From: Tubiluchus corallicola
Lineage: Eukaryota; Priapulida; Priapulimorpha; Priapulimorphida; Tubiluchidae
NCBI GenBank assembly: GCA_030141605.1
Contig: JAQGDQ010000041.1
Span: forward strand, 620,001-684,000
Length of the DNA stretch: 64,000 nucleotides
Direction: 5' to 3'
In this document: positions 1 to 64,000 of the stretch, piece by piece
Position numbering within the stretch: the first letter of the stretch is position 1
Layout: every line of letters starts with the position of its first letter
The notes under the pieces: generated by a model
Told to the model about the DNA's origin: nothing
Seen by the model: the letters and a program-made list of their open reading frames with translations, nothing else
The model's database searches: none
Program-made: the position numbers and the translations under genes

Positions 1-3000
1 CGTTTCGTCCACTTATTAAAATAGGGCGAAGAGCTGGAGTCTCGGCATACCCTATAGCAGCTCTCTGGGCGGGGTTAGGTTATTCAACTAGCAGTTGACG
101 AAGCAGTAACGCCTTTAAGAATCATTGGCCTTTTAGTTTCTTAGATCTTTTCCTGTTGATAGCCTATGCAAAATTTCGAAAAAAACTATTAGGCCGTATT
201 GCAGCATGGTGTAAAAGTAGTTTTTAACAATTATAGTCTTTTGGCTCTATAATGCGGTGAACTGCTTTATTAATTGAGTTATTCTTGGGCAAACTGTAGC
301 TTCGTTTTAAATAAGACCAAAAGTCGGAATAAACTAATGAATTAACTAGTCTGTTGATTATCATATAAAACAAATGTTAAAACCAAATGCTTTACTGCAA
401 AGTACAAGACTGTTTCAAACTGCATTTTCATTTCAGCCTAAATGCTTTCAATAAAGATAATTTCATAAAACGCGGACCTAGATTAGATGCCTTCTGACTG
501 GCTAATACTAAAGTAAATTAAAGGCAATTTTGTCAATTCGGTAGTACAGAGATTTCCCTCGCATCTCCACATAGTTCAAAATTGGTTTGTTCTAACTGTT
601 CTGTTAACCAAGTTTTCATTTTTAGGCTATTTGCCTGTGTAGTAACTTTACAGAGCCGTCTGCTTCGCTGTGATGCCGGTCTGGTTCTAATTCATGTAAT
701 GAGTTTTAGCCAGTTTTATAATGTGACGTTACAATAGAGAGTTACTTCTATTCTAAACTTTTACGATGAAAAGGATTTTATAATAACTATACATGCACAG
801 TGTTAATTAGCCTAAGCCTAGTCCTACACGGTCACGCGACCGCAATGCATCAATTCGGCCAAATTTTTCAAGTTTAATGTTTATTAGGACAACTTACATA
901 GGACTAATTCCGAAACTCTGCAAAAAGGATTATAGCATCTCTAGCGGATTTTATTGGAGTAACACAAAAACATTGGAATTATAATAATCCCTTTATAGTA
1001 ATTACAGATAAGACGATTTATATAAGCACTGTTTTTATAATGGTGATATCGGTACCTGTTATACAAGACATAGCACGTACACAGCAGTAGCATGATGACA
1101 ATAGTTTGTCATTACTACAAGGTATATGATATATATCTTATATTACAGTCGGCGTATTTGTTAAGTGTACAAAACGGTGACATATTCCAGCCGTTGCAGC
1201 TGTTGGAGAAAAACCGAAATAAAACAGACCTCTTCACATGCCGTGTAAACATCAAAACTGCCTTGCAGTACAAATTACGTACTTTCCTGAGATAAGATGG
1301 AAAATTCCTAGAGTTTCTGGTTTACACAGAATAACCTACAACATTTCAAGGTTTTCGTAATACTTGGATTTTTTATTTTTAAAAGGCGTCAGTGTGTCTA
1401 GAAACTCGAGAGCTCTGGTTTCAGAAGCCACGCCCAAAACGTCTGTAAAGTTTCAACGCAGCTTTTTCGTTTGATGCATGCATGAAGAAAAATCGCGTCA
1501 GCGCAAGAAGTTTAAAGCAATGTTTATAATAAGGAAAAATATCGCAAAATAGTTGCCATCATAATAAAGATACTTTTTTGTATTAGACGTGGTTGTTAAT
1601 TATTATTACATGTGTGACAGCAAAAAGTATTATTATTGAATTAATACAGAAGCTAGTGTAATTTTAGATCAGAAAACGATGTTATTTAGCGTGTTTCTTG
1701 TTTAACGTGACTTTTCTTTTTATCAATACTTTTTATTCATTTATTTAGGATTATTTTGCGGAGACATCGAACAAGAATCAGAAGATATTATGCGGTCCGC
1801 CAATAAGGCTGCATTATTTTCTATTTTTAATGGCGCAAGGTTGATTTTCGTGGTAAACAGTATGAAAGGTGCTCAAGATGTGTTTATATTTGGAGTTAAA
1901 AAAATTTGATCAAAGAGTCTCACACTATCATTTTTAATACCGTATTAATGAAAATTCAAAGAAACTGGATTTTGGCAAAGAGCTGCAGCAAAATTAAGTC
2001 GCATTATTTTTTAAATTTCCCCAGCCTGCTGTCTACAGCCAAAGAAAAACACAATGTTGCAGTTTATGTAGAAACAGTACCGGAAAAACGTGAATCAATG
2101 TATACCTAAGTAAACGTGTGTGATACGCATAGAAAACGTGGTGTGAAAACATACATGTTCAAAATTACATTCCCGTAAATAGGTTTCTCTAGAGTTTTTC
2201 GTTTGCTTTTTTCTTTTCCTCAAACAAAATGTAAACAAGTTACAAACAGACAGGTTACTAATTTTTGAATCTCTATATCACTGGCATGGCATCATTAAAC
2301 TGACAGAGAAAAAATTCACATTCTAGCACTAGCATAGCAGCTGAACACAGAGTTTTCTGATCTTTACTAGCAGTCCTAATCATCATACCACCATCATAGC
2401 AACTTTCTCATATCTAACAATAGTCTCACTACCCACTCCATAACTTCAATACTCCGAGCAAAATTTCCACAGATGTATAGCCTTTTTTTTCTTCAAAGTC
2501 CATCATCCTACGGTTTCATAGCCTATGATACAGAAAAATAAAATTTATCAGCTCTTCTCTGCACAAAAGTGTTTATAAACGTTCAGTGGAGCACATCAGC
2601 TGATAAATTGCATGCAAAACGTTAAGCTAATTTTTAGCCTTCAGACCTAATAGAGCTGTAACTTGAGTAACTAGTAAACACATTTATGGGGGTCATAAAA
2701 AACACCAGCAGCTGCAGAATGACAGACATACTGGACCATGGTGAGTGATGCTGCTTTATAGACGTGCGCGCTAGTAGTATAGATCCTCCACCTTTCCATC
2801 ACATTTCTGATCGAGTCAATTCACCGGCCCACGAGGGAACATTCAGCAGCTCACTGAATGATACAGGAACACAGGACAATGACGAATGAAACGTCTCGTA
2901 TTGTACTTATAAAAATCTTGTTAACAATATAAGGGTTTTACTTTTGTATCACATTTCTGTGCCAATTTTTGGCTCTGAGAAAAGCACAAATGTTAAAAAT

Positions 3001-3097
3001 TGAACCATTTAATTGCCCATGTAAATGAAAAAATGAAAATAGCTCATTATTGCAGCAATCAGTTAAGTTCCATGCAACTATAGGATGAATTTAACAG

Positions 3098-3127
<30 letters not shown>

Positions 3128-3129
<2 letters not shown>

Positions 3130-3148
3130 ATGAAAAATAATCGTTTAT

Positions 3149-3190
<42 letters not shown>

Positions 3191-3227
3191 ATATATATAT
3201 ATATAGTTAAACGATTATTTTTCATTA
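3128..3227. repeat. AT-rich palindrome with 20-bp perfect arms
   Basis: The 20 bases at 3128-3147 are the exact reverse complement of 3208-3227. The 60 bases between them are almost entirely alternating TA, which is itself self-complementary, so the whole 100 bp can fold into one long hairpin. A second TA run precedes the left arm (about 3099-3128). It may be a fold-back element or a TA microsatellite that expanded inside a palindrome. It carries no coding capacity. Confidence 0.85.
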
Positions 3228-4019
3228 CTTCTCAGAACTGTTCAGAATATACAACACACATTAATAAAAATAAACAGTGAAAAATGACGTTACAACCTGT
3301 GCTCTAACTGATCACCGTGCCTATTCTGTGATTACATTCTTTTGCATATAATATTTTCCATTGTAATCGAATATGGATATTTAAAATATAAGATTGGCAA
3401 AAACGTTGTGATTTCTCTTCCTTTTTTAACTTCAGGACTCTTATTTGTATCTTTCTTGCCATTAAAAATAATCTAGTTGATACACTAATAACTCTTTAGA
3501 TAGGAAACAATTTGGTTAAAATAATAAACAAGTGCAGCTAGAAAGGGGAACAGCAAGTGACTGCAGTGTGTGCTTAGCAGCTGCAGCTAAGCAACACTAA
3601 ACCTGGCTGAAACATGGAAACTCTCCTTTGTTTCAACTCCAATTACTTGTGCAGTGCCTGGCGAAATAAAAAATTCGTTATGAATAAGTACTTCTTGCTT
3701 ATAACAATATAATACAACGTTTATTACAATGATATAATAAAAAAAAGATATTTACACATAATATAAATGCCTGTCACTTAAATACTATAATTTAACATAG
3801 ACGCAAAAGCCCACTAAGTATTTGCTTCTACAAAAATACAGTGATCACATCATTTTTTATAAAATGGTCACATTTGCTAAACAAGGTAGAACACATCACG
3901 GTATCATACAACACATAAGCTTTTTAGAGGGACATTAATGAAATGGCTATTACCTTGCTGCTGACATCTTCTTATCTTATTGTACTAACAATTGTGTAGC
4001 ATCTTTTCCTAGTTGCTAT

Positions 4020-4053
4020 GCTTGCAATCTTTGTTCTTACAAAGATTGCAAGC
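4020..4053. repeat. short perfect hairpin, 15-bp stem and 4-base loop
   Basis: GCTTGCAATCTTTGT at 4020-4034 pairs perfectly with 4039-4053 across a TCTT loop. It lies about 650 bp downstream of the ZNF830 stop codon, on the side expected for its 3' untranslated region or just beyond. The function is unknown. Confidence 0.8.
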
Positions 4054-4700
4054 TTGGCATCAGACAGAAAATTTCTAACTTTAGCATATTCTAAATTTAG
4101 TCACACACACTAATTAGCCTTTAGTGAAAATCCTTAAACCAGTAAGCTACTGTTTGCAATATTCAAGTTGATGCAGTTAAACAGAAATCCTAAAACCATC
4201 AATGTATCAATATTTTTAACGCATTACGCAACAGCATTGCCATATAGTTTTTTCTGGTTCGGTTTTATGCTGTGCCAGAAAAAGCATAAATAATGCTCAG
4301 TTCGTAAAGCAAGCACTATGTCCTGGTACTAATAGCTGTAACTAAAACACCTAGCCATTGTCAACCAGTACAGTCAGTACTACAAAATCAAACAGACATG
4401 TAGTGTAGGTTCACAATGGCTTGGTTTTTTAGCTACAGATGGCAGCACCCGAACATAGTGTTTGCCTTAGAAAGTAAGTACTCCTGCAGTAAATTTAATC
4501 ATTTCGAATAATCACTGCATAAACGTTTTGTAGTTGAAATTCGCACTGCCAGAATATTACATCATGAAGGAATAACTATTGAAACTGATTCAGTTATTAG
4601 GACTTCTGAACATATAGTTTATATGTATACAAAATTGTAATTACAGAATTGTGACAGCATTTATATACATCATCTACAATGTCTGCAAATCTAAGCTCTG

Positions 4701-5889
4701 TCAATGCCACACTCCCTTCGATTTCCAGTCAAACATGGTATCTAAATCATCCTCATCGACATCACCAACGTCTTCCATATATCCTGCAGGCTGCGTGACT
4801 TTGCTTTGAATTTTAGCTTTCATTTCATCTTGCTTCTTCTCTAAAGCTTCTATCTTCTGCCAACCAGCCCTGAAAAAAACAATTACACACTGATGAAGTG
4901 CTGTGAAAATTTAATGGTGTTTATGCCAGGGTTACCACTTGCTAAGCAAACACTTTTGACTATAAATACTTAAAACAGCTAATTAGGCTTCAATGATAAC
5001 AAGTTCACGATATTCCTTGATTTCAAATAAACCACTTTCCACTTACCATAATGCATTAAGTAACTGATAAAAGTGCAACATTTTTAGACTGAAATTAATA
5101 TAAAAGAGATTAAACACAATTCAGTCAAACAAAAATAAAGTGATTATTACTGAAGTTGCTCTGCTTCAATCCTTCCAACAATAGGCACAAAAACATTAAC
5201 ACTAGTTGAAAACTTAAGCTAGAAAAGAAGTTAAATGATTGTTCTACAGTTTTAATATCAATATTAAACACAGAATTTTGCTTCCTAAGTTCTCTACTTA
5301 TTTTTCATTTTAGCATTCTGTTAGCCAGGACTATTCAGTAGTAAAGTGCATTTAATAGAGACAGCTGAAGAGAATCCAAAACCTTGCAAATTATTAAGGT
5401 CAGTCCTGTAAGAGGTGCTAACCATGCTCAACAGTGCTTAATGTTAGTCATTCTGGACACATACCATTTAGTTATTTTTTGCTCCTACTATTGAAACACA
5501 GTAGTCCTGCACTCAGTGAAAGAGTTTCTAACTGTACATGTAGGCCAGCACATATGATTGTGTACCATATGCTTTGTGTTTACAATAGGTGATAGCAAGC
5601 ACAATCACATGCATACATATTATAGTTGAAGGCCGTTACATTAAATGAAAGGCTTTTTTCAAGGACTGAAGCAAGAGGAATAGTCGAGTGTTCACATCTG
5701 ATGGGGTGCAAGATTAAACAATATCAGGCTTGATTAGCAGATGGATGGGTTACAGATTTACTTTTGGACACTTCATCTGATATACTACTACTTTTTTCTT
5801 TTAATGAGGAAACACGCATATGCATCTTAATGTGACTGAGATACTTTTGGCATCATCTGGCATCTTCTTCTTCTAATAATAATAATAAT

Positions 5890-5943
<54 letters not shown>

Positions 5944-8900
5944 AATAATTATAATAATAATAATAATAACAATAAAATAATAATAAGATTTATTTTGTAT
6001 AGCTTCTAAATCTATACGCAGCACGATTGACAATATTCAAAGACTCAAATATTCAAAATCATAGAAAATTGTTCTTGATAACTGACCACTGACCCCGCCA
6101 CAGTGTTGTCCACATTAAGTGGGCTCTCATGATGAGTGCAAGTTCTTGAAGCAGAATGCCAAATTGCCTAAAAAGCTCCAGACAACACAGATATTAATTA
6201 AGCAGAGTCTTGGAACATGTGACACTGTGTTGAAGGTACTTCAGTTCTTGTGAGAAACAAAAGAAATAATCTAGTCTAGTCGAAACAAAAGTAAAACCTT
6301 GTGAAAGTGCTTTAATTGAAAGTTTTCCATGTCACAAATTTCATATGCTAGTGCTATCTGTTGGTCAGTTGGCAACACAAGCACATTTTTTTTATAATTT
6401 TCAAAAATTGAAACTGCAACGTAATGAACTTTACACAAGCCTCAAAATGAACTTTTATAAAATTATCACTAGACATTTTACGAGAAAATTAACAACCCCA
6501 ATATGCAAACTTAGAAGAAAGCTGTACTTTTTTAGGAATCAAGTTGCGGAAAGTCGATAAAAACCATTTAACAGAATACAGACAGAATAATGGGTTTATA
6601 ATTTCACAACCACGAAAACCCAGTGCTTTAAATGGCTTACTCAAACTATCTGACATTAAAATTCTGACAGTTAACTGAATGTTGTAATCACAATTGTTAT
6701 GAGCCCTGTCTTCTTCCTGAGTGCATTATCTACCATGCAATGTTGCGGGTGGTGTGCAGAAAGATCCAGAATAATTGTGTAGTATCTAGATATCTTTATA
6801 CATAACAGTGTAGCATTTTCTGGGAAAATGTGTAAACCATTGCTGTCTTTCTATGTTCTGCGACCTTCAGTAATTATATAAATAAGACAGACATAATTAG
6901 CATGCAGTGCAGATAACAGGCAAATACATGTAAAGCGTTTTTACTGTGTGAAGGTGCATGTGTTTTATAACTGCTACTGTGTTTACCATTTGTGCACTTC
7001 CATAATTATGTTAATTACTGCTTGGACTGTGCTCTCTTATTTCAATTGTTTCATTGTAAGTAGTTTTATGTAATTATTTTCACAATAATTGCTTTGTTAG
7101 TAATTAATGAAAAACCATTTTGTTTGTTGGTTTCACTCTCCAAATGAGATCTACTTTATTCTGCCCGTGTTTGAGCACATAACAGAATAAACAGAACATC
7201 ATACTATGATACCATGACATAATGAGTGCAGTACTGTGGAGATAGTACGAGCATTGTTGTAAACACAAAACTGTGGTCACAATACCACTGATTTGATGCT
7301 GACACGTACTGTGGACAAGAAGTGGAAGATTAGAACACCGGCACCTGATTCCTAAACATAAAAAAATTCTTGCTGCTACAATTGAAAATTTGATTTTTTG
7401 GTAACATCTCGCACATCCTTAAAGGCATCATGCATAATGTTTGGCTTCCTTAATGAAAGCTCACTTAGTGACATGCATGTTAATCCGCTTCCTTATAATG
7501 TGCTATTGAGGTAACTTATGATAGAAGAAAAATAGTGCAAGTTAATAAAGGATATATGGAGTGATATCAAGAAAACAAAAGATAAAATCTTTTTTTCTGC
7601 AAACTGTTTAACATGAAATACCCACATTTGCTCATCTATTTCTTCTATTTGTCGCTCTGCCATATTTATTTCTGTGTCTTCTTCTATGATTGCTTCTGAT
7701 ACCTTCAACATACATTAATTGTTACACAGAGTTTTACATTAATAGTTGCACAAATGTTTAAACTTTTCAGATATACACATGTTATTCGGAAGCCCATATT
7801 TTTGTCAACTGCACTTTTTCTTCAACACGCAATCAGAAGAGAAAGCAAACTTCAACAAAGTAACAAACAATAGGCTAACCGTATAAATGTTACAGTCACT
7901 CAGAACCCTAAACTTTGTAAAATCGGCCAGTTTCTGGTTAGCTTAGTGTAAATTAGTTTATTAGTAAACTAAATGTATGCATAAAACACAATGAACGGCT
8001 AACACAATATTGTAAGCTAGACAAAAACATTAATTTAGAAGAAAACAACGTTATAGTAACACTAAGTAATTACATTTAATAAGCATGACTGTTTATATCT
8101 GAGCTAAAGAAAAACTGAAGATGTTTGGTTAGATTATTGGGAAACTGGTGAGATTATTTACAATTAAACTTGAATAAAGAAAGATGTGTAATAAGTACAA
8201 GCAAAACAAAAAGCAGTGATGTCAATAACAGTGAAATTTGAATGTGGGTGCTAGGTACTTGAATATTAAACCATTGCCAAAGAACTCAGTCAAATAAAAC
8301 GGCAATGACGAATTTATGTACATTGCATGACGAATAAAAAGACACCAAATAATTAAAGAATGTAGTAAGATGTTAAGCCTTCAGTATAACTACTGACTGA
8401 AACAAGCTGAGTGCAACACATTCTACTATTTCCTTTGGGCTACACTCATGTCATATCCAAACAGAATAACTGTTTTTAAGTACTTTTCCTTACATGAGAT
8501 TCCTCTTTGATAGCTTTCTGAAAACTCTCCCATTCATCTTGTAATGGATCTTTTAATTCCACTTTTCTAACCTGTAAGAAACCACTTAGTAAAAAAATGA
8601 ATATATGTGTATGATCTTATAATAGTGTCAAACTTATAATTTAACAATTAGATTTCAATTTTCTTTAGAGAGTTCTTTGGTTCAGTGCCCAGAATAATGA
8701 AATCTCTAAGAGTAAGTATTGAGCCCTTAGGCCTAAAAATCACCTATCCATTTATTGACCAATTGCAAAGGTTTATTGCTCAACTTCAATCGCAAAGCAC
8801 ACACCTTGACCACATGACTATTCACCATGCCCGAATAATATTAAAATACACGAAAAGAATATGTAGTAATTTAGATGAGTTACAAGTGGAATAAATGACA

Positions 8901-11900
8901 CTCTTCCTGCATCAGTTTGCATTAGTTCTTTTCCTAAAGTTGATAGTTCCAGAAGTTAAGCGATTAATTGTACATTGTGGGATACAACTTTTGGTACATA
9001 CGGCATCACAAATTTAATTTTGCTTGTCAGCTTTTGTACGATTTGAGTAGGAAAAATCAAGCCACAAACTACATTTAATTCCTTGCAACATAAGTTAGTT
9101 TGTTCAAAATGTTTTGAAATAATTATCAGGGAATGAAACAAACAATTCAAAAATCTCAAAAAAGAAAAACAAATATTTTAGAGCCGCATACTTTGGCATC
9201 TAACACAGGATCATCAAAGAAGCCTTCTGGCAAATCTTCCGTCTTGGTAACTTTAATGGAAACAGCAAGATTATCTTCTGCACTATCATGCACTTCTTCA
9301 TTGTTTTCATTGTTGCCAAAAAAATCTGAAATTTGTGCAAACTTCACAATTTTTGTAAAACACATACAGAAAAATAAAGTTCAACTTAAGTACAACATTT
9401 GTCTGACCGTAATTTATAACCTTATAAGGTTGAAAAAAGAATCCTCATGTTTACTAGAATATCATAACTGCTCAGAGTTTGCCTAAAACTGACAAGGAAG
9501 CCACCAGAATGCCATAGTTACTTGTCATCAAGATTCACAAGTAAATGTAAACAACACTGCAGATAAAACTGGCATTTTTTTGCTTTTATGAAATGAATTA
9601 AAGAGTTTTTGGCATGGACTAGGTCTTTTTGCAAAGTATAGATGGACTGGGTTCAATTCGCATTCAAACTTGTCTAATCCGATAAATTATTATATTCTAG
9701 TAATATTTACTAATTTTACCTGAAGGTAAAACAGCTCTTTGAGCAGCTGTCAAAGTGGACTTTCCCACATTTTTTGTCAATTCTTTAGTCTCTTCTTCAC
9801 CTTCTGAATCTGAATACGTGCTAATAAGATTCTGGGTGATCCCTGATTTTGGTTTTGCAGAACTGTCAAAAAAATTTACTTGTACACTAGGAAAGAATAA
9901 GTGCGTATTTTTAATAGGAGAATTATGTAGTTAAAACAAAAATATTGCAAGTTATTTATTTATCAAGTAAGAAGAGTAGATAATGCCATCAATAATAAAT
10001 TTATGGTATTTGTTGCATGTGATCAATCAGGGGTTATGTAATAGTCAAGAAGTGAAACGCCTTATTTATCTTGCCATTAATGTCTGTACCGTGTAGCAAA
10101 CTGGAATTTTCTTTCATCACAATACAATTATACTTTCTCTATAATAACCTTCATTATAATTTCATTATTATCTTGGCTGATGATTATGCATGTACTGACG
10201 CAAGATTATGCTAAATGTAAAAATGTCATGATATTTGGTCGAAAAACACAAGCAAAGAAAATCATCTGGAAAAGAAATAAAGTGACTGTAAAAATTTCTA
10301 ACATAAAAAGCACATTACATTTATGAAAGTACAAAAGTTAAAGGGGAAGAAAAAGGAATTTTAAAATATATCCCAAAAAACTTTACAGACAAAGTTATAT
10401 TACTTGGCATAGAGCTTACCTCTTTTAAAGACTTATGTAATTGGAAAAAAATTCTTAATAATTTAAAATGTTCCTGCCCACTGGCAAGACGTCACTTCAT
10501 CACCATCCCTCTTGGCACCACTAATTCACCAAGAAACACATTACTGATCTTCTTCTCGACAAATATAAAGTGTTATTATTTGCTTAGTTAGCAAAGAGTG
10601 TGCTGCAAATGTTCTCAATATTTTTTCACACTTTACGCAATGTTATCTAAACTTGTTTCAAATGATTTACCATTAAATTGCCTAACAGTTATCACAGGTG
10701 TTTAAATTTACAAGTTTTAAACAGCGTTACTGCTAATGCAAACCCTGTAAGCCGTAAGACAGCATGTAAGTGACATAAAATTTTAAGAAGAGCTTTTTAA
10801 GGTTTATTTATGAAGAATGCTTTCTGGTGTTTTAAGAAAGCTAACAAGACAAGTAACTGATAAAATCATGCGTTGTACAAATTAAACAGTGCTCACATTT
10901 AATTTTCTATATACGTTCATACGTTTTCACGTCTTTGCTTTAACTATTACTTTGACATACCTGCTTCTTGGCTTGCTTTCGGGCACCACAATACCTATCA
11001 CAAAATAAATGCGATTTAAGTTACATCTTTTGACGCAAACTGCTTTACAATTGTTAAGCATTAGAAATACCATATGCCCACTGCACTTGTTCCACATGAC
11101 TTTTATGACCCTTTAACATCATGATTATCAGTGAGCTGCTTAAGGCTTAAGCGGAGAAATGCAGCAAATATTTTTATTCAGCCTATGCAACACTTTTATT
11201 AAATTATATGTAGCAATTATTTGAAGACCTATTTTAAAATCCTTTGTTTTTTTTGTAACCCTTAAAGGTCCACATTCCGAGAGGTTAATGTTGAGTGGGG
11301 ATAATTTTTAAAACTTGTTCAAAAAGCTTCTGTATTGTTATTCATTTTGCTTTTCTTGTTCTTCATAGGATCTATGATAAAAATAAAAACAAGACTGTGA
11401 GTTCTAAATTTAACATAATAAAATTTTCAAGAATAAAGCAAGAGGCAAGACGCATTAGATTTTGAAAATCATTAACTGATCTATCATTTCAACTGGCACT
11501 GTCAAACAATTATTAAGGATCACAGTGCAACGCATTCCTGATAAACTGGCAGAACATGACATTTCGACTAGGTGCTTGACAAAGCAAACACAGCACGATT
11601 TAAACTACTGCTTGTCTTTTCAAATATCCGGGAAACTTATAAAAAGCTCCACTAAAATTTTCGACTGCAGCAGTCTGCTCGTTTTCAAAATTTTTCTTTC
11701 TCATTCTTGATCTAATAAGTCACGTATTGGCTAGGGATTTTTGTTTGCTTTCCAAATAACTAATTTTTACTCATCTTGAACCAAACATTTTTGCTTGTGT
11801 GATTTTGACAAGTTGAGAGTAAAGTAAAAGAAGCTTCTAAATTCCAAATAGTGGGTGCATGGGGTACAAACACAACTGCGCCCTTCAAAAGGCAAGCAAT

Positions 11901-14900
11901 GATCTAAAACATGTACAATGCATGTGTAATTTACTACATGTAAAGTCAAAAATCAAAAATCTTAGGAAGTTGAGTTTATTTTAATATTTGAGAAAACTGC
12001 CAGAAACTTTTAGCAATAAAATTGTGATAAATGCCTTGTGTAATTAGTAAAATCTATTTAAAGTCATAATCACTTCATGTTTGGGGCTCTCTAATTTTCA
12101 ACGACAAAATGGTGCCACACAGTTACCGTGCAATATAAACATATCCCGCCACGTGCTTGAGCAAACTTTTTTGCAGCAGTACTTACTAATATCAACTACA
12201 AACAAAACAAAATGCTAAACAAGAGATTAATGCTACTTTTTGCTTTTTGATGAATCCTGTTGCCCTCTATGTAATGAAAACTAGTTATCAATGATAATAT
12301 CCAAGTCCACAAGCTTACATATTTTTTTTTTCAAATAGACATGGAACGAGGTTTGTTTGGCAATTTAAATATTTTTAAGTGTATGGGCCGAGGGCTGGTT
12401 TTTCTTTAATGAATCAAGGAAGTTGTTTTAACATAATATAAATTACTCTTTTGCTTTTTTTGCTGCACCAGCTCTATTAGGTCACTGCTCTTCCGTTTGA
12501 CAGTTGATGGAGGATTAGTAATTTGTGTTTTTCTGTCAACTGGAGAATCAGACTGAGTCTTCAAAGCGTGCACACTCTAGAAAAAAAACATATGCTTATA
12601 ATAAGACACTGTGGTCTACACCAGAATAATCTAGGTAGATAATTAATATTTCATTCATTGTTAAGCACGTGATCACAAATGTCTAGAGTATTCACATCTT
12701 CTTTCCTCTTTTCACGACTCACTAATTTACTTCTTCTTTTATAACTATCACACTTATAGTGCTTGTATATCTCGAATATTGGTGAACAAAATGTTTATGT
12801 TAAGTTGTTAATTTCTAATCTAATCAAGAAATATTTAATATTCTATTCATTATCATGTGCAAAGAGACAATGGGCCTGCAGTTTGAGTAGTCAATGTGTC
12901 TTTAATACAAGCGATCGAGAAGTTATTGACTTTAAACGTGCATTGTTGTAGCTGGTTCCAAAAACGACTATATACATATATTTGAACCAACATGCAGTAA
13001 ATTATTATTGACTATCTCATTGAAACTAAACAAAAGAAAAATGATGGATCATGCCTACCTCTTTGTGTGTTCTGCCATTAACATGTGCAGTCCATAAAAT
13101 ATCTGATTTTATTTGTGTTGTGCATATAGTACAATACAGCTGACCTACACTGTTATACGTTCAGAAAAATTAAGGAAAAACAGGTACTCATAAACTATAC
13201 GTACAGCCATATAATCCAGTAATGCCTGGACCACACCTCCATGTGAAAAAGAAAATGATAAATGCATCTTTACTGATTACATGTACTGTAGCTACAGTGA
13301 GGTCTCTCTGGCTAGTTTTGCTCATAGATATATTCAGCTGACAGTTTGTCCAGTTGCCAGTAGTACTGATCACCACCGTTTATATCATATTTCCTGCTAA
13401 TGGTGCACTTTTCTGTTTGGGATGTCATTAGGGGATGTAAAATGCCCTGAATTTTTTTTTTGGTTGACAGCTACTGGTTAGCGGATTTGTTGTTTTTGTG
13501 AAAGAGTAACTTCCAGCAGTCTTGTCCACGATCAACAATAATCATAAAAAGTTTGCTAGCATTTATCATTTCACAATTTCTGATAAGGAAGAGTTTCTAC
13601 AGTCTTTATATCGGGAACAGCATCAAAAATTTCGGAAGGTAGGTTTTCAGCTAGAGGTATATAGAGTGATCATCTAAAAAATACTATATTCAGTTTAACT
13701 GTTAATCCTTGTGCTGTTGCTTTGACTATTGTTAAGTGGCCATGTATACCAGCTGATAAGAGTCGAAATCTGCACTAATATCGGACAATTATATTAGTGT
13801 TTGTTTTACCATGCTGACACATCTACAGATCTGCTTTGTTTACTAGCTCATTAACATAGCAAAGGTATTCTATTGTTCATCTTCAAAAGCAGTTCAAAAT
13901 TTTTTTTCAAATAATGGCAATAATTAGAAAATTAAGAAGATAAATATTATTCATCACTTGTGAAGCCATCATAACAAAACAGAGTATTGGAATTCCTAGC
14001 CAAGTGATTTCGAATAGCATGAGACCGCCTTCAGAGACATCTAACATCACAATGTCCGAGGCTGTTAGTTCAATCCCGTTCATCTCTATTATGGATTTAT
14101 GATTGTTTATATGAGGTGCTATATATATACATTTCACACAATTTTACTTCAGGTGTATTAGTAGCACTATTACCTAGTACTTTAGTAACTGCGTGGTTAT
14201 TTGTTAGTTACATATACTTGTATAGCATTTATATCTAAGCAGACTGCACAACTGCTTGTGTATGAATATGATAAAGCTGACTTAGTAACTGCTTGTAGCA
14301 TGTTATGAAATAAGCGCTCTATATGAATATGCAACGATGCGCATTTTCCGAACAGAATAACAATTTTTAATATAGACTTTAATGGAACCCCCTCTCCCAA
14401 TTTTGAAAGACTTCTCTGAATTTTCAACAACTGCTACCTAGATAGAAACATCCCATAAAATGTGATCACAGCGAGACAATTTCTCTTCCCTTTGCCAGAA
14501 ATAAAATTGTCATCTATCGTCCTGGATAAACAATGCTTTTTGGTTGATTTGTAGGGCTGCATTGTTGTAGGAGCTTGTTGTAGTGTCATAATTAATATCT
14601 ATGACTGTTAGAACACTTTGGTTTGGTGCTCTTTTATGCAGTATGCCTTAATTTGTAAGTGTGCTGCTCTTTAAATTGGAATAAAGCCATAATTATTGTA
14701 ATCTGTAACTCTTTATTTATGGTTATAACTGATCTTATTTTAAGATAATAGTACAGCTATAAACAGATGTACCTAAATTGATTTATCATAGTTGCCTATT
14801 TCACATTCCAGCAAGTCTGGGTGCCAGAATATAGATCTCATTTTAAGTCTGTAAAATGCCATTAAATGCAGAAAAATCTAATGGCAACAAAACCGGACTG

Positions 14901-15785
14901 GGGGAGCTTACAGCACTCCCTGAAATCCTTAGCTGGTTGGTTGCATGTGTTGTCACACAACCCACTACATACCACTGAGTATCAAGCATTCCATCGCATG
15001 AAACTGAGCACCAAATCTTCGATTACTGTGCATGAACACATATTTTCACAAAAATGATGCACAGGATTTACAACAATGTCTTTCATTTTAGCCTAGGCAC
15101 CCCTATTGTATACTATAAGTTATCGGGATGTACAACAGCGGATCCTATTACTTTTTAGTATTAGTAATAGTATTATCTTTTCTGGTTACTCAGTTAGGGT
15201 TTATTTTTCCAGACAGACCACGACTTTTTCCCTTCGTTCTAGGTCCCTTGTCAAACACCATATAAAACTACTGACAGATAATGCTTAAATGGTTCCTGTT
15301 AGCAATTTGTTCCAAAGGTTGACGACATGGGAGCCAAAAATGGGAATGTGTATAACCAGATTACTGCATAGTTGGTGTTTTTTTTTTTCATTTGTATACA
15401 AATTGACATTATTTTTTTAGATATTGATTAGAAAGGATAAATTAAGCATAAAGGAAAGAGTTAAGGGGGTGCAGGAGAAAGGGTAGCGAAAGACCAATTG
15501 GTCATCGAGCCAGCTACCCTTCTCAGGTTAGTGAAAATTGTAAAAAATTTGTGGTGTGTGTTTGTTTTGGGGGGTTTTGGGTTGTGTTGGTTGTTGTGTG
15601 TTTTGTGTTTTGTTTGTTTGTAGATGAGGTACACAAATAAGTAGAAAAGGATATCTAGCAAAAGGCGAATCAATCTTATTTCTTCCAGAAGATTTTATTT
15701 CACTTGCTTTCGCTTTCATTAACCGCCTCAGCTCATTTTGGTTAACTTTACGCACACTGTCACTTTTGCCACCGTGCGCTGACAT
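4701..15785 (-). CDS. ZNF830: zinc finger protein 830 (spliceosome-associated), 9 exons
   Basis: Exons, in transcript order: 15785-15633, 13139-13059, 12576-12447, 10994-10961 (34-nt micro-exon), 9862-9720, 9325-9192, 8571-8494, 7702-7622, and 4870 or 4856 to 4701. The first exon carries the family N-terminus (NQNELRRLMKAK, then IDSPFAR). Exon 2 holds one U1-type C2H2 finger, C54-x2-C57-x12-H70-x5-H76, with the family's WxxH. Later exons give LPEGFFDDP-like text, VRKVELKDPLQDEWESFQKA, and SEAI...RQIEEIDEQM; the end is acidic with DMFDW-like DTMFDW. About 329 residues, against roughly 372 in human. The human protein is a nuclear spliceosome-associated factor of the XAB2 group. Phases agree at every junction except the last, where acceptor 4870 shifts frame and 4856 keeps it but loses conserved residues (see findings). 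The first intron is about 2.5 kb. A shared promoter with SF3A3 is likely. Confidence 0.93.
5864..5988. repeat. compound trinucleotide microsatellite (TTC/AAT/AAC)
   Basis: A run of TTC copies passes into AAT copies, then an uninterrupted (AAC)n of about 17 units, then back to AAT with single-base interruptions. It lies in the last intron of ZNF830. Long frames predicted across it on the - strand (isoleucine and valine runs) are artefacts of the repeat. Confidence 0.95.
15538..15622. repeat. G/T-only low-complexity tract
   Basis: Nearly every base on the + strand is G or T (TTTG and TGTG units with a GGGGGG run). It sits just inside the 5' end of ZNF830 intron 1, so in the pre-mRNA it reads as an A/C tract right after the first donor. 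It could be simple slippage, or it could hold protein-binding CA repeats; nothing decides. Confidence 0.85.
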
Positions 15786-16087
15786 GTTTGCATGTACCTA
15801 CCGAAAGTAAATAATGGTTTATGGGTTTAACAAAAATTTTTCGCATCTTTACACTGACGCAGCTTTTGGTGATAACAAGAAAAAACTGCTATATTTTCTT
15901 TGCATCAATTTTATTTATTGTTGTCAGCTGCCTTAAAAACAAGCAGCGCAGCCTATATGTTCGCTAAACTTTCACGTCTTTAGTGATAGGTCCTTTTCGC
16001 AAATGGCGGATGTTCGTTGTTAAGTCTCGTCTTTAATAGTTTCTGTAAGTGATTCAAAATATTAAGTTTTTATAAGTGGTTTTAAAG
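15786..16087. promoter_or_regulatory. divergent promoter interval between ZNF830 and SF3A3
   Basis: The two start codons are 302 bp apart and point away from each other, so both 5' untranslated regions and the core promoters must fit here unless an upstream noncoding exon exists. No TATA box stands out at a convincing position. AAATGGCGG at 16001-16009 matches the YY1-type motif (AAnATGGCGGC) often found just downstream of starts of housekeeping genes. Joint control of the two splicing genes is inference. Confidence 0.6.
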
Positions 16088-17593
16088 ATGGAAACATTAC
16101 TTGAGCAACAGCGAAGGCTTCATGAAGAAAGGGAACGCTTAGTGGATGCCATGGCCAAAGAAACTATGTTGAAAAAGTCTTCGAATCGCGAACAAATAAA
16201 TTCAGATCACAGGATGAGACAGCTTTTAGATAGACACATGGAGGATTCAGTCGCATTGTTAGAGTTATATGATGACAGGGATGGTTTAAGAAAAGAGGAA
16301 GTAGCTGCTTTGTCTGGACCAAATGAATTTGGTGAATTTTATGCACGTCTGAAGCAAATCAGAGAATTTCATAAGAGGCACCCCAACGAAATATCGATTC
16401 CTATGTCTGTGGAATTTGAAGAGCTGGCAAAGGCAAGAGAGAATCCTTCTGATCAAGAAGCAGCTATGGCCTATTTTTCTGACGAAGAAGGTTATGGAAA
16501 ATATTTAGATCTTCACGAGTGTTATGAAAAATATATAAATATGAAGGGATTTGAAAAAATTGATTATGTGACGTATTTAGGGATTTTTGATCACCTGTTT
16601 GATATACCAAAAGACAGAAAAAACTATGAATACAGAAAGTATATAGAAATGCTGCTAGATTATTTGCAAGGCTATTGTGCACGAGTAAAACCACTTTTGG
16701 ATCTTTCTGATGAAATGCAAGCAACCAGTGAAGAATTTGATAAGAAATGGGAAGCAGGTCAATTTCCTGGATGGCCAAAGGAAACGTCCGGAGCCTTGGC
16801 ACACACTGGAGCACATTTGGATTTGTCTGCATTTTCTTCTGCAGAGGAACTGGCTTCACTTGGTTTAGATCGACTTAAATCAGCATTGATGGCTCTTGGC
16901 TTGAAATGTGGTGGCACACTGGAAGAAAGAGCGCAACGCTTGTTTTACACAAAAGGAAAGAGACTGGATGAGTTAGACCCATCTGTGTTTGCGAGATCTA
17001 AACCTGGCAAAGCTGGAAAGAGTCGCGAAGCAGAGAAAAATAAAGAACTGGCTTTGCTTGAAGCACAAGTGTATAGACTTACTGAAATCTTAGGAGAACA
17101 GAGAGCAGCAACAAGAGAGAATGTACAACGTAAGCAAGCAAGAGCACAAGGTGAAGAAGAAGACGAAGAAGAAGCTTCCGCTTCAGAGTCAGAAGATGAA
17201 GAAGAGGAAGACATTCCATATAATCCAAAAAATCTGCCATTAGGGTGGGATGGTAAGCCTATACCATACTGGTTGTATAAACTTCATGGTCTAAATATTC
17301 CTTACAACTGTGAAATATGTGGCAATCATGTATATAAAGGACCAAAAGCTTATCAGCGTCACTTTGCTGAATGGAGACATGCACATGGCATGAGGTGTTT
17401 GGGTATACCAAATACTGCACATTTTGCCAATGTTACAAAAATAGAAGATGCCATTGCATTATGGGAGAAGATTCAGACTTCAAAAGCAGCCGAAAGGTGG
17501 AAGCCAGAGGTTGAGGAGGAATATGAGGATTCTCAAGGAAATGTTGTGAATAAGAAAACATTTGAAGATTTGAAAAGACAAGGACTTCTGTAA
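16088..17593 (+). CDS. SF3A3: splicing factor 3A subunit 3 (SAP61), single exon
   Basis: A 501-residue frame, the same length as human SF3A3, beginning [18 protein letters not shown] and ending [13 protein letters not shown]. It is the 60-kDa subunit of SF3a, which joins the 17S U2 snRNP and helps it bind the branch point in the nucleus. Visible parts: helical N-terminal region; a SAP-like motif near 257-290 ([19 protein letters not shown]); an acidic glutamate-rich stretch near 357-380; a matrin-type C2H2 finger near 405-436 ([11 protein letters not shown]...[11 protein letters not shown]). The ATG at 16088 matches the family start; the frame stays open four codons further up but without an ATG. 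No intron interrupts it, unlike most neighbours. A poly(A) signal follows 117 bp after the stop. Confidence 0.98.
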
Positions 17594-17710
17594 TGTCGAA
17601 ACAACTGCTGCGTGCTGCCTGTGTGTTTCCATAATTTTGCGTTTATGTTAGATTTGTATTATCAGTTACAGCTTATTTTTGGTGTGACCGTGACCGTCCT
17701 TGGTGTAAAA

Positions 17711-17716
17711 AATAAA
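17711..17716 (+). promoter_or_regulatory. poly(A) signal of SF3A3
   Basis: Canonical AATAAA 117 bp after the SF3A3 stop, followed by a T-rich stretch, as expected for cleavage shortly downstream. Confidence 0.75.
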
Positions 17717-17739
17717 ATTGAAAATATTATAAAGTTTTG

Positions 17740-19974
17740 CATGCATGCTATTTAATTTTGCAACTTTATTCTTGCAAAATTTGTAAAGAAATGCATGAAT
17801 AATTCGTTTTACATCATATTTGAATACATACAGTTCTTTCAGACTTTTTGAAGGCAGTAGACTTGGATAAAGTTGTATAATATTGGTTACATCATTTTAC
17901 GTGTGTTAATGTGCTCTTCATTATTGTATATAATTAGCTCTAGTTTGCTACAGCATAACATGCTTGTACATAATAAAGAAACTATAATAGAATTATGTTA
18001 ACAGCAGTGTAAATTTCTATTTAGCTTTTCAACTTCAACGTTATGAAAGGTATATTAGCAACACAGCAAAATATAAAGTTCAATTTTTAGCAAACTTGAT
18101 GAGAGTTATTTACTGACAGCGAGGTAATGCGAGTATAAATCTTAGCACATTACAGTTTTGGGACAATCATTTTTATTATGGCAAAGAATACAATTTTCAG
18201 CAAACCTCTAACAGACTAGATTAACTATGCACCGTTTAACAGAACTGATACAACTGAAGTATCTGATGAAATTTGTTGAATAGTTATAATATAAAAATTG
18301 AGATAAATATTCCTAGATACGGCTTACTTCATGATATTCGAAAAGAATAAATTGTTACAATGAATAACAATGATTCTTAATTTAAAAATAGCAAGCATTT
18401 ACTATAAATGTAAAATATCACAGTAAATACAACAATACAAATAGTAAGAATATCACATCTAAATATATTTATTAAAAATTAATTGCTGTGTTTATAAAAA
18501 CATGACAGAAATTGGCTTTTATATAACAATATACTATAGTATCTTAAGTATTAAGAGTATACAAAGCTGTCATGGTATCATTCAAACCTCATTGCAAAAT
18601 GCCTACAGATTGCAAATCTTAATAAATTCGCTGAGCCAAATCCTGATCTTGTAATTGGTGGGTGGCTTATGTTTACAGTTTAATTTGTATTTTTCTTACT
18701 ACATTACAATTTCATGCTTAATTTGTTTTTTTCGCATTCCTTAAATAAAAACTTTACTAGCAGATTTTTAGTATACTATCAAAATATAGGTAACTCTTTT
18801 TAAAGTTAACTCACTTCTGCAAAGGAGTCAGTCACTTTGACACCAACTGATTGATGGTATTGCTTTAAAAACTAATCTCGGGTGGTTTAAAAAATAAGTT
18901 ATTGCTGAATTTAGACAATAACATGACAGATTATTTTGTTCAAAAGCACCAAACACGACTATCACAAATACAAAGTTACAGAAGAGCTAAAATTGACACT
19001 CAGTCTGTCTGAGGCATGGGGGTGGGCTCGTTATGTAAGTTTCGGCAGTGCTGTTGTAGTGGGAGGTATATATTTGAAAGCTTTTTAGACACTGAAATAC
19101 AGATATTTGTTTCATCCATTAAAAATGTTTTGTTGTTTTTCTATCCCTTCTACTTCTTAATCACAAAACACTGGTTGTGTTATTATCTATTATAATAATA
19201 ATTTAATTTAGGACACAGTCCAAGGATGATACCTACAGTAGCACAATACTTATTTCTGAGGTGACCCCGACTATTATAACTTGTACATTAACTTCGATAA
19301 ACCCGCGTGGTGACAATGAACTATAGCACCCAGTACCTATATAATTATAATAGTACTGCAACATGAGTGAAGATTAATTTATTCAATTTGTTAATTACAA
19401 TTAGAGCATATCTTCTTTTCATGTAAACCTGGTAAATTTTCGGGTAAAGTAAGGAAACATAATTTATCTTGACAATAAAGGATTTCAATAAAAATATTTT
19501 GCTGAGATAATTTTTATTAATTTCATAATACCTGTGGGTATTTTTGTATTCTGATGTAAAACACAGGCTTGCAAATGCAGACCTAAGTAGGTATGCAGCT
19601 GACCAGAGGTAAAACAACACAGAATGCTTGGTCCAAGTCAGTTCTATGAATTGGAATTGGCTTCACGTCAATTTGTGGTTGAAATTTTTTGTGATAAAGA
19701 TAATTAGATAATTGTTTTACTTTCTACATTTTCATGTGTTCTTTGTTAAGATGGGACATTAAGCAAAACATCACCCCATGGCAAGATAAATAACAAGGAA
19801 GTATTACATATTATTTAACCCACTTCAGTTACTTTAGAAATCTAGAAAATTGTCTTTGGTGATCTTTACATCTAGTTTTTTGCAGATAAAGTAAAATTCT
19901 AAGATACGAAAACAAAAACCAGTAATCTTAAAAATTCTTTTATCACAGACCTAACCACTAAAAACTTACAAAAG
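17740..19974. other. convergent 3' intergenic region between SF3A3 and PPCS
   Basis: SF3A3 ends to the left and PPCS ends at 19975 from the right. The interval is AT-rich with many stops in all frames. I see no coding similarity, only the expected 3' untranslated sequence. An open frame of 91 codons on the - strand at 19345-19620 has no recognisable features and is probably chance. Confidence 0.6.
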
Positions 19975-22900
19975 TCAGTCTCCAAACTGAAGATGTGGCA
20001 TTATATTATTACACTCGGAAGAAAATGCCGTGAACTCTTTACAGTATCTACTGTGTAATACCGACAGTTTGTCAATAATATACTCTTCTATTTCTTTATC
20101 TTTCTGCACATCTTCTCTGTCCAAATCAATGCAATCAACACCACCTTTGGTTATCAGAACAACATGTCTCTTTCTTGTCTCTAAAATATTTCCAATTACA
20201 ACCTAAATACAAAAAAATACTGTAAATGTAGACGTATAATTTAATATAAGTTTAAACGTAGCTCATTACTGTACAATTAACAAGACAGCTAGAATTTAAT
20301 ATCACACAACATGCGTGTGTGTGTGTGTGTGTGTGTGCATGCGTGCGTGCGTGTGTGCGCACGTGTGTGTAGATAGAAAACACATGCAATTACAATAAGA
20401 AACGAAACTCACTGCGTGTTTATATTTTTCCAAAGCTTGTTCAGACTTTGCCAACAACAGTTCTTTATTAGTTTCAAGCTGAAATAATAATACCCTAAGC
20501 ATTACCATACAGAACATACACATGTTTACAAATAACAAGTAATCACCATTGTTTTATGGTTGTAATGCATCCTAAAATTATACCCAGGATTTATGTGTGA
20601 ATTAATTATGCAGGCAGTGGTAGCAACAAAAATAACTATGAAGAAGGTCCATTGAAGCCGCTAATAATCACTAGCACTTGAGGTGCCTTGAATAACACTA
20701 GTACCAGGACGTAATGTTTTTTACTCGCATGATGCAGTCTTTGAACAAAGTTTCTCTTATTTATTGGGTCAATTCCAAAAAGAGGCCTAAGCGGTCCTGT
20801 CATTATTGTTAATGTCGTTGTCGACACCATAAAAAATTACAAGCGTCAACTCGCAAATGTGACAGGCTAGAGTCAAAACATGCAGGGTTGATATCTGGAT
20901 TAGAGGCTTTGACAATGACACTGTGAATGGTAACTTTGGTCAAAGGGTCAGCGACAAATGACATCAGTCAGTTTGAGTCATAACAATGAATAACTCCCAA
21001 ATTCCATAGAGTCACGAAACTAGGCGGGTTCAGAGTGAGCACTTGGGATAAGGGCTCAAACAATGGTATGGTTAAAAAGCTAGGATTGCTTAAGGGCTTG
21101 AGATAAGATCCAAAATGTGAACTCTGTCACAATGAGTAAACCGCACTGGACCAGGCATAGTCAAGTGATAAACATGTCATACTTCTCTTCCAAGCAAGAT
21201 GCCCACTGCCCAGATGGCATGTTATGTTTTGTGTCGCTCTCATCGTCATTGTTGTTGTGGACACAATCACACTTTACAGTTAAAACACCACAACTTTATT
21301 AAAACTTTTAATGTAATAAAGTTGTGGTGTTTTAACTATAAATGTTTCTATAGGTAATTTTACGTGCATGTAATAAAAAATTGACAATCACAATCTTCCC
21401 TTACCTTGAAAGATATACTGAATGCTTCAGGAGCCCACTCTTGAAAAAGTAAGCTAAGCATTTTTGGAACTGGTTGCAGAGTCATACTAAGTGGTCCATT
21501 TGCCGAGTCAATTTTATGCTCTGGCTGTAAAAACAATGATTAACAGTTAACTAAAAATGACAATGTGATGGCATATACAGGTCCAGAGAATCCAACATTT
21601 GAAACAGAAACCAAATGTAAAAAAGTAACTCGACAATCGTTCTGTAGTTACAGTATAAACACTGTTAAATGTGTTTAAAAAACATATTAAATGTCTGATA
21701 AAAAGTGTGAATAGACCAACAAGTTTTTCTTTCTTATTTTCTTGGAGGTTGCAAAAGTTTTGGAAAATAATTGTAGCTACCATCAATCTCCAAAATACAC
21801 ATTGAACACCAATAGTTATAACACACCACAATCAATTAGTGAGTCTGGTTTACATAAATACTATATAATAAACAAGACAGTTTGCATATTTAATACATGA
21901 AACCACTATACCACAATGGTCTTACTAACACAGCACAAGCAATTCTAAATTGCTTCTCACATATAAACACCGTAATAGGTATGGATAGGACTGATTACTG
22001 TCAGCCTTCAGCGTGATATCTTAATCCTGGCTAACACTTTTAACATTTCCACAAAATAAATTATTGGAAACTTAGGCTTTAAATAAAGAACTTCAAACTT
22101 CATTAGACGAAAATTGAGATGTCAATTAGCCTACACAATTTAGTTTTCAAACTGTATAATGAGTATTTATATAACAGTTATATGGTACATCAATTAGGAT
22201 TAAGATATAATAAAAACAACTCTTCAATACCATTTCATCAGCAGGTATGTAAAAGTCAGAAACAGCCGCTGCTAGATAAACAAGAGCTTCTCTACCCACA
22301 AACCGCAATGCCTCTGCTGCCACCTTCAGGTAAAATACATATTCAGTGAGGGTGAAAAACTCTATTTGCAGAAGAGATCCATTTGTATGATAGTGTTGAT
22401 ATGCTTCTAGAATGTCTTTTATACGAGGTACTTGATCATCTTTTACTGAAAAAAGAAGGCAAAACATTATTAATTTACTCTATAATAAAATTGTCTGATC
22501 AAATGCAAGGCAACTAAACTAACCTCTTTGGTTCTGTTCTTATGCAATTTATAGAACCATCACTTTAAAACCATTCGAAAAACAAACTAAACATATAGAT
22601 GATTAGATGTACAACGTCTTTTTGATGAAAATTTAAATGCAGCTGAATGTATTACAGGCAGAGCTGACCGCTTATTAATATAATTTTCTTTTTTGTTTGG
22701 CAGTTAAAACGCTTTAAGTTGTATGCACATTGTATCAAAGAAGCAGATAAGAAAAACAAAAAAAACTTTTTGCTAAAAAATTAAGTTGATGTAGGAGGTT
22801 GGACTTGATATGGGAAGTTGATTTGGACTTCAAAATACCATTTTCCTCTTAAGATTTGTTGAAATTAAATGTTTAAACATACCCATTAGCAACACTTTAA

Positions 22901-25900
22901 AAAAAATAAAATCAATTACAAACTGAATATAGTGAAAGCTGTGACATTCTCATATGACTTACTTGACCGCTACTTATACTGAGATACCGTGTGAAAAAGG
23001 TATTGCAGTTATCCAGAGGATATGGAGAATACTATGGTGTTGCATATTGTACACAAATGAACATGGCATTTTTGTCATCTGACTATTAAATATGCAGCAT
23101 GATTGTACCTTTAATGTTACAGTTTTCACTTTTCTCATCTTCGACTTGCAGAATACTTAAAAATTCGTGATTCGCAAACTGTCTGTAGAATGGTCTGAGG
23201 CTTTGCTTTCTGTATAGAAAAATCACACCATAGTCTTTTGTTAAAAAATATCTGAAAACCGTTAAGGACTTTTCATCTGACACATAAAATTGATATTTAG
23301 CTTATTAACACATATTATACTATACACTATATTATACACATTTATCATGTAAATTTTTTGCGCAGAAAATTCCACTTAGAAAACAAAAACGCCGAATCAC
23401 AAGTCTCATTACATTGAAACCATACCTTAATGTCAATTAACAGTACTTATTTTCTATTGTAAAATAATAATGTTGCAATATAGAAGAACGCATGTACACG
23501 ACACTGCTGGTAAGTATAACATTCTTTCCGGTATCTTTAGGAAAATTATAGATTGGAAAATATTTTTTTAAAATTTTGAGAGAAATTTTCTTGCATTTCT
23601 TTCCTTATTTTTGCTGTCTAGCTGGAGGTTTCATAGCAGTTTAAAGAAGGATAATATCACTAACGTGAAGGAAATGTAAAAACAACAAACTGAAAATGTC
23701 TAGTCACTACAAAGTATAAATGCAATGAAATGCCTTGCTTAAAATGCCAAAAAATGTAAATCATTCGTATCTCCCGTCAAACAAATCTTGCTGTGGGCAT
23801 ATTTAAAAAAAATGGCATAAGCTGGTGGACAGCATGAAGGCATGCTTACCAACTTAGCTTCAGCAGTTTACTCATAAATTTCACTATTCTAGCTGACAAA
23901 ATCTTTGTGTTTAACTGCGTTTATACAGAAATTAGTTATCACACCAATTAGCAACAACTTTTAATCCATCGAATTATGCCTCAAAAATGGATAAGTATTG
24001 TGATAATCAAATTAGATGGTTTGTTGACTTTCAGATAGGCAAGTAATTCTATGAGGCTAAGAACATAGAGTATGTGCTTGAAGGTTACTTAGTTTATAAT
24101 GTTCAGTATTAGTTTGTTAAAACAACTAGAGTATTCTGTTACTTTGTTGGTGTTAATTAGCCGAGTTGGAAGTTATCACAACATAGTCAGTAACTGTTTT
24201 TTATTATATAGTGAGCATCAAGATTAAAAAATTTTATCAAAAAGCAAAACAAAAATAGTATTAATAATCTCTTGTTTAATGCTTTGGATTGTTTATAGTT
24301 AATAGTAACTGCAGCTGCATAAAATTTAGCTCAAGCACCTGCACAATAATCAAATAATGTCATTTTTCGTTCAAAAAGAGTGCACCCAAGCACGAAATGA
24401 CTACAACTTTAAATTGATTTTGCTAATAGCATGAGGCGCTTGTACAATTTTATTGCTGAAACTTTCTAATATTTTTCTCAAATATTCATATAAGCTCAAC
24501 TTCCCAGGAGCCTTGCCTTTTCCTTTAATTACTGCAATATTTTCACAGAATGAAATAAAATGAGATAAATTGTATTTTTACAGGTTTATGGCACCACAAT
24601 AATTTTTGAGAGGATTTCTATACCAAAAGCAGTTAGAATGGTAAAACATTACACTTTCACTTAAGGAACTAGAAACGCACTAGGAACGCAAGCAATAATA
24701 AATAGCAAAGATATTTTCATCGTTTCTGAATTGTAAAGGATGCTCAGCAGATGCAGATCCTCGATTTCCCGAACTGAAGTTATCAATAAATCGCACAGTT
24801 CGACTTTCTAGTGGCACAGTGGTTCCACCTGACTAAAAAACAAAACTTAAATGTAATTTAATGTAAGTACATAGCTTACTGTCTTACTATGATTTTGAAA
24901 AAATATAGTTTTGTTGCAAGAACTTACAGGAATAACTTGTTTATAATGCTTCTTTTTTGGTCAATATGATATTACCAACGCTATTATGCAAACTGTATTA
25001 TGAGGACTTCAGTGCTGATGCCACTGCCTACCAAAATTAAACACTAATAAACAGCACAACAGGAGTTCAGGAGCCGGACTCCGGCTAGATTTTGTATTTT
25101 GGAATTTGCGAAAAATTCATCAGATTTCGATTACTTTTAAGAACAGGATTCTAGCACCTGGCATTGCGAGTCCAAGATTGTACAATGCATACAAATGTAC
25201 ATGCATCAAAATTTTAAAATTGAATAATGCTAAAAATGCATTCATGCCACAATAACCAAAATGTTAACTTCTCGCTTTTAACTTATTTGTAAAACAAGTG
25301 GTGATTTTGACATTAAAATTTAGTGGGGTGAATAGACCTATTGGAGATACATACAGAATTATATCCAAAACTTAGTAGTTTTCTCTAATAAAGTGCAGAA
25401 ACTAAACAAGTTTGCTATTAACCAACTTGTTAATTTATAAAGTAGAGTTATCTGAACTGATTTCACATAAACGTTTGTGAAAACATCTATTATAATCATT
25501 ATGAACTGTTCTTACTGTGACGTAGTGAGGCAGAACACAATTAAGGAGATTGGTCACCTAAAGAGTAAAACGATCTAAAAACACTCTTTTAAAAATAACA
25601 GAATTTTGAAAACCCTGTACTTCCTTCGTGTTGCATATTTCTTCAAATTGAAACTGTGTTTGCTGACTGTATTAGTGAATGTAGGACCTACACTGATTTG
25701 GAGCTGCATAGTTTGTTGTGTGGGTAAAACAAAATTAAAAGTACAGGCCATGAGCCAGAAGTACTGAACACTAGAACAACTGAGTTTATCAGAATGTCCC
25801 CCAAAGCCAACGAAAACGTCTAGGAAAGAAATCATTTGAACGCAGTATAGTATAGTGTAATATGACATCAATCAGTAATAGTTTGTGTTTATACAGACTG

Positions 25901-26074
25901 CACAATGTCTATAGCTGCAAAATTTACCGTCACTAAAGCTATTCGTCTGTTTTCTCTGACATTGCGCTGACAAAACGTGTTCAGTTTGTTGGCTATGTCA
26001 CCTAAATTATCTGGCTTATTTTCTGTTGTAAAGAATTTAGAAACACTATCAACATAATTTTGACAAAAAGCCAT
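19975..26074 (-). CDS. PPCS: phosphopantothenate--cysteine ligase, 7 exons
   Basis: Exons: 26074-25928, 24832-24744, 23251-23109, 22445-22231, 21524-21405, 20478-20413, 20202-19975. All phases agree and give 335 residues (human 311). The enzyme joins 4'-phosphopantothenate to cysteine with a nucleoside triphosphate, the second step of CoA synthesis, in the cytosol. Visible motifs: [13 protein letters not shown] at about 46-58, the DNFSSG loop at about 66-71, [18 protein letters not shown] near 183-192, PEHKI at the start of exon 5, [11 protein letters not shown] (ends 238), and the closing [18 protein letters not shown]. The start is the ATG at 26074; an in-frame extension upstream runs into retrotransposon-flanked DNA and is not family-like. 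Intron 2 (24743-23252) has U12-type signals with GC-AG ends (separate entry). Intron 5 contains a GT microsatellite and a 24-bp hairpin. Confidence 0.97.
20313..20370. repeat. GT/CA dinucleotide microsatellite
   Basis: An uninterrupted (GT)n of about 12 units on the + strand is followed by GCGT and GTGC variants. It lies in the last intron of PPCS, about 100 bp upstream of the final exon's acceptor in genomic order. Confidence 0.95.
21278..21337. repeat. perfect 24-bp hairpin with 12-base loop, in a PPCS intron
   Basis: Bases 21278-21301 are the exact reverse complement of 21314-21337, separated by 12 bases. The core arm contains ACACCACAACTTTATT. It lies between PPCS exons 5 and 6, about 70 bp from the exon 5 donor. 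A perfect 60-nt fold-back could be a hairpin RNA precursor or the remains of a tiny fold-back transposon. The lack of mismatches suggests recent origin or strong constraint. Confidence 0.85.
23252..24743 (-). other. U12-type (minor spliceosome) intron with GC-AG ends, PPCS intron 2
   Basis: Reading on the - strand, the exon ends TCTGCTGA and the intron starts GCATCCTTTAC, which is the U12 5' consensus RTATCCTTT except for C at intron position 2. Near the 3' end, TCCTTAAC (23268-23261) matches the U12 branch-point consensus exactly; its branch adenosine at 23262 is 10 nt from the final G of the acceptor TTTTCAG. Splicing there joins GA to A, restoring the glutamate of SAE and the family-like text [12 protein letters not shown]. 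No GT donor near 24744 gives that junction. Confidence 0.88.
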
Positions 26075-26139
26075 TACAATATTACTCAAAAAAATACGGC
26101 CATTTGAGGACGCTTGCTGGGACACACAGTGGCGGCTAG

Positions 26140-26925
26140 GTTGGGTACGCAGAAAATTGCCCACCGAATCACAATGAGAAAAGAAATGAGTTTGACGAAT
26201 TGGAAAACATTCAAGGTAAGTCAATAAGAATTATGTTGGAAATGGCTAAAACTACAAATTACTGGGGATTAATATCAGAATTCGAAATTTGGCCAATTGA
26301 AGAACGTATTTACTATAAAAAATTTTTGTTTTACAAAACTCTCTTAATACCAGGAAGTGAAAGGTTAGCCAGCAAAGTTGTAGCACATCAAATGAAATAG
26401 CGGCATGATGATAACTGGTATAGTGAAATTGAAGAAATAGCAAACATTTACGACGTTAATATTGACAAGAAAGATGTGAAAAATCAAGAAATTAGAGTGG
26501 AAAAATACGTAAAATTTAAAAAAACGTCTGTGATACAAGACAAATGCAGTGAAATTATAAATAAGAGCTCAAAATTAAGATTTCCGGAAAGCAATAAATG
26601 GGAATAGAAGAAGGATTATTTTACAAAATTCTGTCATGCAGAAGTTAAAAATATTTTGGATTTAAGACTTAATATGGTCAAAGTAAAAGCAAATTTTAAA
26701 GGTTCATTTATAAGAAGTTTAATGTTTCCCATGTGCAATAGTGAATTAGGCACAACAGAACATGTATTTACTTGTAGCAAATACAAAAGGATTAGAGGAA
26801 ATCTAGGTGAAGTCTCAACAGAGGATGTTAAAAGCTGTTGTAGTGAAAATTTGTCGAAAGCATCCAAATATGTGAATGATTGTTTGTTTATAAGGAAAGC
26901 ATTTTGGAGGAAGTTGGTGAAGTAA
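26140..26925 (+). pseudogene. LINE retrotransposon 3' fragment (C-terminal domain with zinc-knuckle)
   Basis: One + frame runs from about 26140 to a stop at 26923-26925, broken only by TAG at 26398-26400 and TAG at 26605-26607, without frameshift. It resembles the region after the reverse transcriptase in non-LTR elements: IRIMLEMAKTTNYWGL, then WPIEERI, and a cysteine-histidine cluster MCNSELGTTEHVFTCSKY (C-x-S-E...EH-x4-C) near the end. No polymerase motifs are present, so this is a 5'-truncated copy. It begins within about 70-110 bp of the PPCS start codon on the opposite strand, where a promoter or 5' untranslated region should be. Confidence 0.7.
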
Positions 26926-28621
26926 ATTTTGAAGAAGAATAAATGTACAATGTTGAAGTACCTGTGCAATCTTTCATCGTTTGCCCATACAAGTGGAGAG
27001 GGGTGAGAGGAAGCACAGAAACCACAGTGAAATTGGCAGGTGAATAGGAGCATGAGATGACAAGTGATTAATTCACATTCCTAAATGTGTGTGTACATTT
27101 TGCGCTAATTGGCCCAATTTGTTGACATGTATAGCTGTACATTAGTAGTATCCTCTGCTATCTGACATAGAGAACATTTCAGATTCACTTTGTATACAAA
27201 TTTTTAAAATTCGTATGACTGCCACTATCTTTCATTTCATCTACCCCGCACTTTAAATGCATTTGTCTTTTAAAGGTTTTGTTTTTTTTAAATCTCAATT
27301 TTGCCAAAGCTTCTATTTTAATTTTAAATTCTTTTCTATAAATAAATCAATTTCCTTTTTTACACATTTTTTCCTCTAGACTTGTTTATTGCATTCATAT
27401 CCACTGTATTTATATCAATATTATATTTACTAAAAATATGTTTAAATATATTGATCAATATCAACATTTATTAAAGTTATTTTATTTGCACTTGTAAGAC
27501 TTGCTTGACTAATTTTCGTCGTTTGAGTTCATTGAGTACATGTGGCTGGTGAAACTGAATTTTAGGCGAATTTCGCTGATTGTTTCAACTACAGTTGAGT
27601 TTATTTAATATGAAATATATGTGGTAGCTATTTAAACAAAATTCAAATTATTTATTTTTTCCTAGCAAAAAATCAACATCATCAATTACAACGTATGAAC
27701 AAAGTGGATGGGAAGGGAAAAATATTTTAATAGCAAAAGTTAAAAAGAGTTGTTTCAATAGTTTGCATTGACATAAATGCTGCTTTTGCATAACACTTTT
27801 TCACAGCTGCTGCGGGCACTCCTGTCCCTGTTCCGTACGTGCTAAATTATGCAGTGAAGTGAAGTGATGTTTGGTATTTGCAATCTAGCAGTAACCCTCG
27901 TCGCCGCCGTCGGCACACATGCGGCAGTAATACAGAAAAGTTATAATAACAGTTGGATTTTTTCAATTTTTTAAAATGCTGCCACCAAATTCTCTGACAA
28001 GGTTGGTTAATTGAATTTTATATTGTTTACGAAAATTTAAGAGAATTGCTCGGTGCGGTACCTTAGTTTGCTCAGCATTTCAGGACGGTTTCAGGATCAG
28101 TGCCTCTGACTCTTGTCTCAGGGCAGATTACTGAAAAAGAGTATTATTCCGTTATAACATTTGTCAGTTATGCTCAAGTTGCACGTCATCGTTTAGCATA
28201 TTCTATTTTTCATTATCTCATAAAGAAAGGTTTTGGCATAATTAACATTGTCTGCAGTTAATCTTCTCTTCCTCTGTATCACCTTCCCAATTTATTTCTT
28301 TTTTCCTTATAAAATGAGCAATGTAGTAATATGTGTTTCAAACTTCAATACCATCATTACAATTACAATGAGAAACTCTGATTAAGATCCACGGCCACCC
28401 CCATCATTTAAATAGCTGAAAGTGATAAAATACTAAACATAGTTTTTGGATAATTTAATCTGTTCGGCATGTTTAGTCAGAATAACTCACCTTAACTCGA
28501 CTCACCTTTGCAGCTACCCCCATTATTCTGGCTATTTTTGAAACTTTAATTTTGGTAACCATTGTGTAAGGAACCCATTACTGGGTTATATCATACACTA
28601 AGGGTACAAGTATCATGCTGT
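26926..28621. other. intergenic region; possible HIBCH promoter and first exon
   Basis: Mostly AT-rich without open frames. The exception is about 27800-27930, which is richer in GC and CpG than its surroundings and could hold the HIBCH promoter or first exon. An ATG at 27777 opens a short frame (MLLLHNTFSQLLRALLSLF) that looks like a mitochondrial presequence and meets a donor-like CC|GTACGT at 27834, but its phase does not fit the next candidate exon. Confidence 0.4.
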
Positions 28622-29550
28622 AGAAAAAGTCAGTGTTTGCAGACACTTTTCTCATGAATCCAATCTATATATCGTTCTTCAATGGCATTAACATACTTTT
28701 GGATGGCCTCTTTAAACTGATTAACTGTAACTGCTTTGATAGCCTTTTGAAGTAAACTATTCCACAAATCAATTATCCTATGGCTGAAAAAATATTTTCT
28801 TAAATCCAGCTTTGCTCTTTTCTTGTACATTTGTAACTGATGTCCTCGCATCGTCCTCTCATGACTCTTGAAAGTGAAGAAGTTTCCAACATCCACATCA
28901 TCAACTCCTTTGACGATTTTAAAAGCTTGTATTAGATCAGCGCGTGTCCTTCTAGTTAATAGTGCATGCAGACCTAGACTCTTAAGTTGCCGACAATATG
29001 GACCATTCTTCAACCCTTCAACCATTTTTGTAGCCCTTCTTTGGACACCCTCGATTAAACATATGTCTTTAATAAATTACGTATTCCTTTATTGGAGATG
29101 TGCTTTCCAGCTTTTACATCATATGGCATTATGACACCTAAGTCAGTTTCTTCCTGGGCTACATTTAATGAAGTGTTATTAACCATATGATCTTGGTGTG
29201 GATTTGAAAACCCCATATGCATTAACTAACTTTTGCTTTCATTGAATAACATTTCCCATTCTTGTGACCAATTAAAAAGCACTTGTAACGAGTTTCTTAG
29301 CGACAGAATTTCATCATATGTACGTAGTGCCTACTCTACTGCGCATTTTGCAGTCATCTGCAAATTTAGACAATTTTATTCCAACGCCTTCATCAATATC
29401 ATTTACATAAACTAGAAACAACAGGGGTCCCAGAACTGATCCTTGAGGTACCCCAGAAGAAACACGCACATACTTTGAAAAACTGTCTCCAACCACAGTT
29501 CTTTGGGTTCTTATGCACAACCAATTTTCTAAACAATGACATCACACTGT
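28622..29550 (-). pseudogene. CR1/jockey-like LINE fragment, reverse transcriptase and C-terminus
   Basis: Two - strand pieces lie in the order expected for one element. The upstream piece (about 29520-29314) has SSGVPQGSVLGPLLFLVYVNDI and FADDCK, the palm motifs of a non-LTR reverse transcriptase. The downstream piece (29025-28630) reads RRTRADLIQAFKIVKG...RGHQLQMYKKRAKLDLRKYFFSHRIIDLWNSLL...FKEAI, the typical C-terminal tail of this class. The part between, about 29040-29310, is degraded. It is a decayed insertion and not a host gene. If HIBCH begins upstream near 27.8 kb, it sits antisense in HIBCH intron 1. Confidence 0.85.
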
Positions 29551-29654
29551 CATGGTCAGTCTTGTATCATTTTATAGGCCAGCAGGATCCGACATTAGTT
29601 TTTTCCTTTTTCTTCGTTAAATTATATAGTTTTCTTGTTTTTTTTTTGTTTTAG

Positions 29655-29691
29655 GTGTACTGGGCGCCTTCGAGTGATTTTTCAGCACATG
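29655..29691 (+). other. candidate upstream exon of HIBCH (37 nt)
   Basis: A strong T-rich acceptor (TTTTGTTTTAG) precedes 29655 and CATG|GTAATG follows 29691. Read in the phase that joins the first confident HIBCH exon (AAGATGTCA from 29873), it gives CTGRLRVIFQHM-KMSS. Human HIBCH has ILHHLRMSKHTD at the equivalent place. The exon begins with one base that completes a codon, so a further upstream exon must supply the start if this is coding; otherwise it is 5' untranslated. Confidence 0.5.
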
Positions 29692-29875
29692 GTAATGTTT
29701 ATGTAAATTTCTCAATTTACTGAGTAAACTTTACTGTGATGCTGCATTGCCATTGTCAGCTTTCTTAGATGCTATTAAATTTCAGTGTAAAACAATTTAC
29801 ATTATAAAATTAAGAAAAGTATCATTCTGCATTATACTAAAGTGGATATTTGCATGCATTATTTATATTTAGAAG

Positions 29876-32800
29876 ATGTCATCTGCTAGTAGCGATGAAG
29901 TTATATTGGAGAAAATCGGTACTAAAGGAGTTATCACATTAAATCGTCCAAAAGCTTTGAATGCACTAAATCTTTCAATGATCAGGAAAATATACCCTGT
30001 ATTAAAGGTATGAAGAAGAACAGTACACTTTTTATTTTAGTTTTAAATGAAAGTTTATATCTTCTGGAAGAGCTGGAGAGTGGTACCTTGCTGTGCCAGA
30101 TCTGTGTGGCAGTTGTTTTTTCTGGATAAAAAGCGAATGTATTTTTTACAAATTTCATTCATTTGCTGTTTTTAAAATACTGCACAGCAAACGTTCTAAA
30201 CTTTTTTTAGCAATGGGATGCAGATCCAAGCACTTCCATGGTTATCAGTAAGGGAACTGGTGATAAAGCGTATTGTGCAGGAGGTGATGTCAAAGGTAAC
30301 ATTGTTGTCAACGGCTTAATCTCAACAAGCCTTTCAGATCATATTTCTTCTTTCTGCCACTATTTTGGTGTCACTTAATTTTTAATAAAGCTTTCGAAGC
30401 TTTTTGTTATTTCATTTTTTTTTTCTTTGGCTGCTAGGCCTTAAATAACTGGCATTTATGGTTTTTCTGACAATGCCAAATTACCACAACCTTAAACTGC
30501 TCATGTGTGGATAATGCTTTAATTCTAGTGGATGTAGTTCATTGCAGCACACCCCTGCGAACAATACAGAAATTACTGCATCGGGTACATTTTTCAGACA
30601 GTTTCATATATTAACTTGAAGTACTTTTTGTACAGTTCAGAACTTTGCAAGCTTGGGTCTAGTACTGAGCAGCAGTGCTCACTTAGATAGTGGTTTTAGG
30701 GCTGTTATCTAAGGAATTACCAAGGATAACCTTCTTAAGATACAACACTGAACCGACAGGGATGTTTTAGCTATGTCTAGATGCATGTACATCGTCCCCG
30801 AATGAGGTAAATTGCAGCCTGTGAAGTTTTGCAACACAGACAAGGCAACGGCAACTCCAGACAAATGGTTACACATGGTTATCCATTTGTTTACTGGCTA
30901 GGCTTATCATTGTTTCAGTTAGTAAGTACACACCACTATAACCATTCGACTGTTCTCTTCTGCTGCGAAGGCATTTAATCCGATGGAACTTTATGGATCA
31001 TCAGTTCACATGCAAAAAATATTAGCTAAAAAGAAATTTATGCTTTTGGATACAGATCCAAGCAAAAAAGCAAATTGTTGGATTAGCCCGTAGTGATTTT
31101 TTTGTGTCTGATAAATGTAGAGCGCTTTTTTTATTTAAATTTTAGCCATTGTTGATGCTGCTGTCGTAGGAGGGTCATTAGCTCATGACTTTTTCAAGGA
31201 AGAATACATCTTAAATAACCAGATTGGTAAGCGTGTTTATTTTGCCTAAATATTTATTACTTTCTCTTACTTTTCATTTTTATTATTTTATTTAAACTGT
31301 GTGTATATTAAGTTTCAAGAAGATGTAATCTCACTTTACACGCCCTGACAATGGGGAGAGTTGGGATCAATGCATAATGCTTACTGAAAACCTCCTCATC
31401 TCATGCTCTTGTCCAATTGTCGTAAAGTTTATAAACAATGCAAATATGTATTCGTAATGCAATATGGGAGGCATGAAGGACGAATTATTTAATGTTTTGC
31501 TTTGTGGTGAAGAGTGTGTAATGCGCTTCATAATCCAACGTGTTACGAAATAGGGTTAAGTTTACTTAAATTATGTTAGTTGATCTGAAGTCAAATGTCA
31601 TTTCAAAGGTAAAGTGTTTTATAATTATACCTACTATTTGTGACAATTGTTTGTTATTCGGAGGTACCTGCATACAATTTTTATTAAAACTCCTCAATTT
31701 GAAATGCATAGACCATTTTTAATATATTGCCAGTTTTGCATTTTTATTAAAGATTTTGCCTCTACTGTATCCAACTTTTGCATGTTCAAGTTTAGTGACT
31801 AAGATAGTATTGAAATGTAAGTACAGTCAACCCTCGTTAAACCGGACTAATTGGGGGGGGGGGGTCCGGTTTAGCCGATTGTCCGATTTATCCGATTGCC
31901 TATATATGGTCTATATTATACAGGAATAATCACCTTAATAAGGCCTATATACATTGCACTAAATACTGTGCACTATATACTATACTGTATATTACTTTAA
32001 AATTGTTAACCTGTGAGGATAAAGAAATTATTGTACAGTTGGTAGGCCGTGTTGTGTTTAGCGCTCGGGCTCGGACGGAAATTGGTCAGTTTCTTTTACC
32101 ACTGATGACGTCCGTCTTATCCGATATCCGGGCTAACGGGGTCCGGTTTAAGGAGGGTCGACTGTATGCAGCTTTTTGAAATTTTAAAATACTTTGAATA
32201 TAAAATCAGTTTTTGAAGTCTTTATTTTATGTTTATTAAAAGTGCTAAGCTAATTCATACCTAGTTATTTTTAGGTACCCTGGTTGTCCCCTATATAGCC
32301 TTAATTGATGGTGTTACAATGGGTGGGGTAAGTACCAATCATTGATATTTCTACTTTTTTTCAACTCTGTTAACTAATAATTGAGATGACTAAGTTCGTT
32401 TTAACTTTTAACCTTTCTATGCCATTGACTGTTGTTGGATTGCTAGAATATATCAGCTAATGATGTTGGACAGTTTTTATATTTAGTTACACGTGAAAGA
32501 ACTAACATTTTTTCAGAGTACTATTGATTAAAAACGAATGTTGCCAAAAACATTGTTCACATAGATAACTTTTTTGTGAATACGTGAAATGCAGCATTAT
32601 TAATTTACTAGCGAACATTCAAGCAAAATCAGTTTTCTTTAAGTTATGATAAAGATGACACATTGCTACTGTTTTAATGAGGTACCAAAAATTTCCTTTC
32701 ATTTTATGTGCTTGAATTTTTTAAGAATATGTAGTAGTTTAATAAGTTACAACCAAGACTCACACTGTGCACAATATTGTATGATGACATAAAGTTAAAG

Positions 32801-35800
32801 ATGACATATCGGTACATGCAGTAGCATTTTCAAAATCAGAATAATTTTAAAATGTACAAAGAACTCTATTAACCTTACACTTTACAACCAAGCATTTCTC
32901 ACAACTCAAACCATCTATTACAAGACTAAATTATATTTAAAACCTTTAATTTTACTGTATGAGATTCCCGTAAGGAAATTTATATAATATACCTGCTTAA
33001 TCAAATGATCAAACATTGACTGAGAAAGAGATATCTAAACTCTTGGGCACAAGAACAATTAAATGCCAATAGCTTGCTGTCAACTGAATTTCATAAAAAC
33101 TGTAACAGCTCAACACAATGGCAATAAAATATTCCTATTATGTTGAGCTGTTGCAGTTTTTATGATATTCACTTGACAGCAAGCTATTAGCATTTAATTG
33201 TTCTCGTGCCCAAGAGTTTAGATTTCTCTTAGTCTGCCCCATGTTTGAATTGCTACAACTATGCACCTATAATGTAGTCTTATAATGGATGATTGGGTCG
33301 TAGGAAATGCTTGTTTGTTCTGGATTGTCTATATGCCGAATTGTTATCTTTATATTTTGTTACACATAGTTAGAATCCACATGAAGAGTGAAATATTCAA
33401 CAAAAATTTTGGATTTTTGTTGTAATGCTCTTTAGACAATTTCAAGTAGAAGAAAATTTAGTTTAATATGCATTGCACTGGAAAAGCATAGTTTAGAGCT
33501 AGGCTGATATTTTTAGAGGTTCTTTGATAATGTATTTCACTGATTTTTCTTTGATAATGATAATACACTGGTGAATCCTCACCTCCCTAAATTATAAACT
33601 AACAGGATTCTGGAAAAGCTGGTAAAACTAGAGATGCATACAAATAATTTGAGATGTATTATGAGTTTGTGTATTCCAATATTGATAATTTGAATGTTTG
33701 ATTGATTTTAAGCGAGCATCAAAAGTATCTTAATTAATTACTGTTTTTAAAAATGAAAAATGGCATAAATTTCCTTCAATGTTTAGCAAATTTAAAATAT
33801 CACCAATTATTACAATTTTCTTATTAGAACTTATAACTTTAACTGAAATTGTTATGCCTCTAAGCTCTTCATACTTTTGGGTACGGTGTTCAACGAAATC
33901 GGCTCAAGTTATGCTTGAGTACTAGAAAAGCTATAATTTTTTTTCGTACATTGTTTTTATCGAAATGTGCTTGATCACGGTAGTCAAATTAGAAAGTCAT
34001 TACTCATTAAAAGAAAGCCAATTTTAGTTATTGCTTTGAGCGTTGCTAGTTGGCTGGTGAATGAAAGTATTTACATTCTGTTAAAGAACTACTATTCCTA
34101 AAAAAGTCTTTATGCCGTTATTATAGGGAGTTGGTTTATCAGTTCATGGACCATTTAGGGTAGCCACTGAGCGAACGGTTTTTGCTATGCCAGAAACTGC
34201 AATAGGTAAATATTTGTAAAATGCATTTTTCACGGCAAAATTGATGTGCTTTATAGTTTGTATGGAACTGCGTTTAAGTTCATCTGCTTGTAACATTACA
34301 CTAGAGATTGGAACAGAATTTTGTAAAAATGTGTGATATTTACTTAAGAACTGTTTTAATAGTCCCCAGAACATTTTTATAGGAAATTAAGTAATAACCT
34401 AAACCTTTAGTTCTTATTCTTCAGCAAGAAAAAATCCTGTTCCGTATGTGACATAAATACATCCACTGTGTGCATTTGTGTTCAAAAAAATAGTTTATAA
34501 ATACATACATCTGCAGAACAGAAAATACAGCCATTATACTTTTTATATTTCTAAATTCAGAATTTTGTTTGATTTGGTAGATTTATTGACTGCTTATGGC
34601 TGTTGAAGTTTTGCACACTTGTTTCTGACATGCAAAACATGCTGTTCTTGTTTATGTTCCAATTTGTTATTATCTATTCCCAGTTGTCTCACAGAACCAT
34701 AGCTTTGTTATCTCTTTTCAGGCTTATTTCCAGATGTGGGAGGAGGACATTTCTTACCTAGGTTAGGTGGTAAACTAGGTATCTTTTTAGCTCTAACCGG
34801 TTTTCGCTTAAAAGGTCGTGATATCCAAAGAGCCGGAGTTGCAACACACTTTGTTGAATCGAAAAAGGTAAGAAAATCACATATCTATTTACAGTATATA
34901 CAGTGTTGAATGAATGATTTTATGATTTGTAAATTTGTTCGCTAACAATTTACTGTTGATTTGTGTAGTTGGAAAGCTTTAGAAACCCATATTGGTATTT
35001 AAGAGTAATGAAATAAAGAAATATCCAGTTGTGGTTATATGTGTAAGTCAAATCAGTTACATATTGATACATGTGTTAGTATGCTAACACGTCCTGTTTT
35101 GAACACTTACTTGTTTTTGTATTAAGTGTTTCTTGTGGGTTTTGGCAGAATTTTCTCCAACTGTTGCAAGAGCTTTCGTTTTAAAACTCTATGCCAACTA
35201 AATGCTTGCTGAGTTAGTTTTACTTGAATGAATTCAAACTTTCAGTCGGATGTTGTGAATTGCTCTGTGTCGACCATTTGTATAAGTTATCTAAGATGTA
35301 AGCAACTTTTTGATGTTCTCTTTACAATCTGTTGATCATATTATATTAAATTCCAGTTTCGTTTGCAACTTTGTTGTTCTTGATGGAGAAAAACAATAGT
35401 AAAAGTAAATTTGTTAACATAAATAATACAATCGCATTTTATTTTTGTATTAATGTTAATCAAATACTCTGCATTTATAACTTGTACACCATTTTTGGCT
35501 TATGACACCATATTTGACGTGTGCCAAAATTTGTACCCCATTTCTTCTGACGCTTTGTGACACACAATTTTGTTCAGCATTTAGAGAAAAATTACAGTTT
35601 CCTTTTTTATTTTCCAAGTGGATCCTCCCACCTAGCTCTCTTGAACTCTGTTTTTTTTAAAATGCTTATTGAAATTAGGACTATTATAAAACTAGCCAAA
35701 CAGGAATGATAACTCTGCTTTTACTTGAATAATGTATTTTGCTAAGGGTTTGGTCATTTGTGTTATTTTACAGTTAGAACAATTGGAAAAAGATTTACTA

Positions 35801-38800
35801 AGTCTAGAGAATGCTTCAAATCATGACATAGCTGAAGTTATTGAAAAATATCAGAGAGAGGTATGTTTAAATGAAAAACTTTGTGGGTCGCTTGTGCAGT
35901 TCATGTTTGACCCTATCATTTGGGCATTATTGGCATTTAAATCAAAGCATCTAATTAGCAAGAAAAAGTAAATTTTATTCCAGCTGCGTGTTAGATATCA
36001 GTAATCTGGTAAAAAGGTTACTTTACCATGATTGGAAAATATGATGATTTTTCATGTCCTACCTCATTTTGAAGTATGGTACAAAGTGTAAATTTCTACA
36101 CCAGTAACAATGCCAAACTGCTTCTGATAATCGAGTAATAGGTTAAAAACTTAATTAATGGCCTTCAAGCCTAGCTAATGATAACGTCAGAACTGAGCGT
36201 AATTTTCAACAGCACAAACATTTCATGAGAGTGTTGCACGTGTTTGCAAAAGCGAAATTGACGTACTATGTTACTGTAAAACATTCAGTGTGATACACTA
36301 AAACTCTGCAAATTTTAAGTTTAAAAATTTAAGTTTCAAGTTTACTGCTGTGCTCACACAATCTCTCAAATTTGTGCACCGCATCACAACTGAACAACAG
36401 TGAGAGATATAGTGGCTGCTTTTTCTGCAATGCACTTTCAAGTTGTAGGGGTTACTGCCCATCTAACTAGGGAATGGCGAAATGCATGTAAAAGTGAAGA
36501 ACTAGCCGCACAAAGACAAAATCCGATTTCTACGGTAATACTTCTTTCAAGTAAGTCATTCTTAAGAAAACCAATATGTTCCCATTTAATGTTTCATGGA
36601 TTAGATTGTTTTGAGCTGTAGTTTAAGTTTGGGTCCGGTTTTCATTTAATTGGTATGTGTGTGGGCCTGGACTAGTGGTAACCTTCCACATTCCAGAAAG
36701 GGAACAAAAGATTCGTCTAGTAAACCCATTTAGTGTTGTCGTGAACAATGGCGGGTCTTAGCTTACTCATTAGTAAGTATAATCCTTTGAGGTGATATGC
36801 AGAACCAGTGGAGGTGTCTGAATGACATATAAGTACAATTGTACATACATGACATAAATGTACACATCAGCAGCCAGGAACTACTACGGGTATGGCAAAT
36901 AAAACTGCCTAGAATTGATTTTACTGGTGGTCATCCATCATTTGTAAACTAACCAGGCAGTGCATTGACTAATTGCAGTCACTAAGCTATTTTCTCTCAT
37001 TTTCAACTGTTAATAAGGTTAAAATAAAGTTAATAGCCAAAAATTTCTGCTACAGAGAAGTTAGGTTAGGATAAAGAATTTGTATTTAGTGCTATACATG
37101 GACAAAATATGCACGGTAAATTTTTAGCAGTCAGATTTTTCCTTTGCTAAGTTAGGATGAGACTAAAAAATCTGTACTGTCAGCTGCACTAAGACCAATG
37201 CTGAGAATGAAATTGTCTTGTTTTTTGCAGAGTGAGCTGGATGAGGATAAGGAATTTGTTCTTCAACCACATATGGACAAAATCAATAAACTGTTCGATG
37301 GTCAGACAATGGAAGAAATTTTTAGAAACTTAGAAACTGATGATTCGGAATGGGCAACGAACCAACTGAATTTGCTTAAAACCATGGCATGTGTAAAAAC
37401 CATATTATTATTTTAGCTGATTTATTTGCAAAGTTTGCTTCATACTGTTAGGTTGTTTGCGTAGACTATAATTTCAGTGTTAAGTGAGTACAACCCAGTT
37501 AAAAGTTCGTTGATATCTGTCAAGCACCCGGCACACCGAATTATAACGTTAAGTAAAGAATTTTGCGATGATCTTGGCCAGACCTTGGAAAATTACGGCA
37601 AAATAAAAAAGAATTGCTTCCATGTTGTCACTGGCCTCTTTCCCTTTGTACTACACTTGCTATGAATATAGTGGCACATTTTTAAAAGTATAGTGCAGAA
37701 GCAAGCAAACAAGTCCAAAATTAGAGGCTGACGCAAGTATGATGACACCATGTTTATGAAGAGTTTAGTATGATGGAATAATGCTCATAACATGACTACA
37801 CCATCTAAATCGATCCGGTATCATATTTCTACGGCAGTCTGTTTCTTGAACGTGCTTAAAATTTTTCTGTGACAATGAAAAGCTTCAAAATTACAAAGCG
37901 TCCCTTGTGGTTTCCGTCACATTGTTACTAGATTGAGAAGACCTTACTGCAATCTGACAGAGACCTGGCCAATTTTTGTGGTCACAGCGAGGCCATCCAT
38001 CGCTGTGACGGGGGCATAACTCTGTAATTTGTGCCTCTATGCCTACAGGAAAAAATCTCAAAATAGTTTTCACGTGATTTTGAAGTTTCAAATGTAATTT
38101 ATTTTTGTTGCAGTTTATTTTGATATTTTAGCAATTGCATATTAGTTGCATAGTTAGTTATTCCTCCAAAATTTTATTTTGTCAAATAAAGTCCTAATAA
38201 ATAAATTTGTTCTTTTATTCATTCAGTCTCCTATGTCAATGAAAGTAGCTTTGAGGCAAATATTAGAAGGAGCAACCAAGAGCTTACAGGAGAACCTAAT
38301 AACGGAGTATCGAATTAGTCAACGTTGCATTGAGAACAAAGATTTTCCCGAGGGCGTACGTGCAGGTAAATTTAACAGCTTTTGTCTGGTAACTTTTAAT
38401 TTTGTCCTGTTTAGGATGAGGGAGGATCTTTTTTTTAAGTTCCAAACAAATTTGTTGAGCACTGTCAGTGAGGTCTGCTAAGTCATCTCATAATTGTCTT
38501 AAACTTCATATAGGAAAACTTTTTGTATTCCACTCTTATACATGTGTAAAGAGTCTTGGCGGGACATTGCTCTGTATATCTGAATTGATCAGTAACTTTA
38601 CTGACATACAGTCATACTGCTATCATTACAGGAAACACATTACATCGTATTAACATGTAGTTATTCATTTTTTATTGGCTTGATGACAATATTAAACATA
38701 AAATGTTTATTTTTTAATCTTTCTTAGCAAAAGATGAGTAAGTGCTAAAATGTTTCTAATTTACCATTTAATTTATATACAAAATTGATAAACGTTTTCG

Positions 38801-39425
38801 GCTTTATGGCATTGTAAAAAGCTTTCTTCTTTATCCACCCTGTATATCAAGGTCTTGTAGCATTAGGTGAAGCCATTACATCGAACTAACTGAGAATTAT
38901 TCATCAAGTAAAACAGCTTATGTTGCAACATCATCTCCTAAAAATATATTGAGAAAGCAGACGAACACTTTCTCAGATTGTTCTTGCTGGCAGCATATAT
39001 GTTATATTAGGCACTCATATCAGTACATTTATCCAATTCATATGTGATATGGTTTTAAAATTAGTTAATTGTGTTAAGTGGAATTGAGAATTTTTAAACA
39101 GCATTTGTTTGTCGATATATATTTCGATAAGTAAATTTTATAAATCACATTGATTGATAAGGCAAGGCCTGTCTTAATAAAACTCTCAAGTGCCCAATTT
39201 TTGCCTTATAAATCAGCACAATAGCTTAATACATGTCTCAGCTGACATTATAAGTAACTTTACTTCCACAGTTTTCTGATTTCTTGATGCTGAATTTTCA
39301 TTTTAGTCTTGGTAGATAAAGACAACAAACCAAAGTGGCAACACTCATGTTTAGAAGAATGTACAGATGAAAAAGTTGCTACATTTTTCGCGCCATTGCC
39401 ACCAGAACGTGAGCTTGTGTTGTAG
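29876..39425 (+). CDS. HIBCH: 3-hydroxyisobutyryl-CoA hydrolase, mitochondrial, 10 coding exons
   Basis: Exons: 29873-30007 (ATG at 29876), 30211-30295, 31146-31226, 32275-32327, 34127-34205, 34722-34867, 35774-35860, 37231 to 37386 or 37392, 38227-38365, 39307-39425. From the ATG this gives 358 residues. The enzyme hydrolyses 3-hydroxyisobutyryl-CoA in mitochondrial valine breakdown and belongs to the enoyl-CoA hydratase fold. Visible: [58 protein letters not shown] with Glu140 and Asp148 eight residues apart, as in the family's active site, [44 protein letters not shown] mitochondrial presequence is missing from this start, so an upstream exon is likely. The exon 8 donor is GC (after ATG at 37386) or a GT six bases later. 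Introns hold a transposon and a long hairpin. Confidence 0.96.
31824..32164. mobile_element. 341-bp nonautonomous Tc1/mariner-type (pogo/Tigger-like) MITE
   Basis: The left end CAGTCAACCCTCGTTAAACC and the inverted right end differ at two of 24 positions, and the element is flanked by TA at 31822-31823 and 32165-32166, the usual Tc1/mariner target duplication. The end sequence resembles pogo/Tigger termini. It has no transposase frame, and a run of 11 or more G lies near the left end. It sits in HIBCH intron 3. Confidence 0.85.
33020..33232. repeat. long near-perfect inverted repeat (82-bp arms) in a HIBCH intron
   Basis: 33034-33115 and 33141-33222 are reverse complements over 82 bp with five mismatches and no gap, around a 25-base loop; weaker pairing extends a little beyond both ends. 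It lies in the intron between HIBCH exons 4 and 5. It may be a fold-back transposon, a hairpin precursor of small RNAs, or a recent inverted duplication. I see no TA or other flanking duplication. Confidence 0.9.
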
Positions 39426-42400
39426 TCATGATTACCGACAGTTCGTCTGAGCATATGAGTTGCAACAATTTTGTTGGGCCACCAGTGGTGTCACTAGTAT
39501 TTATGTAATGTTACAAACTTTAAGCATCATAAAAATATTCAAATGCCTGTGGTCTGTTTAGTTGAATGCTACACCAACATAATGGCTCATTTAGAGTAAC
39601 GTGTGTACACCAGAATTTCGGTATGTATTGTATTGTTCACCAATCAAGTAACTATCAAGATGTCATCAATCTTAATTGGCCAGTCTAGGTAAGCAAGTAT
39701 TATTGTGTGTACTGTGCAATTCATATGGAGACTCCAGGACTATTAAGGCCACAAATGCATTCTTGTCTATTTTGGCTTCAGTCTTGGATTTTAAATGTTA
39801 GTGCAATTTGTATAGTCAAAATTAAACTAGTGTTTTTACTGCCATAGTCATTTTACAACCTGGTTTTGTGTACTAAAATTTGGTTTTGTAAAGATTGTGG
39901 CACAGTAATATTTCTTGTTGGTATATACCTGTAAAACTTTTTTATTTCATTGCTATTTTGGTTGTATTGTAACTTTTTTAAATTGTTGGTTGACTTGGGT
40001 AGAGAGAACTACATTTGAAAATCAGTTTGAAATTATTCATTAAAGGGAACGACATGTTACTTAGCATGTTAAGTTTATTTTTTATTTCCATTCTATTAAA
40101 TGTGTCATTTGCAGAATATTTTTTAAACAGTTTTGAAATGTTCTGATATTTTAATTTTTTTTCAATTCTAGTTTTTTCTACTAGAATTATGTCAAATGGC
40201 GCGAAATCTATACATGATTAGGATGCATATACATCAATAAATATTTTTGTTAGACAAAATTCTCGATTTATAATCATGATATTTCAGGACATTTCATGTG
40301 TGCTAAGCATAGTGAGTACATTGGAATTGGGTACAATTAGTACTGTTGTGATAGCTTTATTTTCCAGAAAACTGTTTATTATTTTGCAACGCAAAGGAGA
40401 TTTTGATGAGAGTGTGAAGAGTTTACAGGGATAATTACTAGAAAAAATATCAGTTATCGTGATACTCTCTAGTTTCCTTAGCCACGAGATGGGAGCCTGT
40501 TAATGTGACAAGTTGCTCTAATTATATACTTATTTGAATTATTAAAAAGTTCATGTACGTGATAAGCAAAGATTTCTTTTCCTAGACTTTGTTAGCTGCT
40601 AGTTGTAGGCAGGTTTGTTGATCATGCTGACATATTTTTGAGTTTGTCATATCAACTGTGTAATATCAATTGTTGTTTTACATGACCCTCTAGTCTGTTT
40701 CTGTAGATTTTGTACATAGATATAAAACACATTAATACTTAATTAGTTATTGCTTAACCGTTTACTTTAGAGTAGAGGATGAACATAAATAAAATAAGAT
40801 AAATTCTTTTTGGTGGAATATATAAACAACATAAACTTGTGCTGAGGTACATTGTAATTTAGTCAACAATTATATATCATAATCTGCAACTGACTGGCTA
40901 TGCCTGTAGAAACTGCATACTCATAAAAGTACAGGATTATTAGTGATTCTATATTCATTTGCCTGCATTTCCTTCAGTCTTTCAATTGCCACAGTTTCCG
41001 TAAACCAACATTTTAGTAAAATTCACTTAAACTTTTTTATATTATACTTTTTAGCATTATGAATTTTTAAATTTATTATATAAACACTGACATTTTCATT
41101 TATTAAAGCTTGATGATGAGTCATAATTGTGAACAACATTATAACCGAACTGTTTTAATGCAACTTCTTGATGCTTGTGAATAAAATTTTCTATAGAAAT
41201 GCAAGTACCATTGAAGTACTTCATGGACATTCCAAATGACTTTTTTTCATAATTGATGTAAAGTGGCATTTCTTTGTAGCTAAAAAAAAGTAGAGTGTGA
41301 ATCGCTTCTGTTTTTACTGAATCATTGTTGCTACAAAAAATTTGAATGAAACAAGCGTAATGGTTGCGTTAAATTATACAAAATAACTATTTCACATATT
41401 TCCAATAAATTACATTAATACATGTACATGCGCCGTAAGTTTCGAACTGACTATTTGTACAGAAGCATTCAGCCTAATAGTCCTATTAGCTGCAAAAAAG
41501 AAATGAAAAGCTAATATCCAAAGTGACATGAGAATAATACGAGTGTGAGAAATACGGAAGTGTAATGCAAAATTAACTAATTTATATCCCCACGAAAGTG
41601 CTAATAAAGGATTACAAAATGAACCTGCATTTCAGCAAATCAAAATAAAAGTTTAAGAAAACACAACTCATAAGCAAATAATAAAGGCATGTTGTTTACC
41701 TGTTTGTCAGGGGTGTATTAAGACAGGGATGCCATTTTGCATGATGCTCATTATAGTATTGGGGAGACAAAAATTATTGTATAATTGTGGCCCAAACCCA
41801 AAACTATCATGTACTGCAGCAGAAAATGAGCAGATTATTGTATAATCATGTGTTAGCAAAAAGTAACTATGTCTCTATAAAGTGGCATTAACAGGTGTAA
41901 AATTAAATTTATTAAAACACAGTGAAATATCACCATTTTCTGCATCAGCGGAATCAAGCCTAATTTTCGTTATCATGAGCATTCTTTGTTGAAATTCCTG
42001 CTTCTTTTTCAAGGAACTGCGATCAGTATGATTTAGCTAAAATGACATTAAATATTATTTCGGTGCACAAGCACAATTTTTTACAGTTTGTTTTTTAATT
42101 TCACATTACTAATTTATCATAAATTATCAATTATCGTATAGCTCTTTTTTGTACGGTATTAAGTCTCAAATTATCGTATGATCCAATAATTATCAGTAAA
42201 TGGCAACTTATGTGAATATGAAAGGATACACATTTTCCGAGGTGAAAAATAATTTTTTTTACACTGGATCCCTAAAAATCTAGGGCCTTCAACCTATTTA
42301 ACCTAGTTAACCTATTTGTAAATAATGTTTTGTGAGATTATGGCAAGTTACCAGTGCAGTACTATAACCACAGTTATCTTTGTTATGAGCATATCACAGA

Positions 42401-42776
42401 TTCAAATGAACTAGACAGCTATTAAATATAAAAGTCTGTGCTAAAATAACCATACAGGTTTATAGATCATCCAGCCATTTCACTTTCATAAAATTTCTGT
42501 GCATAAAATAAAAATCCTGCCTTCAGCATTGAAATGTACTGAAAAGGCATGTGACTTTTTTACATTCCTGACAACACTAAACTGAAAGAAGCCTCAGTTG
42601 CGCTTCCACTGACTACAATTGCCTCAAGATATATTCAAAAATGAAAATGACAAAAGCTAGTGTTTCTTGCTTTGTAAAGCTAGTAAAACTCCATAATGAA
42701 AATACTCAAGTACAAAATAATTAATGCCCAAAACAATTCTACAGTGATTCTATAAAAGCTCTAATTATGCAACTGA
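39426..42776. other. convergent 3' region between HIBCH and the TMUB homologue
   Basis: 3.3 kb of AT-rich DNA between two converging genes. It should include both 3' untranslated regions. No coding similarity, RNA gene or clear transposon is seen. AATAAA-type hexamers occur on both strands but none can be assigned with confidence. Confidence 0.6.
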
Positions 42777-44029
42777 TTATCTCTGTCTTTGCTCTGCAAT
42801 ACGTTCTGCAGTGTCCCTGTTATTTCTCCACACAGCAAAAATACTTAAACCAAACAGAACAGTTATTCCAATTAAAGTTAGTGTGGCTGTTGCATTAAAG
42901 TAATATTTGTATTGAATGCGACAATACCACACAGCAGCTAGAATGAACCCAAACATTGGAAACATCAAGTTACCAACATCAAATTCGGCATCTGGCTCAC
43001 GATGTAGCGGTTGTTCGGGTAACTGTGGTTGTGTAAGCAAGACGTGTAACACACAGTTGTTATTGATTCCGTAAGATCGAAGAGACTGTCCGTCATTGGC
43101 CAAAACTTGACCGTTTGATATAAATTTTACTATTTTCCCTGCAGATAATTCCTCCTCAAAATGGTTCCTTAAAAATGTACAGAAAAATAATATCACCATT
43201 ATCAAAAATAAGCATACTATGACTCAAAAATTTGTCACACACACACAACACATGTAAGCTTAATTTTGCATTTTTACATGCACACATTTAAATATTAATT
43301 TTATAAGTCATAAAGGAAACTTTCAAAATTTAAAGTGAGCACACGCTTCTACTCCACTACAAATTCATTCAAATCTTCTGATTCATCATTTTTGGTAATT
43401 TTTGCGGTAATAAATACCTTAACATACCTTCGAAATTCTCCTATTGTATCTGATGAATTTGCCTGAACCATTCTTTCCCTTTCATTCAAATATTTCAGTC
43501 TAATTGTAATTTGACTTAGCTGTTCTAAACTTGGTTTCACCGAGCATGTCTCTCCTAGATCAGTTGATTTTGGCTTTGTAACACCGCATTCATTAACTTG
43601 TTCACTTTCAAGAGCAGTATTGGTAGTCCTAATTTCTGAGCTATTATTACGCCTGTGTCGCAAACCTTCCTGTGTATCATCAAGAGACGAATCGTTAGCT
43701 AGAACCGTCTCTTCTTGGATAGCATCCGAAACACCTGCAGCTATGTTTTCATCTGGCGCTGTCACAGTTTGCTGTTGTTGGTCCCTGCTTGCCTCATTTT
43801 CTGGTCTGTTATTAAGGTTTGCTAGAGTTTCTGGCGAAATCTCCGCTGTAACCACTTGATCTGACTGCCCAGGACGTTGCGGATGTCGTCTACATTGAAC
43901 AATGATCACTGACCTCCATGGATAATCACGAACAGATGTGGATAACCAGGCTATAATTAGTACTGCCACAGCAACAAGTGCAGAGAATACAAGAACAACT
44001 TCATCTCCAATCCCCTCAATTAATGGCAT
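42777..44029 (-). CDS. transmembrane and ubiquitin-like domain protein (TMUB1/2 homologue), 2 exons
   Basis: Exons 44029-43428 and 43167-42777 join in phase (CGA AG|G AAC) to give 330 residues. The start MPLIEGIGDEVVLVFSALV matches TMUB1 (MTLIEGVGDEV), with a membrane segment near 8-29. A polar, glutamine- and glutamate-rich linker follows. A ubiquitin-like fold spans about 173-245 (ITIRLKYLNERERMV...IKFISNGQVL-like VKFISNGQVLANDGQSL...NNCVLHVLL). Two closely spaced C-terminal membrane segments lie near 266-284 (FPMFGFILAAVWYCRIQY) and 293-313. No C-terminal GG is present, so it is not a conjugated ubiquitin. TMUB1 takes part in ER-associated degradation and receptor traffic in vertebrates; carrying that over is inference. 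One invertebrate gene may stand for both TMUB1 and TMUB2. Confidence 0.92.
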
Positions 44030-45394
44030 ATTTGATAACTGACAACACTGAAATAATTTAAAGATATTGTAAACTTATTAAAAAAACTAATAAATTGTGG
44101 GAAAAGTTTTACTAATAACAATGACAAAAATTAAGAAAACCATTTGCCAAGGCAGCTGTATGATGCCTTTCGGAATATGTTTAACATCAAAAGTGCATGA
44201 AGGCCATGTAAATAACTTAATTGTGCTGTCTAATGCCATTGTATAGACAATAGACCTGCCAACCATTTGAGGTAAAAATTAGTGTAAAACATAGATAGCC
44301 CAGGGTCATCTCACTCCTGGCATGGATCTAGTTGCAAATTATGCATCAGGAATTTGGGTATCAAAGTCAAATCTTTGGTACTACTGTGCTTTCTTGTGCT
44401 GTTATTATAGTTTATTGTGCCTCATATATAATTATGTTCTTTTGTAGACATCAGAAAAGCTCAGTAATTTTCAATAATTGTAATACCCTTTAGTATAACA
44501 TGCATCTTGAGTCTCGTGAACGCTAATGCATTATTGAAAGTAGCACTACTAATTATGTTACAGTTTATATTGACAGCAAAGGTAATTTGCAAACTTGAGT
44601 GAGCTTGAAATTATAGACTCCATGAGAACAGAAATTTGATACATGTGTGAATGCAAAAGACTTAAGATGCATGTACACATGCCTAACACATGAGAGATGG
44701 CAGGTCTGGGACAAAACTATATAAAGGTGTGTTAGCAAGTGACAAGATAATTTTTCAACTCATAATTCATCTATTAGTATGATGATACAGCTAGCTTCCA
44801 CATACAACTATATATACCTAGTCCTCTCTACATCTGAACAATTTTTGTAATAAGTAAGCAAACCATCACCACCGTGTCATATGTCGGGCTAAAGTTAAGT
44901 GATAAGTTTAAAGAACTGTCGTAATAAGTGCTGAAAACATGTAAAGGAATTATTAATTTGATGTCATTTCTGATTATTGCTGATCAATTATTAGAGTCTG
45001 GAAAATTGTTTACCACTTCACATATGTGAACCTCCATAATTGCTTTTGTGTAAAGTGAAAATTTATGAAGAACTTAGATAGTCAAAGCCTGGTGTAACTA
45101 CCATAGATATTGGTTTAGTATTCTCATGCAGTGTTCTTCAGTAGTATGAATACGTATTTTATTCTGCAAAGCTAAGAAAGTGCAATAAAAGAATAGATAT
45201 TTCTGTTGCTAAACAGCTTATGAGTCTATTATTAAATTAATTAATAGTTTTCATTTGAGGCATCGCCATATTTTAGTTATTCTAAAAATAATGTAGAATG
45301 CAGCACATTTAAAGTGCTGTTTCATTAATGTTAAACTATAACAACTTCCTCATGTTAACTATTAACTTTCAAGACTACTAAAGACTATTAACTT
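44030..45394. other. intergenic region upstream of the TMUB homologue
   Basis: AT-rich sequence 5' of the TMUB homologue, presumably with its promoter near 44030-44200. I see no further gene, RNA or clear repeat. Confidence 0.5.
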
Positions 45395-46080
45395 TCAAAT
45401 GGCATGTTCAAGGCAAAAATCAGTAAAGCCAAGACAAAGGTGGGAATAACACTGAAAAGCTTCATAAACCTGGATCGTAATACCTTTGTCTGGTTGCACA
45501 AGGTGCTGGTGAGCCCATATCTTGAATTTTGCAGCTCAGTATGGCACACCGTTATGATTAGTTTAATTGACAAGTTCAATTAAAGTTCAGTTAACAAGTT
45601 CAAAGCTACATTATAAGAACCCTGACCAACATAAAATGATTACCATATGAAGAGAGACTCAGAGAATTAAAACTACCTACAAAGATTTACAGACGGTACA
45701 CAGAGGGTGTCAAAGGTGACATGATAGAAACATGAACAAAATCCTGCACCAAAAGTATGACACTGCTGTTAGCCAAGTCATATCTCAGGGCAGAGGTTGC
45801 TAGAATTTCAACAAGAGGATATCACCTGAATCTATTATAAGACTAGAGCAAATAAATCAGTACGTCTCCATAGCTTTTCAAGCAGGATCGTTAACACCGT
45901 GCCCAATGAATAGGTATCTGCACCTAGTATAAATGAATTCAAAAATAGGCTGGATAAGCACTGAGCTTCGAGACATCTGGTCTATAGCTATAAGGCCTCA
46001 ATCGAGAATTTGACGTCTGACATTTACACAAGTTTTAGCTGAAGTTTTTAAATATGCCAAAAACATCCTAAGGATCTATG
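45395..46080 (+). pseudogene. CR1-like LINE 3' fragment, heavily degraded
   Basis: Translation of the + strand, changing frame, gives the usual tail of CR1-class elements: KVGITLKSFINL and WLHKVLVSPYLEFCSSVWHT at about 45440-45550, then YEERLRELKLPTKIYRR and EGVKGDMIET at about 45645-45735, then NEFKNRLDKHW-like text at about 45935-45965. Stops and frameshifts interrupt all of it. It looks related in kind to the piece at 28622-29550 but is more decayed. Confidence 0.75.
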
Positions 46081-47620
46081 TTTACGGAATAAATATTGTG
46101 CCGTTTTTCAATCAGTTCGGTGCTATATTAGGTAAAGGGCTAACTAATTTGTGATTTTATTCGGTTTTTACTATTCAATATTTACAAAAGTAAGAAATTT
46201 GATAGCGTAAATTCCTGCTTTCTATTCACTAACTAGTTACTACTCACCAGTAGCAATATGGGAACTCTGCCGCTACCGTGTAAATTCTAAAATTTAGAAT
46301 TAAAGAACTCGCACTTGTGTACTATGCCAATGGTCCAGTGCACATAAAATTGCGTTGGTAAATTTGTCATTACTTTGGTTGTAAGTGCGTCGAAATTTAG
46401 ACTAATTCAGCGTTTATTATAGGTAAGCTGTGGTCATCGTGTGCCTAGTTCATGGAATCGTCTCCCAGGCAATGTGATAGCTTCAGTTAACATAATAATA
46501 GTGGCGCGTTTAATACCAACTATACTATAGACAGTTTGCACATTAGCGAGTTTAAATTTCAATTTTAGTTGGTCCGCAAGTCTAGTTTGCACATGAGCAA
46601 CTTAACAGTACAACACTCATTGTCACTCGTCCTGATAGAAAAGGGTTTAGGCACCAAACGGATGGATAGATTAGCGTCACTAAACCATTGAATGGTATAC
46701 CATAGATTTACATTTGAGGTTTACCAGACATTCAGAATGTGTTATGCGTTATTGCATAGCTGCATGTATAAACAATCTAAATGGAATAGCTGCAGAATAA
46801 ATAATACGTAATGCAGGTCTGATAAATGGGTGCAGTGAAAGCAATATAAAGTGAGTTTTCTATCTGCAACACAAATACGATAAAGCATAATGCTTTCTGG
46901 GTGTATTGCGTATCCAACTACATATAAAAACCCGCTGAATAAATGATGCAGAGGTTTTATCTAACATGTGGAAAGGAATGCATATTGCTTTGCTTAAGTA
47001 TAGCTGCTTTTTGTGTGCAGTAGTATTCTGCTGCCAAGTAAGGAGTGTCAAAAACCAACATGTGTCGCTGAAGACCAACTTCTTGTGGAAAAATTGCAGT
47101 AGGGAGAGGTCGGTTCTCCGCATCTGCAGTTTCGATGTGCAGTAATGCAGCCTGATAAAGAGGTGCATTAAAAATAATGTAAAGTGTTTTTTGCTTATAC
47201 GGTAGGTGTCGTTTATTAGACTCACAGTTAATAGACTCAGTCGCTTAATTGACTCAAAAACACCTTGACCGGGCCATTCCTATTCAAATGTATATAAAAA
47301 CTGTCAGTAAATTGACTCAAAGAATTCTGCATAATTGACTCAATATTTTTTATATCACGCACTTAAAATAAGACTCTTGTGTATAACTAAAGAGATTTTA
47401 TGTCATCTTTACATCGATTTTGTGCGCTCTAAAATACGTAGTCATGTTAAGTACAGATTTGTTTATAAGCAGATACAGTACGTTTATCGGTACGGTATGT
47501 ACAAAAATAGATACAAAAAAAATTGTTATCCAATTGTTTCATTCACTTCAATGACTAATTTATTGACTATCTTCAGTGTCTTGAATGTTTTGTTTTCTAA
47601 ATTAAAATTAAAATTCTGTA
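46081..47620. other. intergenic region with diverged direct repeats and TGACTCA cluster
   Basis: Two stretches resemble each other: about 46808-46857 and about 47142-47193 (both run GTAATGCAG..CTGATAAA..GGTGCA and end TAAAGTG). From 47213 to 47342 the motif TGACTCA occurs three times (47250, 47313, 47336) and AGACTCA twice. These look like parts of an unclassified repeat. No gene is seen. Confidence 0.45.
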
Positions 47621-48285
47621 TAGTAAGTCCTTGCTTAACGATGCTAATGCGTTCCAGCAAAATGCGACGTTAAGCGAAACGTTCTTAAATGAAGTCAGGA
47701 TTCCACAGAAAGCAATGTAAAAGAGTTGAGATACATTCCAGAGGCAAAAATCAATCCTGCTTTAAACATATAATTTAAATGTTTTATGAGTTTTATTCAT
47801 ATTTTGGGTGATTAATTTCTTTCTGCTTGCATGAAACCACTGATACTGCATAGTGAAACTTAAGCGATGGGACAACCTTGAGATAATTTCATCTAGATAC
47901 TCAGTCTGGTTGCTATAGGAAAAGGTTGTGGGCAAAATTCTTTCAGAGAAAGTTTGCACCGGGTACCTGGATGCGTCTATATTGCAAATAGATCTCGCTC
48001 AAGCGGCTAGCATGTAGTAGTCAGCGGGGAAGCAAAAACACATGATAATTGTACTGTTTTATATTACTAGTGCATTTTTAGATTAAAATAACGTAGCACG
48101 TACACTTTTAAGGCTTGAAATATTTCAAAAAATTTGTTGATCAAATAAAAAATGACTTTAAACAAAGTAAAAAAATCGTGGATAAAATGAAACATGCGAT
48201 GTTAAGTGAGGAAAAGCTGCCAAATGGTCAGCGATGTTAAAATGAGACGTTGCTAAGAGGCGAGTTGTTAAGTGAAGACTTACTG
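47621..48285. mobile_element. 665-bp nonautonomous TA-flanked DNA transposon
   Basis: The left end TAGTAAGTCCTTGCTTAACG and the right end read inverted (CAGTAAGTCTTCACTTAACA) are diverged terminal repeats. TA lies outside each end (47619-47620 and 48286-48287). TTAAGCGA/GTTAAG-type subterminal motifs recur on both sides (GACGTTAAGCGAAACG at the left, GCGATGTTAAAATGAGACG at the right). There is no transposase. The features fit the Tc1/mariner superfamily, probably pogo-like. Confidence 0.75.
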
Positions 48286-49258
48286 TATTTGAAAAAAAAT
48301 TAAACTTTTATTTGCATTTTAATTTCGATTCTACTTTTATTTTAGAAAAAAAACCACTGATGATAGCGACAGAAGTGACTCATTTATTTGGATAATAAAT
48401 TTTCATGAAATAATGCCTGCATTCATAACTAATATATCAAGAATAGGTACAACTAACAACAAAAAATCTTGCGATAAGAAAAAAGAAGAAAGGCTAATCG
48501 TTTCAACCAACCACTGTGGACTATCCACAGTCAAAATTCGAAAAAAGAAAGTGTCAACATTCACTAAATACTAGTGTTTCTGGATTTTAATTTTAACTGT
48601 TCAACTCAATTGTCAGCTTTTAATTCAACACAACAGAAAAATACATTTTGAGCCTATTTTACAATTTGCATTGCTTTTTTGCTTAACTCTATCTTTTGCT
48701 AACACACTATATATACAGCAGCTTTTTTATCCATACGACTTATTTTTTTTATTTTTACTTTTCTATATATAATCTAGGATTTTCTGTCTGTACATGTACA
48801 TACATTCCAATTTCCAATTCAGTTCTGTCGTGACATTATGCGCTCTTTGCTATTGTGTTGTTTATCTTGTAGTTTTTATTTATCATAGACTTTCTTACAG
48901 TGTTTCTGCATGTGATTTTTTTCAACTGGTATAGATTTACACTTATTGTACAGGGGCCCATATACCTGTACCCCTATACCTGTTGTACAGAGGCCTTTGT
49001 GGTTTTGAATATATTATATAATGAAACAACCGGTGTATACTTGAAACATGTTGCCTGACAAATTAGTTTCAGTGAGCCCCAAATATCCTTGGGCCCTAGG
49101 CCAATGGCCTACTATGTAATGGTAAATCCAGTCCTGAGCTACATAGATCTATACATAACTTATGTAAATATATGCATATAAAGATATATAAATGTACCTT
49201 TTTTTGCAGCATACACAAACATCAGAATTTCTAGAAGCTATCCAATTATTAAACAGGC
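48286..49258. other. 5' flank of DNMBP
   Basis: About 1 kb of AT-rich sequence. A good acceptor (CCTTTTTTTGCAG) at about 49197-49209 lies 50 bp before the DNMBP ATG, so an intron in the 5' untranslated region with an upstream noncoding exon is likely; I cannot place that exon or the promoter. Confidence 0.45.
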
Positions 49259-52200
49259 ATGGAATCAGGAAAATATGCACGTGCCTTATATGATTTTGAC
49301 ACCAACCAACCCAACGAGCTTCCACTAAGAGCCGGAGATGTAGTCAGGCTTATGAAGCAAATTGACAAAAATTGGTGGATTGGTGATCTTAATGGAAAAA
49401 CAGGGAATTTTCCAGCTTCTTTTGTATTGCCACTACCTCTTCCTGTTTTGTCAAACAATGAACTAGTATGTGTTGGCATGGAAACATTTCGAGGAGAACA
49501 AACAGGTGACCTAGACTTTAATAAAGGTGATATTATCATTGTGACGGAACAAGTTGACCGTAGCTGGTATAAAGGCAGATGTGCCGATCGTGTTGGAATT
49601 TTTCCTGTTAACTTTGTAAGGTTTTTAAACGCTACAAGTCATGATAATGTAAAGGAAGCTGTTATTATGAAAGCCAAAGCACTAATGGATCTTGTGCCAC
49701 AACTAGATGAAGAATTACCATTTCGTGCAGGTGATATGATTGACATACTTGAAGTTAAGGAAGATGGTTGGTACATGGGGCAGTGCCATGGTGTTACAGG
49801 CATGTTTCCACCTACATTTGTGGAAGTTGTCGATAGCAATGTGCCAAAAACTCAACAAAAACAGTGCATTGGCTCCAATGTGAATAAGTCCAGACTTGAA
49901 AGATGTTTAGAGGTAGCTATGGAAAAAGTCAGTAGCATTGATACCACTGATGATGCTGCACAAATTCCCTCTGCTCAGTGCAGCCAAGAACCTGGACTTA
50001 GTTGCATTTCAGAAAGCCAACAGTCTCCCTATTCTCCAGGTGATATTTCACAATTCCGAAATTTTCACAACAAAAGAGATATCTTTCCAGCCAATGATAG
50101 GATTTTGGATGTACAAAGTAGTTCATCAAAGAGAAATTTAGTTGATGATGGTGTGATACCTAAAGCTGAGTTAGAGCGTTATGGAAGTACTGGACTAACG
50201 CCTTACGGCAGGGCATTGTTTACATTTGTTCCTGTTAACGAAGACGAGCTGGGTTTTGCAGAAGGTGAAATTGTAAATCTTATTCGACATGTCAATGGTG
50301 ACTGGATAGAAGGTATAATAGATGGCAGAGTTGGTATATTCCCAAAAGACTTTGTGGAAGTAATAATTGACTGTCCAAAAGATTACGAAGAAGTAGAAAA
50401 AGAAGATGCAAGTATTGTTTCAAATAATTTGTCACCTAGTGAGCCTAAGCTTTTTCCTCAAAATTCATATGCAAAAGTACTATATGATTTTAAAGGTGAA
50501 GTGGAAGGTGATTTGTCAGTGAATTGTGGAGATATTGTTCTTTTGGTGTGGCAGCTTGATGCAAATTGGGTAGAAGCAAAAGATTGTATTGGCAGAACAG
50601 GAATATGTCCAGCAGCCTTCCTAGAGCATATCGATGAAAAAAGTAATGAAAAGAGTGAAAATTTGGAAACAGGTATTATGGTTATCGATAATTATACTAA
50701 GCAAACATTTGATGAACAAAAAATGCCAGATCCTACGGCAAAAGCAAAAACTATCACTTTCAATAAGAGGAGCAGTTTACCACTGAAGTTTGATTTTTCC
50801 AGAAAAAGTTCGTCTGATATTGACTCACTTGTAGCAAAGAATATTCAGTCTTGGGAACTAGACACAAAAGACAATTTATCTCGTAGCATGACAATTGATA
50901 GCTCTAATGTGTCACCAAGAAGCAAACAAACTAATTTAGTTAGAAATGCTTCTATTGACAGTTCATGCAAAGAATCTAGTGTGCATTATGATTCAGAAAA
51001 ATCAGTGCAAGAGCCAGTTGAACAAGAAAAGTACAAAGAAGTACAAATGCTAGATGACCAAGCTAGGATAGCAAAAGCATTTCATTTATCCAATGTGCCT
51101 TTGAAACCTGAAAAAATTGCACCTAAAAGACCGAGCCCTCCAGCAAAACGGCTTGCAAAAGCACCTGCTAGGCCACCTAGACCTCAAACTTTGCCTTATA
51201 AAAGATTTGGTGCACAACAACAACCTTTGTCACCACATAGTGCAAGAAAGAATCTCTCATCATCTAAATTTTACGTAGAATTTTCTTCCAGTATGGATTC
51301 TATGCCTTCAACTATTTCAGAATCAGCAGCTAAGAGGACAAAACCTACAAGTAATTCAACTTCACAGGTATGTTATACTCCTGCATCTCAGACACCACAT
51401 GTGGCACCTTCTGTAATTCAGTCACGTGGTGCTAAGAAGCCAACAGTAATAAGAGCTGTTGCTAGAACAGATGCTAATCCGAGTTTGGTTATGCAACAAA
51501 ATATAACTGTGCCTTCAGTTAACGTTGCCGTACAACACCAGCAATCTGTAACTGCATCTTTTTCCACTAATAAAGGACAACAAGAGCAAGATATAGAGCC
51601 AAAGGAGCAACAAAGTAAATTAGGCAGTGAATATGAAAGCAGTAATGCATTTTCTGCAGCTCCAGTGTTTGAAAAATCTTTATCTGAAGTTTCTGAACAC
51701 GATGCCAGGGATAAAGAGATTATTGAAGAGGTTCTGCCAATTCTTCCAGTTTGCGGCTCATCCCGACGTGCCCTTTCATCTCCAGATGCAAATCTAACTT
51801 CCACAGTAAGAGAACCTCCACCATATCATGCTCCTCCTCCTTATAGAGGATCTATAAAGAAAGAAACTGTTGACCGTATTAGTTTAACACCTAGTCCAGA
51901 GTGCATTTCAGATTCTACTAGTGATTCAGATAGTTGCTTACCTATACGTAAAGCTCCACCTGTACCAAAGCAGCGGACTTCGATGCAGGTACTTATTCAG
52001 GAAGATACAGGTAAAGAACTTGTGCCGGTTAGAGCTGCACCTCTGCCACCTCAAGCTGCTCAAAGAAAAAAGTTGCATCGAAGATCTGTAAAGCAAGATG
52101 AAGAAGAAAAGCAAAAAAATTTGGACAAAATTGATGCTGAGAAAAAAGAACAAGAGGAAAAAGAGAAACTGATTTTGGAAGGCAAACAAAAAATGAGGGA

Positions 52201-54427
52201 GCATCGTGACATGGTGATAGATGAACTTGTGAAGACTGAGCAAGAATATGTACATGATCTTCATCTTTGTTACCAAACATTTTTGCAATATCCAAAAGAT
52301 GTAAAACAAAAATTGGAAATTGATGTAGAAACATTATTCGGAAACTTAGAAGAAGTGATGGTTGTAGCAGGGCAATTGTTGTCTCTGTTGGAAATGGCAC
52401 AAAAGACTAATCTAGACAAACAACCAATCGGAAAATGTTTTTTGGATTTAGCTGACGACATGAAGTCTGCCTATGGGACATACTGTACAAACCACGACAG
52501 TGCCATCGAACTTTTAGAAAAATACGCAAACGATGATGAAATAACAGAATTTTTCAATGTGAAAGTAGAACGTATCAGAGAACAGGGATGCAACTGTTTT
52601 GATCTTGGTTCAATTCTGATTAAGCCTGTGCAAAGGATATTGAAGTATCCACTTTTACTCAATGAATTATTTAAAAGTACTGAAGATGGGCATCCAGATA
52701 AGGAGCGAATCACACTGGCCATAAATGCAATGACAGACGTTGCATCTACAATTAATGAGTTTAAACGTCGGAAAGATTTGGTATTTAAATACAGACGGGA
52801 CACAGATACTATCACAGACAAAGTACAAAAAATAAACATTCATTCTTTGAGAAAGAAATCTGCCCGTTTGTCAACCAGGTTATCGAATGTCTTTAGCACC
52901 AGCTTCAGAACTGTCGATGAAACGTTTAAAGAAGAAGAATCTAGGTTTGTAGGTCTGGAGAAAGCCTTACACCAACTGATTAAAGACGTTTCTGCATTCA
53001 ATGCATGCTTGAATGAAATGCTAGTCGATCAACTTACTGTAGCTGAAGATGTCACAGATTACTATGGTATACAGTATCTCACAACAGATACTATAGAATT
53101 TAAAAAATATCACCGCATTGTTAGTTCACAGCTATTACAGGAGTACAAAAATTCTGTAGAAGCTAAAGTATTAGATCCTTTGAATAGTCTGGCTGTGCTT
53201 TGTCAAGCTGGCCCAGCTAAATTAATAAACAAGAGAACTGACAAGTTACTTGATTATGATAATCATCGAATCACTGTGGATAAACTTGAACGAATAAAGG
53301 ATGTAGAAAAGCTTCAGCAAGCAAAAGTTGATATGGAGACAGCAGAGAGGGTTTACAAAGCACTAAATGCTCAACTATTAGAAGAACTGCCAAAGTTGTA
53401 TCACATGGCAACTACAGTCATAAATAACTGTATTGGAATGTATGTGCATATTCGAAAGGAATTTGTAGAAAAATGCGTGTCTGAACTTGTTACATTAATA
53501 CATTTACCATTAGTGCAGCAAATGGGAGGGAATGAAAACTACATTCAAACATTTTTAGCGAGAAACCAGTCAATTGATGATGAACTTTCCTCTTTGGAAA
53601 GCTTGTCCAAAACAAGTGATTTGCAAAAACGTGATCAGTCATCACCATCAAGCGGTAGCAGAAAGGGTAGAAAAACCTTGCCTCATGAAGCTAAAGCCTG
53701 GGGTTCTACAGACAGAATTTGTACTCAAAGTGATGCAGAACGTCAGTATGTACAATCTCACTACAAAGCAGAAGATCTTTATAGGGTTATAAAAGATTAC
53801 AGGTCTTACGAAACAATGGATCTTCCAGTTCTGGAAGGCCAGCTTCTAGGAGTTATAATGCGAAAAGATCCAATGGGATATGAGGAAAAATGGTTTGTAG
53901 ATAGCGGCAGTGCAAAAGGATTTGTGTTAAAGTCCATCTTAGCTCCATTAGCTGCATCTGGCATTCAGGCTCCGCCCTCCTACTCAGCTGTTGTGAGCAG
54001 CGATGCTGCTCAGTACCCTGAAATGAGGTATGTTGGTAGTCACCTTTATCCCAAACTTTCTTCCAAAACAGAAACTTCTAAACCAGAAGCTTTAGAACCT
54101 GCATCTGCCGAGCAGCAAAAGCCAACAGGTTACCCCACATCAGGACAATCTTTAGCTGCAGATGGTGAGTCTACATCTGATGAATCAAGTAGTCGCAATC
54201 AAAGTTACAGTTCACTACCAGAACAGGAAAGATTCTTTTGCTATGCACTGTATCCATTTGAACCATTAGGTGAAAATCAGTTAAAAATTTTCGAGAGACA
54301 GGTCTTACAAGTTCTTCAAAGACATGATGAAGATGAAAATAATGAATGGTGGCTAGTACGAAGCGAGGATGGAGATGAAGGATATGTACCTGCAAATTAT
54401 GTACAAGAGTATGTTCCGAGTGATTAA
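49259..54427 (+). CDS. DNMBP: dynamin-binding protein (Tuba), single coding exon
   Basis: A 1722-residue frame without introns. Domains by residue: SH3 at about 5-58, 70-126, 138-195, 315-372 and 403-460 (each with ALYDF/ALMDL-like start, a W, and a GxFP-x-x-F end); proline-rich segments near 623-650 and 850-905 (APPVPKQR); charged helix 948-985; DH (RhoGEF) about 983-1180 with VKTEQEYVHDL, LGSILIKPVQRILKYPLLL and INEFKRRKDLV; BAR about 1215-1435 with LNAQLLEELPKLY; SH3 at about 1503-1565 and 1658-1720. Human Tuba has four N-terminal SH3, DH, BAR and two SH3; this has five in front, seven in all. Tuba activates Cdc42 and ties dynamin to actin regulators at membranes and junctions. An acceptor-like site at 49209 suggests a noncoding first exon. 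The lack of introns over 5.2 kb is unusual beside split neighbours. Confidence 0.96.
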   Translation: MESGKYARALYDFDTNQPNELPLRAGDVVRLMKQIDKNWWIGDLNGKTGNFPASFVLPLPLPVLSNNELVCVGMETFRGEQTGDLDFNKGDIIIVTEQVDRSWYKGRCADRVGIFPVNFVRFLNATSHDNVKEAVIMKAKALMDLVPQLDEELPFRAGDMIDILEVKEDGWYMGQCHGVTGMFPPTFVEVVDSNVPKTQQKQCIGSNVNKSRLERCLEVAMEKVSSIDTTDDAAQIPSAQCSQEPGLSCISESQQSPYSPGDISQFRNFHNKRDIFPANDRILDVQSSSSKRNLVDDGVIPKAELERYGSTGLTPYGRALFTFVPVNEDELGFAEGEIVNLIRHVNGDWIEGIIDGRVGIFPKDFVEVIIDCPKDYEEVEKEDASIVSNNLSPSEPKLFPQNSYAKVLYDFKGEVEGDLSVNCGDIVLLVWQLDANWVEAKDCIGRTGICPAAFLEHIDEKSNEKSENLETGIMVIDNYTKQTFDEQKMPDPTAKAKTITFNKRSSLPLKFDFSRKSSSDIDSLVAKNIQSWELDTKDNLSRSMTIDSSNVSPRSKQTNLVRNASIDSSCKESSVHYDSEKSVQEPVEQEKYKEVQMLDDQARIAKAFHLSNVPLKPEKIAPKRPSPPAKRLAKAPARPPRPQTLPYKRFGAQQQPLSPHSARKNLSSSKFYVEFSSSMDSMPSTISESAAKRTKPTSNSTSQVCYTPASQTPHVAPSVIQSRGAKKPTVIRAVARTDANPSLVMQQNITVPSVNVAVQHQQSVTASFSTNKGQQEQDIEPKEQQSKLGSEYESSNAFSAAPVFEKSLSEVSEHDARDKEIIEEVLPILPVCGSSRRALSSPDANLTSTVREPPPYHAPPPYRGSIKKETVDRISLTPSPECISDSTSDSDSCLPIRKAPPVPKQRTSMQVLIQEDTGKELVPVRAAPLPPQAAQRKKLHRRSVKQDEEEKQKNLDKIDAEKKEQEEKEKLILEGKQKMREHRDMVIDELVKTEQEYVHDLHLCYQTFLQYPKDVKQKLEIDVETLFGNLEEVMVVAGQLLSLLEMAQKTNLDKQPIGKCFLDLADDMKSAYGTYCTNHDSAIELLEKYANDDEITEFFNVKVERIREQGCNCFDLGSILIKPVQRILKYPLLLNELFKSTEDGHPDKERITLAINAMTDVASTINEFKRRKDLVFKYRRDTDTITDKVQKINIHSLRKKSARLSTRLSNVFSTSFRTVDETFKEEESRFVGLEKALHQLIKDVSAFNACLNEMLVDQLTVAEDVTDYYGIQYLTTDTIEFKKYHRIVSSQLLQEYKNSVEAKVLDPLNSLAVLCQAGPAKLINKRTDKLLDYDNHRITVDKLERIKDVEKLQQAKVDMETAERVYKALNAQLLEELPKLYHMATTVINNCIGMYVHIRKEFVEKCVSELVTLIHLPLVQQMGGNENYIQTFLARNQSIDDELSSLESLSKTSDLQKRDQSSPSSGSRKGRKTLPHEAKAWGSTDRICTQSDAERQYVQSHYKAEDLYRVIKDYRSYETMDLPVLEGQLLGVIMRKDPMGYEEKWFVDSGSAKGFVLKSILAPLAASGIQAPPSYSAVVSSDAAQYPEMRYVGSHLYPKLSSKTETSKPEALEPASAEQQKPTGYPTSGQSLAADGESTSDESSSRNQSYSSLPEQERFFCYALYPFEPLGENQLKIFERQVLQVLQRHDEDENNEWWLVRSEDGDEGYVPANYVQEYVPSD

Positions 54428-56395
54428 GTGCTTACGCAGCTTGAGCTTTGCAGAGTTATTACTCTATGTTTTCTTCTATAGACCACTTATAAGTTTGTAG
54501 CCCAAAATACTTGTGGGTTTGCGCATTTTTGCACTATTCACTATTTCATCAATGATCTAGTACTGTGTATAAACATCACTAGAGCTATTTTGTGTACACC
54601 ACCATTGTTTCCGCTTTTCTGTCTTGATGTTTCTTTGTTGACTTATCTGTGATATATTTTAATAATCCAGTGTGGAAAGTGAAATGTCTAGCAATGTCGT
54701 ATGTATTTATAAAAGTTGTTATAATATGTATTTACTATATCCTGAAGTTTAGCCCGAATTGAATTTTATTACGTTTAGTTAGAATTTTTGTTATTTGAAA
54801 TTCTTCATTTATACAATTTTATTGTTACATCATTTGACTATATAGTACGTGCCTATTGTATATGTCTTTTATTACGTTCATTGTATATAGCATTTGAATA
54901 ATTAGTTTTCATACTCGATATAATTTATGAAAATATGAATCAATTGAATAGTTAGTTTTTGCAAATCTTTGACGCCAATGTGCATCTTGTTATTATGACG
55001 ATAAATGTGTAATGTAAATAAGTCTGAAACTAAAAGACAATTTATTGTACATAACATATTGCAAACAAGGCAAAACTAAGTAATATTTTTCAACATTATA
55101 TTGAATATTTGTGTTTCATATTCAATACACGTGCCCTTATTTAGTACGATATTAATGCAAGTTCTTCAGTATTATATTATTAGGATAAATATTTGTAATA
55201 GTAACAGTACATGTGTACATTAACTGCAACTGGCAAGCTACCCAGTCATTAGACAGAACTATTTTATTTAGAAGTTGCTGTGCTGAACACTGTAGCTTTT
55301 AGCATCTTACGCATACACTTATTGTTTTACAGGTGTTGTGGCCTATAGTTGTTACCTATACTGAAATAAATATTTTTTTCTATTTTACACACGAAGGCTT
55401 GAGATCAATAGAAATAAACTGCACTGTACAATATTTTGTTCAACACGTAATAAAAAATATGAAAACAATTTATGCCACATGTAATAAAAATGGATGCATT
55501 GATCATTTATGGAAAATTTGCAAATATCCCTATATCAGTAATATTACATCACTATTACAGTACTGTGGTGTCACATTGGTTAAAATAATCAATATCACTT
55601 TTAGATGGACAATCAGCAGGTTATAAATGTGGGGTATAAAGGCACGTTATGTCATGAGAATAGCCGCTTGTTATTCCACAAAAAACATTAAGTTATAAAA
55701 AAGCCCAGTGTCCATTTGAAAAAAATCATGGTTTCTTTGGAAAGAATTTATAAACAAGCAGAAAGTGCTGCATGTGGATACACTAACAGTAACTCTTAGT
55801 AAGGTGCTAAAAAGTGCAGTGTATAAGTGACAATCACTGCAGCTGAAACATTGGTTTTAGTAATGATTTTTCACACCAATATGTATATTTATTTCATCTA
55901 GTATTTATGACAATTTAACAGTGGAGAAGGAAAATGTCATGTTTTGCCATTCTTTAAGGCAATGAAGCAGCAATAGAATAAATCCACATTACTACTCCAG
56001 CTTGAGTAAAATGACACATGCAAGTGAATGTTTGATTGGCTGGTGAGCTGTAAAGGAATGAAATTGAATTAAGGCCAATTTTAACCACAAGTGCTTTACG
56101 TTTAGCAGTCGTTGCATTTTAGTTGTATTTCAAGGGTCCCTAGTTTTTGTCCAACATCTCTCCTTTTTGTTTCAAATTTCTTGTGCGATTAAATCAATAC
56201 ATTAAAAATACACTGACTGGGTTTTTCTATCAACAACTTAAGTTTAAAAATAATATTATAATAATGATTAACAGAAGAAACTTATTCTCGATAACGAAAA
56301 ATCTAGAATGCTTGAGACTGATCTCAAACAGACAGGAATTCACTCAAAAGCTCTTATTCGAGTCTCTGATGGCGCTGTCATGTGTTCAAATGCTT
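54428..56395. other. convergent 3' region between DNMBP and SPAG16
   Basis: AT-rich, with the DNMBP 3' untranslated region on the left and that of SPAG16 on the right. No coding similarity. TTTATT at about 55888 reads AATAAA on the - strand and could serve SPAG16, but it is some 500 bp past the stop. Open frames of about 100 codons near 55333 and 56147 (+) look random; the second overlaps the SPAG16 last exon antisense. Confidence 0.5.
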
Positions 56396-59300
56396 CTATT
56401 TCCAGATTCTGATGGTATTGTCCTGTGCACCAGAAATTATATAATCACCAGCTTTTTTATCAAACACAACATCTTGTACGGCATCATCATGCCCCACTAG
56501 CTGCATTACCTATTAAAAAAGTAATTTGTCTAGTTGTACCGCATTTGCTTTCATCATGTGATACTGACTAACGTAAGTTTGCATGTACATAATTATAATG
56601 ACACATTGCAGGTCTCAAATACAGGTAGACTTGATTTAACAGGAAAAGGTCCCAAGTGCTGAGTTCTCCACAGTCAAGAATACAATAATTATAAGGCAAT
56701 ACAAAATTTACAGTAATTTTGTTGCTAGTCACAATTTCATTTTCATCTGACTATTTTAAAATAATGATTCCACTCTAGGCAATATATATAGTCAGGAAAA
56801 CAACAATATGCTCATAGAGGTATTAAGAAATATAGCAATTACCATTACATTGTTAGACAAATACATTTCTGATTGTCTGAACATGCCTATTATTGCTGTC
56901 AAAAATGCTTAACACATTAGCTCTTATTAACAGTGTGTAGGACCTGCATACCTTATTGCTTCCAACAAAATGCAAATGGATACTCCCATCACCACTTGCA
57001 ACAGCAAGTAAATTTCCTGAAATAAATGGACATTGTGAGCTTTGTGTAACTTTCACATATAGCACCAGCCGTAGTGTAAGGTAATTACAATTAAATCTAG
57101 TGGTAAATCATATGCTGTTGTGTGCATTTAAACAATAAAGTCAAATAAGAGTTTAGCTGCTGCGTTTCTGCACCAAAAACCCAGGTATTCCAATTAACCC
57201 CAAAATGCATAGAAGCATGACAAATCCTTGTTTTTTTCTGTGATGATATGTGGTTTTATTGATTTTTCCAGTTTGTTTTCAGTCCAATGTTTAATTTCTA
57301 CCATTATCCAAAGATTATTTTTACATCATGGTAAACAAAATTTTTGTTTGTTATTTATCTAAATTAAAAGTGTAAAACGCGCCAGGATACTTTCAAACAT
57401 TCTTACAAAAATTAATAAATGACCATTCGAGGTTTCTACTGCTGATGTGGTCTAGCAAGCAGTAGTAAGTAAATCACATTAAATGAAGCAGCACCTTCCA
57501 CAGAAATAATGAAAATTCATGGAGATGCTATATTGTCCTGCAGTGCAAATGATTGCTGAATACTTACAATGACAAGACATGAAAATGTGTTTCTCCATTA
57601 AAGCTGATGCACACTACAGTACACATAGTAACAGGCCTTTTGCATTTTCCCTATGCACTACATAGGCAGGATTTTTAGATATAAAATAAATGGGAGCCTG
57701 AGTAGCAGTAGCTGCTTTAAAACTGATGTATGTAATTTATTCAAATAACTTTAAGTGTGTATTACATTTCTTGTTAAGTTAATCATTTTCAAATTAATAT
57801 GAACAAGCATACAAGACTAAATGGTCTCATAATAAGGTATAAAGTATTTTATACATGCAATGATGCAAATAACATAAGCACAATCTACAAAGACAGCATG
57901 CTGTTGTCGAAGTGCTTGGATTACATACAGGGCAGAAACCTCCAATTCTGGCATACCCAATTAATTAACAATAGCCAACAAAAATACCTTTTGCCCCTTT
58001 CTCGATTTCAACGTAATTAACCATGTACATGTTTCTAATATATACTGACTGATTGTTGATAGTTATCCGGTTAGATGTGCCTGGTAACCAGGTGTTAAAA
58101 AGAGCACTAATTGGGAACTCTTGTTATACAATTATTACTGTGTTGCTGTATATACCTTATACCTCATCAAATTAAAGATTTGTAACATAATAAGTAGTTA
58201 GTATATTACACCAGTCATGTATAAATATTTCGCAAACACTGCACAGACAGGTACTGCATATGTGCATACACAACATATACGTGCACAGTTACACACGCAT
58301 AGATATGTAATTACGTATATATAATATATATATATATATATAAATGGTCACTATGTAAACAGACTAGAGCAGTAATAGAGAGGTTTCAACGTTTCTAACT
58401 TTACCAGATGGATCAAAGGCAACACTATTTGCAGGATGTGGCCCAAAATCTATGCTTTCTAAAGATGTACCAGACTGCAAATTCCACAGTTTTACAACTC
58501 CATAAGAATCACATGATGCCAAAGTGTTACCATTAAGTGATACAGTAACACTGTTGATAGAATGAAGATGACCATGTAATGTGTGAATTCCTAGTCCCTG
58601 AAAGAAAAACAAAACAGCACATTACATATTATTACAATATATGCTAACCTTTAACAAGAACACTGTTTATTGATTCAGCACTTTTGTCAACATAGAAATT
58701 ACATACATGTACAAAAACAATAAACGAAATGTGTTTATGACATTTAAAAAAACTATTGTACTATGTACTGCGTAGCAATGTCAAATTTAATTTCGAACAG
58801 CATCAATGTAATCCAGTGACAATAATATGTTATTTTCACTAGACCTTACTTTATTATAAACCTTTTCATTGAAATCAGTTATAAAATACATTCATATAAT
58901 TATTTTGGTGAGAACATTCAGGCGGAAATTCTGAACGTAACTAGATCTACTACAGGTGTAATTCTACACGATCGAATTTTGTACTTGTACAATTTAGGAC
59001 TTCGTAAATTGAAATACTCCCAAATATTCTTTAGCAATCAATAAGATATTGAATAGAAATCTTGAATTTTTGCTAAAATAAATACTGCAGTAATGCAAAT
59101 TGAATTATGCATTGTTAGGTACTACTTACTGTTCTTGGATCCCAAAAAGTAATTGTTTTGTCAGCTGAGCAAGTGCAGACAGTGTTAGAGTAAGGCAAGA
59201 ATGTAATACTATTGACAGAGTCAACATGTCCACGAAGAGTAATCCTACATTTCTCGCTGCAATACAATACGAAATTAACCAAAGTCAGACAAAATTAATG

Positions 59301-62300
59301 CATGTACACAAGAAGGATTTTTTTTGTACTACTTTTATACAGAAAAGTATCATATTTCAGTAGCTATTTAAAAATTTGATATATCTCTGCTGATCACCTT
59401 TGCTATTTTATTAATTTCTTTAATTGTGGTTCTGTTCTATACAAGAAAATGTTGAAGTCTGCAACAGACGTGACAAAATATTGCTTTTGATAAATATGCT
59501 ATTGTGGTGTGGTTTAAATTTTAAGCACTTTGTTGCTTTGTTTTTGTTATAGGAAAGTTCAAGGCTTTACTACCTTTTTGACAAACTTATTACACAAGTT
59601 TTCAAATGATTACATTATACGATAGCTGTGTGCAGAATGCTTCATCCTTTACGAACATCATTAGTAATTAACAAAAACTGCGTAGCTTCAAAGTCTTCGT
59701 ATTTTACTCAATTCTTTAGATGTAATTCAAATTTGGACAGCTACACATAGTTTAAAAATCTAATTCTACAGTCAAGAAAACGTACCTAGAGAGATCCCAA
59801 ATTTTGGCTGTATTATCCATAGAACAGCTAGCAATAAAGTTACCCGAATAATGCCAACTGCAGTCCCATACTAAAACAGAACAAAACTTTATAAGACAAA
59901 AGAGGTAATAATAATGAATATTGATAATGAACAATAATAGTGAATGTTCCAGCCGTGTTTGGGACAACTGTAACATCATGCAATCAAAACATTCAACTTG
60001 ATGCAGCAAGAATAACCAGTGCATCCTTGGTGCCAGTTATCACCATTTGTAGAATGAGCTGGGTTTGCTTCCATTATGCAATAGACATATGATATGCGAT
60101 ATAAACCTATACAACTATATAAAACGTCTAATGGTCTTCTTCCTTCATATTTAGAAAATCTGTTACCACCCACAGTAGAAACAATCACAGGGAACCATAC
60201 ACTTTGCAATAGTGATCAATATTAGAATGAATATGAGGCATGGAACTACTCTTTGTCGTAGCTCTTTTATAAGCGCATCAACCTTAGCCTGGAACAATTT
60301 GACCTATGATCTCAGAAATGCCCTCTCTCTCATTCAACTTAAACAGGAACTAGACAACTTAGATGGGTTTAAAGTTAGTAAACCATCACATCAATTTGCT
60401 GCTGATGCTAGGTTTGGGCAGGTTCATATGGGTTGATGTAATGCAGTTTACTGAAAGCACACACGTGTGCTCTAATTTTATTCTCCCTTCTCTGCATTCC
60501 TATGAAGATTCCAAACAGTTTCTTCTACACTGCTCATTTTACCGAAAAAATCCATACCCAGTATATTTCTCCTTTAAATGCACTTACTCAAAATAATATT
60601 CAATTACTATGTGGGGATACCTCACTTTCATCCTGATTCTAATAATGCTCTAGTATCTCTCATCATTAAATTGATTAAACAAAGTGGGTACTTCAATCAA
60701 TAATATTAAATTTACGTCATGAAATTTGCTGAATTTTACTTTACAGAGCAAATTATTTATACTTTTTTGTTCCCGTGACACCACAACTGATTTCTTGTTC
60801 CTTTCATTGGTCTCACCTTCATTCATTTTTTTCTTGCCTAACTTTGCTGCAACTGAACTATTTTCATAATACACTCTCGACCTGCTTAGTCTGGTTTTCT
60901 AACAGGGTCTCAAACACTTTACTAGGCTGTATACAACATAATTAACACTTCATTTTTATGTGTAATTTGATAAACTCTGTTGTGATGTAAAGCATACACT
61001 AGTACTAATTTATTAAATAATGGACATGAAGGATCAAAGTGAAAGGTGTAAAATATTGATGGCAAAATATCATATTTTGCTTGAATATCAGAATATTGTT
61101 ATGTAAAAATGCTTGAATACTGCTTCGCAAAGTCAATAATCCGTACTGAAACTACAAACAAAAATTTTGTATTTTCTATCTTGTTATCATGACATAATTT
61201 TTTGTGAGCTACGGTAATATATCACAAATGCAACTAACCTGGCTGTGAATGTTCTGTAAATGTCAGAACACAATCTTCTTCCACAAAATCCCAAATTCTC
61301 ACAGTGGTGTCACCACTGGCAGTGACTAGCTTACTGCCCCTAAAAATAATAAAATAAAATTAAGATATATGTTTAACCAAAACTAGTGGTGACTAGTAGA
61401 TACTTATGCTAACTGCTTTCCTATTAAAATATGTGAGATATTGCTATAGTGTGTTCAGTGAGTTGGAAATTCTACCATTGCTTGGGGCAACCTTATTTCA
61501 GGTGTTCAGGTAAGGGATGAGTGACATTCCTTGCGGATAACAGGTTATTTTGCACACGATAATTGTAGACTATATCCAAAATCAGCAAATACTCCCCATA
61601 ACTCAGTCAGACTGCCTTACAATAATGTAACTTTTGAAGTTTTAGAAAAAAAAACAGCATATGTTTTAAAGTATACATATTTTCAAACACTACAAAGAAT
61701 TGAGTTATAGAATAGTGAAAGCCTACGCGAATCTTATTTCTTAGTTAGCAAACAGGGTCTCAAAACGTAAGTCTGTGTCAGTGTAATATCAATACTGTTA
61801 CAAATCCTATAATGGTTTCTACACACACTCCTTGTTTGCATAGTAATGGGTAAATGACAATTAGGCACAAAAACATAACTGACATTAAAAACTGAGTGTT
61901 AAAAGAACCAGTAAAGCAGGGTTAATAGAAACTATGGAAATAACAACCATAAAAAGGCAACTGCTAAATGGTTGAAAGTAAAAGTAAAGATTTCAAACTT
62001 ACTGAGGATTAAAATCCACTCCAGCTATCCAATCAGTATGACCTTGTCCAGACATGATCAATTTGGCTGTTGAAAGTGACCACAATCTCCACTGCTTATC
62101 GTCACTCACACTAGCTAATATTTCTTGAGCTGGATGTAGTACTAATCTACAATTGAAAAAATATCATTCATTCACAATGTTAACTCACTTTGTCATTAGA
62201 AACAAGCTAAGTATCTAGGCATACTTATGCCTTTACTCTGTTAAACAATTTTAAACAACCTTTTTGTTTATGCATACAATTTACCAACATTCAACTTTAA

Positions 62301-63222
62301 ATTTGAAAAAAAAGATCTAATACTAACATACCCGCTAACAGCCATTGAATGAGCTTCAATAGTAGTCTTCAATTTAAAAACATATTTCTCATCCAGTTTT
62401 GGGCCAGGTTTTACATCCTTATGAAGATATGGGTTTGCTCCTACATCACTGGGAAAATCAATTTCCTACAAAGTAGGTATTTTACATTTTTAACATTACG
62501 CTAATTTGACTTTATTGTTTGTTTAATGAAATACGCATGGCTCATTCTGAACAAGAGAATACATGTGCTTCACAGCAGGAAATGCATCATTAGTAGCATG
62601 TACTGCACTTATACTAGCCACGTATTGTACTTTCAAGCTACAAGCTGTTTGGGTGCTCAGCGATAAAAAGTAAGTTACAGCAAAATGAACAGATTTATCG
62701 GTAAGTTTCCCACGAAATGTAGCTAGCTGGTCCTATTATACACTGCATCAAAGGGACTATCCAATCAACGGTAGTTCAAACCTATGCCTTCTTGTTCTCC
62801 CAAAGTATGAAGATTTGCATAACAACGAGTAAAACCATGTACATGTTGTTTCCAGTTCTTCCTGATGACTCCCATTCAAAAAGTAAACCACAAGTGAGAA
62901 ACAGTTAGATGAGGTACTTTAGTTTACACTGAATTGTCAAAAATAGTGAAGCCTTTGGAGCACTAACCATGCAGACATAGATCAGCAGATACCATAACAC
63001 CATTAATAGATGAGTTTGCCAAAAAGTGGAAAAGTTACTACCATCTCAGCTGAGCACTCTTAACACAATGGCCAAAGTAATTTACCTATACAATGAGAAC
63101 AAAGTCATTTTTCAAAAGTAAATCAATTACCTGTACAGGAACTGCTTCTTGCTTTGTTAGAGTAACAGTTTCAGCACTTTTTCGTGCAACAGGTTCCACT
63201 TGAACAGGTTTTTCAGGAACAC
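56396..63222 (-). CDS. SPAG16: sperm-associated antigen 16 (PF20 homologue), 3' part, 9 exons seen
   Basis: Exons: 63222-63131, 62465-62332, 62146-62003, 61339-61239, 59870-59786, 59256-59130, 58597-58405, 57016-56952, 56509-56396. All phases agree; about 350 residues are visible, starting mid-codon, so the 5' part lies past the window. The visible part is about seven WD40 repeats: VLHPAQEILASVSDDKQWRLW, GHTDWIAGVDF, VTASGDTTVRIWDF, CSWHYSGNFIASCSMDNTAKIWDL, GHVDSVNSITFLPYSNTVCT, GHLHSINSVTV then SCDSYGVVKLWNL, GPHPANSVAFDPSGN, and a last repeat ending NTIRIWK. Wording such as SVNSIxFxPxSN and GPHPAN is typical of PF20/SPAG16. This is a central-apparatus protein of motile cilia and flagella, so the animal should have 9+2 cilia. 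A LINE fragment lies in one intron in the opposite direction. Confidence 0.94.
58315..58341. repeat. TA dinucleotide run
   Basis: Alternating TA of about 25 bases in a SPAG16 intron, about 60 bp beyond the donor of the exon ending at 58405. Confidence 0.9.
59939..60600 (+). pseudogene. LINE 3' fragment (jockey/CR1 class) in a SPAG16 intron
   Basis: The + strand, with frame changes, reads RVWDNCN and then LDAARI(V)T-like text, and at about 60212-60360 RHGTTLCRSSFISASTLAWN followed by LTYDLRNALSLIQLKQELDN, a standard C-terminal signature of non-LTR elements (F-P-x-x-I-x-x-W-N-x-L). A frameshift near 60370-60430 is followed by a histidine-cysteine tail (EDSKQFLLHCSFY). It is inserted antisense to SPAG16. 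Confidence 0.75.
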
Positions 63223-64000
63223 CTAAATCATGTAAAAATATTATTATATATTACAACAAAAATATATTAATGAACAGTCAGGTGTAGCATATGCTTAATG
63301 CCTTTGCAGGCATCTATCAACTTCTTACTTATGATTCTTGCTAGTTATAATTATCATAATCATTATATAGCAAGCTTTGCACCATGATATTATGTATTTG
63401 TATGAGAGTAATTTTTAAGTCAATTTTCAATTTTCAAGCTGTTACCTGTTATATTTTGACAGCAAATATGATTCGTATCAAACACATTCCTTATCACCTT
63501 ACACAATAAATTACACACTCAATTAAAGATTTATCTAACTATGTTAAGAACTGCAAACATTGAAATTCTTTATTTTTCAAAGTTTTTAACATTTTAAATT
63601 GTAAAACTTTTAATTTTTTTGTCAGCATTTGTCAGTTATGAATTTTCAAAGTTTGTACTGTGTAGGCAGTAGTAAAATGACAGGCATCATTTTCGGATAA
63701 TTTTTTGGAACCCGACATTACGTGCAGTGTCAGCGCTTAATATTTTATGGAATTGTGTTAATACCAAGGGAATTGGGTTTGGAATTGGTTTTTGACTTTT
63801 CATGGTGAGAGACAGTATCATAAATCTGTAGCGCAAAAAGTTATTTCCGTGAACAGCACTTTAAGTGGTCTTGCTGAACATTTTACAGTCAGATAATAAC
63901 ACATATTAAACTCAGAAGTTTAGGAGGGATATGAATTGGCACAGGTATATGTGGCTGGGAGTCAGAGGGAATTGGCTGCCTTCTCAGGGCAAAGGAATTA
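63223..64000. other. SPAG16 intron or unseen upstream exons
   Basis: This lies 5' of the first visible SPAG16 exon and should be intronic. The last 100 bp are GC-richer and stay open on the - strand as a proline-rich frame (PIPSDSQPHIPVPIHIPPK), but no donor in the needed phase follows, so I do not call an exon. Confidence 0.35.

Follow-up and report, generated by a model that had tools for sequence, protein, structure and literature searches.

The window, by which we mean the whole stretch of 64,000 nucleotides of Tubiluchus corallicola that was analysed (C1986:620001-684000 in an assembly of 343.5 Mb and 2344 contigs), carries on its minus strand seven exons, between 26074 and 19975, that join into an intact frame of 335 amino acids. 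The product of this frame matches human phosphopantothenoylcysteine synthetase (PPCS, 1p9o) at an E-value of 2e-79, covering residues 28-313 with one single-residue gap that lies away from the junction of exons 2 and 3, and it contains a Pfam DFP domain (E 4.6e-15). Inspection of the locus showed no mark of a pseudogene. Exon 1 (25928..26074, 147 nt) starts with ATG, the match with 1p9o beginning at residue 28, and is followed by intron 1 (24833..25927, phase 0, GT-AG, U2-like), exon 2 (24744..24832, 89 nt, ending in TCT GCT GA), intron 2 (23252..24743, phase 2, 1492 nt, assigned to the U12 type below) and exon 3 (23109..23251, 143 nt), which begins with A TAT TTT and so completes the Glu codon before continuing with Tyr-Phe. 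The remaining coding sequence is found in exons 4 (22231..22445), 5 (21405..21524), 6 (20413..20478) and 7 (19975..20202, stop codon included). Five of the six introns have GT-AG termini and intron 2 alone has GC-AG. The coordinates that an earlier note on this DNA had given for the latter intron, 23252..24743, were exact, with exon 2 ending at 24744 and exon 3 starting at 23251 on the minus strand. In intron 5 we also observed an inverted repeat (21273-21342; arms of 29 nt that are 97% complementary, with a gap of 12 nt), possibly a small transposon or a hairpin.

Other genes and frames in the window included an SF3A3-like splicing factor gene on the plus strand (16085-17593; Pfam SF3a60_Prp9_C at E 4.3e-56, and also the SF3A3 and SF3a60 binding domains), which encodes 502 amino acids in one uninterrupted frame whereas the neighbouring PPCS gene has six introns. 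An uninterrupted frame of 1722 amino acids (49259-54427, plus strand) encodes six SH3_1 stretches, one RhoGEF and one BAR domain, and judging from this order of domains we take it to be DNMBP/Tuba-like. On the minus strand, two exon-like frames at 44074-42777 presumably represent, by their look, exons of a transmembrane ubiquitin-like (TMUB-like) protein; Pfam ubiquitin was matched in the second of them only (E 2.4e-5; the score of 24.5 bits falls slightly short of the 25.4 cut-off). The same strand holds a frame of 148 amino acids (28630-29076) that had no Pfam match at E 0.001 and that in our judgement looks like the last part of a LINE-type reverse transcriptase, and an exon-like WD40 stretch (59752-60036; Pfam WD40, E 5.3e-8).

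The junction between exons 2 and 3 could be fixed by protein homology, independently of the dinucleotides found there. Across it the product aligns with human 1p9o without a gap, 12 of 18 residues being identical (human letters TSAEAFLAAGYGVLFLYR). We enumerated all junctions with a donor from 45 nt inside exon 2 through 199 nt past its end and an acceptor from 200 nt before through 59 nt after the start of exon 3. A total of 3818 of these keep the frame without a stop (7 GT-AG, 17 GC-AG, 19 AT-AC, 39 AT-AG and 2 GT-AC, the rest having other dinucleotides). If all dinucleotides are counted, 99 of these junctions leave the length of the protein unchanged. Just two of the 3818, both among the 99, yield the model protein, namely 24743/23252 (GC-AG) and the same junction shifted by 1 nt (CA-GA). 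GC-AG was the only pair of recognised terminal dinucleotides among the enumerated junctions that gave a gap-free PPCS protein, and the GC start and AG end of intron 2 sit where the protein places the junction.

With 7 GT-AG and 19 AT-AC junctions in frame and open among those enumerated, another donor or acceptor might be used, in which case the protein would carry a lineage-specific insertion, deletion or replacement. We consider this scarcely credible. The seven GT-AG junctions change the length of the protein by -16 to +35 residues, and none leaves it unchanged. Three AT-AC junctions bring no net change in length, but these replace residues in or beside the conserved SAE-FL stretch, and their donors do not start with ATATCC. 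All GT-AG, AT-AC, AT-AG, GT-AC and other GC-AG junctions near intron 2 were rejected because conserved residues would be lost, added or exchanged in the protein. The earlier note had claimed that no GT donor restores the conserved SAE-xF junction and that the GC-AG site does so while keeping the phase, and both statements agree with the enumeration and with the intact frame of 335 amino acids, gap-free here against human PPCS.

The signals of intron 2 are arranged as GCATCCTTT...TCCTTAAC-GGTTTTCAG. We scored them by plain counts of matches to the U12 consensus, without a position weight matrix. The donor GCATCCTTT (24735..24743, minus strand) has 7 of 8 matches over positions +2 to +9, the sole departure from the consensus (RTATCCTTT, as given in a passage of PMC2846911) being at +2, and the branch site TCCTTAAC (23261..23268, minus strand) has 8 of 8; the AG of the 3' splice site lies at 23252..23253 on the same strand. 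For the other five PPCS introns the corresponding counts were 2-5 of 8 for the donor and 4-6 of 8 for the branch site. Of the two adenosines in the branch motif, the first lies 11 nt and the second 10 nt from the last base of the intron. Either may serve as the branch point according to a passage of PMC3584512, which gives 11-13 nt as the optimum distance, so that the second is slightly short of it. The description in the earlier note, a donor equal to the U12 consensus except at position 2 and a perfect branch motif placed 10 nt before the AG, was confirmed.

The stretch from -20 to -4 contains 10 pyrimidines out of 17 in intron 2 against 10-15 in the other five introns, and intron 5, with GT-AG termini, has the same 10 of 17, so that the two classes cannot be told apart by this count. 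Intron 2 is in phase 2 and is preceded by an A at exon position -1, a combination that PMC7367187 describes as disfavoured for GT-AG U12 introns; this counts mildly against the assignment of intron 2 to the U12 type.

In absolute number, far more U2 introns than U12 introns have GC-AG termini, as can be deduced from the published percentages and the rarity of U12 introns, and intron 2 might accordingly be a U2-type GC-AG intron removed by the major spliceosome. Its donor matches GTAAGT at only 2 of 6 positions and the exon ends in GA. This mismatch is a weak argument by itself, because two other introns of the gene, both called U2, match at only 3 of 6. What speaks against the major spliceosome is that the donor goes on as ATCCTTT and that an exact U12 branch site lies near the usual U12 distance, and on the strength of these motifs the U2 assignment was rejected as very improbable.

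Neither the donor motif nor the branch motif is unusual on its own. ATCCTTT occurs 17 times in the window against 12.4 expected and TCCTTAAC twice against 2.1 expected, and genome-wide we counted 1093+1077 = 2170 occurrences of GCATCCTTT against 622+716 = 1338 of the backwards pattern. The motifs of intron 2 carry weight because protein homology fixes the junction at which both of them sit. Of the 4700 GC site-strands in the window (2350 on each strand), just one reads on as GCATCCTTT, and only one of the 3730 YAG sites has TCCTTAAC at 8-21 nt upstream (10 of 3730 with the looser NCCTTRAY at the same distance); in both cases this is intron 2. Multiplying the base-composition probabilities of the two signals at a single fixed junction gives about 3e-8. 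As a control, all [AG][TC]ATCCTT sites on both strands (n=11) were paired with an NCCTTRAY branch-acceptor 60-6000 nt downstream, which was successful for one of the 11, again intron 2. The other ten, including those at 42229 and 49083 that were also examined in context, were rejected as U12 donors since they have no compatible branch-acceptor inside 6 kb.

We also found genes for two snRNAs of the minor spliceosome in the assembly. U11 gave one match (C1937:634118-634247, corresponding to L010 1501-1630, minus strand) that spans positions 1-134 of 134 with 101.7 bits against a cut-off of 39, and U12 gave one match (C246:124599-124748) that spans positions 1-151 of 151 with 105.9 bits against a cut-off of 53, whereas neither family had a match in 14 control genomes. 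These genes, one each and both above the cut-off, are in line with the earlier note, which had taken the intron to imply an active minor spliceosome in the organism. Such a spliceosome is supported in part, by the genes for two (U11 and U12) of its four specific snRNAs. The 5' end of the predicted U11 snRNA reads AAAAAGGGCUU, and its start, AAAAAGGG, could pair with CCTTT at +5 to +9 of intron 2 and with +4 through a G-U pair, leaving +1 to +3 unpaired. The first three bases of the intron are indeed described in a passage of PMC3584512 as not paired by U11 and as being read by U11-48K.

The C at +2 is the one base by which the donor departs from the consensus. The usual per-base error rate of assemblies is about 1e-4 or less. 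An ordinary GT-AG U12 intron, in which this C is a consensus error of the assembly or a minor allele carried by the haplotype that was assembled, would have the donor GTATCCTTT, an exact match to the U12 consensus. It would also avoid GC-AG termini, which are rare among U12 introns (0 in Ciona and zebrafish; PMC7367187 Table 2), and the base at +2 rests on a single assembled copy. Against this, the assembly holds no second haplotype with a T: a search of the 343.5 Mb with 301 bases around the donor, for a second copy or an alternative haplotype, found one place, which was identical. Moreover, in those animals of Table 2 of PMC7367187 that have any GC-AG U12 introns these make up 0.2-5.3% of all U12 introns, although the table may include annotation artefacts. 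Since this share exceeds the usual per-base error rate, we consider an error or a minor allele at +2 unlikely.

U12 introns with GC-AG termini have been described in earlier publications, and intron 2 of PPCS adds one more to this known, rare subtype. That this form is rare, as the earlier note had maintained, is apparent from Table 2 of PMC7367187, where it accounts for 0-5.3% of U12 introns (e.g. 0.61% in human, 5.3% in Drosophila, 4.2% in Anopheles and 0 in Ciona). A natural GC-AG U12-type intron in an animal, comparable to that in PPCS, is described in sections of PMC2831892 for another gene, SF3A1 (CG16941) of Drosophila, where it is the only GC-AG one among 19 U12-type introns in the fly; natural GG-AG, GA-AG and CT-AC cases are mentioned there as well. 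Those sections are inconsistent with regard to the mammalian counterpart, as the table lists the intron as absent from human SF3A1 and one sentence has the GC-AG intron as GT-AG in mammals. In the human LZTR1 gene, a passage of PMC8280824 describes a minor-class intron that shares its GC-AG termini with PPCS intron 2, and whose GC-AG site was outcompeted by minor GT-AG sites in a P120 reporter. That case concerns a different gene and comes with experimental data, while the intron in PPCS is predicted from the sequence. An intron with GC-AG termini in a lipid transfer protein gene of Acanthamoeba castellanii was likewise classed as U12-type (in a part of PMC2846911), in this case in a protist and in yet another gene, the prediction being made from ESTs and the genome. 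GC-AG is grouped with the canonical termini in a passage of PMC10639083, and the excerpts of PMC3033335 and PMC5762160 contain nothing specific to GC-AG U12 introns. Among the open-licence papers searched we found none that names PPCS as a minor-intron gene, and the main text of PMC6717393 does not mention PPCS.

The presence in PPCS of a GC-AG intron with U12 signals is confirmed at the level of the sequence. We conclude that intron 2 is very probably a U12-type intron with GC-AG termini that the minor spliceosome removes; splicing at this site, tolerance of the C at +2, the ancestry of the donor and the efficiency of the reaction are what we infer from these signals. In the simplest and most likely history, the donor would have been an ordinary GTATCCTTT that underwent a single change of T to C at +2. 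The U11/U12 di-snRNP would bind donor and branch site together, with U11 snRNA pairing to +4 to +9 of the donor and U12 snRNA to the branch site TCCTTAAC. The C at +2 would then fall outside the U11 duplex and within the part that is read by U11-48K, so that the remaining signals, being nearly perfect, would compensate for it, probably at a lower efficiency. Non-canonical termini are reported in a passage of PMC3584512 to support U12 splicing, often with lower efficiency. A more far-reaching proposal would be that the GC donor is fixed in the lineage, that slow splicing of the intron sets the level of PPCS and with it the output of coenzyme A, and that the minor spliceosome of this organism is unusually tolerant of a C at +2; to this we give little credence.

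Among natural U12 donors with a C at +2, intron 2 of PPCS provides a further candidate that is well anchored. It could help to find out how much latitude U11-48K and the minor spliceosome allow at this position and, since the other signals of the intron are almost perfect, the effect of the C at +2 alone could be measured here.
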